From contig NZ_WAHS01000001.1 in the NCBI RefSeq assembly GCF_015714715.1, positions 1,922,001 to 1,986,000 of the forward strand: DNA of 64,000 nucleotides. The letters run 5' to 3'. The notes under the pieces were generated by a model. The model saw only the letters and a list, made by a program, of their open reading frames with translations. It ran no database searches and had not been told where the DNA came from. Shown piece by piece: positions 1 through 64,000 of the stretch. The stretch's first letter is position 1. Each line of letters starts with the position of its first letter. The position numbers were made by a program, and so were the translations under genes. The DNA is from Aestuariivirga litoralis (lineage in GTDB: Bacteria > Pseudomonadota > Alphaproteobacteria > Rhizobiales > Aestuariivirgaceae).

Positions 1-456
1 GGCAATTTTGTCGAACGTGCCGATTCCACTGCGCGCATCCTTGATGTGAAATATTTTATTCTGCTGCCGCGCCCCAGCGATGTGGGCAGTGATCTTGATC
101 TGCAGCAATGGGGCACAATTCTGCGCTCAGTTTCGGCGCATCGCTCCTATCGCTGGTTCTACCGCGACTCGAGCTACAAGCCCTGGCAGGTGGCGGAATT
201 CCTGATCTTGCGCGAGGAAATGCCGCGTTCGCTCACTTTCTCGTATCAGTGGATCAACACAGCACTGGGCGGCCTCGAAGAGCTTTATGGCAAGCGCTAT
301 GATTGCCACAACACTGCCGATCAAAGACTGCAGCAATTGCGCGGCAGCAACATGGATGAAATCTTCCGGCATGGCCTGCACGAATTCCTGCAGGATTTTC
401 TGTTCACCAACCAGCAGCTGTCGCAGTCCATCGCGCAGACGTTCAACTTCCCGTAA
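1..456 (+). CDS. alpha-E domain (DUF403) protein, C-terminal part
   Basis: The reading frame is open from the left edge, so the start lies outside the window and only about 151 C-terminal residues are seen; the family is usually about 310 residues. The visible start G-N-F-V-E-R-A-D-S-T-A-R matches the conserved helix of alpha-E proteins, and the rest is all-helical with no signal peptide. The biochemical role of the family is unsettled. It is commonly encoded with a circularly permuted ATP-grasp protein, a transglutaminase-like protein and the Anbu peptidase, and the last two follow here, which supports the call. Confidence 0.88.
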   Translation, partial: GNFVERADSTARILDVKYFILLPRPSDVGSDLDLQQWGTILRSVSAHRSYRWFYRDSSYKPWQVAEFLILREEMPRSLTFSYQWINTALGGLEELYGKRYDCHNTADQRLQQLRGSNMDEIFRHGLHEFLQDFLFTNQQLSQSIAQTFNFP

Positions 457-460
457 ACCC

Positions 461-1264
461 ATGCGCCTCATCGTCACCCACAGCACGCATTACACCTATC
501 AGTCGAGTGTCGACTATTCGGTCCAGCGCCTGCTGCTCACGCCGCTGTCCTTCAAGGGCCAGAAGGTTGAGAGCTGGCGCGTCACTGCGCCGGGCATTGA
601 AGGCGCGATGCAATACCGCGATGCGTTTGGCAATCAAGTGCATCTGATCACCGCGATCAAGCCCAAGGGTTCTTATTCCATCGTGGCCGAAGGTGTTGTC
701 GATGTGCAGGACATGACCGGTCTGGTGCAGGGCCTTTCCAACATGGTGCCGGATTATGTTTATCTGCGGCAGGTGCCGAATACCAAACCCAGCGATGCGA
801 TGCTGGACATGCAGGCGCAATTCAAGACCAAGCCGGGAGACACGCTGGCCTTCCTGCATGAATTGATGGCGGCGGTGCATGGTGCGGTGGCTTATGAAAC
901 CGGCACAACCGATTCATTGACCACAGGGGCTGAAGCCTTCGCGCAGGGGCGCGGCGTGTGCCAGGATCATGCGCATATTTTTATTGGCTTGGCGCGGGCC
1001 AGTGGCATTCCGACGCGCTATGTGACTGGCTATCTGATTGCCGAGGGCACGGCATCAGCATCGCACGCCTGGGCCGAAGCGATGGTGCCCAATCTGGGCT
1101 GGGTGGGCTTTGATGCCGCCAATGACACCTGCCCCACCGATCATTATATCCGCGTGGCCTGCGGACTGGACGCGGCGGGCACAGCACCAGTGCGCGGCAG
1201 CCGCAGGGGCGGCAATATCGAGCAAATGACAGTTGAAGTGCGCGTGGAAATGGCACAACAGTAG
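461..1264 (+). CDS. transglutaminase-like cysteine peptidase family protein
   Basis: This 267-residue protein has the N-terminal beta domain of bacterial transglutaminase-like proteins (a start of the type RLxxTHxTHYxY) and then the catalytic core. The expected triad is visible: Cys167 in GRGVCQDHAH, His202 in SHAWAE and Asp218 in GFDAAN. I chose the ATG 4 bases after the alpha-E stop because the family motif begins there; the frame is open further upstream but overlaps the alpha-E gene. It probably acts as an amidase or peptidase on an unknown peptide substrate together with its neighbours in the Anbu cluster. The family is certain; the substrate is unknown. Confidence 0.9.
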   Translation: MRLIVTHSTHYTYQSSVDYSVQRLLLTPLSFKGQKVESWRVTAPGIEGAMQYRDAFGNQVHLITAIKPKGSYSIVAEGVVDVQDMTGLVQGLSNMVPDYVYLRQVPNTKPSDAMLDMQAQFKTKPGDTLAFLHELMAAVHGAVAYETGTTDSLTTGAEAFAQGRGVCQDHAHIFIGLARASGIPTRYVTGYLIAEGTASASHAWAEAMVPNLGWVGFDAANDTCPTDHYIRVACGLDAAGTAPVRGSRRGGNIEQMTVEVRVEMAQQ

Positions 1265-1293
1265 CGCCGAAATTTGACTGCCTTGGGGATTCG

Positions 1294-2031
1294 ATGACTT
1301 ACTGCGTGGGGCTGCTGATTGACGAAGGCCTGGTGATGGCTGCTGATACGCGCACCAATGCCGGCCTGGACAATGTGGGCAAATTCAAAAAACTTCACAC
1401 TTGGGCCAAGCCCGGCGAGCGGGTTTTCGTGCTGCTGACCGCAGGCAATCTGGCGGTGACGCAAGCGGTGACCAGCCTGCTCGAAGAATCGATGCTGGGG
1501 CCGAAGGCCACTAAAAATCCCGACAGCTTGTTCGCGGCGAAGACCATGTTTCAGGCGGCGCGCATCATCGGCAAGGCGATCCGCGAAGTGCGCCGCATTG
1601 ATGGCGAACATCTGGGCGCGCGCGGCGAAGCGTTTTCCGCCAGCTTCATTTTCGGCGGGCAGATCGGCAAGGAGCGGCCGCGCTTGTTCCAGATTTATAC
1701 TGAAGGTAATTTCATTGAGGCCACGGTGGACACGCCCTTCTTCCAGATCGGGGAGCATAAATATGGCAAGCCCATCCTTGACCGGGTGGCTGATGCCAAG
1801 ATGCCGCTCGGTGAAGCGGCCAAGATGATCCTGATTTCGTTTGATTCCACCTTGCGCTCAAACCTGAGCGTAGGCCTGCCGATTGACATGCTGACTTATG
1901 AGAACGGCAGTTTGAAATTCGAGCATGTGAAGCGCATCGGGCAGGACGACCCGTATTTCCGCATGGTGTCGGGCGAATGGTCGAAGGCGCTCAGGGTCGC
2001 GTTCAAAAATATCGAGCCGTTTGATATTTAG
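1294..2031 (+). CDS. Anbu / proteasome-type peptidase (bacterial proteasome homologue)
   Basis: This 245-residue Ntn-hydrolase-fold protein begins M-T-Y-C-V-G-L-L. After removal of Met, Thr1 would be the nucleophile, with Asp17 (in A-A-D-T-R-T-N-A-G) and a Lys near position 32 as in proteasome beta subunits. The N-A-G-L-D-N stretch is typical of Anbu, the third bacterial proteasome-like family beside HslV and the 20S type. It follows the alpha-E and transglutaminase genes, the usual Anbu context. Its stop overlaps by 4 bases the stop of the convergent metallophosphoesterase gene. Activity and substrates of Anbu remain debated. Confidence 0.9.
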   Translation: MTYCVGLLIDEGLVMAADTRTNAGLDNVGKFKKLHTWAKPGERVFVLLTAGNLAVTQAVTSLLEESMLGPKATKNPDSLFAAKTMFQAARIIGKAIREVRRIDGEHLGARGEAFSASFIFGGQIGKERPRLFQIYTEGNFIEATVDTPFFQIGEHKYGKPILDRVADAKMPLGEAAKMILISFDSTLRSNLSVGLPIDMLTYENGSLKFEHVKRIGQDDPYFRMVSGEWSKALRVAFKNIEPFDI

Positions 2032-2879
2032 ATCCCGCTGACGGCCAGACCTGAAAACGCGTCGCTGACTTGCGCGCGCGACACGATGGGCTGCGGTGCT
2101 TGTTCTTCGACCGCTGCAGGCTCGGCATGATCGGCCCAGTTCAGAATTTCCCAGCGGCCGTCAAAATGCTCCACCAAGGCGGTGCAGCTTTCCACCCAGT
2201 CGCCATCATTGAGATAGTGGATGCCATCGATCATGCGATCATCTGGCGTATGGATATGGCCGCAAATCACGCCCTGGCAATTGCGCGCATGGGCTTCTTT
2301 CACCACAACGGTTTCAAAGCGGGAAATGAACTCCACCGCCTTCTTCACCTTGTGCTTGATGTAAGCCGAAAGCGACCAATGGCCGAGGCCGAAGAGCTTG
2401 CGGCACCACAGGATCACCACATTGAGATCCATCAGGCGTTCGTAAGCCCAGTCGCCCATCTTGGCGAGCCACGAAGCGAAATAGATCACGTTGTCAAACT
2501 TGTCGCCATGCAGCACCAGATAGCGCTTGCCGGTGGCAGAGATGTGCACGGTTTCATTCAACACCGCGACACGGCCAAATCGATGCCCCAAGAACTGGCG
2601 GAAATTTTCGTCATGGTTGCCCGGCAGGTAAATCACGCGCGCACCTTTGCGGGCCTTGCGCAGAAGCTTCTGGACCACGTCATTCTGTTTCTGGTTCCAG
2701 TACCAGTGCTTTTTCAGCGACCATGAATCGATAATGTCACCGACCAGATAGAGATAATCACTCTCCGTTTGCTTCAAAAAATCGAGGATCAAATCGCAGC
2801 GCGCGCGCCTGGTTCCCAGATGAAGATCGGAGATGAAAATGGCGCGGAAGCGCCGCGTCGGTGTGGCGAGCTGGTCCAT
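2028..2879 (-). CDS. calcineurin-like metallophosphoesterase, probable PlcP phospholipase C
   Basis: This 283-residue protein has the full metal-binding set: DLH at 18-20, GD at 47-48, GNHDE at 87-91, HGD at 124-126 and GHIH at 207-210. Automated labels would be UDP-2,3-diacylglucosamine diphosphatase (LpxH-like). The divergent btaA/btaB pair and the conserved stretches NDVVQKLLRKARKGAR and GDWVESCTALVEHFDG favour PlcP, the phosphate-starvation phospholipase C that makes diacylglycerol from phosphatidylcholine in Sinorhizobium. That assignment is inference from my memory of the family and from context. No signal peptide is seen, so it is probably cytoplasmic or at the inner face of the membrane. 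Confidence 0.78.
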   Translation of the reverse strand: MDQLATPTRRFRAIFISDLHLGTRRARCDLILDFLKQTESDYLYLVGDIIDSWSLKKHWYWNQKQNDVVQKLLRKARKGARVIYLPGNHDENFRQFLGHRFGRVAVLNETVHISATGKRYLVLHGDKFDNVIYFASWLAKMGDWAYERLMDLNVVILWCRKLFGLGHWSLSAYIKHKVKKAVEFISRFETVVVKEAHARNCQGVICGHIHTPDDRMIDGIHYLNDGDWVESCTALVEHFDGRWEILNWADHAEPAAVEEQAPQPIVSRAQVSDAFSGLAVSGI

Positions 2880-2927
2880 GATCCGCGCTTTGGCCGCTTC
2901 GCATGAAAGTTTGATGACGAAAATTCC

Positions 2928-2945
2928 GTGACCGAATCGTCACAG
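2928..2945 (-). promoter_or_regulatory. candidate Pho box between plcP-like gene and btaA
   Basis: On the minus strand the bases read CTGTGAC-GATT-CGGTCAC, two heptamers 11 bases apart. Each matches 5 of 7 positions of the alphaproteobacterial PhoB half-site CTGTCAT. The same stretch is an inverted repeat, GTGAC-N6-GTCAC. It sits about 50 bases from the plcP-like start and 40 from the btaA start, where a shared phosphate-starvation control would be expected. The match is imperfect and no clear -10 element follows. Confidence 0.3.
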
Positions 2946-2984
2946 AGAAGCCTTAGCGCGGTCACCAAATTGAAGGGGAATTGC

Positions 2985-4220
2985 ATGACCATTGACGCCA
3001 TCTCTTCACATAGCACCAAACATCTGGTGCTTGACGCCGTGGGCCCCGGCAGCGGCTTTGGCTGGCGCGGCTTGCAGGAGCGGCTGTTTGCCTATCTGTT
3101 CCGCGGGCTGGTTTACGCGCAAATCTGGGAAGACCCTGAAGTCGATATGGCGGCGATGGAACTGCAGCCGCATCACCATGTGGTGACGATCGCTTCGGGC
3201 GGCTGCAATGCGCTGAGCTATTTGATGGCGGGGCCGGCGCGGGTGACGGCCGTTGATCTCAACCGGGCGCATGTGGCGCTGGTGCGGCTGAAAATCGCGG
3301 GTGCCAAATATTTGCCGAATAGCGAAAGCTTCTACCGCTTTTTCGGCGAGGCTGATGATGCGGCCAATCCTGATCTTTATCGCCGCTTCCTTGCCAGCCA
3401 GATTGACAACGAAACGCGCGCCTATTGGGAAGGGCGCAATCTGTGGGGCCAGAAGCGCATCGACGGGTTTGCGAAAAACATCTATCGTCGCGGGCTGCTC
3501 GGCAAGTTCATCGGTGCGGGCCACATGGCGGCGCGCTTTTATGGCTTGAACCTGCAGAGCTTTCTGGACTGCCAGGATCTGGGCGAACAGCGCGCTTATT
3601 TCCATCAGCATATCAGCCCGCTGTTTACGCGCCGCCTGGTCAAGCGTGTGACCAAATCGCCGATGGCGCTGTTTGGCCTGGGCATTCCGCCGGCACAATA
3701 TGATGCGTTATCTGGCGGCGGCAATATGGGCGAGGTTTTGTACGAGCGCCTGCGCCGCCTCACTTGCGATTATCCGCTGAGCGAAAATTATTTTGCCTGG
3801 CAGGCTTTTGGCCGCGCCTATGCGCCGGACGCTTCGGGCCCACTGCCGCCCTATCTGCAAGAAAAGAATTTCGATGTGCTGCGTGACCGCGCCTCGCGTC
3901 TCAGCGTGCATCAGGCGAACATGACGCATGTGCTGGCGCAGGCCCCGTCGGCCAGCGTGGACCGGGTGGTTCTGCTTGATGCGCAGGACTGGATGACGGA
4001 CGAACAGCTCAATGCCCTGTGGTGTGCGATCACCGCGGCGGCTGCGCCGGGTGCGCGGGTCATTTTCCGCACGGCTGGCGCTGATACAATCTTGCCGGGC
4101 CGATTGACGGAAGATGTGCTGTCACGCTGGACTTATCTTGAGAAGAAGTCAGCCGATCTCCATACCCGCGACCGGTCTTCCATCTATGGGGGCTTCCATG
4201 TCTACGAACTCAAGGCTTGA
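2985..4220 (+). CDS. btaA: BtaA-like S-adenosylmethionine:diacylglycerol 3-amino-3-carboxypropyltransferase (DUF3419)
   Basis: This 411-residue DUF3419 protein would move the 3-amino-3-carboxypropyl group of SAM onto diacylglycerol, making diacylglycerylhomoserine, the first step of betaine lipid synthesis. The N-terminal L-V-Y-A-Q-I-W-E-D-P stretch and the SAM-binding T-I-A-S-G-G-C-N (about residues 68-75), followed by A-V-D-L-N, are hallmarks of BtaA. The ATG is preceded by AAGGGG about 8 bases upstream; the frame extends 19 codons further without a better site. btaB overlaps its 3' end, so the two are translationally coupled. Confidence 0.9.
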   Translation: MTIDAISSHSTKHLVLDAVGPGSGFGWRGLQERLFAYLFRGLVYAQIWEDPEVDMAAMELQPHHHVVTIASGGCNALSYLMAGPARVTAVDLNRAHVALVRLKIAGAKYLPNSESFYRFFGEADDAANPDLYRRFLASQIDNETRAYWEGRNLWGQKRIDGFAKNIYRRGLLGKFIGAGHMAARFYGLNLQSFLDCQDLGEQRAYFHQHISPLFTRRLVKRVTKSPMALFGLGIPPAQYDALSGGGNMGEVLYERLRRLTCDYPLSENYFAWQAFGRAYAPDASGPLPPYLQEKNFDVLRDRASRLSVHQANMTHVLAQAPSASVDRVVLLDAQDWMTDEQLNALWCAITAAAAPGARVIFRTAGADTILPGRLTEDVLSRWTYLEKKSADLHTRDRSSIYGGFHVYELKA

Positions 4221-4848
4221 GGCGGACTCACTTGCCCATGCCGAAAGCATGGACCGCATCTATGGTGTGCAGCGGCATTTCTATGATGCCACGCGCGCTT
4301 ATTATCTACTGGGCCGCGACCGGATGCTGGATCAGCTTGATCTCGCGCCCGGCGAGACGGCGCTTGAGATCGGCTGTGGCACAGGGCGCAATCTGATCGG
4401 CGCGGCGCGGCGCTATCCTCAGGCAAAGTTTTTTGGCTTCGATATTTCATCGGAGATGCTACGCAGCGCGGAGCGTTCCACTGCAGGCGCAAACAACATC
4501 ACGCTCGCGCTTGGTGATGCCACGCAGTTCAATGCTACCACCATGTTCGGACAAGCGCAGTTTGACCGGCTTTATTTCTCCTACACGCTGTCGATGATTC
4601 CGGATTGGCAGGCTGCACTCACCCAGGCCTTCGCTGCGGTGAAGCCGGGTGGCGCGCTGCATGTGGTGGATTTTGGTGACTGTGCGCACCTGCCCGGCTG
4701 GTTCAAGCGCGGGCTCTACTCTTGGCTGGCGCAGTTTCATGTGACACCGCGCCTTGCACTTGAGGATGCGCTGAAACACTTGGGCCGCGCGGAGATCGCA
4801 CGGCCCTATCGTTCTTATGCACTGATCGCGAAAGTCGTGAAGACTTAG
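4198..4848 (+). CDS. btaB: BtaB-like SAM-dependent N-methyltransferase
   Basis: This 216-residue class I methyltransferase has motif I E-I-G-C-G-T-G at residues 57-63. In betaine lipid synthesis BtaB adds three methyl groups to diacylglycerylhomoserine to give DGTS. I chose the ATG that overlaps the last 23 bases of btaA, preceded by a run of five G; another ATG lies 12 bases upstream. A generic methyltransferase label would also fit the sequence alone, but coupling to btaA makes BtaB the best reading. Its stop overlaps the MFS gene stop by 4 bases. Confidence 0.87.
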   Translation: MSTNSRLEADSLAHAESMDRIYGVQRHFYDATRAYYLLGRDRMLDQLDLAPGETALEIGCGTGRNLIGAARRYPQAKFFGFDISSEMLRSAERSTAGANNITLALGDATQFNATTMFGQAQFDRLYFSYTLSMIPDWQAALTQAFAAVKPGGALHVVDFGDCAHLPGWFKRGLYSWLAQFHVTPRLALEDALKHLGRAEIARPYRSYALIAKVVKT

Positions 4849-6059
4849 GCGACAATTGCACTCGGCATTTGTGGCTTGGCCATGGGCCGGAAAGCCAGGA
4901 TCGTGAGGAAGGACGCAAGGCCCATGCCTGCGGCACCGGCATAGAGCCAGAAATAGCTGGCGAATTGATCATAGATCAGGCCACCAGCCAAAGGCCCCAG
5001 CGCCATGCCCAAACCACCTGCGGCTGAAATGCCGCCGATGATGGTGCCCATCATGCTGACCGGGAAATTCTCGCGCGCCAGTGCCGAGTATAGCGGCATC
5101 ACGCCGGCATAGGTGAAGCCGAAGAGCGCGGCCACCACATAGAAGCCCGGCAGCTGCCCGACGAAGGCGTAGCACAAAGCCAGAATGGCTTGCGCGAGAA
5201 GGCCCACAGCCACCACCTGCTTGGCACCGAATTTATCGCCTGCAAGGCCAAAGACCAAACGCCCACCCATGCCCGCGAGACCCTCAACCGTATAGATCGT
5301 GCTGGCCAGAACGAGAGGAATACCGCAGGTCATGGCATAGCTGATCGTATGGATGATCGGGCCCGAATGGGTGGCGCAGCAGAAGAAGTTGGTGAGCGCA
5401 AGAATGACAAAGGGTGGCGATTTCAGCGCGTCGCCTATCGACATTTGCGGACCTGCCGCAGCGTTTGGAGCAGCGCCTTGCGCCATCGCTTCGAGGACAG
5501 GCGGGCGGCGGATGAAGAAGGACAAAGGCACCATGGTGGCGCCGACGATCACAGCCATAGTGAGCATAGATACGCGCCAGTCATGATGAGTGATCAGCCA
5601 GCTGGCCAGCGGCGTCATGGTGGCGGGAGCAAGCCCCATGCCGGCCGAGACAAGCGAGACGGCAAGCGCCACGCGCGTGTCAAACCAGCCCGCCACGGTG
5701 GCCATCAGCGGCGCCATGATGGCCGATGCGGCAACACCCGCGAACACGCCGTAGAACAGCTGAAAGAGCGGAAGCGATGGCGCTTGCGACGCCAATGCCA
5801 GACCGACCGCCAGCAAGGCCGAGCCGCTCAATACCACTTTGAAGGGGCCGAGCCTGTCGGTCAGCGTGCCGGAGATGAAGCCGCCGAACGCCATGGAGAG
5901 AAACGCGATGGTCATGGCGGCGGAAATGCCGGTATGCGACCATTTCGATTGTTCGGCCATGGTGGTGATGAAAACCGGCAGAGCGAACAGCGCGCCCATG
6001 GCGATGCAGCCGATGAGACCGCCCACCGCCACGATCACCCAACGATAAGAATTTTGCAT
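4845..6059 (-). CDS. MFS transporter
   Basis: This 404-residue protein has about 12 hydrophobic segments and the MFS inter-helix motif G-x-L-x-D-R-x-G in G-T-L-T-D-R-L-G-P between helices 2 and 3. It resembles the oxalate/formate antiporter-like (OFA) and monocarboxylate groups, but the substrate cannot be read from sequence. I prefer the inner start at 6059, which has GGGAG 6 bases upstream; an upstream ATG at 6086 has no ribosome site and lies only 5 bases from the palindromic operator. It is divergent from a marR gene, which probably represses it. Confidence 0.85.
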   Translation of the reverse strand: MQNSYRWVIVAVGGLIGCIAMGALFALPVFITTMAEQSKWSHTGISAAMTIAFLSMAFGGFISGTLTDRLGPFKVVLSGSALLAVGLALASQAPSLPLFQLFYGVFAGVAASAIMAPLMATVAGWFDTRVALAVSLVSAGMGLAPATMTPLASWLITHHDWRVSMLTMAVIVGATMVPLSFFIRRPPVLEAMAQGAAPNAAAGPQMSIGDALKSPPFVILALTNFFCCATHSGPIIHTISYAMTCGIPLVLASTIYTVEGLAGMGGRLVFGLAGDKFGAKQVVAVGLLAQAILALCYAFVGQLPGFYVVAALFGFTYAGVMPLYSALARENFPVSMMGTIIGGISAAGGLGMALGPLAGGLIYDQFASYFWLYAGAAGMGLASFLTILAFRPMAKPQMPSAIVA

Positions 6060-6090
6060 GGCTTGCTCCCAGTACTTGTGCTTCATTGAT

Positions 6091-6108
6091 TATGTTGATA
6101 TCAACATA
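6091..6108. promoter_or_regulatory. 18-bp perfect palindrome, probable MarR operator
   Basis: TATGTTGATATCAACATA is a perfect palindrome lying exactly between the divergent MFS and marR genes. It ends 2 bases before the marR ATG. Dyads of this size between a MarR gene and its divergent target are typical operators, so autorepression and repression of the transporter are expected. Confidence 0.75.
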
Positions 6109-6110
6109 TT

Positions 6111-6563
6111 ATGAAGCAGGATGCAAGTGGGCTGCCGGTCGATGTGGTTTTTGAGGTACGGGACCGCTGCCTGTGCCTGGCCACGCAGCGTGCCGCCCGC
6201 AAACTGGCCCGGCGGTTTGACATTGCATTTCGCCCGCTGGGCCTGACCCATGGACAATTCTCTATGATGGTGGCGCTGAATGCCAAGCGGCCGTGGAGCA
6301 TGATGGAACTGGCCAGTTTTCTCGGCATGGACCGCACCACACTCACCGCAGGCGTTGCCACGCTGGCCCGGCGCAAACTGGTGAAGCGCGTGGTTGATCC
6401 GGAGGACCAGCGCAGCAAGCAGGTGTTCTTGACACCAGCCGGGCAGAAGCTCATCGCGCAAGCCGTGCCGATCTGGCGGGCAGAGCATGCAAAACTCGAT
6501 CGGGAAATTACCATGCCCGTCGCAGATCAGGCGCGCGCTTCGATGATGCGGCTTTCGGCTTAG
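6111..6563 (+). CDS. MarR family transcriptional regulator
   Basis: This 150-residue protein has the MarR winged helix: W-S-M-M-E-L-A-S-F-L-G-M-D-R-T-T-L-T (about 62-79) and the wing D-P-E-D-Q-R-S-K-Q-V (about 95-104). The ATG at 6111 has no ribosome site and the operator palindrome abuts it, so the mRNA may be leaderless or the true start may be a later GTG. The divergent MFS gene is the likely target. The ligand is unknown. Its stop overlaps the putA stop by 4 bases. Confidence 0.88.
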   Translation: MKQDASGLPVDVVFEVRDRCLCLATQRAARKLARRFDIAFRPLGLTHGQFSMMVALNAKRPWSMMELASFLGMDRTTLTAGVATLARRKLVKRVVDPEDQRSKQVFLTPAGQKLIAQAVPIWRAEHAKLDREITMPVADQARASMMRLSA

Positions 6564-9500
6564 CCGATGGCCATCAAACTCGCATTGCCACCGGCAGCGG
6601 TGGTGTTGATCGAGGTTGAGGTTTCGGCCATCAGCCAGGCGGGATCATAAGGCGCGCTTTGCGCGAGGATCACCGGGCCGGGCAAGGCGGCCAGCGCCTC
6701 CAGCAAACTGCGCAGCGCCGCGCCTTCGGCTTCAACCAGAGCCGCCGTGTAGGGACCTGATGTTTGCCATGGCGCATTGAGGCGCAAGGCCTCAGGCACT
6801 TTGAGCTTTGGCGATGCGGAGACCACGGCTTCATTGCCGGTTTCGGCAATCAGGCGCAGTTGTTCGGCGAGGCCTTTCTCGGTCTGCGGCAGGCAGAGAA
6901 CGCGGCCACGCGGGGCCAGCTTGTACAAATTGCGCTCACCCACCGGGCCGAGCAATTCGATTTCCGTTTTGGGCATCGCAGGCGCTGCGCCGCGCACCAG
7001 ACGATGCAGATAGAGCGGCCCGCCGGCCTTGGGGCCGGTGCCGGACAGGCCGTGACCACCGAAGGGTTGCACACCGACGACGGCACCAATGGTGTTGCGG
7101 TTCACATAGACATTGCCAGCATGGACGCGCGCCGTGACATCTGCCACGGTTTCATCGAGCCGCGTATGCAGGCCGAAGGTGAGGCCGTAGCCCGTTCCAT
7201 TTACCTCGTCGATGAGTTGGCCCAGATCATCGCGCGCAAAGCGCAGCACATGCAGCACGGGACCAAAGACCTCGCGCTGCAATTCGGACATGGATGAAAT
7301 CTCGATCAGAGTGGGCGCCACGAATGAGCCTTGGCTGGTTTCAGAATCCATCTCAACGCGCGTTACCGGGTGATCCTTGTCGGCCATCGCGCTCACATGG
7401 CGTTCGATATTGGTTTGCGCTTCTGCCGTGATGATCGGGCCCACATCGGCGCTGAGGGTGGACGTGTTGCCCACGCGTAATTCCTGCATCGCGCCCTTCA
7501 GCATGTCGAGCGTGCGGTCGGCGACGTCTTCCTGCAGACAGAGCACGCGCAAAGCCGAGCAGCGCTGGCCCGCACTGTCAAAAGCCGAGGCAATCACATC
7601 GCCTACCACCTGTTCGGCGAGGGCGGAGGAATCGACGATCATCGCATTCTGCCCGCCGGTTTCGGCGATCAGTGGAATGGGGCGGCCTTCAGCGGAAAGC
7701 CGCTTCGATAGTGTGGCATTGATCAGGCGCGCGACTTCGGTGGAGCCGGTGAACATCACGCCTTGAGTCTCAGGTGCTGCGACCAGTGCCGCACCGATGG
7801 CGCCATCACCGGGCAGGAATTGCAAAACGTCTTTCGGCACACCGGCCTGATGCAACAGCTTCACGGCCTCGTATGCGATGAGCGGCGTTTCCTCTGCCGG
7901 CTTGGCCAGCACCGCATTGCCTGCCACTAAGGCGGCGGAGACTTGGCCCAGGAAAATCGCCAGCGGGAAATTCCATGGGCTGATGCAAGTGATGACACCG
8001 AGGCCCTGCTTACCTTGCAAATGGGTGCGCGCTTCGGCGGCGTAGTAGCGCAGGAAATCCACTGCTTCGCGCACTTCAGCTATCGCATTGGCGGCGCTCT
8101 TTCCGGCCTCGCGCATGATGAGGCCCATGAGTTCCATCATGTTGGCTTCCAGCAAGTCGGCGGCGGTTTCGAGCATTGCGGCGCGGTCTGCAGACGGTTT
8201 TGCGCTCCATGCCGAGTAAGCAACGGCGGCGGATTTCGCTGCGGCGGATACTTCGGTGGCGCTCATTTCGGCAACGGTGCCGACTTGATCTGCGTTGTTG
8301 GAAGGATTGAACACGGCGCGCGCCTTGGCGGCTTTCGCCTTGCTGGCGAGCAGCGGTTTTGCATCCCAGCTTTTGGCGGCGCTCAAGGCCAGTGCCTTGG
8401 CTAGTTCCGCGAGCGCACCTTCATTGGCGAGGTCTATGCCTTTGGAATTCGCACGCGCGCCGAAGATGGAACGGGGTGCCAAGATCGCCTCATGCGCGGC
8501 ACCCAATGGCGAAATATGGCTGGCGGCTTCTGCCGGGTCGGCCAGCAATTCATCCACCGATACATCTTCATCGGCGATGCGGTTCACGAAGCTGGAATTG
8601 GCGCCATTCTCCAACAGGCGGCGCACGAGGTAAGCCAGCAGCGTTTCATGCGTGCCGACTGGTGCATAGATGCGGCAGGGACGGGCGAGGCCTGACTTTC
8701 CCACCACTTGATCATAAAGCGGCTCGCCCATGCCATGCAGGCACTGGAATTCATAATCGCCGAGGCGGAAATCATCGCCCGCCATGTGATAGATGCTGGC
8801 CAGGCTTTGTGCATTGTGGGTGGCGAATTGCGGGAAGACGGCATCGCGTGCTGCCAGCAGTTTTTTGGCGCAGGCGATGTAGGACACATCGGTGTAGATC
8901 TTGCGCGTGTAAACGGGGAAGCCTTCCAGGCCATCAACCTGGGCGCGCTTGATCTCGCTGTCCCAATAGGCGCCCTTCACCAAACGCACCATGATGCGGC
9001 GGCCACTGCGGCGGGCGAGATCTATGATGAAATCGAGCACGAAGGGGCAGCGTTTGCCGTAAGCCTGCACGACGAAGCCAAGGCCGTTCCAGTTTTTCAA
9101 TTCTGGATCGAAGCTGAGGCTTTCGAGAAGATCGAGCGAGAGTTCCAGACGGTCGGCTTCTTCGGCGTCAATGTTGAAACCGATATTGTAGCTCTTGGCG
9201 ATGGCCGCGAGTTTCACCACGCGCGGCAGCAGCTCGTTCATCACGCGGGCGGCTTGTGATCTGGCATAGCGCGGATGCAGTGCTGACAGCTTGATGGAAA
9301 TGCCGTCGCCGGCATAGGGCCCCTCGCCCGCGCTTTTACCGATGGCGTGGATGGCGGCTTCGTAGGATGCGTAATAGCGCCGCGCATCGTCTTCGGTGGT
9401 GGCGGCTTCGCCCAGCATGTCGAAGGAAAAGCGGTAGCCCTTGTCATGGCGCTTCGCCGCATTGGCCAAGGCTTCCTCGATGGTTTGGCCGGTGACGAAT

Positions 9501-10054
9501 TGTTCGCCCATTAGGCGCATCGCCATGTCCACGCCGGCGCGGATGACAGGTTCGCCCACGCGCCCGATGAGGCGGCCAAGGGCCGTAGCGAGGCTGGTAT
9601 CATTGACACTCGCTGTGAGCTTGCCAGTGACGACGAGGCCCCAAGTGGCGGCGTTGACGAAGAGCGAACGGCCGCCGCCCAGATGCGCGGCCCAGTCGCC
9701 GCCGGAAATCTTGTCGCGGATCAAAGCATCGCGCGTGGCATCATCGGGGATGCGCAGCAAGGCTTCGGCGAGGCACATCAGCGCCACGCCCTCCTGGCTA
9801 TTCAGCGCGTATTCCTGCACCAGGCTTTGCACGCCGCCCTTGGGCGGATTGGCGCGCAGGCGCTCGATCAGTTGGCGGGCGGTGGCGGCGATGGCTTTCT
9901 TTTGAGCTGGGGTTTGCATGGCAGCATCGATAAGCGGTGGCACGCAGTCCGGTTCGGGTAACCGATAGGCTTTGGTGATGGCCTGACGCAGCGGCGTGGC
10001 CGGGCGGACCGGCGGGGCGAATTGGGCGAAGGGATTGGGGGCAGCTTTGCTCAT
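6560..10054 (-). CDS. putA: bifunctional proline dehydrogenase / L-glutamate gamma-semialdehyde dehydrogenase
   Basis: This 1164-residue PutA converts proline to P5C (FAD) and then to glutamate (NAD). The proline dehydrogenase barrel lies in roughly residues 190-480, with R-L-V-K-G-A-Y-W-D-S-E. The aldehyde dehydrogenase half follows, with G-G-Q-N-A-M and the catalytic Cys in A-G-Q-R-C-S-A-L-R near residue 830. There is no N-terminal ribbon-helix-helix, and about 140 residues follow the dehydrogenase, as in type B PutA. It therefore cannot repress its own gene; the divergent Lrp-type regulator probably controls it. Confidence 0.97.
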   Translation of the reverse strand: MSKAAPNPFAQFAPPVRPATPLRQAITKAYRLPEPDCVPPLIDAAMQTPAQKKAIAATARQLIERLRANPPKGGVQSLVQEYALNSQEGVALMCLAEALLRIPDDATRDALIRDKISGGDWAAHLGGGRSLFVNAATWGLVVTGKLTASVNDTSLATALGRLIGRVGEPVIRAGVDMAMRLMGEQFVTGQTIEEALANAAKRHDKGYRFSFDMLGEAATTEDDARRYYASYEAAIHAIGKSAGEGPYAGDGISIKLSALHPRYARSQAARVMNELLPRVVKLAAIAKSYNIGFNIDAEEADRLELSLDLLESLSFDPELKNWNGLGFVVQAYGKRCPFVLDFIIDLARRSGRRIMVRLVKGAYWDSEIKRAQVDGLEGFPVYTRKIYTDVSYIACAKKLLAARDAVFPQFATHNAQSLASIYHMAGDDFRLGDYEFQCLHGMGEPLYDQVVGKSGLARPCRIYAPVGTHETLLAYLVRRLLENGANSSFVNRIADEDVSVDELLADPAEAASHISPLGAAHEAILAPRSIFGARANSKGIDLANEGALAELAKALALSAAKSWDAKPLLASKAKAAKARAVFNPSNNADQVGTVAEMSATEVSAAAKSAAVAYSAWSAKPSADRAAMLETAADLLEANMMELMGLIMREAGKSAANAIAEVREAVDFLRYYAAEARTHLQGKQGLGVITCISPWNFPLAIFLGQVSAALVAGNAVLAKPAEETPLIAYEAVKLLHQAGVPKDVLQFLPGDGAIGAALVAAPETQGVMFTGSTEVARLINATLSKRLSAEGRPIPLIAETGGQNAMIVDSSALAEQVVGDVIASAFDSAGQRCSALRVLCLQEDVADRTLDMLKGAMQELRVGNTSTLSADVGPIITAEAQTNIERHVSAMADKDHPVTRVEMDSETSQGSFVAPTLIEISSMSELQREVFGPVLHVLRFARDDLGQLIDEVNGTGYGLTFGLHTRLDETVADVTARVHAGNVYVNRNTIGAVVGVQPFGGHGLSGTGPKAGGPLYLHRLVRGAAPAMPKTEIELLGPVGERNLYKLAPRGRVLCLPQTEKGLAEQLRLIAETGNEAVVSASPKLKVPEALRLNAPWQTSGPYTAALVEAEGAALRSLLEALAALPGPVILAQSAPYDPAWLMAETSTSINTTAAGGNASLMAIG

Positions 10055-10105
10055 GGGGCAGTTTTAGCACCTGGAATTGCGGCTTTGGTCTTACATTTTA
10101 CTCCA

Positions 10106-10121
10106 GAACAGGATATTGTTC
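10106..10121. promoter_or_regulatory. inverted repeat between putA and the Lrp gene
   Basis: GAACA-N6-TGTTC lies in the 101-base gap between the divergent putA and Lrp-family genes. AT-rich imperfect dyads in this position are usual binding sites for the cognate Lrp/PutR activator. The arms are short, so this is a candidate only. Confidence 0.4.
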
Positions 10122-10155
10122 CAAGAATATAGACTTTGATAGGCAATTGTCCTGA

Positions 10156-10614
10156 ATGCAACAAACCAACAGTGATTTTGACCAATTCGACCGCAAGATC
10201 CTCGATTGCGTGGCGGTGGATGGCCGTATTTCGATCACTGATCTTGCCACGAAGATCGGGCTTTCCAAAACGCCAACGCAATTGCGGCTGAAGCGTTTGC
10301 AGAAGGAAGGCTATATCGAGGGCTTCCGTGCGGTGCTCAATCCCGCAAAGTTGGGGATTGATCATGTGGCCTTTGTGGAAGTGAAGCTTTCTGACACGCG
10401 CGAAGACGCGCTGCAGAAATTCAACAACGCGGTGAAGCGCGTGCGCGAGGTTGAAGAATGCCACATGATTGCCGGTGCGTTTGATTATTTGCTGAAGGTG
10501 CGCACCGGTGACATCAAGAAATACCGGCAGGTGCTGGGCGAGAAAATCACCAGCCTGCCGCATGTGGCCAACACATCGACCTTTGTGGCGATGCAGTCGG
10601 TGAAGGAAAAGTGA
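10156..10614 (+). CDS. putR: Lrp/AsnC family regulator, probable proline-responsive activator of putA
   Basis: This 152-residue protein has an N-terminal helix-turn-helix (about residues 20-45, I-T-D-L-A-T-K-I-G-L-S-K-T-P) and a C-terminal RAM/ligand-binding domain. It is divergent from putA, the arrangement of PutR in Agrobacterium and Rhodobacter, where the Lrp-type protein activates putA when proline is present. The specific symbol is inferred from context. The start follows at once after the intergenic repeats, with no strong ribosome site. Confidence 0.85.
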   Translation: MQQTNSDFDQFDRKILDCVAVDGRISITDLATKIGLSKTPTQLRLKRLQKEGYIEGFRAVLNPAKLGIDHVAFVEVKLSDTREDALQKFNNAVKRVREVEECHMIAGAFDYLLKVRTGDIKKYRQVLGEKITSLPHVANTSTFVAMQSVKEK

Positions 10615-11400
10615 TCAGCTGTTCGGGCCGATGATCATCTGGTCGTAATCGACCAGCGCGCCGGTCATCACGCCGGAATTGGGCGACAGCATATAGGCGA
10701 TGAGATGCGCCATCTGGTGCGGTTTCACCAATTGGCCCATGGGTGCGGCGGCTTCAGCCTTTGCCAGCCAATCATCCGGTGCGTTGTGCCACTTCTTCTG
10801 CACCACATCTTCATTCGGCGTATCCATCCAGCCCGGCAGCACCGCGTTGCAGCGGATCTTGTTGAAGCGGTAAGCATGGGCGACGTTCTTGGTGGTGGCT
10901 GCCAGCGCCGCCTTGGATGAAGAATAGGCCGTGAGGAACGGCTGGCCGCCATGGCCGGACATAGAAAGAACATTGACGATGGAGCCGGGCTGCTTGGCAT
11001 CGATCAGGCCCTTTACCACGCCTTGCATCAGCATTATCGGGCCGAGAACATTGGTGTGATAGATCTGGTCGAACAGTTCAGGCGTGGTTTCCAGCAGCGT
11101 GCCGCGCGCTGAAGTGGCTGCGGCGTTACACAGTGCATTGATGACACCAAATTTCTTCGTGGCCTGCTCCACTGCGTTCAGCGCCGCTTTGCCGTCGGAC
11201 ACATCGGCGCTGATGAACAGCGCGGAGGCGCCATCCTTCTCCAGCTCCGCAACCGCCTTGGCGCCCTTGTCCTTGTCGCGGCCGATGAGGGCGATGGATT
11301 TGCAACCTTCCGCCACGAGCTGCTTGGCGGTGGCAAAGCCGATGCCCTGAGCGCCGCCGGTGACGATGGCCTTGGTGTTTTTGTTCTGGTCGTTCTGCAT
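10615..11400 (-). CDS. SDR family oxidoreductase
   Basis: This 261-residue classical short-chain dehydrogenase has the nucleotide motif T-G-G-A-Q-G-I-G near residues 14-21 and the catalytic Y-S-S-S-K (Tyr about 158). It is about average length for the class. The substrate cannot be told. Its stop directly abuts the stop of the convergent Lrp gene. An inverted repeat with ATGGAA arms lies 15-32 bases upstream of the start and may be an operator. Confidence 0.85.
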   Translation of the reverse strand: MQNDQNKNTKAIVTGGAQGIGFATAKQLVAEGCKSIALIGRDKDKGAKAVAELEKDGASALFISADVSDGKAALNAVEQATKKFGVINALCNAAATSARGTLLETTPELFDQIYHTNVLGPIMLMQGVVKGLIDAKQPGSIVNVLSMSGHGGQPFLTAYSSSKAALAATTKNVAHAYRFNKIRCNAVLPGWMDTPNEDVVQKKWHNAPDDWLAKAEAAAPMGQLVKPHQMAHLIAYMLSPNSGVMTGALVDYDQMIIGPNS

Positions 11401-11414
11401 GCTTCACCTCAATA

Positions 11415-11432
11415 ATGGAACATATATTCCAT
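11415..11432. promoter_or_regulatory. inverted repeat upstream of SDR gene, candidate operator
   Basis: ATGGAA-N6-TTCCAT lies in the 53-base gap upstream of the SDR gene, and a third ATGGAA half-site is at 11445-11450. The central TATATA could also serve as a -10 region. No regulator gene is adjacent, so the cognate protein is unknown. Confidence 0.35.
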
Positions 11433-11453
11433 CTTGCAAGTGAAATGGAAGTA

Positions 11454-12557
11454 TTATTTCAAAGCTTCCGTGCGCCACAAATGCACGCGCAGGCCGCCAT
11501 GCAGGACGGGAGCGGAAGGCTTGATGAAAGGCAGGCCGGTGGCTTGCGCCAGCGCCTTTTCGTTGGTGACAAGACCCACGCGCCAGCCCGAAAAGCCTTC
11601 GCGCAACGCTTGACCTAAGGCGGCGTGGAGGCCCGTGAGCTTCTTCACATCACCGATGCGCTTGCCGTAAGGCGGATTGACGATGACGAGGCCGGGCGGG
11701 CCTTCGGGCCGTCGCAAAGCGCTGACCGGCGCTTGCGCAAAGTCTGTCATCGACGCGACCCCCGCGCGCTCGGCATTGGCCTTGCTGGCGGTGATGGCAC
11801 CGGCATCGCGGTCGAAACCGGTGAAGCGGAATGGCAGGTCCACAGCGGGTTTAGGCAGGCGCATCTGCGCCCAGGCGGCGGCGTCGAAGGTCTTGAGCTT
11901 TTCAAAGGCGAAGGCGCGGTCGCGGCCGGGATGCAGGCCACGCGCAATTTCGGCCGCTTCTAGCACGAAAGTGCCGGAGCCGCACATGGGATCAAGCACC
12001 GGCTCGGTGCCCACATAACCGCATTGGCGCAAGAACAAGGACGCCATGGTTTCGCGCAAAGGTGCCTTGGCCATCGCTTCCTTGTGGCCACGCTTGTGCA
12101 GCAGCGCGCCCGATGTATCGATGCTGATGGTGCAGATGTCTTTCTCGATGCGGGCCATAACTTCCACATCGGCATCTTCAGCGATGGTGAGACCTGCGGC
12201 TTTCAATGCATCTTCCACGCGCTGCTTCACGGCACCCGAATGATAGATGCGCGAGGCCTTGCAGGCGGCGGAAACTTTCACCGGCGTATCTGCGCGCAGG
12301 ATTTCATCCCACGGAAATTTGCGGGCTTTCTTGTCGAGCTCCGACAGATGACTGGCGCGGAATGTGCCCAGGCGGGCGAGAACGGCACCAGGCCCGCGCA
12401 ATTCCAGATTGGCGCGCCAGACTTCGGGCCATGCGCCATGGATGGTCACGCCGCCTGCATGTTTGCCGGTGACGTCAAAGCCTGCCGCAGCGGCTTCTTC
12501 AGCCACGACCCGTTCAAGGCCCGGTGTGGACAGGAGGAAGATTTCGAAAGTCTGCAT
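11454..12557 (-). CDS. THUMP-domain class I SAM-dependent RNA methyltransferase
   Basis: This 367-residue protein resembles the N-terminal half of RlmL (23S rRNA m2G2445 methyltransferase): an N-terminal ferredoxin-like/THUMP region (about 1-160), a SAM site with D-P-M-C-G-S-G-T-F and the N6/N2-methyltransferase motif N-P-P-Y-G-K-R near residue 300. It acts on rRNA or tRNA in the cytoplasm. The exact modified base is not provable from sequence. It starts 1 base after the stop of the upstream SDR gene and is probably cotranscribed with it. Confidence 0.85.
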   Translation of the reverse strand: MQTFEIFLLSTPGLERVVAEEAAAAGFDVTGKHAGGVTIHGAWPEVWRANLELRGPGAVLARLGTFRASHLSELDKKARKFPWDEILRADTPVKVSAACKASRIYHSGAVKQRVEDALKAAGLTIAEDADVEVMARIEKDICTISIDTSGALLHKRGHKEAMAKAPLRETMASLFLRQCGYVGTEPVLDPMCGSGTFVLEAAEIARGLHPGRDRAFAFEKLKTFDAAAWAQMRLPKPAVDLPFRFTGFDRDAGAITASKANAERAGVASMTDFAQAPVSALRRPEGPPGLVIVNPPYGKRIGDVKKLTGLHAALGQALREGFSGWRVGLVTNEKALAQATGLPFIKPSAPVLHGGLRVHLWRTEALK

Positions 12558-12558
12558 C

Positions 12559-13320
12559 CTACATCAGCACGCGCGCGATGGTGCGGGTCACCGCGCGTGG
12601 CGCAAAACGCGTGCCTTGCGCCATGATCTTGTTGTGCAGGCCGGTGACCACGAAGGTCTTGTTACGGGCCAGTGCCTTGAGGCCGGTATCGACCACACTT
12701 TCGGGAGAGCCGGCCAGTTTGGCGAGGCCGATCTGCGTGGCGCCCGCCGTTTCGAAAAATTCTGTCCTGGTCGGGCCGGGGCACAGGCATGAAACATGGA
12801 TGCCGTGCTTCTTTACTTCGTCATGCAGCGCTTCCGAGAAGCTGAGCACGAAAGCCTTGCTGGCATAGTAAATCGACATTTTAGGTCCGGCCTGGAAGGC
12901 GGCGGTGGAGGCCACATTGAGAATGGCGCCGGATTTGCGCGCGATCATCTCCGGCAGCACGGCGTGGCTGAGTTCGATCAGGCTGGTGCAATTCACATTG
13001 ACGATGTTGGTTTGCGACTCAGGCGTCTGCTCGGCAAAATTTCCGAGTGTGCCGAGGCCGGCATTGTTGATCAGCGTGGAGATGGTGAGCTTCTGCCCGG
13101 CCACAGCTTTCATCAGCTTTGCCGCAGCACCTGGTTCGCCCAGATCTGCCGTTTCAACGAAAACTTCGACGCCGTGAGCGGTCTTCAGCTCCTTGGCCAA
13201 AGCTTCGAGCCTGTCTTTGCGACGCGCCACCAGAACGAGATTCTGTTTCTGCGCAGCAAGCTTCTTCGCGAAAATCACGCCCAGCCCGGCTGATGCGCCG
13301 GTGACCAATGCTACGTCCAT
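12559..13320 (-). CDS. SDR family NAD(P)-dependent oxidoreductase
   Basis: This 253-residue short-chain dehydrogenase has T-G-A-S-A-G-L-G at residues 7-14, N-N-A-G-L-G and the catalytic Y-Y-A-S-K. Similar proteins are annotated as DltE/YqjQ-like oxidoreductases. I chose the ATG at 13320 because the Rossmann beta strand begins directly there and an AGGGGACAG stretch precedes it; an upstream in-frame start would add 11 residues. The substrate is unknown. Confidence 0.85.
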   Translation of the reverse strand: MDVALVTGASAGLGVIFAKKLAAQKQNLVLVARRKDRLEALAKELKTAHGVEVFVETADLGEPGAAAKLMKAVAGQKLTISTLINNAGLGTLGNFAEQTPESQTNIVNVNCTSLIELSHAVLPEMIARKSGAILNVASTAAFQAGPKMSIYYASKAFVLSFSEALHDEVKKHGIHVSCLCPGPTRTEFFETAGATQIGLAKLAGSPESVVDTGLKALARNKTFVVTGLHNKIMAQGTRFAPRAVTRTIARVLM

Positions 13321-13362
13321 GTTCTGTCCCCTGTCCTGATCAATGATCAGCACATACCACAG

Positions 13363-13382
13363 ATTCCCGCTTTCGCGGGAAT
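13363..13382. repeat. short REP-like hairpin
   Basis: ATTCCCGC-TTTC-GCGGGAAT forms an 8-bp stem in the 75-base gap between guaD and the SDR gene. Short hairpins of this sequence, with flanking GATTCCCGC...GGGAATGACG, are scattered in many proteobacterial genomes. Only one copy is seen in this window. It could also act as a transcript 3' end for the purine operon. Confidence 0.55.
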
Positions 13383-13395
13383 GACGGTAAAGGAT

Positions 13396-14661
13396 TTAGT
13401 GGACGCGCTGGCCCGCCACATAGGTGGCGCTTATGGCGCGGTCATCGCCCAGCAGTGCCAGCGAGAACAGCACGTCTTCCAGCGATTGCGAGAGTGGATG
13501 GCGCGCGGCGAGGACGGGGGTGGCTTCCGGATCCAGCACGATCACGTCAGCGAATTTGCCGACATCGAGCGAGCCGGTTTCAAGCTCGATCTTCAGCCGC
13601 CGTGCATTGCCCAATGTGGCCATGTGAAATAATTCGGTGGCCTTTAGTTTCAGGCCGCACAGCATCTGCACTTTGTAAGTCTCACCCAAAGTCTGCAGCA
13701 TGGAATAACTGGTGCCGCCGCCCACATCGGTGGCCAGCCCGAGCGACACGCTGCGCAAGTGATCCATCGACATCAGGCCGGAGCCGAGGAAGGTGTTGGA
13801 GGTGGGGCAATGCACCACCGTGCCGCCCGCTTCACTCAGACGGTTCGCTTCGCTTTCGGAGAGATGGATACCGTGGGCGAACAGGCTGCGATCGGTGAGA
13901 AGTCCGAAGCGTTCATAGACTCCCAGATAATCGTGATCATTGGGGAACAGTTCCTTCACGCGCGCGATCTCGCCCAGGCTTTCGGAGAGATGCGTCTGCA
14001 TCAATGCGCCAGGACAATCCTGCAGCACTTCGCCGGCCAGCTTCAGTTGTTTGTCGCTGGAGGTAATGGCAAAGCGCGGCGTGACCGCGTGGCGCAGGCG
14101 GCCCTTGCTGTGGAAGGCCTTGTGCAGCGCCAGCGTATCGATGGCTGATTGTTCGGGATCATCCTCGACGGCGGGGATGGCGCCACGGTCCATCATGGTT
14201 TTGCCAGTGATGAGCGCCATGTTGCGCTTGGCGGCAGCGGCGAACAGCGCTTCGGCACAGACTTTGTGTGAGGAACAGAAGGCCAGCGCCGATGTGGTGC
14301 CATTGCTGAACAGGCGCTGCAGGAAGATTTCTGCGGCAGTATCGGCGTAAACGCGGTCGGCGTAGCGCGCTTCTTCGGGAAAGGTGTAGCGCGACAGCCA
14401 ATCGAGCAGATCGACAGCGGCTGCAGCCAACATGCGGTATTGCGGGAAATGGATATGGGCATCAATGAAGCCCGACATGAGAAGCTTCTTGCCGTGATCA
14501 TCGCGCTCGATATGAGAGAAGGCTTCCGGCAACAAAGCCAGCGGCCCGCGCCAGAGGATGGTGCCATCATCGCCGGCCACCAGCCCGCCACGTTCTTCAT
14601 GCACGACCTGGTGTGGCTCGGCGCCGAAATGCACCAATTGGCCGATGAGCAATTTTGTCAT
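13396..14661 (-). CDS. guaD: guanine deaminase
   Basis: This 421-residue amidohydrolase converts guanine to xanthine. Metal ligands are visible in F-I-D-A-H-I-H-F-P-Q (about residues 65-74), T-H-L-S-E, F-A-H-G-I-H-L and T-D-V-G-G-G-T-S. The H-F-P-Q and S-H-K-V-C stretches are characteristic of GuaD. It is the last gene of the purine operon, overlapping uraD by 4 bases, and feeds xanthine to the XdhAB enzyme encoded upstream. Confidence 0.93.
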   Translation of the reverse strand: MTKLLIGQLVHFGAEPHQVVHEERGGLVAGDDGTILWRGPLALLPEAFSHIERDDHGKKLLMSGFIDAHIHFPQYRMLAAAAVDLLDWLSRYTFPEEARYADRVYADTAAEIFLQRLFSNGTTSALAFCSSHKVCAEALFAAAAKRNMALITGKTMMDRGAIPAVEDDPEQSAIDTLALHKAFHSKGRLRHAVTPRFAITSSDKQLKLAGEVLQDCPGALMQTHLSESLGEIARVKELFPNDHDYLGVYERFGLLTDRSLFAHGIHLSESEANRLSEAGGTVVHCPTSNTFLGSGLMSMDHLRSVSLGLATDVGGGTSYSMLQTLGETYKVQMLCGLKLKATELFHMATLGNARRLKIELETGSLDVGKFADVIVLDPEATPVLAARHPLSQSLEDVLFSLALLGDDRAISATYVAGQRVH

Positions 14662-15152
14662 TCTTCGATCCGGTCTTCCAGGCGGAAACGGATGATGCGG
14701 CCCACCTGTTCCAATGCAGTTTCGAATTCCGCATCGGTGTCATTATGGATGCGTTCTTCAAATCCGGAAAGAATTTGATTTTTGGTCGCGCCACGCACCG
14801 CGAAGATGAAGGGAAAGCCGTTCTTTTCCTTGTAGGAATCGTTGAGTTCAGTGAAGCGGGCAAATTCTTCTGCCGTCAAAGTGTCGAGGCCTGCACCCTT
14901 TTGTTCATTGGTTGAATCTTCCGTGAGCTTGGCGCGGGTGGCGAGATCGGGATGGGCGCGCAGCAAGGTGATTTTCGCGGCGTCGCTGGCATCACGCATG
15001 GCGCGGCGGAAGGCCTTGATCATCGCGTCGCGCGAGGCGAAGGGGGCTGCGGCGAAAGCCTCTTGCGCCACCCAGGGCGAATGTTCGGCAATGTCGCCGA
15101 AGACGCGCTCAAAACCTGCCGCATCAAGGGTGTTCACTTCATTCAGTTTCAT
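14658..15152 (-). CDS. uraD: OHCU decarboxylase
   Basis: This 164-residue protein is 2-oxo-4-hydroxy-4-carboxy-5-ureidoimidazoline decarboxylase, which gives S-allantoin in the last step of uricolysis. The conserved R-A-H-P-D-L-A (with the catalytic His), the E-F-A-R-F-T-E-L-N and the G-F-P-F-I-F stretches are present. It lies between puuD and guaD, as expected for the pathway. Confidence 0.93.
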   Translation of the reverse strand: MKLNEVNTLDAAGFERVFGDIAEHSPWVAQEAFAAAPFASRDAMIKAFRRAMRDASDAAKITLLRAHPDLATRAKLTEDSTNEQKGAGLDTLTAEEFARFTELNDSYKEKNGFPFIFAVRGATKNQILSGFEERIHNDTDAEFETALEQVGRIIRFRLEDRIEE

Positions 15153-15165
15153 AGGAGGTCCGAAA

Positions 15166-16353
15166 TCATTTCAGTTTGGCAATCCAAGCGCCGAGCTGGT
15201 CACGCTCGTCCTGGGTCATGCCGGTCTTGTTGCCGAGTGGCATCGAATGATTGCGCACCGCCTGCGCGTCAATCTGCACGGCGTATCGCTTCAGGTCATC
15301 CACCGATGCAAACATGATGCCCTTGGGGGCTTCCTTGATGGTGGGATCAGTAGGCTTGGCCGAATGGCAAGCGGCGCAACGCTGAGTGACGATGGATAGC
15401 GCCTGATCATCGCTGACCTGGATGTTGAGAGCCGGTTTGCTTGAGGGCTGCGTTAGCAGCATCGCGCCAGCCAGCAGCAGCATAATCACAGGCACGGCCC
15501 AGCCGATCTTATCCATGCTGTCGCCCACTTCATGGCGCAGCAGGAAATAACGCCCCAGGCCGCCGAACAGCACAATGATGCCGACGAGCGCCCACGCCTG
15601 CGGATAGCCAGTGATGACGGCATAGTGATTGCTGGTCATCATGAAAAGGACCGGCAGCGTGAGATAGGTATTGTGGGTGGAGCGCTGCTTGCCGATCACG
15701 CCATATTTGGGATCGGGCACTTCGCCCTTGAGCAGGGACGCGGTGATCTTGCCCTGGTTGGGAATGATCACGCCGAACACATTGGTGGCCATGATCGTGC
15801 CGATGAAAGCGCCGACATGGATGAAGGCGCCACGGCCGGAGAAGACGTGAGAGAACCCCCAAGAGGCGGCCACGATCATCGCATAAACGCAGAGCGCCAG
15901 CACACCGGTGCTCTTGCCAATGGGAGAGCGGCACAGGGCATCGTAAATGAACCAGCCTGCAATCAATGATCCGATGCTGATGCCGGAGGCCTGCCAAGCG
16001 TTGAGCGGCATGACTGCAGGATCAACCAGGTAAATATCGGCCTGCACATAATATTGGATGATGAGCAGCAGGAAGCCGGTGATCCAGGTGAGATAGGCCT
16101 CCCATTTGAACCAGATCAGATGCGGCGGAAGATTGTCGGGGGCGGAGAGGTATTTCTGCACATGGTAGAAACCGCCGCCATGCACTTCCCAGGCTTCGCC
16201 CGCCACGCCCTTGGGCAGCGGCACATCCTTGCGCAGTGAGAGATCCAGGGCGACGAAATAGAATGACGTACCGATCCAGCTGATGCCGGCGATCAAATGG
16301 CCCCAACGGACCAGGATGTTCAACCAATCAAGAAGGAATGGATCGAGTTGCAT
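15166..16353 (-). CDS. puuD: membrane-bound urate oxidase with C-terminal cytochrome c
   Basis: This 395-residue protein has about nine hydrophobic segments (urate oxidase N-terminal domain, residues about 1-300) and a C-terminal cytochrome c domain with the heme motif C-A-A-C-H and a Met ligand in H-S-M-P-L-G-N. PuuD oxidises urate to 5-hydroxyisourate and passes electrons to the respiratory chain, unlike soluble uricase. The next two enzymes, UraH and UraD, are encoded in the same operon. Confidence 0.93.
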   Translation of the reverse strand: MQLDPFLLDWLNILVRWGHLIAGISWIGTSFYFVALDLSLRKDVPLPKGVAGEAWEVHGGGFYHVQKYLSAPDNLPPHLIWFKWEAYLTWITGFLLLIIQYYVQADIYLVDPAVMPLNAWQASGISIGSLIAGWFIYDALCRSPIGKSTGVLALCVYAMIVAASWGFSHVFSGRGAFIHVGAFIGTIMATNVFGVIIPNQGKITASLLKGEVPDPKYGVIGKQRSTHNTYLTLPVLFMMTSNHYAVITGYPQAWALVGIIVLFGGLGRYFLLRHEVGDSMDKIGWAVPVIMLLLAGAMLLTQPSSKPALNIQVSDDQALSIVTQRCAACHSAKPTDPTIKEAPKGIMFASVDDLKRYAVQIDAQAVRNHSMPLGNKTGMTQDERDQLGAWIAKLK

Positions 16354-16378
16354 GGCTTTCGGCTTGCTTACAAGAAAT

Positions 16379-16412
16379 GGCCCTCACCCTTGCTGCCGCA
16401 AAGATGAGGGCC
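16379..16412. repeat. hairpin in the BMP-puuD gap
   Basis: GGCCCTCA and TGAGGGCC form perfect 8-base arms around an 18-base loop in the 75-base gap after the binding-protein gene. There is no T-run. A stem here may protect the upstream transcript or reduce read-through, which would explain a binding protein made in excess over its neighbours. Confidence 0.5.
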
Positions 16413-16428
16413 GGGATCAAACTACATC

Positions 16429-17511
16429 TTATTGCGGCAGCTTGTCGTCGATGCCCTTGATGTAATAGTTCATGCCAAGGATATCGCCAGCGGGCAGCGG
16501 CTTTCCGGCTTCGCCGACCGTGGTGCCATCCTGCTTGGTGAGCGGGCCAGTGAAGGGCTCGACCTTGCCAGACTTGACGTCGTCATAGGTCTTCTGGGCA
16601 AGCGCCTTCACGTCGTCCGGCATGTTGGTGAACGGCGCCATGGTGACGGTGCCTTCAGCCATGCCATCCCAGTTCTGCTCTTCCGACTTGTAGGTGCCGT
16701 CGAGCATTTCCTTGACGCGGCGCACATAGTACGGGCCCCAGCTGTCAATGGTCGAGGTCAGCTGCGAATGCGGGCCGAACTTGATCTGGTCGGAAGCCTG
16801 GCCGAAGCCGAACTTCTTCTGCTCTTCAGCAACGGTGATCGGAGCCGCAGAGTCAGTGTGCTGCACGATGATGTCAGCACCCTGGCTGAACAGAACCTTG
16901 GCGGCATCGCCTTCCTTGCCCGGATCAAACCAGGTGTTGACCCAGATGATCTTGACTTTGAAGTCGGGGTTCACTGAATGCGCGCCGAGCAGGAACGAGT
17001 TGATGCCCATCACCACTTCCGGAATCGGGAAGGAGACGATGTAGCCAGCGGTGCCGGTCTTCGACATCTTGGCGGCGATCACGCCTTGCACATAACGGCC
17101 CTGGTAGAACTTGGCGTTATAGGTCGACACGTTCGGCGCGGTCTTGAAGCCCGTGGCGTGTTCGAACATCACCTTGGGATATTTGGCAGCGACCTGGAGG
17201 GTCGGTTCCATGAAGCCGAACGAGGTGGTGAAGATGATATTGCAGCCATCACGGGCCAGGCGTTCAATCGGGCCTGCCGCATCAGCTTCCGGCACGTTTT
17301 CAACGATCTTGGTTTCGACCTTGTCGCCGAGCTCTTTTTGGAGCTCCTTCACGCCTTCATTGTGCTGGAAGGTGTAGCCCATGTCGCCGATGGCGCCGAC
17401 ATAGACGAAGCATGCCTTCACCTTGTCCATCTTGTCGGCAGCGTCAGCCGAGGCATAGGCAGAGCCCAAAGCCGCAGCGGCGATGGCCGCAGTCATCAAA
17501 AGTTTCTTCAT
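16429..17511 (-). CDS. BMP family ABC transporter substrate-binding protein
   Basis: This 360-residue periplasmic protein begins with a signal peptide (MKKLL, hydrophobic A-rich core, A-S-A-D-A-A cleavage region). The motifs A-C-F-V-Y-V-G-A-I-G-D-M-G-Y-T and Q-H-T-D-S match the basic membrane protein/PnrA family, whose studied members bind nucleosides. The inner ATG is preceded by GGGAG 8 bases upstream; an upstream in-frame start would disrupt the signal peptide. Setting inside a purine operon suggests that it binds a purine base or nucleoside. Confidence 0.9.
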   Translation of the reverse strand: MKKLLMTAAIAAAALGSAYASADAADKMDKVKACFVYVGAIGDMGYTFQHNEGVKELQKELGDKVETKIVENVPEADAAGPIERLARDGCNIIFTTSFGFMEPTLQVAAKYPKVMFEHATGFKTAPNVSTYNAKFYQGRYVQGVIAAKMSKTGTAGYIVSFPIPEVVMGINSFLLGAHSVNPDFKVKIIWVNTWFDPGKEGDAAKVLFSQGADIIVQHTDSAAPITVAEEQKKFGFGQASDQIKFGPHSQLTSTIDSWGPYYVRRVKEMLDGTYKSEEQNWDGMAEGTVTMAPFTNMPDDVKALAQKTYDDVKSGKVEPFTGPLTKQDGTTVGEAGKPLPAGDILGMNYYIKGIDDKLPQ

Positions 17512-17539
17512 CAAAGTTCTCCCTGTTTGAACAAAAAAA

Positions 17540-18415
17540 TCAACGGTCAGCCACGAAGGGCTGGCCAAGGCAAGCCGGTGTATTGGCACGCAGCAACCGC
17601 CGGTTTCCGGAGATCACCACAAGTGCCACTATCGTGACAAGGTAGGGCGTGCAGGACAAGAGCTGGGACGGAATGCCCCAGCCAAAAGTCTGCACCGTGT
17701 AGGAAAGAATGGAGATGGTGCCGAAAAGATAGGCACCGAAAATCACTCTTTTAGGCAGCCAGGTTGCGAACACCACAAGGGCAAGCGCAATCCAGCCGCG
17801 GCCCGCCGTCATGTTTTCAACCCATTGCGGGGTGTCCGCCACGGAAAGATAACCGCCGGCGAGACCCGCGCAGCCACCACCGAAGACCACGCATGCATAA
17901 CGCAGGCCAACCACGTGGAAACCCATGGCATGAGCCGAAGTATGATTGTCGCCAACCGCACGGATCATCAGGCCGGGCCTGGTGCGGAACAGGAACCAGG
18001 AGACGAGGCCCACGAGGATGAAAGAGAAAATGATCAGGACATTGATGCCGTAGAAGCTGGGCAAGCGCTGGATCGGCTGGCCCACAAATGCCTCACCCAG
18101 CAGCGAAGACAGGCCAACACCCAGCAGCGTGACGGCAAGACCGGTGGCGACCTGGTTGGCCAGCAAGGTGAGGGTGAGGAAACCGAACAGCAGCGCCATC
18201 AAAGCACCGCCGAAAATCGAGGCGAACAGCCCGATATAGGGATTGCCGGTGATGAAGGTGGCGCCGAAGCCGGTGACGGCGCCCATGATCATCATGCCTT
18301 CAACACCGAGATTGAGCACGCCGGACCGTTCCACCACCAGTTCACCGATGGCGGCGATCAGCAAAGGCGTGGAGGCGGCGATGATGGTGATCGCTATGGC
18401 GTAAAATTGTTCCAT
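17540..18415 (-). CDS. ABC transporter permease (nucleoside/purine type)
   Basis: This 291-residue membrane protein has about eight to nine hydrophobic segments and the conserved G-E-L-V-V-E-R-S-G-V-L-N-L-G-V-E-G motif of the second permease in BMP-type importers. I chose the ATG whose A is shared with the TGA stop of the preceding permease, giving translational coupling. It would form a heterodimeric channel with that permease. Confidence 0.92.
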   Translation of the reverse strand: MEQFYAIAITIIAASTPLLIAAIGELVVERSGVLNLGVEGMMIMGAVTGFGATFITGNPYIGLFASIFGGALMALLFGFLTLTLLANQVATGLAVTLLGVGLSSLLGEAFVGQPIQRLPSFYGINVLIIFSFILVGLVSWFLFRTRPGLMIRAVGDNHTSAHAMGFHVVGLRYACVVFGGGCAGLAGGYLSVADTPQWVENMTAGRGWIALALVVFATWLPKRVIFGAYLFGTISILSYTVQTFGWGIPSQLLSCTPYLVTIVALVVISGNRRLLRANTPACLGQPFVADR

Positions 18416-19485
18416 CAGTCCTGCTTGCTCCGGGATGAGACCCATTTGATGCGGTAGAGGATGAGTGTGTCGCAGGCGAGTACGAAGAACAGCAGCACGC
18501 CCTGGAAGACCTTGGCGATTTTGTCTGGAATCTGCAGCGTGGTTTGCGCGGCTTCGCCACCGAGGAATGTGATGGCAAGAAGCACGCCGGAGAAGATCGC
18601 GCCAATCGGATTGAGCCGGCCGAGGAAGGCCACGATGATGGCAACGAAACCATAATCAGGCGTGGAATAAGGCGTCTGCAATTGGCGGCCCACGCCCATC
18701 ACGTCGCAAGCGCCAGCGAGGCCCGCAAGGCCGCCCGAAACCAGGAAGCAGAAATACACGGCGCGGTTCATCGAGAAGCCGGCGAATTTGCCCGCGCGCG
18801 GGGCGGCACCTAGAGTGCGCAGTTCAAAGCCTTTCAGCATGCGCCACATCAGGAAGCCGAGGCCGAGAGCGATCACTACGGCAAAGAGTGCGCCGAGATG
18901 AATGTCGCCCCAAGTGGGTAGGGTTTGCCAGCCGGCGAAATTCACCGTTTTGGGGAAGTTGTAGCCCTTGGGGTCGCGCAGCGCGCCGCGCACCAGCCAG
19001 TCAAACACCAGCCCGGCCACATAGACCAGCATCAGCGAGGTGAGGATTTCATTGGCATTGAAGCGCACTTTCAGGAAGGCCGGAATCAAGGCCCAGAGCG
19101 CACCACCCAGAATGCCCATCAGCAGCATCACAACCATCACTTCCGGCGTCTGCCACGAGGTGAAAATCGCTGGGATAAGGCCAGCAAACAGCGCACCCAT
19201 GAAAAGCTGGCCCGCAGCGCCGATGTTCCACACATTGGCCTGATATGAGAGTGCGAGGCCAGACGCCATCAACACCAGCGGGGTGGCTTTGACCACCAGC
19301 TTTTCCAGATTCCATTCATCAGTCAGCGGTTCAAGCCAATAGACATAGAGGCCGTGCAACGGATCAACGCCGCGGCCCCAGAAGACTAGCGCGCCGAATA
19401 TCAGTGTGAGACCGATGGCGATCACCGGCGACAGCAGCGCCATGGTGGCTGAGCGTTCGGACCGCTTTTCAAGTCTAAGCGGCAT
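18415..19485 (-). CDS. ABC transporter permease (nucleoside/purine type)
   Basis: This 356-residue membrane protein belongs to the BMP-associated permease family, with A-L-S-Y-Q-A-N-V-W-N-I-G-A-A-G-Q and the loop N-A-N-E-I-L-T-S-L-M-L. It overlaps the ATPase gene by 11 bases at its start. It is the first of two permeases of the importer embedded in the purine operon. Confidence 0.92.
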   Translation of the reverse strand: MPLRLEKRSERSATMALLSPVIAIGLTLIFGALVFWGRGVDPLHGLYVYWLEPLTDEWNLEKLVVKATPLVLMASGLALSYQANVWNIGAAGQLFMGALFAGLIPAIFTSWQTPEVMVVMLLMGILGGALWALIPAFLKVRFNANEILTSLMLVYVAGLVFDWLVRGALRDPKGYNFPKTVNFAGWQTLPTWGDIHLGALFAVVIALGLGFLMWRMLKGFELRTLGAAPRAGKFAGFSMNRAVYFCFLVSGGLAGLAGACDVMGVGRQLQTPYSTPDYGFVAIIVAFLGRLNPIGAIFSGVLLAITFLGGEAAQTTLQIPDKIAKVFQGVLLFFVLACDTLILYRIKWVSSRSKQD

Positions 19486-20992
19486 CGGTCACCTCATGCG
19501 CGCCGGCCATGGCCAGGCCGATATTTTCAAGCGTCCAATCCGAGCGCGGGCCGGCCTTGGAAAGCTGGCCGCGCGAGATCACTGCAATGCGGTCCGCGAT
19601 TTCGAAAATCTCATCCAGATCCTGGCTGATGACGAGGACGGCAGAGCCCGACCGCGCCAGATCAATCAGCGCCTGGCGGATGGTGGCGGCAGCGCCAGCA
19701 TCAACGCCCCAGGTGGGCTGATTGACGACGAGAATGCCGGGCTTGCGCTCCAGCTCACGGCCGACGGTGAATTTCTGCAGATTGCCGCCGGAGAGAGAGC
19801 GGGCCTCAGGATCAACCTTGCCCTTGCGCACATCGTAAGTCTTGATCACTTGCGCTGCCATGGCCAGCGCCTCGGACTTCCGGAGCACGCCATTTTTGGA
19901 CAGTTTGCCATCCACCGAATGCAAGGTGAGCACAGCATTGTCGGAAAGCGCAAAGCCCGGCACGGCGGCGTGACCCAAGCGCTCTTCCGGCACGAAGGCG
20001 GCACCACGGCGGCGGCGCTGGGTTACATTTTCAAAACCGCAAGCGGCACCATCAATAATGACTTGGCCTGCCTTCTTGGCGGAAAGCTCACCCGATAATG
20101 CATCAAAGAATTCCGATTGGCCGTTGCCGGCCACGCCAGCGATGGCGACGAGTTCACCGCCTTGCACTTCCAGCGACACATCACGCAAAGCCACTTCGAA
20201 GCCATCGGCTTCGGTGCAGAGATGATCGAGATGCAAGCGCACTGGGCCCTTGGGCGGCGCAGAATGGGCGTGAACGGCGGCCACATCAGAGCCCACCATC
20301 ATGCGGGCCATCGAAGCCGGCGTTTCATTCTTCGGAACGCAGGCAGCGACCACCTTGCCCTGGCGCATGACCGTTGCGGTGTCGCAAAGCTTGCGCACTT
20401 CTTCGAGGCGGTGCGAGATATAGAGGATGGCGCAGCCTTCGGATGCGAGGCGGCGCAGGGTGACGAAAAGCTGTTCAGCCTCTTGCGGCGTGAGCACGGA
20501 TGTCGGCTCATCAAGGATCAGCAGTTTCGGATTCTGCAGCAGGCAGCGGACAATTTCCACGCGCTGGCGCTGGCCGACGGAAAGATCGGCAATAGTGGAA
20601 GCCGGATCAACCGGCAGGCCATATTCGCTAGAGAGTTTTTTTACGCGGGCCGAAAGCGTGCTCACATCAAATTTGCCGGGCATGGCGAGGGCGATATTTT
20701 CCGCCGCCGTGAGCGCTTCGAACAGTGAGAAATGCTGGAACACCATGCCCACACCGAGTGCGCGCGCTTCCGATGGGCTGGCTATCGTGACGGGCTTTCC
20801 CATCCATTCAAAATGGCCTGACGTTGGCTGCAGAGCGCCATAGATCATCTTGACGAGGGTGGACTTGCCTGCGCCATTTTCGCCGAGGAGGGCGTGGATT
20901 TTACCTGATTTGAGCGAGAGCGAAACGTTATCATTGGCCCGCAAGGTGCCAAAAACTTTGACAATATTTTTCGCTGCCAGAAGCTCCGTCAT
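19475..20992 (-). CDS. ABC transporter ATP-binding protein with two nucleotide-binding domains
   Basis: This 505-residue tandem ATPase has Walker A G-E-N-G-A-G-K-S-T near residue 38, signature S-V-G-Q-R-Q-R and Walker B L-L-I-L-D-E-P in the first half, and a degenerate second half with S-G-G-N-L-Q-K. This is the layout of BMP-type and sugar-type importers. Its start overlaps the xdhC stop by 4 bases. With the permeases and binding protein it completes one uptake system. Confidence 0.93.
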   Translation of the reverse strand: MTELLAAKNIVKVFGTLRANDNVSLSLKSGKIHALLGENGAGKSTLVKMIYGALQPTSGHFEWMGKPVTIASPSEARALGVGMVFQHFSLFEALTAAENIALAMPGKFDVSTLSARVKKLSSEYGLPVDPASTIADLSVGQRQRVEIVRCLLQNPKLLILDEPTSVLTPQEAEQLFVTLRRLASEGCAILYISHRLEEVRKLCDTATVMRQGKVVAACVPKNETPASMARMMVGSDVAAVHAHSAPPKGPVRLHLDHLCTEADGFEVALRDVSLEVQGGELVAIAGVAGNGQSEFFDALSGELSAKKAGQVIIDGAACGFENVTQRRRRGAAFVPEERLGHAAVPGFALSDNAVLTLHSVDGKLSKNGVLRKSEALAMAAQVIKTYDVRKGKVDPEARSLSGGNLQKFTVGRELERKPGILVVNQPTWGVDAGAAATIRQALIDLARSGSAVLVISQDLDEIFEIADRIAVISRGQLSKAGPRSDWTLENIGLAMAGAHEVTDAA

Positions 20993-21834
20993 GACATCAC
21001 CTTATCCAGATGCTGCGGTGCGGCAACAGGGAATTCAACAGTTTTCAACATTTGTTGCCATTCCAGCAATTGCACGGCCACGGTGGCGGCGATGACCGGC
21101 GGCAGCTTGGAATGGATCGCTTTCGATCCAATCGGGCACACCAGTCGTTCCAGCGCCTCGGCATTGTGGCCAGCTGCGGCGAGGCGTTTGCGGAAGCGCA
21201 CTGACTTGGTGTCGCTGCCGATCATGCCGACGCGGAAGAAGTGATCCTGCCGCAGAGCGAAATCGGCGATCTCGAAATCCAGATTGTGGTTGTGGGTCAT
21301 GATCAGGACCAGCCCACCCTCTTTCATTCCATCAAGCCCCCCGGCCCGGCAAATTACATTCTCGGGCACATAGGCTGGGAATGCGCCTTCGCGCTGGTCC
21401 CACCAGGTGATCCTAAAAGCAAGTGGAGCGAGCGCCAAAACCAGCGCCCGCCCCACATGCCCCCCTCCCCAAAGGTTTAAATGCGTCAAATCTTCAAGTT
21501 CGGCTTCCGCCATCGTCTTCACTTGCGCCATGTCCGCTATCGTCAAACTTTGCAGGCGCAGGCTGACGCGCCCGCCACAGCATTGGCCAAGATCGGGACC
21601 AAGTGAGCGCGTCATGGTGCGGATGATGCCGGGCTTGCCCAGCATCGCTTGCGCTTCCGCCATGGCGTGCCATTCCAAGGTGCCGCCGCCGATCGTGCCG
21701 GAATAGCCGCGCGGGGTGACCAGCATCTTGGCGCCCGCTTCGCGCGGGGTTGAGCCTTCGGCCTTGGTCACTTCGACCATGACGCAGGGTGCGCCCGACT
21801 CCAGAATGCCCGCTGCCTTTGCCCAGATATTCAT
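20989..21834 (-). CDS. xdhC: xanthine dehydrogenase accessory protein XdhC
   Basis: This 281-residue XdhC protein binds molybdenum cofactor, promotes its sulfuration and inserts it into XdhB. Visible motifs are E-G-S-T-P-R-E-A-G-A-K-M (N-terminal), G-Q-C-C-G-G-R-V and the Rossmann-like C-terminal half with G-G-G-H-V-G-R-A-L. The chosen ATG overlaps the xdhB stop (ATGA). A longer frame upstream overlaps xdhB in a shadow frame and is not used. Confidence 0.93.
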   Translation of the reverse strand: MNIWAKAAGILESGAPCVMVEVTKAEGSTPREAGAKMLVTPRGYSGTIGGGTLEWHAMAEAQAMLGKPGIIRTMTRSLGPDLGQCCGGRVSLRLQSLTIADMAQVKTMAEAELEDLTHLNLWGGGHVGRALVLALAPLAFRITWWDQREGAFPAYVPENVICRAGGLDGMKEGGLVLIMTHNHNLDFEIADFALRQDHFFRVGMIGSDTKSVRFRKRLAAAGHNAEALERLVCPIGSKAIHSKLPPVIAATVAVQLLEWQQMLKTVEFPVAAPQHLDKVMS

Positions 21835-24146
21835 GCTGCGGCCCCCATGCTCTTCACCGCCTTCATGATCGCCTCTGCGGTGGCGGGCGCATGGAGATCG
21901 GGCACCACGCCGGGCCTCAGGCTGGCCACTGCATTCATTACGGCGCACCAAACTGAAACTGGCAAGTTCAACGGCGGTTCGCCCACGGCTTTGGAGCGAT
22001 AGATGCTGTCTTCCTTGTTGCCTTTGCTTTGATAGAGCACGACCTTGAAATGCTCCGGCACATCCGAGGCGCAGGGAATCTTGTAAGTCGAAGGCGCGTG
22101 GGTGCGCAGGCGGCCTTCCGCGTCGAAAACCAGTTCTTCGGTGGTCAGCCAGCCCATGCCCTGCACGAAGCCGCCTTCAATCTGGCCGATATCCAGCGCC
22201 GGATTGAGCGAACGGCCGACATCCTGAAGAATATCCACCTTGGTGACTTTCATCTCGCCGGTCAGCACATCGACCAGAACTTCTGAACAGGCAGCGCCAT
22301 TGGCGAAATAGAAGAAGGGTTGGCCCTTTCCCGATGGCCTGTCCCAATGGATTTTTGGCGTGGCATAGAAGCCGGTGGAGGACAACGAGATGCGCGCGGC
22401 CCGCACGGCCTGGGCCAGTTGGGTGAAGCTCATCGCCTTCTTGCCGGCACTCACCACACTGTTTTCAAATTTTACTGCAGCGGGTTTGACCTTCCACAGC
22501 TTGGCGGCAAATTCAGTCATGCGCGCTTTGATGGTGTTGGCCGCGTTGAAAGCGGCCATGCCGTTGAGGTCAGTGCCGGAGGATGCGGCGGTGGGTGAAG
22601 TGTTCGGCACTTTGTCGGTGCGGGTGGCGGTGATGTTCACGCGCTCCACATCAATGCTGAAAACCTCGGCCACAACCTGCGCCACTTTTTGATAAAGCCC
22701 CTGCCCCATCTCGGTGCCGCCGTGATTGAGATGCACGGAACCATCGGTATAGACATGCACCAGTGCTCCGGCCTGGTTCATCTGGGTGAAGGTGAAGGAG
22801 ATGCCGAACTTCACCGGGGTGAGTGCGAGGCCTTTTTTCAGCCAGCGGCTCTGCTTGTTGAACTTGGTAATCTCCTTGCGGCGCTTGGCATATTGCGAGG
22901 TGCGCTCCAGCTCGGACACGAGATTAACGAGCACGTGCTCTTCAATCTTCTGGCCATAGGGCGTGACATCGCGGCCCCGGACGTAGAGATTCTTCTTGCG
23001 TAGCTCCAACGCATCAATGCCCAGAGAGATGGCGAGTTGCTCCATCATCGCATCGGCAAAGATGATGCCTTGTGGGCCACCGAAGCCGCGATAAGCAGTG
23101 TTGGACACAGTGTTGGTGCGCAGGCGCCGCGTGCCGATGTGATATTCGGGGTAGAAATATGAATTGTCGGAATGGAACATGGCGCGATCACAGATCGCGT
23201 CTGACAGATCGGCTGAGTAACCGCAGCGGCCGAAGAGATCGACGGAGACACCCTTGATGCGCAGGTCCTTGCCGACACCCACTTCAAACTCCGCTTCGAA
23301 GTCATGGCGCTTGCCCGTCATGATCATGTCGTCGTCGCGGTCGAGGCGGCATTTGGCCGGGCGGTTCAGCTTATAGGCCGTGAGGGCAGCCAGGCACGCC
23401 CATTGTGCCGCCTGGCTTTCCTTGCCGCCAAAACCGCCGCCCATGCGCCGGCATTCGCAGGTGACCAGGGCATCATCAATGCCCAGCATATGCGCCACGA
23501 GATGCTGCACTTCGGTCGGGTGCTGGGTGGAGCAGTGCACGAACATGCCGCCCTTTTCCTGCGGCACGACGTAAGACACTTGGCCTTCGAGATAGAATTG
23601 TTCCTGCCCGCCGATGGTCAGTTTGCCCTTGTGGCGATGCGCAGAGGCTTTCAATGCGCCGGCGAGGTTTTTGCTGTTGAAGGCATAGGGTGGTGAAATA
23701 TCCTGGGTGCCCATGGCCACCGCGTCGGCCACCGAGACAGCCGGCTTTTCCTTGGCCACTTCAATCACCGCAAGGCGCGTGGCACGGCGCGCGGCATCGC
23801 GGGTTTCACCCACGACAGCGAAAATCACCTGGCCATGAAAGGCAATCTCGCCGCGCGCGAGAACGGGATCATCATCCCGGCCCACCGGGCTGCAGCCATT
23901 GGTATGCGGAATATCTTCGGCAGTGAAAACCGCCAACACGCCGGGTGCAGCCCTAACAGCGGACAAGTCCAGCTTGGTGATCTTGCCCTTGGCAGCGTCC
24001 TTGGCATAGCCGGGGGCTACATGCACCGTGCCTTCGATTTCGGGAATGTCGTCGACGTAATTGGCAAGGCCCTGTACATGAAGATCAGCACTGTCATGCT
24101 TCAGCGACCTTCCAACTTGTGCGAGGGGGCGGGCCATCGGCTTCAT
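21831..24146 (-). CDS. xdhB: xanthine dehydrogenase, molybdopterin-binding large subunit
   Basis: This 771-residue molybdenum hydroxylase subunit carries G-G-G-F-G-G-K-E, Y-R-G-F-G-G-P-Q and G-G-T-E-M-G-Q-G motifs that hold the cofactor. It oxidises hypoxanthine and xanthine to urate with XdhA. It overlaps xdhA and xdhC by 4 bases each, a typical xdhABC layout. Confidence 0.96.
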   Translation of the reverse strand: MKPMARPLAQVGRSLKHDSADLHVQGLANYVDDIPEIEGTVHVAPGYAKDAAKGKITKLDLSAVRAAPGVLAVFTAEDIPHTNGCSPVGRDDDPVLARGEIAFHGQVIFAVVGETRDAARRATRLAVIEVAKEKPAVSVADAVAMGTQDISPPYAFNSKNLAGALKASAHRHKGKLTIGGQEQFYLEGQVSYVVPQEKGGMFVHCSTQHPTEVQHLVAHMLGIDDALVTCECRRMGGGFGGKESQAAQWACLAALTAYKLNRPAKCRLDRDDDMIMTGKRHDFEAEFEVGVGKDLRIKGVSVDLFGRCGYSADLSDAICDRAMFHSDNSYFYPEYHIGTRRLRTNTVSNTAYRGFGGPQGIIFADAMMEQLAISLGIDALELRKKNLYVRGRDVTPYGQKIEEHVLVNLVSELERTSQYAKRRKEITKFNKQSRWLKKGLALTPVKFGISFTFTQMNQAGALVHVYTDGSVHLNHGGTEMGQGLYQKVAQVVAEVFSIDVERVNITATRTDKVPNTSPTAASSGTDLNGMAAFNAANTIKARMTEFAAKLWKVKPAAVKFENSVVSAGKKAMSFTQLAQAVRAARISLSSTGFYATPKIHWDRPSGKGQPFFYFANGAACSEVLVDVLTGEMKVTKVDILQDVGRSLNPALDIGQIEGGFVQGMGWLTTEELVFDAEGRLRTHAPSTYKIPCASDVPEHFKVVLYQSKGNKEDSIYRSKAVGEPPLNLPVSVWCAVMNAVASLRPGVVPDLHAPATAEAIMKAVKSMGAAA

Positions 24147-25558
24147 GCGACCAGAACCCGGGTTTGCGTTTCACCCTGCAATTCCAACAGCGCCTTCTTG
24201 AGAAGAGCGGCTGCCGTCTCGCGCCGGTATTCGGCGGAGGCCCGCATATCGGTGAGCGGCGCATAATCATCGAGCGTGATGGACAGCGCTTGCGCAAGTG
24301 TTTTGCCGCGCAATGCGTCTTCCGTTTTGGTGGCGCGCTTTGGAGTTGCTGCCATGCCGCCGAAAGCGATGCGGGCTTCGCTGATCACATCGCCATCCAG
24401 CGTGAAACGGAAGGCGGCCATGACAGCGGAAATATCCTGGTCGAAACGTTTGGATATTTTGTAGGCCTTGAACTGCTGATTGGCCTTCAGTTTGGGCACA
24501 TCGATCTGCCAGACCAGTTCGCCGGGCACGCGGTCCTGCTTGCCGTAAGCGATGAAGTAATCTTCTATGGGCATGGCCCGCGTGGCTTCACCGTTGCGCA
24601 GGGTGAGCGTGGCGCCGAGCGCGATCAGCATGGGTGGCGTATCACCGATGGGCGAACCATTGGCGACATTGCCGCCAATCGTGCCCGAATTGCGCACCTG
24701 AGTTGACCCAATGCGCCGCACAACACTTCCGAAATCTGCTGCGTGCGATGAAAGCGCATTCAGCGCTGCTGTGTAGGTGGCCCCGGCCCCGACAGAAATT
24801 CCGTCCCCGCTCACTTTGACTTCGGCAAAGTCAGTGGCGCGGCCTGTATAGATGATCTGCTTTTGTGGGCGCATCAGCTTGGTCACCCAGAGCCCAATAT
24901 CGGTGGCTCCGGCGACAATGCGCGCTTGCGGATATTTTGCGGCCAAAGTGGCTAGCGCCGCGCCCGATGCGGGGGCAGCGAAGAAGGAGTCTTCGTTGCC
25001 GATGAACAGGTCTTCATTGGCGATGGATTGCAAAGCGGCGGCAGCCTGTTTGGCATCGGCGCTGAATTTGTCGGAGAGCTTGTTGCAGGCTTTCAAGCCA
25101 GCATCGACGATGGGTTTGTAGCCGGTGCAGCGGCAGAGATTGCCGGCTATAGCCAGCAGAATATCATCCCGCGAAACATTCTGTTTCTGGTGGCCCAGCG
25201 CAAACAGCGACATTACAAAGCCCGGTGTGCAGAAGCCGCATTGCGAACCGTGGGTTTCCACCATGGCGGCCTGCACAGGATGCAGCTTGCCGCCCTCGGC
25301 GAGGTCTTCGACGGTGATCAGTTCCTTGCCGTGGATCTGGCCCAGAAAAAGGATGCAGGCATTGACGGCCTTGTACTGCACGCTGCCATTCACCAGGTCG
25401 CCCAGCACCACGGTGCAGGCGCCGCAATCGCCTTCATTGCAGCCTTCCTTGGTGCCGCGCGAACGCTCGGTGAGGCGCAGGTAATCCAGCAGCATCGTAT
25501 CGGGTACGAAATTTTCCACCTGCACCATTTTGCCACGCCGCAGGAAGGAGAGCGCCAT
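24143..25558 (-). CDS. xdhA: xanthine dehydrogenase small subunit (2Fe-2S and FAD)
   Basis: This 471-residue protein has two 2Fe-2S clusters: C-N-E-G-D-C-G-A-C in the plant-ferredoxin-type domain and C-G-F-C plus C-R-C-T-G-Y in the second domain. A FAD domain follows, with V-A-G-A-T-D-I-G-L-W and I-G-G-N-V-A-N-G-S-P. It passes electrons from the molybdenum subunit to NAD. The start shares one base with the uraH stop region. Confidence 0.96.
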   Translation of the reverse strand: MALSFLRRGKMVQVENFVPDTMLLDYLRLTERSRGTKEGCNEGDCGACTVVLGDLVNGSVQYKAVNACILFLGQIHGKELITVEDLAEGGKLHPVQAAMVETHGSQCGFCTPGFVMSLFALGHQKQNVSRDDILLAIAGNLCRCTGYKPIVDAGLKACNKLSDKFSADAKQAAAALQSIANEDLFIGNEDSFFAAPASGAALATLAAKYPQARIVAGATDIGLWVTKLMRPQKQIIYTGRATDFAEVKVSGDGISVGAGATYTAALNALSSHAADFGSVVRRIGSTQVRNSGTIGGNVANGSPIGDTPPMLIALGATLTLRNGEATRAMPIEDYFIAYGKQDRVPGELVWQIDVPKLKANQQFKAYKISKRFDQDISAVMAAFRFTLDGDVISEARIAFGGMAATPKRATKTEDALRGKTLAQALSITLDDYAPLTDMRASAEYRRETAAALLKKALLELQGETQTRVLVA

Positions 25559-25899
25559 TACGAGCCCCGATAGGTCGAATAGCCGAAGGGCGAGAGCAGG
25601 AGCGGCACATGATAATGTGCGCTTGCGTCGGAGATGCCAAAAGAGATCGGAATCACATCAAGGAACAGCGGCTCGGGCAGTTCGATGCCTGAAGAACGCA
25701 AATAATCGCCGGCATGAAAGCGCAACTCATATCGCCCGGTGCTAAGATCGTCGCCTTCGAGAAGCGGCGCATCGGCGCGGCCATCATCGTTAGTGGTGAT
25801 CACCTTGACACGCTCGCCGCCGCGCCACACTTCAATGGCCAAGCCCGCCGCTGGCTTGCCTGTTGCGGTATCCAACACATGGGTCGTCAGTCTTCCCAT
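25558..25899 (-). CDS. uraH: 5-hydroxyisourate hydrolase
   Basis: This 113-residue transthyretin-like protein hydrolyses 5-hydroxyisourate to OHCU. It has the N-terminal [14 protein letters not shown] motif, [11 protein letters not shown] and the C-terminal tetrapeptide Y-R-G-S that closes the active site. I chose the ATG just before G-R-L-T-T-H; an upstream in-frame start would add 14 residues not found in the family. It is the first gene of the purine operon. Confidence 0.93.
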
Positions 25900-25950
25900 T
25901 CCGTCAGGTCCATTCCCGTCAAAACGGAAGAATCTTAACACGCGGGAATT

Positions 25951-25998
25951 GTTCTCAAAAGTACAAAATGGAAGTGCTCCTGTTCACTTTTTGAGAAC
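25951..25998. repeat. inverted repeat between lysR and uraH
   Basis: GTTCTCAAAA and TTTTGAGAAC are perfect 10-base arms separated by 28 bases. The right arm covers the lysR stop codon and the pair lies 52-99 bases upstream of uraH. It could be the end of the lysR transcript or a pair of binding half-sites controlling the purine operon; no T-run follows. Confidence 0.45.
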
Positions 25999-26913
25999 AG
26001 CATTCATTTTAGGCAATTGCGCAGTCATGATGTCTAGAAATGCATCAACCGCAGGGCGGTTGCGCAAGCCGCGGCGCTTGATGACTGCGAACTCGTCACG
26101 CGCCAAACCCTTGTCCGTCAAGGGGATTGCCACCAGAGTGCCCTGCCGCAAATCTGTCTCGATGCCGATGGGCGGCTGGAAGGCGATACACTGGTTCAAA
26201 CGCGCCATGGTTGCCATCAAACGCAACGAATTGCACTCCATCACCCGGGCACCATGGGGCATTTTCGTGCGACGGCGTAATGTATGTTCCAATATAGCGC
26301 GTAGGCTGATGTCATTGGAGGGCCAGGCCACAGCATGTTCCATGCATTGGCCAAGGGTCAGGGTTTTCGCCTTGGCCAGCGCATGATCGGGCGACATGAC
26401 GGCACAGACTTTCAAGGCCGCCCCTGTCACGACTTCCAGATTGCGCAATTGCTTCGGGTTGAAGGTGAAACCCACTTCGGCGCGGTGGTCATGCACCATT
26501 TCGGTCACCGTCTCGGAACCCGCCACGCTCACGCTGAAGGTGATGCCGGGATAGGTGGTCGCATAAGTCTGCAGCAATTCCGGCAGCAAAGAGACCGAGA
26601 CCGATTCCACCGAAGCGATGCGCAAGTGCCCCTGGCGAAGACCATTCAAGGCATCAAGCCGCTCAATGATGTTCTCAAGGCTGTGCCGCGAGGCACGCAG
26701 GCCCTGCAGCAGAATCTCACCGGCAGGCGAGAGGGAGATGTTGCGGCCATCGCGGTCCAGCACGGCGGTGGCCAATTCGGATTCCAGCAGTTTGAGCTGG
26801 CGGCTGATGGCCGAGGGCGCAACGTTGAGCCTACGCGCCGCCTCGCGCACCGAGCCGGTTTCCGCCACGGCGAGGAAATAACGATAGGCAATGTCGAGGA
26901 ATGAAGCAGGCAT
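25984..26913 (-). CDS. LysR family transcriptional regulator
   Basis: This 309-residue regulator has the LysR helix-turn-helix in G-S-V-R-E-A-A-R-R-L-N-V-A-P-S-A-I-S-R-Q (about residues 18-37) and a C-terminal substrate-binding fold. It lies upstream of and in the same direction as uraH, so it may sense a purine intermediate and control the operon. That role is inferred from position only. The start is uncertain; a GTG 13 codons upstream is also open. Confidence 0.85.
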   Translation of the reverse strand: MPASFLDIAYRYFLAVAETGSVREAARRLNVAPSAISRQLKLLESELATAVLDRDGRNISLSPAGEILLQGLRASRHSLENIIERLDALNGLRQGHLRIASVESVSVSLLPELLQTYATTYPGITFSVSVAGSETVTEMVHDHRAEVGFTFNPKQLRNLEVVTGAALKVCAVMSPDHALAKAKTLTLGQCMEHAVAWPSNDISLRAILEHTLRRRTKMPHGARVMECNSLRLMATMARLNQCIAFQPPIGIETDLRQGTLVAIPLTDKGLARDEFAVIKRRGLRNRPAVDAFLDIMTAQLPKMNAVLKK

Positions 26914-27039
26914 GGGCAAAGCATAAGCGGGATTTGCAGTGCGCGTCACCACCGCTCTTGTCCACCGCGCATCGCTTGCAATCTTTGCGGCGGCGGAGAC
27001 TTGCTCTATGCTTCTGATCCTCTTGGGGAGAACAAGGTC

Positions 27040-27756
27040 ATGTTAATCAGGGAAGGCGTGGAGCGGGACCAGGCCATCGATATCAGGCTGGCCTGCGTGC
27101 TGGGCTGCGTGGCTGGGGCGATGAATGCGGCGGCGTTTTTCGCAGTCGGGTTCTTTTCCGCCAACATGACGGGCAATCTTTCCAGCCTGTCAGAGAAAAT
27201 AGCTTCCGGCGAATATGCGTTAGCGTCATTCTTCCTTTCGATCCTAATGGCTTTCATTTTCGGCTCGCTGTGTTCGTCCTCGTTGATCACGGCAGGGCGC
27301 AGAAAGACGCGCAAAATTTATGCCTATGCTTTGGTGCTCGAAGCTTCACTTATTGCTCTGGTCGGCGGATCGGACCTGTGGGCCAACAGGGATTGGCGGG
27401 TCTCGATCATCGTGCTGGGGCTGGCCTTTGCCATGGGTTTCCAGAATGCCATCAGCACGCTGATCTCGTCAGCCCGGGTGCGCACCACGCATGTTTCCGG
27501 CCTGATCACTGATATTGGGATTGCGGCCTCGAGTTTTCTGATGGGCAAACATGAACTCCGGGGCATCAATGCCTCAAACCTGCAGCTGCAGCTCATCACT
27601 GTGGGGTCTTTTTTGGTGGGTGGCGTGATGGGCGTGCTGCTTTACCGGGTGATGGGCGGCTATCTGCAACTGATCACCGCGCTGGCGCTGCTCACGCTTT
27701 CGCTGCTCACAATCACCAATCCGGACACCCCAGCGCATGACCGCGCCAAGGGCTGA
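27040..27756 (+). CDS. YoaK/DUF1275 family membrane protein
   Basis: This 238-residue protein has about six hydrophobic segments and the family motif F-F-S-A-N-M-T-G-N-L near residues 38-47 plus G-F-Q-N-A-I-S. The ATG is preceded by GGGGAG and AAGG. The function of the DUF1275 family is not established. It is divergent from the lysR gene. Confidence 0.85.
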   Translation: MLIREGVERDQAIDIRLACVLGCVAGAMNAAAFFAVGFFSANMTGNLSSLSEKIASGEYALASFFLSILMAFIFGSLCSSSLITAGRRKTRKIYAYALVLEASLIALVGGSDLWANRDWRVSIIVLGLAFAMGFQNAISTLISSARVRTTHVSGLITDIGIAASSFLMGKHELRGINASNLQLQLITVGSFLVGGVMGVLLYRVMGGYLQLITALALLTLSLLTITNPDTPAHDRAKG

Positions 27757-27962
27757 CTGAAGCCTCAAGCTTTGCCTTGGTAACAGCCCGCAGAGTGGCT
27801 TGATTTTGACCCGTTTCCGGCGCAAAAGGCCGCAAGCAAGCGCGATTTCCGGCCCGGCACCCGTCTGGCCGATGGGAAATCGCGCCGTTTAATTGAACTG
27901 GCGCCTGTTCCCGCCGTTAAAGTTTCTGACTTTGCCGGAACAAGCGTTTTTAAGGATTCTGA

Positions 27963-28184
27963 ATGGCCAAAGAAGAACTTCTCGAATTTGAAGGCACGGT
28001 TGCCGAACTGCTGCCCAACGCCACGTTCCGGGTGAAGCTGGATCACAACGGCCACGAGATCATCGCGCATACATCCGGCAAAATGCGCAAGAATCGCATC
28101 CGCGTTCTGGCCGGCGACCGGGTGATGGTCGAAATGACGCCCTATGATCTGACCAAGGGCCGCATCAATTACCGGTTCAAATAA
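27963..28184 (+). CDS. infA: translation initiation factor IF-1
   Basis: This 73-residue OB-fold protein begins [10 protein letters not shown] and contains L-P-N-A-T-F-R-V and [11 protein letters not shown], the standard IF-1 sequence. It binds the ribosomal A site during initiation. It is followed at 3 bases by maf and then yacG, a common alphaproteobacterial order. Confidence 0.97.
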
Positions 28185-28187
28185 AAC

Positions 28188-28826
28188 ATGAGCGACGACA
28201 AGGCACGTCTGGTTCTGGCCAGTGGTAGCCCACGACGACTGACGCTGCTGGACCGCATCGGGCTGGCGCCTGATCTGCTCAACCCTGCCGACATCGATGA
28301 AACGCCGTTGAAGCGCGAAAGCCCGCGCAAGCTTTCTGTGCGCCTGGCCGAAGCCAAGGCCAGAAAGGCGAAAGACGCGCCGCAGGTCAAAGCTTTGGGC
28401 CGCAACACCTATATTCTGGCTGCCGATACGGTGGTGGCGTTGGGCCGGCGCATCCTCCCGAAAGCCGAAACCTATCAGGACGCCAAGGACTGTCTCACGC
28501 TACTGTCTGGCCGTTCGCACTGGGTCTACTCCACCGTCTCGCTTATCGCGCCCGATGGCCGGCAGACCACGCGCACCAGTGAGACAAAAGTGCGCTTCAA
28601 GCGCCTCTCGCGCGAAGATCTCGACAGCTATCTGAAGAGCGAAGAATGGAAAGGCAAGGCCGGCGGCTACGCCATCCAAGGCCGCGCCGAAGCCTTTGTG
28701 CGCTATCTCTCCGGCTCGCATGCCGCCGTGGTTGGCCTGCCGCTGAATGAAACCGTGTCGCTTCTGCAGGGTGCCCGCTATCCCGTCTATGAGCACTGGA
28801 TGGCGAATCCTCCCGAGGGTTTCTGA
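28188..28826 (+). CDS. Maf-like nucleotide pyrophosphatase
   Basis: This 212-residue Maf/HAM1-fold protein has the N-terminal L-V-L-A-S-G-S-P-R-R motif, A-A-D-T-V-V and the C-terminal Y-A-I-Q-G-R-A. The family hydrolyses non-canonical or modified nucleoside triphosphates. It sits between infA and yacG, spaced by 3 bases on each side, so the three are one transcript. Confidence 0.92.
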   Translation: MSDDKARLVLASGSPRRLTLLDRIGLAPDLLNPADIDETPLKRESPRKLSVRLAEAKARKAKDAPQVKALGRNTYILAADTVVALGRRILPKAETYQDAKDCLTLLSGRSHWVYSTVSLIAPDGRQTTRTSETKVRFKRLSREDLDSYLKSEEWKGKAGGYAIQGRAEAFVRYLSGSHAAVVGLPLNETVSLLQGARYPVYEHWMANPPEGF

Positions 28827-28829
28827 GGC

Positions 28830-29021
28830 GTGGCGAAAGTCGTCACTTTTCCAAGGCCCCGGCCCTGCCCCATCTGTAACAAACCGGCCGGGCCGAAACA
28901 TCATCCTTTTTGCTCAGACCGCTGCCGCGAGGTGGACCTGAACCGCTGGCTGGGCGGGCAATATGCCATCCCTGCAGTGGAGAATGACGAAGAAGATTCA
29001 GGCCCTTCGCAAGGCGATTGA
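28830..29021 (+). CDS. yacG: DNA gyrase inhibitor YacG
   Basis: This 63-residue zinc protein has C-P-I-C (about 13-16) and C-S-D-R-C (about 28-32), giving the four-Cys zinc site of YacG, then L-N-R-W-L and an acidic tail. YacG binds GyrB and blocks DNA gyrase in E. coli. The start is GTG, 3 bases after the maf stop. Confidence 0.92.
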   Translation: MAKVVTFPRPRPCPICNKPAGPKHHPFCSDRCREVDLNRWLGGQYAIPAVENDEEDSGPSQGD

Positions 29022-29084
29022 AAGATGGGTTGCAAGGCCTGTGCGCCTCGCCTATAGGGGGCCCGCGCGCTTCCAAAGCGCCGT

Positions 29085-29160
29085 GCCCAGGTAGCTCAGT
29101 TGGTAGAGCAGCGGATTGAAAATCCGCGTGTCACTGGTTCGATTCCGGTCCTGGGCACCA
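29085..29160 (+). tRNA. tRNA-Phe(GAA)
   Basis: The 76-base cloverleaf has acceptor arms GCCCAGG/CCTGGGC, a D-loop with AGCTCAGTTGG, an anticodon stem GCGGA/TCCGC around TTGAAAA with anticodon GAA at 29118-29120, a T-loop GGTTCGATTCC and an encoded CCA end. Its 3' half is duplicated 3.8 kb downstream. Confidence 0.97.
29124..29160 (+). repeat. direct repeat copy 1 (tRNA-Phe 3' end), attachment-site-like
   Basis: These 37 bases, from the anticodon stem 3' strand to the encoded CCA, recur without change at 32929-32965. After one mismatch another seven bases (TTATTTC) also match. Duplication of a tRNA 3' end on both sides of a segment is the footprint of site-specific integration. Confidence 0.85.
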
Positions 29161-29243
29161 CTTATTTCTCACATCATTTTGAATTTGGATCACTGCCGCA
29201 GCTGCGGTGGGACGCAATTCATCTGCCCGGCATTGTGGTATGT

Positions 29244-31220
29244 TTAAAATTCGGACCAGTCATCGCCCGCAAGCTTGTGTGCGACTCCTGTTCCTGTGCG
29301 CTGCAGCGGGATGAACTTTTCGGGGCGCACGGACGCGGTCTTTTTGGTGTTTGACGGTGATTTTGAATCTTCTCTGCTGATCGCGGACGAAGCGGTCGTT
29401 GAAAAGCGCGAAACCAGCTTTGCCAATTCAACGGTCTGCTCAGTCAGCATGCGTGTTGCTGCCGTGGTTTCTTCCACCATAGCTGCATTTTGTTGCGTGG
29501 CCTTATCCATATTGTCGACAGCCGCATTGACTTCCTGAAGGCCGGAGGCCTGTTGCTCGGCGCTCTGGGCAATCTCTGAGATGACTGTATTGATTTCTCC
29601 TACGCGTTCGATGATGGAACGCAATGAATCGCCGGTTGCTGTTACAAGACCGACACCCTCCTCCACCGAATCTTGCGACGAAGACAAAATGACCTTGATC
29701 TCTTTCGCGGCACCCGCCGATCTTTGAGCCAGCGCGCGCACTTCCTGAGCCACAACTGCAAATCCGCGACCGGCATCGCCCGCGCGCGCCGCCTCAACGC
29801 CGGCATTCAGGGCAAGAAGATTTGTCTGGAACGAGATTTCGTCAATCATCCCGATAATCTGTGTGATTTTTTTGGAGCTTTCCTCGATGCGATGCATCGC
29901 GTCGATGGCATGCGCAACCACTTCACCGCTTTTGTCAGCGTCAACTTTGGCCGATTGAACCACTTCTCGTGCACGGACCGCCCCACTCGCAGTAATCCGC
30001 ACCTTGTCGGTGATCTGCGCGACGGCGGCAGCGGTTTCCTCAAGGGTTGCCGCCTGGCTCTCGCTCCTGCGCGACAGATCACCTGAAGCTTCAGCAATTT
30101 CCCCGGTACCGGACATGATGCTTTCAGCACCAAGCTTCACATTTGAGATCAATTCCTGCAGGGCGTCGATGGTCTTGTTATAGTTTTGACGAAGAACGTC
30201 CAAAGATTCCGCAAACGGGGTTGTCAGCTTGCACGTCAGGTCGCCGGCCGACAGCCGATTGAGAGCCTCACCCATTTCTTCAATCACGCGCTTGTTCTCT
30301 GCCTGATTGGCCGCCACGGCATCAGCCTGCTGTTTCATAATTGTAAGTGTGCCAGTTTTTTCAATGTCACTGGCCCTGATTTTTTGGGATTGGCTTTTGA
30401 ACACCGCAAGCGCGCGCGCCATCACGCCAATTTCATCCTTCCTGTCCTCGTAGGGAATTGCAATTTCAATATTTCCCTGAGACAGCACTTCCATCGCCCG
30501 GGAAAGCCTGGTGATGCCCTGCACGATGATTTTTTGACCGAGAAAACTCAGAAGACCGATCATTGTCAGGATGACCGCGAAAACTCCGATGATCAAATTC
30601 ATGCCCCGGTCGGCGCCACTCTTGCTCAAGCTTTCACTGGCAGCGATGTCGTTGTTGATAAAGTATACGGAGGACTCTACGGTAGACTCCAGACCATAGA
30701 AGGCGGTCATGGCCTTATTGATATCTTCGTCTTTGCTGGACGCGTTGCTGACCACTGCGGGAAGCGCTTCGGTCTCCAAAACTTTCCAAAATACATCTCC
30801 CTTGCTGTGCAGGGCGGCGAAGAATTCTTTCCACTGTGGAATGTCGGCCTTGCCACGCTGCTTCATGACCTCGTCCCAAAGGGCGAGACGGGTGGTAAAG
30901 TCCTTGTGGAGCTGAGCCACCTTGTCGCGTGCTGCAGGTATTTTATCCGCAGGGGTGATGTCCAACGCGTGGATAATCAGCATGGCCTGATACGGCGTCA
31001 GCGGTGGTGGCAAGATATCGGCGATGAGATCCTTGCCCTCAGCAATCTTTGAGTAGTTGTCGCTGCCAATCCTGTAGGTGTTATCGATCTGATACATCGC
31101 AACCCCTGCCACAATGATGCCGGCAATTATGGAGCTGGCTCCGAGCAGCATGCCGCGCCGAATGCTGAAAAAACCAAGTTGCGTTTTTTGATCGTAGGTT
31201 TCGGAGGTTGCATATTGCAT
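29244..31220 (-). CDS. methyl-accepting chemotaxis protein
   Basis: This 658-residue chemoreceptor has a transmembrane helix near residues 24-44, a periplasmic helical sensor domain, a second transmembrane helix near 210-230, a HAMP domain and a cytoplasmic signalling domain whose tip contains [13 protein letters not shown]. The C-terminus D-W-S-E-F matches the xWxxF pattern of tethers for the CheR/CheB adaptation enzymes. The ligand is unknown. It lies inside the segment bounded by the tRNA-Phe repeats. Confidence 0.94.
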
Positions 31221-31342
31221 TTGGCCATCTCTTTTGGTGCTGAATCCCGCGGTGTGTGATGCTTGGCAAAGCTTAAGTGAAGCTGTTGCAACCTGATTTA
31301 TAAGGAGAATGTACGCTTATGCACATTTGCTGGACCCCGCAC

Positions 31343-31364
31343 TTTGCTAATGACAACTAGCAAA
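31343..31364. promoter_or_regulatory. inverted repeat upstream of Crp/Fnr-type gene
   Basis: TTTGCTA-N8-TAGCAAA lies 51-72 bases upstream of the regulator start, in the 194-base gap it shares with the divergent chemoreceptor gene. It could be an operator for either gene. The arms differ from the classical Crp and Fnr half-sites. Confidence 0.35.
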
Positions 31365-31414
31365 AGTTTGAAAGTTGGAAGCCGTTGTCAGCCATGCGAT
31401 CGAAAGAATATTGA

Positions 31415-32119
31415 ATGCCAAAAAGCGTCAGGACGGCGTTGGACAATCGACTGCTTCGCGCACTTCCAAAAGCAGATCTCGAGGCCATGTATCAGCATTT
31501 TGAATGGGTCGATTTGAACAGCCACGACGTTCTTCATTCCCAAGGCCAAACCATCAGGCATATCTATTTTCCAGTCTCCGGCATCTGCTCGGTTCTCGCT
31601 CTCTGCAACGATGGCACGCGTATTGAAACCGGGCTCATCGGGCGTGAAGGGCTGATCGGCGCTTCATTGTGCTTCGCAGTGACAGATGCACCCTTTGAGG
31701 TTGTAGTCCAGGTTCCGGGACGGTCGATCAGAATCGCTGAACGCGCCTTTCTCGAGACCTTCAACTCCAGTGTTGAAACGAGAACTGCAATCCTCCGCTT
31801 TGTTTACACTCTCATGGTGCAGACCGCACAAACGGCATTGGCGAATGGGCGCATGACAATCCAACAGAGGCTCGCGCGTTGGCTTCTCATGTGCCAGGAC
31901 AGGTTGGATACTGCGGAATTCGTCATCACCCATGAGTTCTTGTCGCAGACTCTTGCTGTGCGCCGGGCGGGCGTCACGGTTGCCTTGCAGGTTCTGGAAG
32001 GCCAGAATGCCATCAAATCCATGAGGGGCAAAGTGCGGATTCTTGACCGCCCATCGCTGTTGAAAATTGCGGGTGGCGCCTATGGCGTGCCCGAGAATGA
32101 ATATCAAAGATTTTTTTGA
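31415..32119 (+). CDS. Crp/Fnr family transcriptional regulator
   Basis: This 234-residue protein has an N-terminal cyclic-nucleotide-binding beta-roll (about 20-140) with I-Y-F-P-V-S-G-I-C-S-V and a C-terminal helix-turn-helix (about 170-225) with T-H-E-F-L-S-Q-T-L-A-V-R-R-A-G-V-T. There is no Cys cluster as in Fnr. Proteins of this subtype are abundant in Rhizobiales and their effectors are mostly unknown. Confidence 0.88.
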   Translation: MPKSVRTALDNRLLRALPKADLEAMYQHFEWVDLNSHDVLHSQGQTIRHIYFPVSGICSVLALCNDGTRIETGLIGREGLIGASLCFAVTDAPFEVVVQVPGRSIRIAERAFLETFNSSVETRTAILRFVYTLMVQTAQTALANGRMTIQQRLARWLLMCQDRLDTAEFVITHEFLSQTLAVRRAGVTVALQVLEGQNAIKSMRGKVRILDRPSLLKIAGGAYGVPENEYQRFF

Positions 32120-32205
32120 GCATTGGGCAAATGAGAAAATCAAGACTGTACCGCCGAAGCAACCCTTTCCTGGGGTGGCGTGGCAAATTGGGTGGGTAGC
32201 GGACG

Positions 32206-32379
32206 ATGACCCGCGCGCCTAAGCCCGGCGTCACTGCTCACAGCGAGCCAAAATCCCGGCGAACCTATTGGTTTGAGATCGCCTGGAATCTGGCAGCAGT
32301 TGCACTTTTTTTGATTGTAGTGATTGCGTTGCTCTGGCCCAATTTGGAGGCAACCCTGAGATCCTATTTCAGGGGCTGA
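32206..32379 (+). CDS. small single-pass membrane protein, hypothetical
   Basis: This 57-residue ORF has a basic N-terminal half (K-S-R-R-T-Y-W) and one strongly hydrophobic helix at about residues 28-43 (A-W-N-L-A-A-V-A-L-F-L-I-V-V-I-A-L-L-W region), then a short tail. No clear ribosome site precedes the ATG, and I recognise no family. It lies in the tRNA-flanked segment, so it may be an accessory gene or a chance ORF. Confidence 0.45.
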   Translation: MTRAPKPGVTAHSEPKSRRTYWFEIAWNLAAVALFLIVVIALLWPNLEATLRSYFRG

Positions 32380-32436
32380 TGCATGACGCCAGGCGCGCCA
32401 CCGTGATGGGCCGCATGAAACGCTATTGGCCTTGCG

Positions 32437-32928
32437 TCAGAGCGGAACGGTGATTGTGGCCTGGAGGCTCTGGCTCTGGATCGATGCACCGATGCCGCCA
32501 TAACTGCCGTCAACGCCCAAAGTGAGTCCGTGTGCGCCACGCCAATTCAATCCGGCATTGACCTTTCCTGCCAGACCCTGTGTGTCGTTGAACCCGGCCA
32601 GAACCCCGTTGCCAAAGGCATAGTCGGCCTCGCCTGCAAGATAAGGCGTCAACACCGCGCCATTGCCCAACTCCCAACTATGGGAGATGCGCAGGCCGGG
32701 TGAGATTAGACCCACGCCCAGAGACTGGGCCGCATGCGGCACCACCGCGTTGTCAGTATAGGCGGCCTGCCATTCAAACAAGCCCGAGCCACGCACGAAT
32801 GGCGTCATGGAAAGTGCGCCACCAGCCAACTCATAAGAAGCGGTGACGCTGGTGCCAAGACGTTACGCGGTGGTGGAGCCTGCCACGGCAATGGCGCTGA
32901 TGTCATAGCCCAGCAGCGTGCCATAGAC
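32437..32928 (-). pseudogene. autotransporter beta-barrel C-terminal fragment (broken)
   Basis: On the minus strand the frame encodes about 163 residues of an autotransporter barrel: V-Y-G-T-L-L-G-Y-D, then after an in-frame TAA at 32863-32865 R-L-G-T-S-V, Y-E-L-A-G-G and strand pairs down to the C-terminal I-T-V-P-L. The frame stays open to 32928, where the duplicated tRNA-Phe end begins, so the gene is cut exactly at the repeat junction. The passenger and most of the barrel are missing. Without the stop codon a TTG-started fragment of 130 residues remains. Confidence 0.7.
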
Positions 32929-32965
32929 CCGCGTGTCACTGGTTCGATTCCGGTCCTGGGCACCA
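32929..32965 (+). repeat. direct repeat copy 2 (tRNA-Phe 3' end), attachment-site-like
   Basis: An exact 37-base copy of the tRNA-Phe 3' part (29124-29160) ends here in CCA. No 5' tRNA half precedes it; instead the broken autotransporter frame runs up to its left edge. Two bases after it begins the stop codon of the imine-reductase-like gene, which probably marks the original chromosome downstream of tRNA-Phe. Confidence 0.85.
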
Positions 32966-32966
32966 T

Positions 32967-33857
32967 TTATTTCGCAGTCATCTGTTCGAACAGGACGCCG
33001 ATTTCTTTTTCGCCTGCGCCGGCTGCGATGGACTTATCCATGAGCGCCAGCAGCGAATCGAGATGGGCGACATTCGCACCCGCCGTGCGGCATTCTTCGA
33101 CGATTTTGATGGCCGCGCCGCGCCATACATTCATGGTGGCGCCCAGGCCTTCGTCATAGCTGCGCGTTATGGTTTGATCAGCGAGGATGGCCATTTCGCG
33201 GCCCAGATTGCCGCTGCTTAAGTAACGCAGATTGTAATCGCTCCACGCCCTGAGATCGACGCCGGAGCTTGCGCACATGGCAGCACCTTGCAGGAGCGAC
33301 AGATAACAACCGAGCGAAAATGAATCATGCGCCTTGGCGAAGGATGGCGCTGCCCCGTGCGATGCGCCGACGTGATAGACATTTCCGGCCATGGCGCGGA
33401 GCGTAGCGGCGTGCTCATTGAAAACTTCCGGCGGGCCCGAACAGACCAGATTGGCGCGCGCTTCCAATATGTCATCGGGATAGGCCAGGATCTGGCCATC
33501 GAGATAGCGCACGCTCGCCGCTGCCATCCGAGACGCCAATTCGCGCGATTCTGCCGAGGTGATCGTGCTGAGCTGGATGAGTGTTCGCCCCGCCGCTGCC
33601 GCAATGGCCTTGCCGTTCAACACGCTCATGCATGCAGCGTGATCGGACAGGCACATGATCGTCACCGGAGACGCGCCGATGGCGGCGGAGAGATCTGGTA
33701 TAAAAGTCGCGCCCTGTTCCACCAGTGCTTCAGCTTTATCGGGGCTTCGATTCCACACTGTGACGGGCAAGCCGCGTTTGAGCAGCCCATTCGCGAGTGC
33801 GCCGCCCATCGCACCCAGCCCCAGAACAGTAACGGCACTGTGTTGCGGTTCAGCCAT
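32967..33857 (-). CDS. NAD(P)-binding beta-hydroxyacid dehydrogenase / imine-reductase-like protein
   Basis: This 296-residue protein has an N-terminal Rossmann motif V-L-G-L-G-A-M-G-G-A-L-A and N-R-S-P-D-K-A-E (an NADPH-type Arg after the second strand), then an all-helical dimerisation domain. The stretch L-D-G-Q-I-L-A-Y-P-D-D-I resembles the imine-reductase subgroup more than 3-hydroxyisobutyrate dehydrogenases, and the usual catalytic Lys motif of the latter is not obvious. The substrate is unknown. It begins the chromosome segment right of the tRNA repeat. Confidence 0.8.
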   Translation of the reverse strand: MAEPQHSAVTVLGLGAMGGALANGLLKRGLPVTVWNRSPDKAEALVEQGATFIPDLSAAIGASPVTIMCLSDHAACMSVLNGKAIAAAAGRTLIQLSTITSAESRELASRMAAASVRYLDGQILAYPDDILEARANLVCSGPPEVFNEHAATLRAMAGNVYHVGASHGAAPSFAKAHDSFSLGCYLSLLQGAAMCASSGVDLRAWSDYNLRYLSSGNLGREMAILADQTITRSYDEGLGATMNVWRGAAIKIVEECRTAGANVAHLDSLLALMDKSIAAGAGEKEIGVLFEQMTAK

Positions 33858-33957
33858 CGCTACCCCTCCGCTTGGATCGTGCGCCCCCTGCCGACAATCC
33901 TGCCGTCAGGACCAAGCTGCCTTTATTTTTCGCTTTTCACAAGGCCGGAGCCGGTGA

Positions 33958-34950
33958 TTACGAAACCTTGACCGGCAGCCCGGTTTTCCAGCTTTGCGTG
34001 GCAGCTTCGGCCAGTTTCTGCGCCTGCAGGCCGTCAAAGCCGCTGGGCTTGGGGTCGCGGTTACCGGTTTCAACCGCATTGATGAACAGGTTCAGCTCAT
34101 TGGTGTAGGCTGGCAGATAGCGCTCAAGGAAGAAGTTCATGATCGGGTCGGTCTTGTAACCTTCGGCCGTCTGCAATTCGACCGTGGTTTCATGCATGTT
34201 CTTGGCATGGATCATGCCTTTCGAACCATGCACTTCCAGGCGCTGGTCATAGCCATAAGTGGCGCGGCGTGAATTGGTGATCACCGCGATGCGGCCGGAT
34301 TTGGTCTGCATCTGCACGGCTGCCGTGTCGACGTCTCCGGCTTCACCGATCTTCTTGTCCACCAGAGCCGCACCCAGTGCACTCACCGAGACGAACTCTT
34401 CGCCCATCAGGAAGCGTGCCAGGTCAAAGTCATGGATCATCATGTCGGCGAAAATGCCGCCTGAGCCCTTCACATATTCGGCCGGTGGCGGAGATGGATC
34501 GCGGCTGATCACGGTAATGAGTTCGATATCGCCGACAGCACCGGCGCGGATGCGCTTTTCAGCGGCGGCAAAGCTCGGGTCAAAGCGGCGGTTGAAGCCG
34601 ATCATCAAGGTCGACTTGTTCTTCTCGATAACTTTCAGCGTCTCTTCAATCTTGGCCACGCTGAGCGAGACCGGCTTTTCGCACATGATCGCCTTGCCGG
34701 CATTAGATGCGGCCTGGATCTGTTCTGCATGGAAACCGGTGGGCGAGCCGATCAGTACGGCATCCACATCAGAGGCCTTCATGATCTCTTCAACGCTGGC
34801 AACCTTGGCGCCATATTGGGCGGCCAGGTCCTGCGCGGCCTGCGGCACGGCATCGGCAATGTAAGCGAGCTGGGCCTTGGAATTGCTTGCAATGGTCTTG
34901 GCATGCACTTTGCCAATGCGGCCTGCGCCAATGACACCAAATCTGATCAT
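33958..34950 (-). CDS. iolG: inositol 2-dehydrogenase-like Gfo/Idh/MocA oxidoreductase
   Basis: This 330-residue protein has the N-terminal G-A-G-R-I-G-K-V-H motif and the conserved E-K-P in C-E-K-P-V-S-L, followed by G-F-N-R-R-F-D and D-M-M-I-H-D-F-D-L-A-R, which fit myo-inositol 2-dehydrogenase. I chose the ATG with GGGAG 7 bases upstream, directly before the Rossmann strand. No other iol genes are adjacent, so a related polyol substrate is possible. Confidence 0.82.
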   Translation of the reverse strand: MIRFGVIGAGRIGKVHAKTIASNSKAQLAYIADAVPQAAQDLAAQYGAKVASVEEIMKASDVDAVLIGSPTGFHAEQIQAASNAGKAIMCEKPVSLSVAKIEETLKVIEKNKSTLMIGFNRRFDPSFAAAEKRIRAGAVGDIELITVISRDPSPPPAEYVKGSGGIFADMMIHDFDLARFLMGEEFVSVSALGAALVDKKIGEAGDVDTAAVQMQTKSGRIAVITNSRRATYGYDQRLEVHGSKGMIHAKNMHETTVELQTAEGYKTDPIMNFFLERYLPAYTNELNLFINAVETGNRDPKPSGFDGLQAQKLAEAATQSWKTGLPVKVS

Positions 34951-35051
34951 TTCATTCTCCCTGGAAGGGCTCCGCTTTGCTCTCATTTGCAGCGAAAGGC
35001 AATTCTGGGATTTCACTTATCGCCGCGCGCTGAATTGGCTAAAACATCCGT

Positions 35052-35744
35052 ATGTCTCATACTTACGCCTTTGCGCCCGCACCCGTCGCCACCCTCGCCA
35101 TTTTGGGAACAGACAAGCTGTTTCCGGTGTCTCGCATTTTCTGCGTGGGCCGGAACTATGATGAGCATGCCCGCGAAATGGGCCACACGGGCGAACGCGA
35201 AGCGCCGTTCTTTTTCATGAAACCGGCGGATGCGATTGTTCCGGTTGGGCAGCCCATTCCCTATCCTTCAGAGTCGCAGGATGTGCATCACGAAGTGGAA
35301 CTGGTGGTGGCGCTGGACAAAGGCGGCGTGAACCTGACTGTGGTGCAGGCGCTGGACCATGTGTTCGGCTATGCCGTGGGCATTGATCTCACGCGGCGTG
35401 ACCTGCAGGCGGTGGCAAAGAAGCAGAGCCGCCCGTGGGAAACCGCGAAATCATTTGCAGCATCCGCTCCCATTGGCCCGCTTACGCTGGCCAGCGCCTG
35501 CGGGCATTTGTCGTCAGGCGAAATCTGGCTCGATGCCGATGGCGCAAGGCGGCAGACCGGAGATTTGAAAGACATGATCTGGAACGTGCCAGAGATCGTG
35601 GCGCAGCTTTCAAAGTATTTCACCTTGAACGCCGGCGACGTCATCATGACCGGCACGCCCGCCGGCGTGGGCCCGGTGCAGCGTGGCATGAAGTTGACCG
35701 CCGGGATCGCCAAGCTGGCGCCCATTGCGTTTGAGGTGCGTTAG
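35052..35744 (+). CDS. fumarylacetoacetate hydrolase family protein
   Basis: This 230-residue protein has the FAH core with V-G-R-N-Y, F-F-M-K-P-A-D-A-I-V, H-H-E-V-E-L-V-V-A-L (metal-binding glutamates) and the C-terminal G-D-V-I-M-T-G-T-P-A-G-V-G-P. Proteins like this act as acylpyruvases or 2-keto-3-deoxy acid hydrolases. It is divergent from the iolG-like gene and its stop overlaps the helicase stop by 4 bases. Confidence 0.9.
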   Translation: MSHTYAFAPAPVATLAILGTDKLFPVSRIFCVGRNYDEHAREMGHTGEREAPFFFMKPADAIVPVGQPIPYPSESQDVHHEVELVVALDKGGVNLTVVQALDHVFGYAVGIDLTRRDLQAVAKKQSRPWETAKSFAASAPIGPLTLASACGHLSSGEIWLDADGARRQTGDLKDMIWNVPEIVAQLSKYFTLNAGDVIMTGTPAGVGPVQRGMKLTAGIAKLAPIAFEVR

Positions 35745-37648
35745 CTCGCCTTGCCCTTCGGGCCTTTGTAAGGTTCGAAGCCGCCTTCTTTGCCTTTGAA
35801 TTTCGGTTTGCCCTTGAATTTCGGCTTGCCGCCGAAAGGCTTCTTGCCTTCATGCGCAGGCTTTGCGTCGAAGCCGTGTGGCTTCTTGTTTTCGTAAGGT
35901 TCCTTGCCTTCACGGCTTGGCTTTGCCTCGAAGACATGAGGTTTCTTTGCCTCGTAATTCTCCTTGCCTTCGCGGCGTTCGAAGCTGCGCTTGCGCTCAG
36001 ATTTTGGCGCTTGCGCCGGCATGACGCCATCGAGCCTGGAAATCGTCACGTCATCCTTGTCGGCGATCACCATGGCGGCAGCAAATTTATCCGCCGCGTG
36101 GGCAGCGATTTCAAAGCGCGTTTCATTTTCATTGATGCGGATTGCGCCGATGTCCGGCTTGGTCACATGGCCGCGGCGGCAGATCATCGGCAGCAGCCAT
36201 TTCGGATCGGCATTGTTCTTGCGGCCAATATCGAGACGAAACCAGGTATATTCGCGCGGGCCAGAGCCACGCTCTTCTTTGCGGCGCAAAGACTTGGGCT
36301 CGCGGAAGTCGTTGCGGGACGCACGATTGTCACCGGGGCCTGGATCAAACACATCTTCAGCGGCAGGCAGGCGCGAACGGTAGATGCGCACCAGTGCTGC
36401 TGCCACTTCTTCTGGCTGCCTGTTTGCGAGAACTGCACGCGCCATTTCCAGATCTTCCTCGCTGTTCACAGCTGTCAGGATCGGGTCCTGCAACATGCGC
36501 TGCTGGTCGAGCTTGCGGATGTCTTCGGCCTGTGGCGGGCCGCTCCAGACCGGGTTGACCTTGGCTGTGGCCAAGAGCTGCTCGGCCCTGCGGCGGCGCG
36601 ACAAAGGCACCAGCAGAACCGAAACGCCCTTGCGCCCGGCGCGGCCGGTGCGGCCGGAGCGATGCTGCAAGGTTTCGGCATCGTTCGGCAGATCAGCGTG
36701 GATCACGAGATTCAAGTTGGGCAAATCGATGCCGCGTGCGGCCACATCAGTGGCCACGCAGACGCGAGCGCGGCCATCACGCAAAGCCTGCAAAGCGTGG
36801 TTGCGTTCCGCCTGGCTCAACTCGCCCGAGAGATTGACCGCCGCAAAGCCGCGTTCAGAAAGCGTGGCGTGCAGATGGCGCACATGATCGCGGGTGTTGC
36901 AGAACACGATGGCCGATTGTGATTCCACAAAGCGCAACACGTTGACGACGGCATGTTCCACTTCATTCGGTGCCACGCGCATGGCGCGGTATTCAATATC
37001 GGCATGGGCGCGCTCGGAACCCTTGGCCTCGATGCGCAAGGCATCGCGCTGGTATTTCTTGGCCAGCAAGGCGATGGGCTTCGGCATGGTGGCTGAGAAC
37101 ATCAAAGTCTGGCGCGTCTTCGGCGTGGCTTCGAGGATGAATTCGAGATCTTCGCGGAAGCCGAGGTCGAGCATCTCATCGGCTTCGTCAAGAACGACGG
37201 CCTTCAGCTCATCAATCTTCAGCGCGCCGCGTTCAAGATGATCGCGCAGGCGGCCCGGCGTGCCGACAATGATATGCGCGCCATCATAAAGGCGGCGGCG
37301 TTCGCGGCCCGGGTCCATCCCGCCCACGCAGGAGAGAATGCGGGCACCCGTGTGGGCGTAAAGCCAGGTGAGTTCGCGTTCGACCTGCATCGCCAATTCG
37401 CGCGTCGGCGCCACGATCAGCGCCAGTGGATCAGCTTCCTGCTCAAAGCGCAGATTTTCGCCGAGCAAGGTGGAGGCAATGGCTAAGCCGTAAGCCACCG
37501 TCTTGCCGGAGCCGGTCTGGGCGGAAACCACCATGTCACGGCCCGTGGCGCGCGCTTCAAGAACGGCGAGCTGAACGGCGGTGGGGTCTTCGTAATTGCG
37601 CTCAGTGAGGGCGCGGGCAATAGGGGCTGGTGTAATGGGAAATGGCAA
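35741..37648 (-). CDS. DEAD-box RNA helicase with DbpA-type RNA-binding domain and Lys/Gly-rich tail
   Basis: This 635-residue helicase has the Q motif region, A-Q-T-G-S-G-K-T (I), P-T-R-E-L-A (Ia), D-E-A-D (II), S-A-T (III) and H-R-S-G-R-T-G-R (VI). A DbpA-like RNA-binding domain follows (about 465-545). The tail (about 546-635) is basic and low in complexity, with two 20-residue tandem repeats at 565-604. It resembles CsdA/DeaD-type proteins that help ribosome assembly at low temperature; that role is inferred. Confidence 0.92.
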   Translation of the reverse strand: MPFPITPAPIARALTERNYEDPTAVQLAVLEARATGRDMVVSAQTGSGKTVAYGLAIASTLLGENLRFEQEADPLALIVAPTRELAMQVERELTWLYAHTGARILSCVGGMDPGRERRRLYDGAHIIVGTPGRLRDHLERGALKIDELKAVVLDEADEMLDLGFREDLEFILEATPKTRQTLMFSATMPKPIALLAKKYQRDALRIEAKGSERAHADIEYRAMRVAPNEVEHAVVNVLRFVESQSAIVFCNTRDHVRHLHATLSERGFAAVNLSGELSQAERNHALQALRDGRARVCVATDVAARGIDLPNLNLVIHADLPNDAETLQHRSGRTGRAGRKGVSVLLVPLSRRRRAEQLLATAKVNPVWSGPPQAEDIRKLDQQRMLQDPILTAVNSEEDLEMARAVLANRQPEEVAAALVRIYRSRLPAAEDVFDPGPGDNRASRNDFREPKSLRRKEERGSGPREYTWFRLDIGRKNNADPKWLLPMICRRGHVTKPDIGAIRINENETRFEIAAHAADKFAAAMVIADKDDVTISRLDGVMPAQAPKSERKRSFERREGKENYEAKKPHVFEAKPSREGKEPYENKKPHGFDAKPAHEGKKPFGGKPKFKGKPKFKGKEGGFEPYKGPKGKAS

Positions 37649-37721
37649 GGGCGCGTCTTTTCAAAAGGGGAATGAGCGCCGCGCTTACAGCTTTTGCGCC
37701 GGAAATGCCACACGGCTGATA

Positions 37722-38477
37722 TTACAGTGTGGTAGCCGCAGATCCCACGCTTTCCGCACCATCGAAGGTGAAAATACCGCCCGTCGCATAGGCCGCTTCA
37801 TCAGACGCGAGATAGACATAAAGCCCCGCCAGTTCTTCCGGTCGGCCATGCCGGCGCATGGGGATGATGTCGTTCACCCGCTTCAGCATTTCCGGGCTGT
37901 ATTCGGCATCCTGCATCGGTGTGGATGTATAACCGGGATTGACCGCATTGACGCGCACCTTGGGGGCCAGCTCGATCGCCATGGTGCGCATCATCGCCAG
38001 AACGGCACCCTTGCTGGCATTGTAATCGGAATAGTGGCGATAGCCGACGACGCCGGCAGTGGAAGCGGTGATCACGATGGCACCACCATCGGCCTTCATC
38101 ATGTGTCTGGCGGCCAGTTGGCTGGGATAGAACACGCCATGCACATTGACGCGCATCACCCGGTCAAAATCGGCGCGGTCAATGTTGAGGAAATCCTTCC
38201 GGATCGAAATGCCGGCATTGGGGATCATCACATCGAGTCCGCCCAGGGCGGCCACCGAGCGAGCGAAGGCCGCGTCGACTTCCCCCGGCTCCGCTACATC
38301 GGCGCAAATCACGTCTGAAAGTGCTGGCAACTCCGCCTTGATCTTTGCAGCGTTATCCGGGTTGCGGCACCAGATGCAGACCTTTGCACCCTCGTCCAGA
38401 AAGCGCTTGGCAATGGCCGCACCAATTCCAGTGGAGCCCCCGGTGACGATAACACGTTTTCCAGCCAGCCGTTGCAT
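37722..38477 (-). CDS. SDR family oxidoreductase
   Basis: This 251-residue short-chain dehydrogenase has T-G-G-S-T-G-I-G near residues 12-19, N-A-G-I-S and the catalytic Y-N-A-S-K, with the C-terminal T-F-D-G-A of sugar or 3-oxoacyl type dehydrogenases. It follows a VOC gene by 11 bases and a LacI gene further upstream, which suggests a role in the same sugar pathway. Confidence 0.87.
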   Translation of the reverse strand: MQRLAGKRVIVTGGSTGIGAAIAKRFLDEGAKVCIWCRNPDNAAKIKAELPALSDVICADVAEPGEVDAAFARSVAALGGLDVMIPNAGISIRKDFLNIDRADFDRVMRVNVHGVFYPSQLAARHMMKADGGAIVITASTAGVVGYRHYSDYNASKGAVLAMMRTMAIELAPKVRVNAVNPGYTSTPMQDAEYSPEMLKRVNDIIPMRRHGRPEELAGLYVYLASDEAAYATGGIFTFDGAESVGSAATTL

Positions 38478-38488
38478 GTGCCGCCTCC

Positions 38489-39136
38489 CTAAATCGAAAA
38501 ACCCGGCGGCACCGGATCAAACATCCGCAACAGCTGGGTGCCAAAGCGGCTTTCAATACTCGCTGTCAATCCGGGCTTGGCCGCTTCCGTCACTTTGATG
38601 TCGAGACCAAGCGCATCGAAAAGTTTGCGCAATTCCGCTGCCTTGGGCGAAAACACTTCCACACCCACAAGCTTGCCGCCGCGCGGCGCTGTCTTGGCTG
38701 GGTGCTCGCTGTCCTGCCAATCGATGAAGAAGGGTACCAGCGCGCCGAAGCCATGATCGTTGATGCCAAAGCATGTCCAGCCCAGCCAATTGCCATTGGG
38801 CAGGGTTCTTCCACCCGACACCAGATCACTGTGCGCCAGCCCGGCCGCGACGGCTTTGCTGCGCAAGGCTTCAAGATCCATCCCCCCGATCGCCCAATGA
38901 TAAAGTCCATGTCCCGAAACACCTCTCAGTTCCGGATACAGGTTGCTTTCCGGCTGGCCCGGGTCGCGGCCCAGAATTTCGAGATAGGTCGTGTCCGAGA
39001 GCGAGAGCAGCCGGTTGGCCGTGCCGCCGCCGGGATGCTCTCCGCCATAGGCAGATGGGACATCCATCGTTTCAGCGAAAATGCGTTCGCCTTCGGCCAG
39101 ATCGGCACAATACCAGACAAGATGATCAACGCGCAT
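38489..39136 (-). CDS. VOC family protein (glyoxalase-like domain)
   Basis: This 215-residue protein begins M-R-V-D-H-L-V-W-Y-C, the start of the glyoxalase-like (Glyoxalase_3) domain, and repeats a second half-fold after about residue 130. The H near position 5 is a likely metal ligand. I chose the ATG at the start of the first beta strand. The reaction is unknown; it lies in line with the LacI and SDR genes. Confidence 0.83.
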   Translation of the reverse strand: MRVDHLVWYCADLAEGERIFAETMDVPSAYGGEHPGGGTANRLLSLSDTTYLEILGRDPGQPESNLYPELRGVSGHGLYHWAIGGMDLEALRSKAVAAGLAHSDLVSGGRTLPNGNWLGWTCFGINDHGFGALVPFFIDWQDSEHPAKTAPRGGKLVGVEVFSPKAAELRKLFDALGLDIKVTEAAKPGLTASIESRFGTQLLRMFDPVPPGFSI

Positions 39137-39196
39137 GTTCAAAAACTGGCACAGAGATCGGCAGGAGTCCATTGGAACTCACCAGGCGTGGCCAAT

Positions 39197-40213
39197 TCAT
39201 TTCCGCCGCGCGGTGCTCCCCCGCTCGAGAATCTTGTAGCCCATATCCACGCGCCTCGGCGCAGTGACACGGCTCTTTTCAATTTTGGCGAGCACCGCTT
39301 CGGCCGCCATTTTCCCGATGTCGTAGCGCGGCGTGGCCACCGTGGTGATCGGCGGGGAGGCATAGGCCGCGAATTCGAGATCATGAAATCCAATGATCGA
39401 AATTTTCTCCGGAACGCTGATGCCAAGCTCGCGGCATTTCATCACCGCCCCCATGGCCAGATTGTCGTCGATGCAGAACAGTGCGTCCGGCATGGCGCCA
39501 CCCTTCACCATGTCGGCCAGAATGGCGGAACCAAGTGCAATCGTGCTGGGCAGCGGCTTTGAAAAAATCAGATGATCGTGCGCAATGCCCGCCTGCGTCA
39601 TCGCGGATTGGTAGCCTTCGAGGCGCGCGGCGGCGCGGATATCCATGCTGCCCATCACAAAGCCAACCTGGCGGTGCCCCAGATCCAGCAGGTGTTGCGT
39701 CGCCGCCCGGCCCGCAGCGACATGCGACAGGCCGATATTCACATCCACCGGGTCATCCGAGAGTTCAAAGGTTTCGACCACCGGAATCTTTGCTTGCTTG
39801 AGCAAGCGCCTGGTCATCGGCGTGTGGTCCACGCCAACAATCACGATGGCTTCGACACGCTGGCCCAATAGAGTGCGCACCGCCTTTTCTTCCTCGATGG
39901 CGGAATAGCGGCTGTTGACCACCACGACCTGAAAGCCGGCATTGGGAAACACTTCATGCAGGGCGCGCAGATAGTCGGCAAAGATCACATTATAGAGCGT
40001 GGGCACGATGACGCCCACAGAGTGGCTACGTGCCGATGCCAGCCTGCTGGCCGCGAGATTGGGCACATAGGCCAGCTTTTCCACCGCAGCGTCAATCCGC
40101 TGCCGGAGTTCAGGAGAAACCACATCGGGGTCACGCAGCGCGCGTGAAACCGTGATTGGGCTCACATTCGCCAGACGGGCCACATCATCCAATGTCTTGC
40201 GTTTTCTCGTGAT
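39197..40213 (-). CDS. LacI family transcriptional regulator (possible ATC start)
   Basis: This regulator has the LacI helix-turn-helix T-L-D-D-V-A-R-L-A-N-V-S-P-I-T-V-S-R-A-L and a periplasmic-binding-like ligand domain. No ATG or GTG precedes the helix-turn-helix in frame after the upstream TAG. The only standard start is TTG at 40190-40192, which would remove the basic N-terminal T-R-K-R-K. An ATC at 40211-40213 is preceded by GGGGAG at ideal distance and restores the usual start, so I list that. It is divergent from a sugar importer it probably represses. Confidence 0.85.
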   Translation of the reverse strand: MTRKRKTLDDVARLANVSPITVSRALRDPDVVSPELRQRIDAAVEKLAYVPNLAASRLASARSHSVGVIVPTLYNVIFADYLRALHEVFPNAGFQVVVVNSRYSAIEEEKAVRTLLGQRVEAIVIVGVDHTPMTRRLLKQAKIPVVETFELSDDPVDVNIGLSHVAAGRAATQHLLDLGHRQVGFVMGSMDIRAAARLEGYQSAMTQAGIAHDHLIFSKPLPSTIALGSAILADMVKGGAMPDALFCIDDNLAMGAVMKCRELGISVPEKISIIGFHDLEFAAYASPPITTVATPRYDIGKMAAEAVLAKIEKSRVTAPRRVDMGYKILERGSTARRK

Positions 40214-40279
40214 GGCACTCTCCCCACCTGCCGTCTACTGGTCAGACCATAGGCTGATGCACCGCAAAATCCAATACAT

Positions 40280-40307
40280 TTGACAGCGCTGTCATTTCGC
40301 GTATGGT
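40280..40307 (+). promoter_or_regulatory. LacI-type operator overlapping a sigma-70-like promoter
   Basis: TGACAGCGCTGTCA at 40281-40294 is a perfect palindrome with a central CG, the pattern of LacI-family operators. TTGACA (40280-40285) and TATGGT (40302-40307) spaced by 16 bases form a promoter pointing to the sugar importer, so bound repressor would cover the -35 element. The divergent LacI gene lies about 70 bases away. Confidence 0.65.
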
Positions 40308-40406
40308 CCCAGCCTGCCTGAGCAAACATAATCAGCCGAGAACAATCTCGCGGGCTCTGGCAGCGTGACCCGGAATCAGCCGGAGCGCAGTTTCGGGAGG
40401 AACTAA

Positions 40407-41546
40407 ATGGCACTTTCATTCAATACGCGCTGGTTGGTGGCCGCTGGCCTGTCGACCTCTATGTTCACTGCGCTTGCAACATCGGCTCATGCAGCGCCGG
40501 AAGTTGTTGCCGGGCCGGCAGCTCAGGCGGAATGCTTCGCACCCTGGGCCGCTGATACTAAATTCTTCAAATTCCCCAAGAAGGCCGGGCCTTATCGTAT
40601 CGCTCTGGCCAATGGTTACATCGCCAACACCTGGCGCATCCAGATGGTGCAAACCGCCAAGGCCTATGCTGCCCAGAAAGACGTGGCGGCCAAGCTGAAG
40701 GAGTTCAAGGTGGTTTCCACCGGTGAAGACGTGCCGGCGCAAATCTCCGCCATCAACAACTTCATTGACTCCGGCTATGACGCCATCGTCGTCAACGCCC
40801 AGAACCCGACTGCCTTCGCGCCCGTCATCAAGCGCGCCAAGGAAGCCGGCGTGGTGCTCGTTGCCTTCGACAACATTCTGGACACCCAGGATGCGATCAA
40901 TGTGAACGTGGACCAGAAGGGCCTTGGTGTTCTCTGGGCCAATTGGCTGATCAAGAATGTGCCGAATGGCGGCAAGGTGCTTGAAGTGCGCGGCGTGGCC
41001 GGCACCTCGGTTGATACCGACCGCCACAACGGCATTCACGAGACCCTCGATGCCTCCGGCAAGAAGTGGGAAGTGACAGAAGTTGTCGGCAAGTGGGATG
41101 ACGGTGTTGCCCAGAAGGCCGCTGCTGACGCCATTGCCACCAATGGTCCCTTCGATGGCTATACGGCACAGGGTGGCGACACCGGCGTGGTGCAAGCCAT
41201 GATCGACGCCAAGCAGAAATTCGTGCCATTCGGCGGTGAAACCGAAAACGGCTTCCGCAAGTTCTGCTCGGAACATGCTGGCGACGGCCTGAAGTGCTCG
41301 TCTGCCGGCACCGGCCCTGCCCAGGTTGCCGTGGCCATCAAGACGGCCATTGCTGCTCTGGAAGGCGAAGTTGTTCCGCAATCGGTGAAGCTGCCACTGG
41401 CCATCGTGGAAGACCCGAACTTCAAGGCCGGCACGGACTTCTTCCCTGACCAGTCCAACAACTTCTTCGTGGGCAATTCCTTCCCCACCTGCGGCATCAA
41501 CTTCTCTGCCCAGGAAATCATGGGGCAGACCAAAGAAAACCAGTAA
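40407..41546 (+). CDS. sugar ABC transporter substrate-binding protein
   Basis: This 379-residue periplasmic protein has a signal peptide (basic start, hydrophobic core, cleavage near A-H-A-A-P) and the type I sugar-binding fold of the RbsB/XylF group with I-S-A-I-N-N-F-I-D-S-G-Y-D-A-I-V-V-N-A. The ATG is preceded by GGAGG. It is the first gene of a four-gene importer controlled by the divergent LacI regulator. The sugar is unknown. Confidence 0.9.
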   Translation: MALSFNTRWLVAAGLSTSMFTALATSAHAAPEVVAGPAAQAECFAPWAADTKFFKFPKKAGPYRIALANGYIANTWRIQMVQTAKAYAAQKDVAAKLKEFKVVSTGEDVPAQISAINNFIDSGYDAIVVNAQNPTAFAPVIKRAKEAGVVLVAFDNILDTQDAINVNVDQKGLGVLWANWLIKNVPNGGKVLEVRGVAGTSVDTDRHNGIHETLDASGKKWEVTEVVGKWDDGVAQKAAADAIATNGPFDGYTAQGGDTGVVQAMIDAKQKFVPFGGETENGFRKFCSEHAGDGLKCSSAGTGPAQVAVAIKTAIAALEGEVVPQSVKLPLAIVEDPNFKAGTDFFPDQSNNFFVGNSFPTCGINFSAQEIMGQTKENQ

Positions 41547-41562
41547 ATCTGGTTTTACTCCC

Positions 41563-41600
41563 GGGGCGCGTCGTGGAAGCAATTCCACGGCGCCCCTTTT
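41563..41600 (+). terminator. intra-operon hairpin with T-run
   Basis: GGGGCGC-GT-CGTGGAA-GCAA-TTCCACG-GCGCCCC forms a 14-bp stem with a 2-base bulge, followed by TTTT. It lies between the binding-protein and ATPase genes and should end a part of the transcripts, so the binding protein is made in excess. Confidence 0.8.
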
Positions 41601-41617
41601 GATCTGCTGGAGGTCGT

Positions 41618-43150
41618 TTGACGGATTCTGTTCCCCTGTTGCATCTGGAAGGCGTGTCGAAACGCTATGGTGGTGTGCGTGCGCTTGAAAAGGCTGGTCT
41701 GGATATATGGCCGGGCCGCATCCATGCCATTCTGGGTGAGAATGGTGCTGGCAAATCCACTCTCATCAAAGTGATTGCTGGCGTGGTGGCACCGGATGAG
41801 GGCAGCATGGCGCTGGATGGCAAGCAGGTTTCCTTTGCCTCGCCCGCTGAAGCCAATGCTGCCGGGATCGTCTGTATCTTCCAGGAACTTTCGCTGATCC
41901 CAGAATTGTCGGTGGCCGATAACATCATCATCAGCAATCCGCCCAAGCGCTTTGGCTTGATTGACCGCAAGAAGCAGCGCGCCTTGGCGGAAGAAGCTTT
42001 AGCGCAGGCCGGAGCTGAAGGCATTCACCCGCTGGCTTTGGTGAAGGATCTGCCTTTGTCGCGCCGGCAGATGGTGGAAATTGCCAAGGCCCTGGCGCGC
42101 AAGCCGAAGCTGCTGATCCTTGATGAAGCCACATCGGCGCTCACCGCGTCGGACGTTGAAAAGATTTTTGCCGTTCTCAAGCGCCTACGTGGCGAAGGGC
42201 TGGCGCTGCTTTATATTTCGCACCGCATGCATGAAATCGCCGAACTGGCGGATGAATGCACGGTGTTCCGCAACGGCCAGAAAATTTCCACTTACAAAGC
42301 CGGCACCAAGACCAATAACGAAGTGGTGGAGCTGATGATCGGGCGTGAATACAAGAATGTGTTCCCCGAAAAGCTCAAGGTTGCTGCCGACAGCAAGGCG
42401 CCTGCGCTGGCGGTGAATAATCTTTCGTGGACGGGCCGGCTGGACAAGGTTTCAATGGCGGTGCGCCCCGGCGAGATCGTGGGCCTCGGTGGGCTTGATG
42501 GGCAGGGGCAACGTGAATTGTTGCTGGCCTTGTTTGGCGTGCTGCGTGGCTGCAGCGGCGAAGTCATGATCGATGGCAAGGAATGCAAGATCGGCAGCCC
42601 GCAAACCGCCAAGAGTGACAGGATCGGCATGGCGCTGATCCCGGAAGATCGCAAGACCGAAGGCCTGATGCTGCCGATGACGGTGCGCGAAAATCTTTCG
42701 TTGTCGTCCATGCCACGCATTTCGAATTTCGGCATCATCGACCGCGCGCGCGAACAGGACATGCTGGACCAGATGATCGAGCTTCTGGCCATCAAGACAG
42801 CCAGCCCCGATATTCCGGTGGGCTCGCTGTCCGGCGGTAACCAGCAGAAGGTCGTCATCGCCAAATGGCTGATGAATAGCCCGCGCATTATTCTTCTGAA
42901 TGACCCGACGCGCGGCATTGATGTGGGCACCAAACAGGAGCTTTACCGTCTGCTGCATAAGCTGGCCTCGGAAGGGGCGGCCATCGTGTTCTATTCCACC
43001 GACTATGATGAGCTGATCGGCTGCTGCAACCGCGTGCTGGTCATGTATGACGGCAAGGTGATCCGTGAACTGGAAGGTGACGGGATCACCGAACATGCGC
43101 TGATCGCCAGCGCGCTTAATATCGAAACCGAAAAGGCAGCCCACGCATGA
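41618..43150 (+). CDS. sugar ABC transporter ATP-binding protein
   Basis: This 510-residue tandem ATPase of the RbsA/MglA type has Walker A G-E-N-G-A-G-K-S-T near residue 40, L-L-I-L-D-E-A-T-S and, in the second half, S-G-G-N-Q-Q-K plus L-L-N-D-P-T-R-G-I-D-V-G. The start is TTG preceded by TGGAGG 7 bases upstream. It overlaps the next permease by 4 bases. Confidence 0.92.
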   Translation: MTDSVPLLHLEGVSKRYGGVRALEKAGLDIWPGRIHAILGENGAGKSTLIKVIAGVVAPDEGSMALDGKQVSFASPAEANAAGIVCIFQELSLIPELSVADNIIISNPPKRFGLIDRKKQRALAEEALAQAGAEGIHPLALVKDLPLSRRQMVEIAKALARKPKLLILDEATSALTASDVEKIFAVLKRLRGEGLALLYISHRMHEIAELADECTVFRNGQKISTYKAGTKTNNEVVELMIGREYKNVFPEKLKVAADSKAPALAVNNLSWTGRLDKVSMAVRPGEIVGLGGLDGQGQRELLLALFGVLRGCSGEVMIDGKECKIGSPQTAKSDRIGMALIPEDRKTEGLMLPMTVRENLSLSSMPRISNFGIIDRAREQDMLDQMIELLAIKTASPDIPVGSLSGGNQQKVVIAKWLMNSPRIILLNDPTRGIDVGTKQELYRLLHKLASEGAAIVFYSTDYDELIGCCNRVLVMYDGKVIRELEGDGITEHALIASALNIETEKAAHA

Positions 43151-44127
43151 AAGACTGGCGTTTCTGGCTTGCCGAGCAACGCGGCACTTTGGTGGCCATC
43201 GGCATCTTTGTGGTGATGTTCATCATCTACACGTCAAACCATCCGGCCGGCTTTTCCGTCAATGTGGTGCAGACGGCCTCCAACAAGGGCGTATTGCTGG
43301 CCTTCGTGGCCATGGCGCAGGCCTTGGTGGTGATCACATCGGGCATTGATCTCTCCGTCGGCATGATTTTCACGCTGACCAATTGCCTCGCCTCATGGTT
43401 GGTCACAGGGTCGCCCACGCAAGTGGCCTTTGGCGTGGTCGTCGTGCTGCTGGTGGGTGCGCTCTGCGGTGCCATCAATGGGTCCATCGTGATTTTCGGG
43501 CGCTTGCAACCCATCGTGGCCACCATCGCCACGGGTGCGATTTATTTCGGCATTGCCCTCGCCTTGCGGCCCCACCCCGGCGGTACTGTGGATGAAACAC
43601 TGGCTGATGCATTGACTGGCAAACTCTTCGGCTTTCTGCCGACAAGCCTCGTTACGCTGCTGGTGGTGATCCTGGTGGTTTGGGTGCCCTTCAGCCGCTC
43701 CGAAACGGGCCGCGCCGCCTATGCGGTGGGTTCATCCGAACAGGCGGCTTACATGTCGGGCATGCCGGTCAAGCGCGCCAAGCTTTTGGCCTACACCATT
43801 TCCGGCCTGCTCTCGGCCATCGGTGGGCTGTTCCTCACCTTCTTCACCTATACGGGTGATGCGGCCTATGCCAGCGGCAATGCCTATACGCTGTTCTCCA
43901 TTGCAGCTGTGGTTCTGGGTGGCGTGTCGCTGTTCGGCGGGCGTGGCAGTGCCATTGGCGCGGTGTTCGGCGCGCTGGCCTTCCGTACCATTGGTGACTT
44001 GCTGTTCGTGTTTGATTTTGATCCACTGTGGCAGCCGCTATTCCAGGGCGTGGTCCTGATGCTGGCGGTGAGCATCAGCGCCTTTGGGCTGCTGCGTATC
44101 CGCAACCGGCTGGAGTGGTTCGGATGA
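43147..44127 (+). CDS. sugar ABC transporter permease
   Basis: This 326-residue membrane protein belongs to the RbsC-type permease family, with G-I-D-L-S-V-G and about nine to ten hydrophobic segments. ATGA overlaps on both sides couple it to the ATPase and the second permease. Confidence 0.92.
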   Translation: MKDWRFWLAEQRGTLVAIGIFVVMFIIYTSNHPAGFSVNVVQTASNKGVLLAFVAMAQALVVITSGIDLSVGMIFTLTNCLASWLVTGSPTQVAFGVVVVLLVGALCGAINGSIVIFGRLQPIVATIATGAIYFGIALALRPHPGGTVDETLADALTGKLFGFLPTSLVTLLVVILVVWVPFSRSETGRAAYAVGSSEQAAYMSGMPVKRAKLLAYTISGLLSAIGGLFLTFFTYTGDAAYASGNAYTLFSIAAVVLGGVSLFGGRGSAIGAVFGALAFRTIGDLLFVFDFDPLWQPLFQGVVLMLAVSISAFGLLRIRNRLEWFG

Positions 44128-45095
44128 GTGCCGTGATGGAAAATATGCAGAAATTGTCGAAACGCTTTGATCCCGCCGTACTCACGGCCTTTGGCTGCAT
44201 CATCCTCCTGTTGCTGGTGGGCAGCATCTATTCGCGCAACTTCCTATCGCCGGAATATCTGCTGCAACAGTTGAAGGTGGCATCGTTCCTTGGCGTGATC
44301 GCCACCGGCATGATGTTTGTCATTCTCGTGGGGCAGATTGACCTGTCGCTGCCCTGGGTCGTCACCGTGGGTGCCATGATGTCGAGTGCGCTGGCGAGCT
44401 TCGGACCTACGGGCGCGGTGTTTGCTATTCCCTTTGGCATTCTGTGCGGCATTTTGCTGGGGCTGCTGAACGGCTTTGGCGTGGCCTATTTACGCATCCC
44501 GTCGATGATCATCACACTAGCCACCAATGCCGTCGCGCAAGGGCTGATGGTGGTTTACACCGGCGGCTTCTCACCGCAGGACACGGCCTCGCCGGCGATG
44601 CGTTACATTGCAACCGGATCGATCATTCCCACCATTCCCAATGCGGTCGTCTGCTGGGTGATCATCGGTGCGGTGGCGGTGTTCGTGCTGACGCGCACAA
44701 CATTTGGCCGTTCTGTCTATGCCATCGGCAATCGTGAGCGTGCGGCCTATCTTTCCGGCCTCAATACAAGGCGCATCGTGATGCTGGTCTTCGCGATCTC
44801 AGGCGGGCTTGCAGCCCTGGGCGGCATCATGCTGGCGGGCTATGCGTCCAAAGCAGCGCAATCGATGGGTGATGCCTATCTGCTGCCGGCCATTGCCGCC
44901 GTGGTGCTGGGCGGCACGTCGATCCTCGGTGGCCGCGGCAGCTATCTGGGTACCGTCGCCGGCGTGCTGCTGATCACGCTACTGCAATCCATCCTGTCGG
45001 TCATGCAGATGCCGGAATTCGGCCGGCAGATCGTCTATGGCGTGGTGATCGTGTTGATGCTGCTGCTTTACGGCCGCGAAAAGAAGCTGCGCTAA
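44124..45095 (+). CDS. sugar ABC transporter permease
   Basis: This 323-residue RbsC-type permease has G-Q-I-D-L-S-L-P and G-G-T-S-I-L-G-G-R-G-S. I chose the ATG overlapping the stop of the first permease; the frame is open further upstream inside that gene. Two permeases imply a heterodimeric channel. Its stop lies 3 bases from the convergent sulfatase-like gene. Confidence 0.92.
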   Translation: MSAVMENMQKLSKRFDPAVLTAFGCIILLLLVGSIYSRNFLSPEYLLQQLKVASFLGVIATGMMFVILVGQIDLSLPWVVTVGAMMSSALASFGPTGAVFAIPFGILCGILLGLLNGFGVAYLRIPSMIITLATNAVAQGLMVVYTGGFSPQDTASPAMRYIATGSIIPTIPNAVVCWVIIGAVAVFVLTRTTFGRSVYAIGNRERAAYLSGLNTRRIVMLVFAISGGLAALGGIMLAGYASKAAQSMGDAYLLPAIAAVVLGGTSILGGRGSYLGTVAGVLLITLLQSILSVMQMPEFGRQIVYGVVIVLMLLLYGREKKLR

Positions 45096-45098
45096 AAC

Positions 45099-46982
45099 CT
45101 ATTTCAGCACATCGGGATTCCACACCCGGTTGTGCTCAATCAGCCAGGCCCAGATGCGTATGGCATCGGCGACCTCGCCTGCTGGCGGCATGGCTTGCGT
45201 GCCCGGCACTGATGGCAACAATGATGGCGTGAGCACGGCGCGCGTGGCGCTGTGACCGGGCAGCATCATGGTTTCAAGCCCCACATCAAGCCTGCTGCCA
45301 CCGTTGCGGATGGCCAAGGCACGTGGCGGCCGCGCAGGCGATGCGCTCAGCAGATCGCGGCCCAGCGTCATGGCCGGACGCCAGTCTCCCGCCAATGCCA
45401 GCACCGTAGTGGCAATGTCGGACTGGCTGGATGGCTCCTGATTTATGCGCGGCTGGCCGATGATGGCCGAACCTCCGGAAATGATCGCGCCGGTGAAATT
45501 GGTGTCGTTGACCGGCTGGCCCGTCGATGTGCCCTGGTTGAGGAAATTAGCGTGATCACCCAGGATGATGACCACCGTGTCTTTCCACCGGGCCCGCTGC
45601 TTCAGCGCGGCGAAGACGCGCGCCAACTGAGCATCCATGCCATGAATGGAATGCGCATAATTTACGGCGAGATCCTTGCCGAAGGTCCAACCGCCGCTAT
45701 CGTCCTGATAGGCATAGGGTAGATGCGGTTCCTTGGTAAAATACATGCCGAAGATCGGCTTGTTGCTTCCGTCGCCGTCGGCTGCTCCCACCCATTTGAT
45801 GAATTCATCTGCCGTCACGGCGTCACTGGAAGGCAGGCCCTTGGCCACGCCATCCACCACATCCTCAAAAACATTATAGACCCAACGGGTCTTGTCGTCG
45901 TAGCGAACGTCATAAGTGATCACGCCGGTATGATAGCCATCGCTGCGCAAGCGAGAACCCAAGCGATCAAAGGCCGTATCGGGATAGGCGGCATCCAACC
46001 GCTTCACCGGATGCATCCACGCGCCCGATGAAATGCCGACAAAGCCTGGCCCGGACGGAAAACCATTGGACAGAAAATGCTGGAACACCACACCATGCGC
46101 CGCCATGTCCTCAATGGCCGGCACAGAGACCAGATTCTGGCCACCCGGATTGGTGGGCTTCAAGCTTTCGCCGCGCATGCTTTCCACCACGAAGACAAAG
46201 ATATCCGGCTTCACTGCGGGCGCGGCCGGTGGTTCCCTCCAGCGGTAGATCAGCGGATAGGTGTCATCCGCCCATTCAGCCCCTTGCGGCAAGCCAGCGA
46301 AATTGCGGATGCTTTTGATGGCATCTGCTTCAGACATGCCAAGGCGCGCGCCGTCAGCGCCGGTGGCTTGCGCCAGATAATCCATTTCGACAGGTTGCAG
46401 CACCTGTGGGAACACGTAGAAAATCCCACCCGCCAGAACAGCGCCTGCCATCGGGGTCAGAAAGGCTGCACGCCAAGACAGAGGTGTGAGGGAGGGCCTG
46501 AGGCCGAGACGCACAAATTGCCAGAGCATCCACAGTATGAAGAGCGCAAGGAAGCTCACGCCCGAAAGAACGGCAGGCCAATAGGCGATCACCGGCTTCC
46601 AGAAATAATCAGACTGAAACAGGCCCCAGCCCGCAAAATGCCGGAGCGTGGAGGGTGTCAGCCTTTCGCCGATGATCGCAAACAGGATCGGATCAGACAG
46701 GCTGAGGAACAGCAGAGCCGACAGCGCAATCAGCGCGGCCGCTGTGACCAGTGCGCGCAAAGGTGAGAGATAGACCAGCTTCCAGACCAGCAGGAACAAG
46801 CCGCCAATTAGCAAGGTCATACCGAGATGAAAGCCCGTGGCCGTGGCCCAGCCCCACAGACTTTCACGATTGATGAATGATGAAACCGCCAGCACGCAGA
46901 TGCGCAGGATCACCAGCAGCAGCAAGGCAGTGACGATAGGATGCGTTGAATGCTTGCGCGTTGTCTCGGTCACTGGTGCCAC
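45099..46982 (-). CDS. LtaS/sulfatase family membrane phosphotransferase-like protein
   Basis: This 627-residue protein has about five transmembrane helices in residues 20-200 and then a periplasmic alkaline-phosphatase/sulfatase fold with V-F-V-V-E-S-M-R-G-E (metal-binding Glu), G-I-S-S-G-A-W and I-L-G-D-H-A-N. The layout is that of lipoteichoic acid synthases and of Gram-negative cyclic-glucan or phosphoethanolamine transferases (OpgB/CgmB-like). The last would suit an alphaproteobacterium. The substrate is unknown. Confidence 0.82.
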   Translation of the reverse strand: MAPVTETTRKHSTHPIVTALLLLVILRICVLAVSSFINRESLWGWATATGFHLGMTLLIGGLFLLVWKLVYLSPLRALVTAAALIALSALLFLSLSDPILFAIIGERLTPSTLRHFAGWGLFQSDYFWKPVIAYWPAVLSGVSFLALFILWMLWQFVRLGLRPSLTPLSWRAAFLTPMAGAVLAGGIFYVFPQVLQPVEMDYLAQATGADGARLGMSEADAIKSIRNFAGLPQGAEWADDTYPLIYRWREPPAAPAVKPDIFVFVVESMRGESLKPTNPGGQNLVSVPAIEDMAAHGVVFQHFLSNGFPSGPGFVGISSGAWMHPVKRLDAAYPDTAFDRLGSRLRSDGYHTGVITYDVRYDDKTRWVYNVFEDVVDGVAKGLPSSDAVTADEFIKWVGAADGDGSNKPIFGMYFTKEPHLPYAYQDDSGGWTFGKDLAVNYAHSIHGMDAQLARVFAALKQRARWKDTVVIILGDHANFLNQGTSTGQPVNDTNFTGAIISGGSAIIGQPRINQEPSSQSDIATTVLALAGDWRPAMTLGRDLLSASPARPPRALAIRNGGSRLDVGLETMMLPGHSATRAVLTPSLLPSVPGTQAMPPAGEVADAIRIWAWLIEHNRVWNPDVLK

Positions 46983-47111
46983 CCCGTGTCATACCCCCAC
47001 GCCTTCCTACGGAAAGGGCCTGGCCTGTCAAGCACATCCGGGTCCGGATTGGCCATTGCGAAAGGCGGCGCGCGCGGCCTATAGCTTTCAGAATGTCACA
47101 GGATTTCTGCC

Positions 47112-47435
47112 ATGCAAACGCTGTCTCAAGATTTCAGCATCTCCGCCCAGATCCAGCCAGAGGAAGTGGCGCTGATTGCCAGGGCCGGTTTCAAAAGCAT
47201 CATCTGCAACCGCCCCGATGGCGAGAGTTTTGACCAGCCGGATTTTGCTCTGATCGAGCAGGCCGCAACAGATGTGGGCGTGCAGACCCGTTATATCCCG
47301 ATCATTCCGGGGCAGACAAATCCTGAGGATATCACCGCCTTTGCTCAGGCGATGCGCGACATGCCCAAGCCCATCCTGGCCTATTGCCGCTCTGGCGCAC
47401 GCTGCAACATGATCTGGCAATTGAGCCGGGGCTAA
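47112..47435 (+). CDS. DUF442/TIGR01244-type phosphatase-like protein
   Basis: This 107-residue protein has the protein-tyrosine-phosphatase-like fold of the Blh/TIGR01244 family: S-A-Q-I-Q-P-E-E-V, G-F-K-S-I-I-C-N-R-P-D and the loop Y-C-R-S-G-A-R-C. In other alphaproteobacteria such domains are linked to sulfide or biofilm response, but here the domain stands alone. It is 2 bases upstream of a GMC oxidoreductase gene. Confidence 0.85.
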   Translation: MQTLSQDFSISAQIQPEEVALIARAGFKSIICNRPDGESFDQPDFALIEQAATDVGVQTRYIPIIPGQTNPEDITAFAQAMRDMPKPILAYCRSGARCNMIWQLSRG

Positions 47436-47437
47436 CG

Positions 47438-49093
47438 ATGCCGGACTATGATTATGTGATCGTGGGGGCTGGTGCTGCCGGTGCCGTTCTCGCCAATCGC
47501 CTTTCCGAAAATCCCAACACCAAAGTGGCGCTGATCGAAGCGGGTGCTGACCGCAACGACAAAAGCAGGCTGGTGCGCATGCCGCTGGCCATGGTGACCT
47601 TCATGGCGCCAGCCTTGGCCTTTCTCGGCGGCGCCAAATTCATGGACTGGTTTGAAACCGAGCCGGAACCCGGCTTGCAGGGCCGCAAGATTGCCTTGCC
47701 GCGCGGCAAGGGCACGGGTGGTTCCACCAATGTGAATGGGCAGATTTTCATTCGCGGCCAGCGCGACGATTATGATGCCTGGGCGGCACTGGGCAACACA
47801 GGTTGGGGCTATGACGACATGCTGCCCTATTTTCGCAAGCTTGAGCGTTTTGAAATGCTGGCTGAGCCGCGCTCCGGCCGCCATCTGCCCAGCACAATGC
47901 AACAGATTGATCCGGCTTATCACGGCACCAACGGGCCGCTGAATATTGCCTCCATCCGTAGCGTCAATCCGATGACGCGGGTTTACCTGGAGGCCATGCA
48001 GCAGCGGGGCTATGGCCTCAACGCAGATTTCAACGGCGCATCACAGGAAGGTGCTGGCATCTACACCTTCACCCAGCGCGGGGGCTTGCGTGAAACGTCG
48101 GAGAGCGCCTATCTCACGCCCATCCGCCACACACGGCCCAATCTTACGGTGCTCACGGGCAAGCAGGTGACGCGCGTGCTGTTCGAGGGCAAGCGCGCCA
48201 TTGGTGTTGAGGCCAACGGCGAGAAAATTCTGGGCCGCGAAGTGATCTTGTCAGCCGGGGCATTTGTCTCGCCGCACCTTCTGCAACTCTCCGGCATCGG
48301 CGATGCCAAGGAGCTCACGAAACACGGCATATCCGTGTTACACAATCTGCCCGGCGTGGGCGGCAATTTGCAGGACCATCTCGACATCACGCTCGAATAC
48401 CGCGCCAAAACCACAGCGCCTTATGGCATTTCGTGGAAGGCACTGCCGCGCAATATCCTGCATGTATTGGATTGGGTATTCCGGCGGCGCGGGCTGTTTG
48501 CTTCCACCACCGGCGAAGGCGGCGCGTTTCTCTCCACCGTGCCGGGTGTGAGGCGGCCCGATATTCAGCTGTTTTTCTGCACCGCCGTGGGCAACACGCA
48601 GAATGCTGCCGGCTTCACCGGCCATGGATTCCTCATGCATGTCTGCCAGTTGCGCCCGGGCAGCATTGGCCGCCTGAGCCTCATCTCGTCTGACCCCAAG
48701 GTGAAGCCATCCATTCTCTACAATTTCTTCCGCGATAAAAGCACGATGGATGCCTTGCGCCAAGGCGTGCGCATCTCTCGCAAGATCATCGCGCAACCTG
48801 CCTTCGCGCCACATCTGAAGGCGGAAGTTTCTCCCGGCCCGGAGGTTGAAAGCGATGGCGCAATTGATGCCTTCATCCGGCAGACGGTGGGCACGCTGTT
48901 TCATCCCGCAGGCACCTGCAAAATGGGCAGGGATAAAGACGCGGTGGTTGATCCTGCGAATTTGCGCGTGCATGGCGTCGATGGATTGCGGGTGGTGGAT
49001 GCTTCGGTGATGCCGCTGATTGTTTCGGGCAATACGGTGGCTGCGACTTATGCGCTAGCCGAGAAGGCAGCCGATTTAATATTGCGTGGCTAG
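47438..49093 (+). CDS. GMC family FAD-dependent oxidoreductase (choline-dehydrogenase-like)
   Basis: This 551-residue flavoenzyme has the FAD motif V-G-A-G-A-A-G-A-V-L near residue 10, the GMC signature G-K-G-T-G-G-S-T-N-V-N-G-Q and the C-terminal F-H-P-A-G-T-C-K-M-G with the catalytic His, then G-N-T-V-A-A-T. It oxidises an alcohol of unknown identity. The inner ATG at the Rossmann strand is chosen. Its stop overlaps the hutC stop region by 18 bases. Confidence 0.9.
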   Translation: MPDYDYVIVGAGAAGAVLANRLSENPNTKVALIEAGADRNDKSRLVRMPLAMVTFMAPALAFLGGAKFMDWFETEPEPGLQGRKIALPRGKGTGGSTNVNGQIFIRGQRDDYDAWAALGNTGWGYDDMLPYFRKLERFEMLAEPRSGRHLPSTMQQIDPAYHGTNGPLNIASIRSVNPMTRVYLEAMQQRGYGLNADFNGASQEGAGIYTFTQRGGLRETSESAYLTPIRHTRPNLTVLTGKQVTRVLFEGKRAIGVEANGEKILGREVILSAGAFVSPHLLQLSGIGDAKELTKHGISVLHNLPGVGGNLQDHLDITLEYRAKTTAPYGISWKALPRNILHVLDWVFRRRGLFASTTGEGGAFLSTVPGVRRPDIQLFFCTAVGNTQNAAGFTGHGFLMHVCQLRPGSIGRLSLISSDPKVKPSILYNFFRDKSTMDALRQGVRISRKIIAQPAFAPHLKAEVSPGPEVESDGAIDAFIRQTVGTLFHPAGTCKMGRDKDAVVDPANLRVHGVDGLRVVDASVMPLIVSGNTVAATYALAEKAADLILRG

Positions 49094-49780
49094 TTTGTAG
49101 CCCGGCTTGAAATAGAGCCTCAAATACGTCACCGATTTTCCATTGAGCCAAGTGGTACGCTCGGTCAGCAGCGAGGGCGCGCGTGTACCTTTGCCGATCA
49201 GCTTGTGGACATGCGGGGGCGGCATGATGGCTGAAATATCCAGCTCCACGTCATTGAAAGGCACACGGTCAATCAGCCATTCATTCGGGCTGACGGTCGA
49301 GAAATCGGCCTGCGCCGCCTCTGGCAGTGTGTGCAGATTGATCCAACGCTCTTCCACCTGATGTGGCGCGTCATCGGCAAGATGCAGGCAAATCACATGC
49401 AGAAGCTTGGCCTTGCCTGTCAGGCCCAGCCTTTCACGTAAGGCGGTATCGGATGTTTCCTGTACGCAGCTGAGCAGCCTGTAGCCATAGCGTGCATTGG
49501 CTTCGATTTCTTCGCGGATCAGTGGAATGGTGAAGCGTGCGGCGCGCAGGCGGGCGGCACGCACCCGCGTACCGCTTTTTCGTTTGCGCTCCAGATAGCC
49601 CTGCTCCACCAGTTCCAACATGGCCTTGTTGGCGGTGGCGCGGGCCACGCCAAATTCCTGCGCCAGCTCGATCTCGCCGGGCACTAGCACCCCTGGCTTC
49701 CAGATTCCGGACTGGATTCTGCGCAGCACATCATCGCGCACGCGCCTGTAACCTTGAGATGCAACGACCTTTGCATTCAT
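49076..49780 (-). CDS. hutC: histidine utilization repressor (GntR/HutC family)
   Basis: This 234-residue protein has the GntR winged helix (about 15-75, with L-A-Q-E-F-G-V-A-R-A-T-A-N-K-A) and the UTRA ligand domain. HutC proteins repress hut genes and respond to urocanate. The ATG has AGGTGG about 6 bases upstream. It is divergent from hutD, and a palindrome that fits its operator lies between hutF and hutI. Confidence 0.92.
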   Translation of the reverse strand: MNAKVVASQGYRRVRDDVLRRIQSGIWKPGVLVPGEIELAQEFGVARATANKAMLELVEQGYLERKRKSGTRVRAARLRAARFTIPLIREEIEANARYGYRLLSCVQETSDTALRERLGLTGKAKLLHVICLHLADDAPHQVEERWINLHTLPEAAQADFSTVSPNEWLIDRVPFNDVELDISAIMPPPHVHKLIGKGTRAPSLLTERTTWLNGKSVTYLRLYFKPGYKLATQY

Positions 49781-49831
49781 CCTGCCACCTGCGCTAGCGT
49801 GGTGCGTGCGAACAGGTGTGCTTGTGCTTTC

Positions 49832-50380
49832 ATGATCGTCATTCCGCCCCGCGACTTTACGACCATGCCGTGGAAGAATGGTGGCGGCGTCACCCATGAA
49901 ATCATCAAGCGCGAAGCGGCGGGCAAAATGCTCTGGCGCTTCTCGGTGGCCGATGTGACGAGTGATGGCCCCTTCTCGCGCTTCGAGGGATTGGACCGCA
50001 TACTCACGGTAATCGAAGGGGCGGGCCTGATGCTGGCCGCGCCGCAAGGCTGGCTGCAGGCTTTGCCGTTCGAGCCGGTGGCGTTTTCCGGCTCATGGCC
50101 GATCACCAGCACAAGGCTGGGCGGTAATGTGCAAGACTTCAACCTGATATATGACCCCGCAATCATCGCCGCAAATGTGAGCATGGAGCGCGGCATCCTG
50201 GAGCTTGAGGCGCAGCCTGCATCTCTCTTCCATGCCGTGCTGCTTACTGGAGCGGGCGTATTGCAACACCACGAGCCGGTGGTCGCCGACAGTTTCATTC
50301 TGCTGGAAGAAGGCACCTGCCGGATTGAAAGCAACGCGCCCATGCTGCATGCCACTTGCCGGGCCATCGCCGCTACATGA
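49832..50380 (+). CDS. hutD: HutD/Ves family protein
   Basis: This 182-residue cupin-like protein begins with the HutD hallmark M-P-W-K-N-G-G-G-V-T-H-E-I and has W-R-F-S-V-A-D-V. HutD is found in hut loci and is thought to act as a governor of histidine use rather than as a pathway enzyme. The ATG has no strong ribosome site. Its stop overlaps the hutF stop by 8 bases. Confidence 0.9.
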   Translation: MIVIPPRDFTTMPWKNGGGVTHEIIKREAAGKMLWRFSVADVTSDGPFSRFEGLDRILTVIEGAGLMLAAPQGWLQALPFEPVAFSGSWPITSTRLGGNVQDFNLIYDPAIIAANVSMERGILELEAQPASLFHAVLLTGAGVLQHHEPVVADSFILLEEGTCRIESNAPMLHATCRAIAAT

Positions 50381-51743
50381 CCGCGCGCAAACGCGCCATG
50401 GTCTTGCGGAAGCGGGCTGAGACCTGGTCACGCGCCACATGCCTGCCGCTGCGCACCTGATGGCGGCCAGCTGACCACATATCTGTCACCACATCATCTG
50501 ACGCGGCAAAGCACCAGCCATCCAGCAGCTGATTTTCTGAAAGGCCGCACAGCGCATCATGCGTGCTGTCAATCGCCACCAGATCAGCCAGCTTGCCGAC
50601 TGCGATCGCGCCCGCATCGCGGCCCAAGGCTTGCGCGCCGCCTGTTGCAGCTTGCGTGTAGAGCCACTGCCCTGTGGAGCCTTGGCCCGGCACCATTACA
50701 TTGCGCGAAAGATCACGCAGGCGTTGCGAATATTCGAGTGTGCGCAATTCCTCGCCCAGCGCGATGCGCACATTGGAATCCGAACCGATGCCGAATTTTC
50801 CGTGCGCGGCCAACCAGGCCGGCCCGCCGAAAGGCCCATCACCGAGGTTTGCCTCGGTGATGGGACACAGGCCTGCCACAGCCCCCGTTGTGGCCAGCCT
50901 GTGCGTCTCTTCAGCAGTCATATGCGTGGCATGGATGAGGCACCAATTGTAGCCAACCGGTGAATTGGCCAGAAGCCAATCCACCGGTCTTTCCCCCAGC
51001 CACGAAAAAACGTCTTCTACTTCCTTGGGCTGCTCGGCCACATGGATGTGCACCGGCAGCTTGCCAGCCAGCGGCAGAACCGCCTTCAAATCATCAGGTG
51101 ATGTGGCGCGCAATGAATGCGGCGCGATGCCAACAATTGTATCATGCGGCAGGGCTTTCGCGGATGAACGACAGGCTTCCACCAATTTTGCAAACCGCGC
51201 TACGTCATTGCCGAAACGCAATTGCCCGCCGGCCATTGGCTTCATGCCAGCGCCGCCGTAAGTATAGAGAACCGGCAGATGGGTGAGGCCGATGCCGGTG
51301 GCACTGGCCGCCGCGAAAATACGGTGCGAAAGTTCAGCGAGATCGGCGTAGGGCGCGCCACCCTTCTGGTGATGCACGTAATGGAATTCACCGACAGAGG
51401 CGTAACCCGCCTCCTGCATCTCAATGAAAACCTGCGCGGCAATGGCCTCAATGTCATCCGGTGTCAGATGTTCGAGAAACCGGTACATGGTTTCGCGCCA
51501 GGTCCAGAAGCTTTCGCGGCCCGCCACTTTGTGTTCGGTCATGCCGGCCATGGCGCGCTGGAAGGAATGCGAATGCAGATTGGCAAGAGCGGGAAGCAAG
51601 GTATCGACGCATATGTCGCCCGCTTCGGGCGCGGCATTCGGCGTTACGCTGGTGATGATGCCACCCGCAAATGCAATGCGCAGGTTGCTGACCCATTGGT
51701 CCGCAATCAAGCCGCGCTTTGCAAAAAGGGTGGAAGGCATCAA
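50373..51743 (-). CDS. hutF: formimidoylglutamate deiminase
   Basis: This 456-residue amidohydrolase removes ammonia from N-formimino-L-glutamate to give N-formylglutamate, which HutG then hydrolyses. Metal-binding motifs are N-L-H-S-H-S-F-Q-R-A-M (about 56-66), H-I-H-V-A-E-Q and G-S-D-S-N. It is divergent from hutIHGU across an 84-base gap holding a 24-base palindrome. Confidence 0.93.
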   Translation of the reverse strand: MMPSTLFAKRGLIADQWVSNLRIAFAGGIITSVTPNAAPEAGDICVDTLLPALANLHSHSFQRAMAGMTEHKVAGRESFWTWRETMYRFLEHLTPDDIEAIAAQVFIEMQEAGYASVGEFHYVHHQKGGAPYADLAELSHRIFAAASATGIGLTHLPVLYTYGGAGMKPMAGGQLRFGNDVARFAKLVEACRSSAKALPHDTIVGIAPHSLRATSPDDLKAVLPLAGKLPVHIHVAEQPKEVEDVFSWLGERPVDWLLANSPVGYNWCLIHATHMTAEETHRLATTGAVAGLCPITEANLGDGPFGGPAWLAAHGKFGIGSDSNVRIALGEELRTLEYSQRLRDLSRNVMVPGQGSTGQWLYTQAATGGAQALGRDAGAIAVGKLADLVAIDSTHDALCGLSENQLLDGWCFAASDDVVTDMWSAGRHQVRSGRHVARDQVSARFRKTMARLRAVM

Positions 51744-51751
51744 ATTCTCAA

Positions 51752-51775
51752 ATTATTATGTCTAGACATAATAAT
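51752..51775. promoter_or_regulatory. 24-bp perfect palindrome, probable HutC operator
   Basis: The palindrome is centred on TCTAGA between 51763 and 51764, with core TGTCTAGACA flanked by AT-rich arms. It lies 9 bases upstream of hutF and 52 bases upstream of hutI. GntR/HutC operators are of the TGT-N4-ACA type, so one HutC dimer could control both directions. Confidence 0.8.
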
Positions 51776-51827
51776 CGCAAGGGCATAGAGATTTGTAAAG
51801 CGCTTCCTTCATGAGGCTGGGGAACTG

Positions 51828-53033
51828 ATGTCCGCCGATCGCATGCTTTTCATCAATGCCACAGCTGCCACCATGGCCCATGGTGGTTATGGCCTGATCG
51901 AAGACGTTGCGATTGCATGCGAAAATGGCGCCATCGGCTGGGTGGGCAGACAAGCCGATTGCCCTGCTCCGTTTAAAAAATTCACCTCGAACGATCTGGG
52001 TGGGAGGCTCATCACGCCGGCCTTGATCGATTGCCACACGCATATTGTTTACGGCGGCAACCGCGCGGCTGAATTTGAAATGCGTCTCAAGGGTGCCACT
52101 TATGAAGAAGTGGCGCGCGCCGGTGGCGGCATCGTGTCGACCGTGAAGGCTACGCGACAGGCCAGCCTTGATGATTTGGTGCAGCAGGCTTTGCCGCGCA
52201 TTGATGCGTTGCTGGCCGAAGGTGTTGCCGTCATCGAAATCAAATCGGGCTACGGGCTTGATATTGAGACAGAGATCAACATGCTGCGCGCAGCGCGACG
52301 CATTGAGCAATTGCGCGCGGTTAAAATCGTCACAAGTTTCCTTGGCGCGCATGCCATTCCGCCAGAATATAAAGACCGCGCCAATCTCTACATTGATGAC
52401 GTTTGCATTCCCGCACTGAAAGCCGCCCATGCTGAGAAACTGGTCGATGCGGTCGATGGCTTCTGCGAAGGCATCGCGTTTTCGCCTGCGCAGATCACGC
52501 GTGTATTCGATGTAGCAAAAGCATTGGGCCTACCCATCAAGCTGCATGCCGAACAGCTGTCCAATCTGCATGGTGCCGCTCTTGCCGCCTCATATGGTGC
52601 GCTGTCGGTTGAACATCTGGAATATGTGGATGAAGCCGGCGTTGCCGCCATGGCCAAGGCGGGCAGCGTGGCCAATATTTTGCCAGGTGCGTTTTACACA
52701 TTGCGCGAGAAGCAAGCACCGCCGATTGATCTGTTCCGCAAACACAAAGTGCCGATGGCGATTTCGACTGATGCCAATCCCGGCTCGTCGCCGCTCACAT
52801 CCTTGCTGCTGGCGATGAACATGGCTTGCACTTTGTTCCGGATGACACCGGAGGAAGCACTGCTCGGTGTCACCGCTCATGCTGCAAAGGCGCTAGGGCT
52901 CAACAATCATGGCGTGATCGCCGAGGGACATGCGGCGCAATTCGCCGTTTGGAACATCACGCATCCCGCTGAACTTTCATACCGCATCGGGTTCAACCCG
53001 CTGCATCAACGCATCATGGGGAAACTCGCATGA
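51828..53033 (+). CDS. hutI: imidazolonepropionase
   Basis: This 401-residue amidohydrolase opens the imidazolone ring to give formiminoglutamate. It has [12 protein letters not shown] (metal ligands, near residue 66), the loop E-I-K-S-G-Y-G-L and [10 protein letters not shown]. Its stop overlaps the hutH start by 4 bases. Confidence 0.95.
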
Positions 53034-54568
53034 CCACGCTCACCCTGAAACCCGGCCACGTCACGCTGGCCGATCTGCGCCGCATTTACCGCGACGGCGC
53101 CTCTGTCGTGCTGCATGAGAGTGCCAAGGCCGGCATCGAAGCGTCATCGCAGATTGTAACGCGCGCCGCGCAAGGCAATGTGCCGGTTTATGGCGTGAAT
53201 ACTGGCTTCGGCAAATTGGCCTCGGTGCCGATCCCACCGAAGGATACGGTGCAATTGCAGCGCAATCTCATCCTCAGCCATTGTGCGGGCGTGGGTGAAG
53301 AAACGCCTGAAGCTGTGGTGCGGTTGATGATGGCGTTGAAGCTTTTGTCGCTCGGCCGCGGTGCGTCTGGTGTGCGCTGGGACTTGGTCGTGTTGCTGCA
53401 GGCGATGCTGGAAAAGAATGTTACGCCCGTGGTTCCCGCGCAGGGCTCGGTGGGTGCCAGCGGCGATCTCGCACCGCTTGCGCATATGACGGCAGTGATC
53501 ATCGGCGAAGGCGAAGCGCTTTATAAAGGCGAACGCCTCGGCGGCGCTGCTGCGTTGAAGAAGGCCGGCCTCGGCCATATTCCTCTCGGCCCGAAGGAAG
53601 GTCTCGCCTTCATCAACGGCACGCAATTCTCCACGGCCTATGCGCTGGCTGGATTGTTTGATGCCTGGACCGCAGCGCAATCGGCGCTGGTCACGTCAGC
53701 CCTTTCAACCGATGCAATCATGGGTTCGACAGCGCCACTGCAGCCGGAGATTCACGAATTGCGCGGCCATGCCGGGCAGATTGAATCCGCCTCTGTGATG
53801 CGCCAGTTGCTCGATGGTTCGGTGATCCGCGAAAGCCACCGCAAAGACGACACACGCGTGCAGGACCCCTATTGCATCCGTTGCCAGCCGCAAGTGACGG
53901 GTGCGGCAATTGACGTGCTGCGCATGGCGGCACGCACGCTAGAGATCGAAGCCAATGCCGCTACCGATAATCCGCTGGTGCTGAAATCCACCGGCGAGAT
54001 CGTGTCAGGCGGCAATTTCCATGCCGAACCGGTGGGCTTTGCCGCCGACATGATGGCACTGGCCATTTCCGAAATCGGCGCCATAGCACAACGCCGCGTG
54101 GCGCTGATGGTCGATCCCACTTTGTCGTTTGATCTGCCGCCTTTCCTCACGCCCAATCCCGGTTTGAATTCCGGCTTCATGATTGCCGAAGTCACCTCGG
54201 CGGCGCTGATGAGCGAGAACAAGCATCTCGCCACGCCGACGGTGACCGACTCCACGCCCACTTCCGCCAACCAGGAAGACCACGTGTCGATGGCTGCGCA
54301 TGGCGCGCGCAGGCTCAGCCGCATGAATGCCAATCTGCGGCGCATCCTCGGCATTGAATTGCTGTGTGCTGCACAAGGCGTGGAATTCCGCGCACCGCTG
54401 GTCACCTCGAAGCCGCTGCAAAGGGTGGTGGCGCATTTGCGCAAGAGCGTTGAGACATTGAAGGATGACCGCTACATCGCGCCCGATCTTGAAAAGGCTG
54501 CGACGCTGATTGCCGATGGTTCCATCGCTGCAGCAGCTGGCCTGGCGCTGCCGGATTTCAGCACATGA
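53030..54568 (+). CDS. hutH: histidine ammonia-lyase
   Basis: This 512-residue enzyme converts histidine to urocanate and ammonia. The electrophilic MIO cofactor arises from Ala143-Ser144-Gly145 in [12 protein letters not shown], and the catalytic Tyr lies in [10 protein letters not shown]. The length is typical. Overlaps of 4 bases join it to hutI and hutG. Confidence 0.96.
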
Positions 54569-55353
54569 ATCCGGTTGAGGTCATCCAGGGTGATGGGCCC
54601 GTGATCCTCGGCCTGCCGCATGGCGGCACGCATGTGCCCGCTGATATTGGCATGCGTTTGAACCACAATGGCAAGCTGTTGGCCGATACCGATTGGCACA
54701 TCACGCGGCTCTATGATGGCCTGCTGCCTTCGGCCACGACTGTTGCCGCCACCTTTCATCGCTACGTGATCGATGCCAACCGTGACCCTTCCGGCCAATC
54801 ACTTTATCCCGGCCAGAACACCACGGAACTCTGCCCCACATCTGATTTCGATGGCTTTCCGATCTGGCTCGCCAAGCCCAGCGAAGATGATATTTCCGCG
54901 CGCCGCGCTGCATTTCACGCGCCTTATCACGCCGCACTCGCTGCCGAAGTGGCGCGCGTGAAGGCCAAGCATGGCGTGGCCATCGTCTATGATTGCCATT
55001 CCATCCGTTCGCGCATTCCGTTTCTGTTTGAAGGCATCCTGCCCACACTGAATATAGGCACCGATATGGGCAAGACCTGCGACGCGGAGATCGAGCAGGC
55101 CACATTTGAAATCGCCAAGGCTTCCGGCCACACGCATATTCTGAACGGTCGCTTCCGTGGCGGCTGGACCACACGCCATTATGGCCAGCCGGCACATGGC
55201 GTACATGCCATTCAGATGGAAATCACCCAGAGTGCCTATCTCGATGCCGAGGCGCCGCCGTTTTTCTATTCCCAGCCCAAGGCCGAAGCCTTGCGCGTTA
55301 CATTGAAAACCATTCTCGAAACTCTTGAGGCACAAGCCAAGGAACTTGCATGA
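54565..55353 (+). CDS. hutG: N-formylglutamate deformylase
   Basis: This 262-residue protein hydrolyses N-formylglutamate to glutamate and formate. It has [18 protein letters not shown] and Y-D-C-H-S-I with likely zinc ligands. Presence of both hutF and hutG shows that the five-step (formate-producing) histidine route is used. Confidence 0.93.
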
Positions 55354-57038
55354 TGGATAATCCACGCCACAACAGCCGCGACGTTTTTCCTCCCACCGGC
55401 ACGGAGATCACAGCCAAGAGCTGGCTCACCGAAGCGCCGATGCGCATGCTGATGAACAATCTGCATCCCGATGTGGCGGAGAATCCGCATGAGCTCGTCG
55501 TCTATGGTGGCATCGGGCGCGCGGCGCGCACCTGGAAGGATTTCGATCTCATCGTCTCGTCGCTGAAATCGCTGGAGGCTGATGAAACGCTGATCGTGCA
55601 ATCGGGCCGCCCGGTTGCGGTGATCAAGACCCATGCCGATGCACCGCGCGTGCTGATTGCCAATTCCAATCTGGTGCCGAAATGGGCCACCTGGGATCAT
55701 TTCAACGAGCTCGATAAGAAGGGCCTGATGATGTACGGCCAGATGACGGCCGGTTCGTGGATCTATATCGGCACGCAGGGCATCGTGCAGGGTACCTATG
55801 AAACTTTCGCCGAAGCTGGCCGCCAGCATTACAATGGCAGCTTGAAGGGCAAATGGATTTTGACCGGGGGCCTCGGTGGCATGGGCGGTGCGCAGCCTCT
55901 TGCTGCGGTGATGGCGGGGGCGTGCTGCCTCGCGGTTGAATGTGATGAGACGCGCATCGATTTCCGTCTACGCACGCGTTACGTCGATGCGAAAGCCAAG
56001 ACGCTGGATGAAGCGCTGGCGATGATCGATGAGTGGACCAAGGCTGGCGAAGCCAAGTCCGTTGGTCTTGTCGGTAATGCGGCCGACGTGTTCCCCGAAA
56101 TTTACAAGCGCATGAAAGCCGGTGGCATGCGGCCTGATATCGTCACTGATCAAACATCCGCACATGATCCGCTGCATGGCTATCTGCCGCTGGGCTGGAA
56201 TGTGGGCGAATGGCGCGCCAAGCAGGAGAGCGATCCGAAGGCCGTCGAAAAAGCTGCGCGCGATTCGATGAAGAAACACGTCGCTGCCATGGTGGATTTC
56301 TGGAATGCCGGCGTGCCGACGCTCGACTATGGTAACAATATCCGCCAAGTGGCGAAGGACGAAGGCCTCGAAAACGCCTTCGCGTTTCCTGGCTTTGTGC
56401 CCGCCTATATTCGCCCATTATTCTGCCGTGGGATCGGCCCGTTCCGGTGGTGCGCGCTGTCGGGCGATCCGGAAGACATCTACAAGACCGATGCGGCGAT
56501 GAAGAAGCTGTTCCCGGACAATGCGCATCTGCATCGCTGGCTCGACATGGCGCGCGAACGCATTGCCTTCCAGGGTCTGCCCGCGCGCATCTGCTGGATC
56601 GGCCTTGGTGATCGGCATCGCGCTGGCCTGATGTTCAATGAGATGGTGAAGAGCGGCGAGTTGAAGGCACCCGTCGTGATCGGGCGTGACCATCTGGATT
56701 CAGGCTCGGTTGCCTCGCCCAACCGCGAGACCGAAGCGATGAAGGATGGTTCGGATGCGGTCTCCGATTGGCCGCTACTCAATGCGCTGATCAACACCGC
56801 CAGCGGAGCCACCTGGGTGTCGCTGCATCATGGCGGCGGCGTGGGCATGGGTTATTCTCAGCATTCCGGCGTGGTCATCTGCGCCGACGGCACACCGGAA
56901 GCCGCCAAGCGTTTGGGCCGCGTGTTGTGGAACGATCCCGCGTCGGGTGTGTGGCGGCACGCGGATGCCGGCTATGACATCGCGATCGAGAGTGCCAAGA
57001 AACACGGGCTGCGATTGCCCGCGATCCTCGGCAACTAA
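55350..57038 (+). CDS. hutU: urocanate hydratase
   Basis: This 562-residue NAD-dependent enzyme hydrates urocanate to imidazolonepropionate. It has the NAD-binding loop [11 protein letters not shown] and the catalytic Cys in [11 protein letters not shown]. It is the last gene of hutIHGU and overlaps hutG by 4 bases. Confidence 0.96.
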
Positions 57039-58060
57039 GTCACCTCCACCGGCTTGCTGCGGAAGCGTTTCACCGTTTCCGGCAGCGCCTTGCGGCACAC
57101 GACAGGCGGCAGGCCTTTGAGGATCAGCTCCGCATCGGCCACCGCTTGCCTGCCGATATCGAACAGCGCGCTCGGCATGCCGCCGGTGCGATGGGCGGAG
57201 AGCAGCAGGCCCTCCACCTTGCGCACCGGATCATCCTTGGCCACGGGTTCCTCCGGGAACACATCGGTCGCGGCGCGGAATTTTCCAGCGGCGACCATTT
57301 CCACGAAGACCGGGAAATCCACCACAGCAGCGCGGCTCATCAGCAGGAAGATGGCATCAGGGCGGATCAGCGACAGCTTGGCGCGGTCGAGGAAGCCCTG
57401 GTTCTCGGAGGTCACGCCGGCGAAGACCAGAATGATGCGACTCTCGCTGAGCACCTGTTCCAACGATGCCGACTTCACACCCACGCGCTGCAGCACATAA
57501 TCCGGCACCCAGGGATCATAGACGCTAATCTCACAATGAAACGGCTGCACCAGCTTGTGAAAGCTGCGCGCCAGATCGCCGTAACCAATCATGCCCAGCT
57601 TCTGGCCACTGATGCTGAAGCTGCCATGATTGCCATCAAGCCCATAGCCCTCTGTGCCGCGGCGGAAATCACGGTCGGCCTTGGTGATGCCGCGGGCCAG
57701 ATCAATCGCCATGCCCAACGCGCTTTCTGCCACCACATCGGCAAAAGCCGAGCCAGGGGTGAGCACATGGATGCCATTGCTGAAGCAATAATCATAATCA
57801 ATCGCATCGGTAAAATTGGTTTCCACATCGATGATGGCGCGCAGCTTTTTGGCTTTCTCCAATCGCACGCGCGGCAGTTTGGTCTGCCCCATGATGAGCA
57901 CCACGTCGGGTAGATATTTCTCCACCATGTCATCGGGCATGCGGCCCTGATCATGCGTCACCACTTCGCCCAGGCTTTCCAGCTTGGCGCGGACGGCAGG
58001 TTCAAAGATCGACTCGAGCGGGCGGGGACTTGAATCAACTAATATCAGCGGGCGGGACAA
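57035..58060 (-). CDS. D-isomer-specific 2-hydroxyacid dehydrogenase family protein
   Basis: This 341-residue protein has the NAD-binding motif [10 protein letters not shown] near residue 155 in place of the usual GxGxxG, the F-A-G-V-T-S-E-N-Q segment and the catalytic His in S-A-H-R-T-G-G. Similar proteins are annotated as phosphoglycerate- or hydroxypyruvate-reductase-like. The substrate is unknown. Its stop overlaps the hutU stop by 4 bases. Confidence 0.87.
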
Positions 58061-58100
58061 GGTGGCTTCCTTTCGTTTCCGGCAGGATGGCGCGCCATAG

Positions 58101-58784
58101 TCAGAAAAGCAATTTCTCTGCCTGCTTCACCTTGGATAATTTATCCGCCAGGCGCGTGGGCTCCGGCAGGCGGTGGCGCAGCAGGCAGCGCTGCGTAATC
58201 TCCAGCGCCGTTGCCATCGAGACGCGGTGGCCGGGCGAGATAAACAATGGGTTCACATTGTCACGGCTGCGCAGCACTACACCGATCTGTTCATTGCCCG
58301 CCATCAGCGGGCTGCTATCGCCCTTCGCGGGGCCCGGCATTTCAAAGCTGCCGGTCAGGCGCGATTTGCCAACGCCAATCGCCGGGTGATCGAGGATCAC
58401 ACCCAGATGCGCAGCAATGCCCATGCGGCGCGGATGCGCGATGCCCTGCCCATCCACCATCAGCAGATCAGGCAGGCTTTTCAATTCGGCCAGTGCTGCA
58501 AGAATGGCTGGAATTTCACGGAAGGCCAGCAGGCCGGGAATATAGGGAAAATCCTCTGGCACAAAAGCCTGCACCTGTTCGATGGGCTTCAGATCATCCA
58601 CAGTCATGGTGACAATAGAGGCATGCGCCAAACCGCGCTGCACATCATAGCCCACATCAATTCCAGCAATCAGATTGGGCGCGCTGAAATCATCACCCAC
58701 TCTCAGCTTCGCACGCAGCTCGCGCTGAATCTGATGCGCCTCGGCCGCGTTCGCAGGCGTCAGGAATTCCGGCAATGACAACAT
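58101..58784 (-). CDS. nfi: endonuclease V
   Basis: This 227-residue repair nuclease cuts next to deoxyinosine. Conserved acidic residues are seen in A-G-I-D-V-G-Y and D-G-Q-G-I-A-H-P-R-R-M-G, with F-R-E and H-L-G-V motifs. I chose the ATG with a GAGG site about 8 bases upstream; an upstream GTG would add seven residues. Confidence 0.92.
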   Translation of the reverse strand: MLSLPEFLTPANAAEAHQIQRELRAKLRVGDDFSAPNLIAGIDVGYDVQRGLAHASIVTMTVDDLKPIEQVQAFVPEDFPYIPGLLAFREIPAILAALAELKSLPDLLMVDGQGIAHPRRMGIAAHLGVILDHPAIGVGKSRLTGSFEMPGPAKGDSSPLMAGNEQIGVVLRSRDNVNPLFISPGHRVSMATALEITQRCLLRHRLPEPTRLADKLSKVKQAEKLLF

Positions 58785-58829
58785 CAACTCGGCCTCATGC
58801 CACACTTAATGCAGCATGGGCCGGTTTGT

Positions 58830-59840
58830 TCAAGGCCCCTTGCAGACAGGCAATGGCCCTGCTGGCTTGACAGGATTGTCCGCTTCATATTGCGCGATGA
58901 TCGGCCCCAGCACACTGTTGGACCAGAATTTCGGCGCGCCGATCTGCTTCAAACAGGCAGCGTTCCAATAGGCACCAGCTTCCTTCTTGTTCACCGCCTC
59001 GATATCTTTGGACTCCGGATAAATATAAAGCGTGGCCGGATCGCCCTTCAGCTTCGGGATAATCTCGCGCGCATCAGAAGGCGTCCAGCTGGTGCAGCCA
59101 TTGCTGCGCCCGCCGGAATAATCGATCAGCTTGCCGAAGGGCACCATGCCATCCTTGTCGGCAAAATGGCTGTCTGGCATTTTGCGCATGCAGACGGCAC
59201 GCAGCAAGGCAGATGGATGCCCGCCGATTTCGCGCTTGCGTGAAAGGGCCGCTTCACCTTCGCCGTCAAACTGGATGAAGGTGCGCTGGAAAGCGGTGAG
59301 CTGCTTGAGCGAAGACCGGTAGTAGCCCTTGAACGATGTCTTGGTCTCGCGGGTGATATAGCTGCCGCCCATGGTGAGGTTGGAATCCAGCGCATTGCCG
59401 AAGTTCTTCACGCAAGAGCGGCCGTTGGAAAAATTCTTTACACCTTTCAGATTGCGCCCGCTGCCATGGCCCACGGCCAGCGCGCGAAAGGTCTGTGCTG
59501 CTTCGCAGATCACATAGAAGCGATGGCCGCCGCCCATGTCAGCTGCCTTGGTGGCGTCCATGGCGAAATAGCAGGGGTTCTTCACAGTGCCATCGGCCTT
59601 CTTCTTCAGATAGAGCGCACGGGCACGTTCCAAAACCACAGGTGCGATCTGGCCGTCACCGGTGCCGACATTGGCTTGCAACCAGGCGGGGGTTTGGGCT
59701 TCAACTGCCATAGAGGGCCGCGGGGTTGAAAGAACAAGCAATGCGGCAAGTGCAATAGCAATGCGAATGTAAGCAGGTCTGAAAAACACCGAATATGATC
59801 CACTCGATTTTTGGAGTTTCACCCCTAGCTTAAAAAACAC
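58830..59840 (-). CDS. murein L,D-transpeptidase catalytic-domain protein
   Basis: This 336-residue exported protein has an N-terminal hydrophobic segment (about 26-41) and a catalytic domain with H-G-S-G-R-N and R-S-N-G-C-T-S-W, where the Cys is the expected nucleophile. Unlike common YkuD proteins it belongs to the larger secreted L,D-transpeptidase group. It would act on peptidoglycan in the periplasm. The first ATG is used; a later start near the hydrophobic segment is possible. Confidence 0.87.
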   Translation of the reverse strand: MFFKLGVKLQKSSGSYSVFFRPAYIRIAIALAALLVLSTPRPSMAVEAQTPAWLQANVGTGDGQIAPVVLERARALYLKKKADGTVKNPCYFAMDATKAADMGGGHRFYVICEAAQTFRALAVGHGSGRNLKGVKNFSNGRSCVKNFGNALDSNLTMGGSYITRETKTSFKGYYRSSLKQLTAFQRTFIQFDGEGEAALSRKREIGGHPSALLRAVCMRKMPDSHFADKDGMVPFGKLIDYSGGRSNGCTSWTPSDAREIIPKLKGDPATLYIYPESKDIEAVNKKEAGAYWNAACLKQIGAPKFWSNSVLGPIIAQYEADNPVKPAGPLPVCKGP

Positions 59841-59912
59841 TCACCAAGCAATGTTTTCCATGTGCCACTTGCCAAGCTGGGATGACAAATGTGTAAATTC
59901 ACAACTATAACA

Positions 59913-59949
59913 AAAGGCCACCTGCGAGCGAGGCTCGCAGGTGGCCTTT
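59913..59949. terminator. perfect 17-bp hairpin, bidirectional terminator
   Basis: AAAGGCCACCTGCGAGC pairs without mismatch with its complement around the loop GAG. On the minus strand it ends in TTTTG and lies just after the small secreted-protein gene. It is the strongest intrinsic terminator in the window. Confidence 0.88.
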
Positions 59950-59967
59950 GTTGCTGAAAGACTCGAA

Positions 59968-60267
59968 TTACATGCCAGTAAACGCGCCGGCTTCACAAGC
60001 CGTGGTGAACTCTTCAATGGTCAATTTGCCTGGCGTCTTCGTGGTCATTTTGTTGGCCATCATCTTATCCATAAATGGCTTCGTTTCTGCGTCTGTCCAA
60101 GCTCCATTGCCAGAATGGGCTTTCTTTGCCATAGCTTCGCAATCTGCTTTGGCCATCGGAACAAGCGGTTGATCATCTGCACCTTTAGACGCATCATTTG
60201 ATGTTTGGGCAAATGCACAAGTCGCGGTGAGGGCTGTGATGGCCACAGCCATAATGATTTTCTTCAT
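59968..60267 (-). CDS. small secreted protein, hypothetical
   Basis: This 99-residue protein has a clear signal peptide (MKKIIMAVAITALTATCAFAQ, cut after A-F-A). The mature part has one internal Cys pair candidate (C-E-A-M and T-A-C-E-A) and an acidic/Met-rich segment M-D-K-M-M-A-N-K-M. The segment resembles a degenerate EF-hand-like protein, but I recognise no function. An upstream CGTCTCCTGGG region on the coding complement gives CAGGAG before the ATG. A strong terminator follows. Confidence 0.75.
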   Translation of the reverse strand: MKKIIMAVAITALTATCAFAQTSNDASKGADDQPLVPMAKADCEAMAKKAHSGNGAWTDAETKPFMDKMMANKMTTKTPGKLTIEEFTTACEAGAFTGM

Positions 60268-60473
60268 CGAACGTCTCCTGGGTTATTGTGCTTGCTGCAC
60301 TGATGACCCAATCCCTTCGGAGGACGTTTGTTCCGTCGCGAATTAATTTCACTTAATGCGGCGAAGGAACGGTTTTTTACCCAATCATGCAGTGGCTTTT
60401 GTCAGTACACGTCAGCCGACCGCACACAGGGTCCTGATGCAAGTGCAATTTATTCGCGAGTTGCGAGAGATAT

Positions 60474-60767
60474 CTATTTGAGTTCCAGGGCCACGGTTCC
60501 CGAAACCGGATCCGTCAACCCAAGTCCGTTGCCCATGTCTTCCAGCAGTGGGCGGAACTTGTCGAGCATGCTGATCATCTGTGGCCGTGCGCCGGCGATG
60601 CTCTCAAACTTGTCCCATTTGCCGACAAAGCAATAAGCGTCTGTGCCCGTATTGATGAGTGCCGCTTCGATCAGTCCCGCCATCGGCGGCGCATTGCGGT
60701 GGGCATCCAAAAAAGCCTCGCCCTTGCCAGGCTTCAGCTTGAAACGCACAATGTTATATGCCGTCAT
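60474..60767 (-). CDS. small ABM-like (dimeric alpha-beta barrel) protein
   Basis: This 97-residue protein begins Y-N-I-V-R-F-K-L-K-P-G-K-G-E-A-F and has a layout of two beta-alpha-beta units typical of antibiotic-biosynthesis-monooxygenase/stress-response barrel proteins. The ATG is preceded by GGGAGG. No catalytic residues can be assigned. The longer frame upstream runs through the tRNA-Ser gene and is not coding. Confidence 0.75.
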   Translation of the reverse strand: MTAYNIVRFKLKPGKGEAFLDAHRNAPPMAGLIEAALINTGTDAYCFVGKWDKFESIAGARPQMISMLDKFRPLLEDMGNGLGLTDPVSGTVALELK

Positions 60768-60864
60768 ATCAACCTCCCAAGAAGTATCGACACGACCCCC
60801 GACAGGTTGATTCATTACGCTTTGGTTATGAAGGGAGTCAACACGGTGGGCAGGGGAATGGAAA

Positions 60865-60954
60865 TGGCGGAGAGGGAGGGATTCGAACCCCCGGTACACT
60901 TGCGTGTACTTCGCATTTCGAGTGCGACGCGATCGACCACTCTGCCACCTCTCC
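60865..60954 (-). tRNA. tRNA-Ser(CGA)
   Basis: On the minus strand the 90-base tRNA has acceptor arms GGAGAGG/CCTCTCC, D-loop AGAGTGGTCGA, anticodon CGA (complement of 60918-60920), a long variable arm GTACACG-CAAGTGTAC and the T-loop GGTTCGAATCC, ending in an encoded CCA. The long variable arm is diagnostic of class II serine tRNA. Confidence 0.95.
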
Positions 60955-61161
60955 GCAGGGCCTGGCTTTAGAAGCAAGGTTGGTCGTGGGGCGGTCAATA
61001 GCCAAGGTAAGGCCCAATGCCAAGGGGTTTTCGCGGGGGGCGGGAAAGTGCCGTCATCTGCCTGCCGGCGCCTTTTCCCATGCCTTGGGGCGCTGGGGCT
61101 AAAGCGGAATTGCGCCCGGTTGACACCTCACCGTAAGCTGCTAGAAACCCCGCCCGTGAGC

Positions 61162-61251
61162 ATGTTCCGCACCACACGCACCAAATCCGCAGCTGCCTCC
61201 AAGGCGGCTTGCACCTGCTCGCCCACCACCAAAACCAAAAAAACAATCTGA
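61162..61251 (+). CDS. Thr/Lys-rich leader peptide ORF upstream of asd
   Basis: This 29-codon ORF ends 104 bases before asd. It has 8 Thr and 5 Lys codons, and its last eight sense codons (61225-61248) read Thr-Thr-Lys-Thr-Lys-Lys-Thr-Ile. Thr, Lys and Ile are end products of the pathway that Asd feeds, the pattern of an attenuation leader. An in-frame GTG lies 2 codons upstream. The ribosome site is weak, so translation is not proven. Confidence 0.5.
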   Translation: MFRTTRTKSAAASKAACTCSPTTKTKKTI

Positions 61252-61270
61252 GCCCCTCCCCCGGTCATCA

Positions 61271-61330
61271 CACCCCACGGGGGTGAGGCCCAAGGTTCAA
61301 GCCCGGTGGCAGGCCAAACGGCCTTGGGGC
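61271..61330 (+). promoter_or_regulatory. overlapping inverted repeats in the asd leader
   Basis: Between the leader ORF and asd lie CACCCC/GGGGTG (61271-61276 with 61280-61285, approximate), CCCAAGG (61289-61295) pairing with CCTTGGG (61322-61328), and GGCC (61312-61315) pairing with GGCC (61320-61323). The last two share bases, so they exclude each other. No T-run follows, so a classical terminator is not evident. Confidence 0.35.
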
Positions 61331-61355
61331 GGGAAAACAAAAGGTTTGAAATTCC

Positions 61356-62393
61356 ATGGGTTATAAAATTGCTGTTGTCGGTGCCACGGGCAATGTAGGC
61401 CGCGAGATGCTCGCCATCCTGCATGAGCGTGAATTTCCGGTCGATGAGATCCACGCCATCGCCTCGCGCCGTTCGCTGGGCCAGGAAGTGTCCTTCGGCG
61501 ACAAGATACTGAAGTGCAAGGACCTGGAGCAGTTTGACTTCTCCAAGGTTGATATTGTGCTGATGTCGGCCGGCTCGGAAGTGTCCAAGGTCTGGTCGCC
61601 GAAGATCGGCGCGCTGGGCGTGCTGGTGATCGATAATTCGTCGTTCTGGCGTTATGACCAGAACGTGCCGCTGATCGTGCCGGAAGTGAACGCGCATGTG
61701 CTCGATGAGTACATGAAGCGCAACAATAAGATGAACATCATCGCCAATCCGAACTGCTCGACAGCGCAGCTCGTGGTGGCGCTGAAGCCGCTGCATGACG
61801 TGGCCAAGATCAAGCGCGTGGTGGTTTCTACCTATCAATCCGTGTCGGGTGCCGGCAAGGAAGGCATGGATGAACTGTGGACCCAGACCAAGGGCATCTT
61901 CGTGACGGATCATCCGACGCCGAAGAAGTTCCCCAAGCAGATCGCCTTCAACGTGATCCCGCATATCGATGTGTTCATGGATGACGGCTACACCAAGGAA
62001 GAATGGAAGATGGTGGTCGAGACCAAGAAGATCCTCGACCCGAAGATCAAGCTGACCGCTACTTGCGTGCGTGTGCCGGTTTTCGTGGGCCATTCGGAAT
62101 CGGTGAATATCGAGTTTGAATCCGAGATGACCGCCGATCAGGCGCGCGACATCCTGCGCGAAGCACCTGGCTGCATGGTGATCGACAAGCGCGAAGACGG
62201 CGGTTACATCACGCCGGTTGAAAGTGCTGGCGAATACGCCACCTTCATCAGCCGCATCCGCGAAGATGCGACGGTGGAGAATGGCCTTGCCCTCTGGGTT
62301 GTCTCCGACAATCTGCGCAAGGGTGCAGCTCTGAACGCCACGCAGATCGCAGAATCAATCATCAATCGCGGGCTGTTAAAGAAGGCCGCCTGA
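61356..62393 (+). CDS. asd: aspartate-semialdehyde dehydrogenase
   Basis: This 345-residue enzyme reduces aspartyl phosphate to aspartate semialdehyde, the branch point to Lys/diaminopimelate, Thr, Met and Ile. It has G-A-T-G-N-V-G-R-E near residue 8, the catalytic Cys134 in N-P-N-C-S-T-A-Q and S-G-A-G-K-E-G-M-D. An AAAGG lies about 11 bases upstream of the ATG. A Thr/Lys-rich leader ORF precedes it. Confidence 0.96.
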   Translation: MGYKIAVVGATGNVGREMLAILHEREFPVDEIHAIASRRSLGQEVSFGDKILKCKDLEQFDFSKVDIVLMSAGSEVSKVWSPKIGALGVLVIDNSSFWRYDQNVPLIVPEVNAHVLDEYMKRNNKMNIIANPNCSTAQLVVALKPLHDVAKIKRVVVSTYQSVSGAGKEGMDELWTQTKGIFVTDHPTPKKFPKQIAFNVIPHIDVFMDDGYTKEEWKMVVETKKILDPKIKLTATCVRVPVFVGHSESVNIEFESEMTADQARDILREAPGCMVIDKREDGGYITPVESAGEYATFISRIREDATVENGLALWVVSDNLRKGAALNATQIAESIINRGLLKKAA

Positions 62394-62487
62394 TCACCGC
62401 GTTTCAAAATTTGGCCGCCGGAGTGAAAGTTTCGGCGGCTTTTTGTCTGGTGTTGAACCAAAGCTGCGATTGCAACGTTTAGGTCCT

Positions 62488-62964
62488 ATGAACAAACAAG
62501 ATTGGATTGCACTGCTGGGTTTTGTTTTCATGTGCCTCGCAGTGGGTGGCATTTCCGGATATTTCACTGCGGCAGGCGTGGGCGAATGGTTCGACGGATT
62601 GCGCAAGCCGTTTTTCAACCCGCCTAAATGGGTGTTCGGGCCAGTCTGGACGCTGCTCTACTTGATGATGGGCGTTGCTGCATTCCTCGTATGGCGGCAG
62701 GTGGGTTTCTGGCACTTGGCCATCGGGCTGTTCTTCGTGCAGCTCGCGTTGAACTTCGCCTGGTCGTTTATTTTCTTTTCGGCGCACCGCATTGGCGTGG
62801 CTTTAACCGACATCATCCTTTTGTGGCTGGCAATTGTCGCTACTATCTTCGTGTTTGCGCCCCTCAGCGCGGCAGCGGCGTGGCTGTTGGCGCCCTATCT
62901 GCTGTGGGTCACTTTTGCCAGCCTGTTGAATGCCAGCATCTGGCGGCTGAACCCGGCGCAATAA
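62488..62964 (+). CDS. tspO: TspO/MBR family protein
   Basis: This 158-residue protein has five hydrophobic helices and the family's Trp-rich motifs: P-F-F-N-P-P-K-W-V-F-G-P-V-W-T-L-L-Y and L-N-F-A-W-S. TspO binds porphyrins and cholesterol-like ligands and in Rhodobacter tunes photosynthesis genes. I chose the second ATG, which begins directly before the first helix. Confidence 0.9.
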   Translation: MNKQDWIALLGFVFMCLAVGGISGYFTAAGVGEWFDGLRKPFFNPPKWVFGPVWTLLYLMMGVAAFLVWRQVGFWHLAIGLFFVQLALNFAWSFIFFSAHRIGVALTDIILLWLAIVATIFVFAPLSAAAAWLLAPYLLWVTFASLLNASIWRLNPAQ

Positions 62965-62966
62965 AA

Positions 62967-62993
62967 ACGCTGGAACGGAGACCGTTCCAGCGT
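62967..62993. terminator. 12-bp hairpin terminator between tspO and a small convergent gene
   Basis: ACGCTGGAACGG-AGA-CCGTTCCAGCGT is a perfect 12-base stem with a 3-base loop. On the minus strand it is followed by TTTTATT, so it is a good terminator for the small gene on that strand, and it also lies 2 bases past the tspO stop. Confidence 0.85.
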
Positions 62994-63012
62994 GTCAAAT
63001 TCTGAAATGTGA

Positions 63013-63183
63013 TTAGACGCCTTTGAGCAGGCAGCCGCCGGCCAGAATGACAAAGGCAATGGTCATCACCCAAAACGACGGTACGGGGATCATTGCCAGC
63101 ACGCCGAAGAACATCAGCAGGGCCAGGATGGCCACGACCAATGCAATGATGAAGACGATTTGGGTTGGTGCGCTTAATTTCAT
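63013..63183 (-). CDS. small two-helix membrane protein, hypothetical
   Basis: This 56-residue protein has two hydrophobic helices (about 8-31 and 37-51) joined by I-P-V-P-S-F-W and ends C-L-L-K-G-V. The ATG is preceded by GAGGG 7 bases upstream and a perfect terminator hairpin follows the stop, which together make a real gene likely. I recognise no family. Confidence 0.7.
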   Translation of the reverse strand: MKLSAPTQIVFIIALVVAILALLMFFGVLAMIPVPSFWVMTIAFVILAGGCLLKGV

Positions 63184-63375
63184 TTTTGTTCCCTCTTGAT
63201 TCGCGAAACCGAGATTAACACGGCTTTCTCAGCCCAACAGTCGATTGGGAACATTCGATCTACCGCTGCGGGGTGTAAAGTTATCCACAACTTATGAATA
63301 CATATCAACAGAATTACAATCTTAAGAAACTTTGGATTTATTCAAAACTGGCAAAAGCGGGCCGATCCTGGAGGC

Positions 63376-63393
63376 GTATCAACTCAATGATAC
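63376..63393. promoter_or_regulatory. inverted repeat upstream of the precursor peptide gene
   Basis: GTATCA-N6-TGATAC lies 19-36 bases upstream of the peptide ATG, just before the AAGAGG ribosome site. It may be an operator or a 5'UTR hairpin. The arms are short. Confidence 0.35.
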
Positions 63394-63411
63394 CTAACAA
63401 GAGGTCCTAAA

Positions 63412-63498
63412 ATGAAGAAGCTCTCGCTCAATATCGCCAAGTCTGACGTCCGCAAGGCCGGCATTGTTAACGTGTCGCTGCAGTATCGCAACAGCTAA
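63412..63498 (+). CDS. short peptide ORF, probable RiPP precursor
   Basis: This 28-residue peptide starts M-K-K-L-S-L-N-I and ends S-L-Q-Y-R-N-S. It has no Cys and no Thr; Ser are at 5, 11, 22 and 28, Asn at 7, 20 and 27, Tyr at 25, and an A16-G17 pair could mark leader cleavage. A strong AAGAGG ribosome site is 7 bases upstream. It is followed after 60 bases by a SagB-like modification enzyme gene and a strong hairpin, the layout of RiPP precursor genes. I do not recognise the peptide class. Confidence 0.6.
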   Translation: MKKLSLNIAKSDVRKAGIVNVSLQYRNS

Positions 63499-63507
63499 GC
63501 TGTTCCT

Positions 63508-63533
63508 GGGTCGGCAGTCCGGACTGCCGGCCC
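63508..63533. terminator. strong hairpin between precursor peptide and SagB-like gene
   Basis: CGGCAGTCCGGACTGCCG (63512-63529) is a perfect palindrome, extended by a T-G wobble and GGG/CCC pairs on both sides. There is no T-run. In RiPP operons such stems after the precursor keep enzyme expression below precursor expression, or stabilise the precursor mRNA. Confidence 0.65.
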
Positions 63534-63558
63534 ACTCCTGCCCCCTGGAGTCCCTCCC

Positions 63559-64000
63559 ATGCGCGTGAAATCTGCCGCAACGCTTGTTACCTTTCCGCAA
63601 GGCGAAGAGGCCAAGATCTACAATTACCTCAGCAAAGATGTGATTACCTGCGATGCGGCTGCCGTGAACTGGCTGCTGGCCATCCAGGATTGGTCGACGA
63701 TCGACGAAATCGCAGCGCGCAACATCGAGTTCGACGCGGAGTCGATCGCCGGGGAAATCGAGCAGCTAGTAGCTTGCGGGATTTTTCTGGAAGAGAGCTC
63801 AGCGGCCGCCAGGCGCGAAGCTGAATACACCGCCACTTGGGAATTCGGCCCAACGGCCGGCATTTTCCATTTTGGCATCATGGACAATGAATTCGAGAAT
63901 GTGGAATTCGGCGTGGCGCGCCAAAAGGAGCGCGCCAAGACCAACCCTTCGCCCAAACTGATCTGGCGCGATGACCAGCCCGATGTGAAATTGCCCCTCA
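63559..64000 (+). CDS. SagB/ThcOx-like dehydrogenase, N-terminal part (truncated by window end)
   Basis: Only the first 147 residues are in the window. An N-terminal helical region (about 20-80) resembles the winged-helix/RRE-like part of SagB-related proteins. Then comes W94-E-F-G-P98 and I-F-H-F-G (about 102-106), the W-x-x-G-P ... F-H-F pattern at the front of SagB-type FMN dehydrogenases, which oxidise azolines or other modified residues in RiPPs. The nitroreductase core lies beyond 64000. A GGAG site precedes the ATG. Confidence 0.65.
   Translation, partial: MRVKSAATLVTFPQGEEAKIYNYLSKDVITCDAAAVNWLLAIQDWSTIDEIAARNIEFDAESIAGEIEQLVACGIFLEESSAAARREAEYTATWEFGPTAGIFHFGIMDNEFENVEFGVARQKERAKTNPSPKLIWRDDQPDVKLPL

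Follow-up and report, generated by a model that had tools for sequence, protein, structure and literature searches.

At the right edge of the window (the whole stretch of DNA analysed here, 64,000 nucleotides long, bases 1,922,001-1,986,000 of contig C1, from a genome of 3.3 Mb) a very short open reading frame lies in front of a gene for a SagB/ThcOx-like dehydrogenase. SagB-type oxidases are best known for finishing azoles made by YcaO enzymes. The question raised by this locus is whether the two genes belong together and what an oxidase of this type could do with such a peptide. The first-pass annotation took them for the start of an undescribed cluster for a ribosomally made, modified peptide (RiPP). 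We found that the pair is spread over several families of one bacterial order (Hyphomicrobiales), in scattered relatives, and that it probably represents a minimal machinery, so far undescribed, for the production of a modified peptide.

The peptide gene, the SagB gene and their surroundings

The features of the locus, all on the forward strand, are:

63376..63393, +, inverted repeat GTATCA-N6-TGATAC upstream of the peptide gene, a possible operator or 5′-UTR hairpin
63400..63404, +, ribosome-binding site AGAGG of the peptide gene, read from the sequence before the ATG
63412..63498, +, putative precursor peptide, 28 aa, C-terminus YRNS
63508..63533, +, hairpin between the peptide and SagB genes, 11 pairs, 4-base loop, no T-run
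63547..63550, +, ribosome-binding site GGAG of the SagB gene, read from the sequence
63559..64000, +, first 147 codons of a SagB-family peptide dehydrogenase, which runs on to C1:1986689 (376 aa in total)

The 28-codon ORF encodes MKKLSLNIAKSDVRKAGIVNVSLQYRNS. The peptide gene and its ribosome site are present as first annotated, and the translated ORF does contain no Cys and no Thr; one Ser stands at its end. Neither the window peptide nor the one to three peptides of relatives compared alongside it had a family match in the libraries scanned. Annotation would tend to miss the system, because the peptides are very short and have no family match in these libraries. Several relatives also carry inverted repeats at a similar place, approximately 36-46 nt before the peptide start codon. 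Across several loci these repeats have no common sequence, and a fixed operator is at most a possibility. Further upstream in the window lie an ORF for a 56-aa hydrophobic, probably membrane protein (63013-63183, minus strand), apparently unrelated to the pair, and a tRNA-Ser (cga) gene (60865-60954, minus strand).

The proposed SagB/ThcOx-like dehydrogenase was borne out beyond the edge, where the gene is intact (L003:1560-2690, 376 aa, no internal stop). Its product scores 103.6 bits against the NCBIfam SagB model TIGR03605, which is above the cut-off of 78.4, and 61.6 bits against Pfam Nitroreductase. A Lys-Tyr pair that aligns with ThcOx sits in the motif RxxWKYxxxxAYR, which is found in 24 of 24 members of the clade described below. 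The W-x-x-G-P motif that was annotated first is present at residues 94-98, but only its W is invariant in 11 aligned relatives, so that it is not diagnostic. The N-terminal domain (about residues 1-95) is possibly RRE-like: a comparison with PqqD by hhalign gave a weak match (P = 0.0043, probability 8%), and one of 100 column-shuffled control profiles scored equally high. Against PDB sequences this domain gave no match (best E 0.37).

Downstream of SagB a convergent DUF1194 gene is followed by the 5S and 23S rRNA genes of an rRNA operon. A search of the window's genome for YcaO (PF02624) gave no match at E <= 0.001; the same search was positive in five of 14 control genomes. Exporter, protease and radical SAM genes were not seen adjoining the pair in ORFs read by eye, with the downstream sequence partly masked. 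Reading past position 64,000 thus delivered the nitroreductase/SagB core that the first-pass annotation had looked for, but, as far as seen, none of the accessory genes. Its idea that a bigger RiPP cluster starts at the edge was not supported, and a larger cluster was rejected in view of the DUF1194 and rRNA genes (part of the sequence beyond the edge is masked).

Conservation of the pair and of the hairpin

The nearest named relative found is an Aestuariivirga MAG (L004). A SagB search of 69 genomes of the family matched 19 genomes at E <= 1e-3. Fourteen of them, including the window's, have an intact upstream region, a contig end truncates two (G046, G008), and three matches are distant (G037, G040, G041; E 4e-9 to 2e-6). 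Run over 397 genomes sampled across the order, a SagB profile picked out 15 (E <= 1e-30), of which five were already known, eight were new and close, and two were distant. The plasmid NZ_CP084754.1 (Roseateles sp. XES5, flagged as an unverified organism) adds one locus. Altogether, 14 + 8 + 1 = 23 loci were compared, the window counted. Since all further matches, in samples of the class (six of 385) and of the phylum (17 of 398), are distant (E 1e-43 or weaker), the close SagB clade looks confined to one order, the doubtful XES5 label aside. One SagB frame (L046, genome G074) carries an in-frame TAG, and this copy may be inactive for that reason.

The conserved short ORF that the first-pass annotation expected at this place in relatives was found: in all 23 loci an ORF of 26-42 codons (start codons chosen by us) ends shortly upstream of SagB. 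The peptide ends in [YFL]-[ND]-K-x in 21 of the 23, for example in YNKV in the Aestuariivirga MAG (locus L010); the window has YRNS and XES5 has YRAE. A fixed rule asked for an ORF of 20-60 codons with its stop close to where the next gene begins and with the C-terminus [YFL]-[ND]-K-x. Of 24 SagB ORFs 19 had such a neighbour, whereas none of 300 other ORFs (at least 150 aa, from the fetched loci) did. This control set comes from related genomes, is therefore non-independent and includes a few SagBs of other contexts lacking TPSGGARNP, the string used to recognise SagB. Five SagB ORFs escaped the rule: those of the window and XES5 with their variant peptide ends, that of L063, where the peptide lies inside a longer frame, and those of L076 and L078, which are SagBs of another context. 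The SagB of L058 was outside the 24 tested; its peptide was nonetheless seen. Among 24 distant SagB loci, no short ORF of this type was found in the fetched upstream flank. The PLSDB gene list for NZ_CP084754.1, an incomplete table, does not contain the peptide.

A profile of the peptide, run over the 69 family genomes, gave 14 matches at E <= 1e-3, each immediately before SagB, and the genomes are exactly those with SagB and an intact upstream region. These 14 are profile rows or a near-copy and match by construction, so that what carries information is the lack of matches in the remaining genomes. Eleven further matches elsewhere in the genomes (E 0.19-0.97) were counted as noise. The co-occurrence of the two genes, suggested earlier as a check, was thereby confirmed, and together with the sporadic distribution these counts led us to reject a chance ORF beside a housekeeping nitroreductase. 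A housekeeping role of the enzyme, which would have spoken against the first annotation, is disfavoured as well, since SagB is sporadic in the order and its partnership with the peptide is fixed.

The window peptide differs from most of its relatives at the C-terminus, and its membership was assessed with a profile made from the other 20 peptides, its own row omitted. It scored highest among the window's 1926 six-frame segments (E = 0.0056), with a match spanning positions 1-26 of 33, which is the leader part and not the C-terminus. By this comparison the resemblance of the window ORF to the family peptides is more than chance. Four close genomes of another family gave six pairs with 3-8 synonymous changes in approximately 21 sites and 0-3 non-synonymous changes in approximately 72; one further peptide pair has 6 synonymous changes in 18 sites and 3 non-synonymous changes in 60. 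In these close genomes, where it is testable, the peptide is by this substitution pattern under purifying selection; a strain near enough for such a count on the window's own peptide was not found.

Cys, Ser and Thr are all missing from the last eight residues in 13 of the 23 peptides, any Cys is present in only four, and a conserved Cys, Ser or Thr was not found among the 23. A thiazole/oxazole route was rejected in view of this composition and of the YcaO search of the genome.

The hairpin described first as perfect is present with its 11 pairs, but one of these is a G-U pair (reading by eye) and the longest gap-free Watson-Crick stem is 7. The 60-nt gap between the peptide and SagB genes folds at −28.9 kcal/mol (z = −3.03), and none of 200 shuffles was equally stable. 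A terminator scan of the window did not list the hairpin, which without a T-run is not terminator-like. In the first 50 nt behind the peptide stop, z is <= −2 in 21 of 23 loci (median −4.6). The ends of other ORFs from these loci, with a minimum length of 150 aa, served for comparison, and there 29 of 225 reach this value (median −0.16; P = 3e-12 in a one-sided Mann-Whitney test, with related and therefore non-independent loci). The two misses are the window itself, at −1.94 in this shorter stretch, and G002, which has unread bases there. The stem sequences vary among loci, so that it is the structure and not the sequence that is kept.

This hairpin is also what the chief rival explanation builds on. 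The peptide could be a regulatory leader peptide, on which the ribosome stalls at [YFL]-[ND]-K-x-stop, so that the hairpin opens or closes and SagB expression is switched; SagB itself would act on a substrate other than the peptide. Such an attenuator would account for the conserved C-terminus together with the conserved hairpin directly behind the stop, and in a few relatives (e.g., G015, G045, G025) T-rich sequence was seen by eye after the stem. However, the window and XES5 have kept the hairpin without the [ND]-K end, the window peptide is joined to the family through its leader part and not through the C-terminus, no terminator was called at the window hairpin, and most loci already own a dedicated regulator. 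We regard the attenuator as unlikely.

Regulator, SagB clade and sister contexts

A helix-turn-helix regulator is encoded within approximately 1 kb of the pair in 21 of the 23 loci; the window and G003 lack it there. The seven rows of the profile used were drawn from these same loci and so match by construction. Beside other SagBs the regulator was found in 0 of 9 loci, and beside the two cut contigs in 0 of 2. The C-terminal domain of the regulator is conserved in alignment A2. In two regulators this domain had no Pfam or NCBIfam match apart from one meaningless sub-threshold NCBIfam match at residues 81-103, and PDB matches covered the helix-turn-helix part only. Regulators of the A2 family are encoded elsewhere in the window's genome, one nearly full-length (C1:674552-675343, L068) and one matching in its first half only (C1:500259-500606, L069); no SagB adjoins either of them.

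A small protein, helical by eye, accompanies the pair in 15 of the 23 loci (six of which were seeds; weakest match E = 1e-4), encoded either between the regulator and the peptide or directly downstream of SagB. A search of the window, of the surroundings of the complete SagB gene and of those of the two distant regulators did not find it. Anti-phage defence was considered and rejected, as PADLOC was blank for two SagBs and one small protein and gave weak helix-turn-helix matches only for one regulator. Carriage by phages was rejected as well: 18 pattern stretches were found in viral contigs, with no relative among them.

A tree built from 38 SagB sequences unites the peptide-type SagBs, 24 of 24 (the 23 loci and the truncated G046), in one clade with a support of 97/92. 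The window SagB nests with G002, G003, G024, G015 and G004 (98/96), all of which have the common peptide ending; thus, the YRNS end of the window peptide is derived. Such a change is what would be expected if the system is real in the relatives and the window's own copy is decaying or re-specialised. The window also has neither the regulator nor the small helical protein, present in 21 and 15 of the 23 loci, respectively. On the other side, its SagB has no stop and has kept the WKY residues, and hairpin, ribosome sites and leader are all retained. In XES5 a peptide with a similar end, YRAE, occurs next to a regulator, and the window's genome does hold two paralogues of the regulator at other places. 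Decay or re-specialisation is in our view improbable, a judgement that is not exclusive because this reading overlaps with that of a precursor and its oxidase.

Outside the clade are SagBs of Sinorhizobium and R. leguminosarum plasmids and Rhizobium SagBs in other contexts. On the conjugative Sinorhizobium plasmid pSMED03 (NC_009622.1, L080 1-7409) the sister SagB lies near a 26.7-kb NRPS gene, with a phosphopantetheinyl transferase gene adjoining. On R. rhododendri pTi6.2 (L079 5540-9399), and also in L006 and L081, SagB is found with a 113-aa protein and an amidase-like protein (named by eye); L079 additionally has an MFS transporter gene. The 113-aa Rhizobium protein might be another kind of precursor. 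As a separate observation, in G044 (L033 7899-10048) SagB and EamA-transporter genes are followed by pqqC-, pqqD- and pqqE-like genes, the pqqD-like gene assigned by a PqqD-family match and the other two by eye.

Since the sister SagBs occur in different surroundings, and in one case next to an NRPS gene, enzymes of this type are not bound to ribosomal peptides. The peptide-type SagBs could accordingly oxidise a non-ribosomal or small-molecule substrate, with the peptide as an unmodified small partner protein, for example a modulator of activity. Besides the NRPS and phosphopantetheinyl transferase genes of the Sinorhizobium plasmid and the amidase-like protein and transporter of the Rhizobium loci, the NRPS-bound oxidase BmdC speaks for this, which according to the excerpted text of PMC8795117 also has an RRE-like domain. 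But the peptide-type SagBs form a clade apart from these sisters, which fits a change of substrate, and no NRPS was seen adjoining peptide-type pairs in ORFs read by eye. We consider a substrate other than the peptide very unlikely.

A putative YcaO-free route and its relation to known systems

An encoded putative precursor that is conserved next to a putative modifying enzyme is the arrangement of a RiPP locus, and we infer a RiPP function for the pair. We think it likely that the two genes are a minimal YcaO-free RiPP-like system consisting of a precursor and a dedicated SagB oxidase. The short peptide would be the ribosomally made precursor. Its leader part would be held by the N-terminal approximately 95 residues of SagB, possibly an RRE-like winged helix. 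SagB would act as an FMN oxidase dedicated to the peptide, with the Lys-Tyr pair of its nitroreductase domain as general base, and this domain would take two electrons from a residue near the peptide C-terminus. The hairpin behind the peptide gene may keep the precursor mRNA above the enzyme mRNA. In most relatives the neighbouring helix-turn-helix regulator, often together with the small helical protein, could control the operon or read its product. A route without YcaO fits the absence of a detected YcaO and the 13 peptides whose last eight residues include no Cys, Ser or Thr.

The modification site would likely lie in the last four residues, because the family is conserved there; the window deviates in just this part. 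Our best guess for the chemistry, drawn by analogy with the action of cyclodipeptide oxidase on cyclic dipeptides and a long shot at best, is alpha,beta-dehydrogenation of the bulky Tyr, Phe or Leu that stands fourth from the C-terminus; a ring closure may follow. Points against a precursor and its oxidase are that the window peptide lacks [ND]-K, that the window locus lacks the regulator and that no exporter or protease was seen nearby; the weak RRE match of the N-terminal domain and the other contexts of the sister SagBs count against it as well. An intracellular or signalling product is attractive, because no exporter or protease is visible and the link to the regulator is tight. In its most far-reaching form the proposal would be a new class of ribosomal natural product, made by an oxidase-only, YcaO-free pathway of two genes that is so far seen in Hyphomicrobiales. 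The [YFL]-[ND]-K-x end of a peptide of 26-42 residues would be oxidised, and the product would be a small signal, acting inside the cell or between cells, to which the helix-turn-helix regulator usually encoded alongside responds. This form is conceivable but rather doubtful.

The undescribed RiPP system of the first-pass annotation thus stands with its SagB core and its short ORF in relatives, not with a larger cluster, and its RiPP function stays a proposal. In contrast to the usual role of SagB as helper of YcaO, one SagB clade has here its own tiny precursor family and usually a regulator too. Should no enzyme but the oxidase modify the peptide, the pathway would be about the simplest that a RiPP can have, testable with two genes in E. 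coli. A description of the peptide/SagB pair was not found in the open-access papers searched.

With the SagB/ThcOx/McbC azoline dehydrogenases the window enzyme shares the SagB family score, the Lys-Tyr pair aligned with ThcOx and the nitroreductase fold family. The thiazole/oxazole-modified microcins are different, as the window's genome has no detected YcaO and the family peptides have no conserved Cys, Ser or Thr. Over most of SagB the top-scoring NCBIfam model is TIGR04511, a putative peptide maturation dehydrogenase, yet the score of 137.6 bits is under its 240-bit cut-off. The usual partners of TIGR04511 are other precursor and cyclase families.

The nearest published account is cluster OS3 of Pseudomonas sp. 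Os17, a YcaO-free precedent in which, as far as the excerpted text goes, a small precursor is combined with a SagB-type gene and homologues of sagC and sagD were not found (PMC7726476). The OS3 precursor, however, has 85 aa and is annotated as a nitrile hydratase alpha chain, and the same excerpt lists acetyltransferase, peptidase-like and efflux genes (PMC7726476). The precursors of the window type have 26-42 aa, and such acetyltransferase, peptidase-like and efflux genes were not seen with them.

The SagB oxidase domain matches BmdC by sequence (E 9e-12). BmdC is described in the part of PMC8795117 used here as the thiazoline oxidase of the bacillamide NRPS, with an N-terminal winged-helix domain similar to an RRE and an FMN oxidase domain; ThcOx carries additional RRE copies according to the same part. 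Size and plan of the two proteins are similar, the RRE-like domain being only possible in the window SagB, but the partner of BmdC is an NRPS module, whereas here it is a short peptide gene.

For the chemistry, an excerpt of PMC11055893 ascribes an important catalytic role in TOMM dehydrogenases to a Lys-Tyr motif and reports that in cyclodipeptide oxidase a catalytic Tyr serves alpha,beta-dehydrogenation. The nitroreductase-like cyclodipeptide oxidase AlbAB is the model for the dehydrogenation guessed above; it uses cyclic dipeptides and forms filaments (PMC11055893), and it belongs to a different subfamily from the window SagB. Excerpts of other articles place SagB-like enzymes beside the genes of one branch of ATP-grasp enzymes (PMC8939145), use PF00881 as a marker of RiPP genes (PMC12710340) and mention an MNIO-nitroreductase fusion (PMC13060819).
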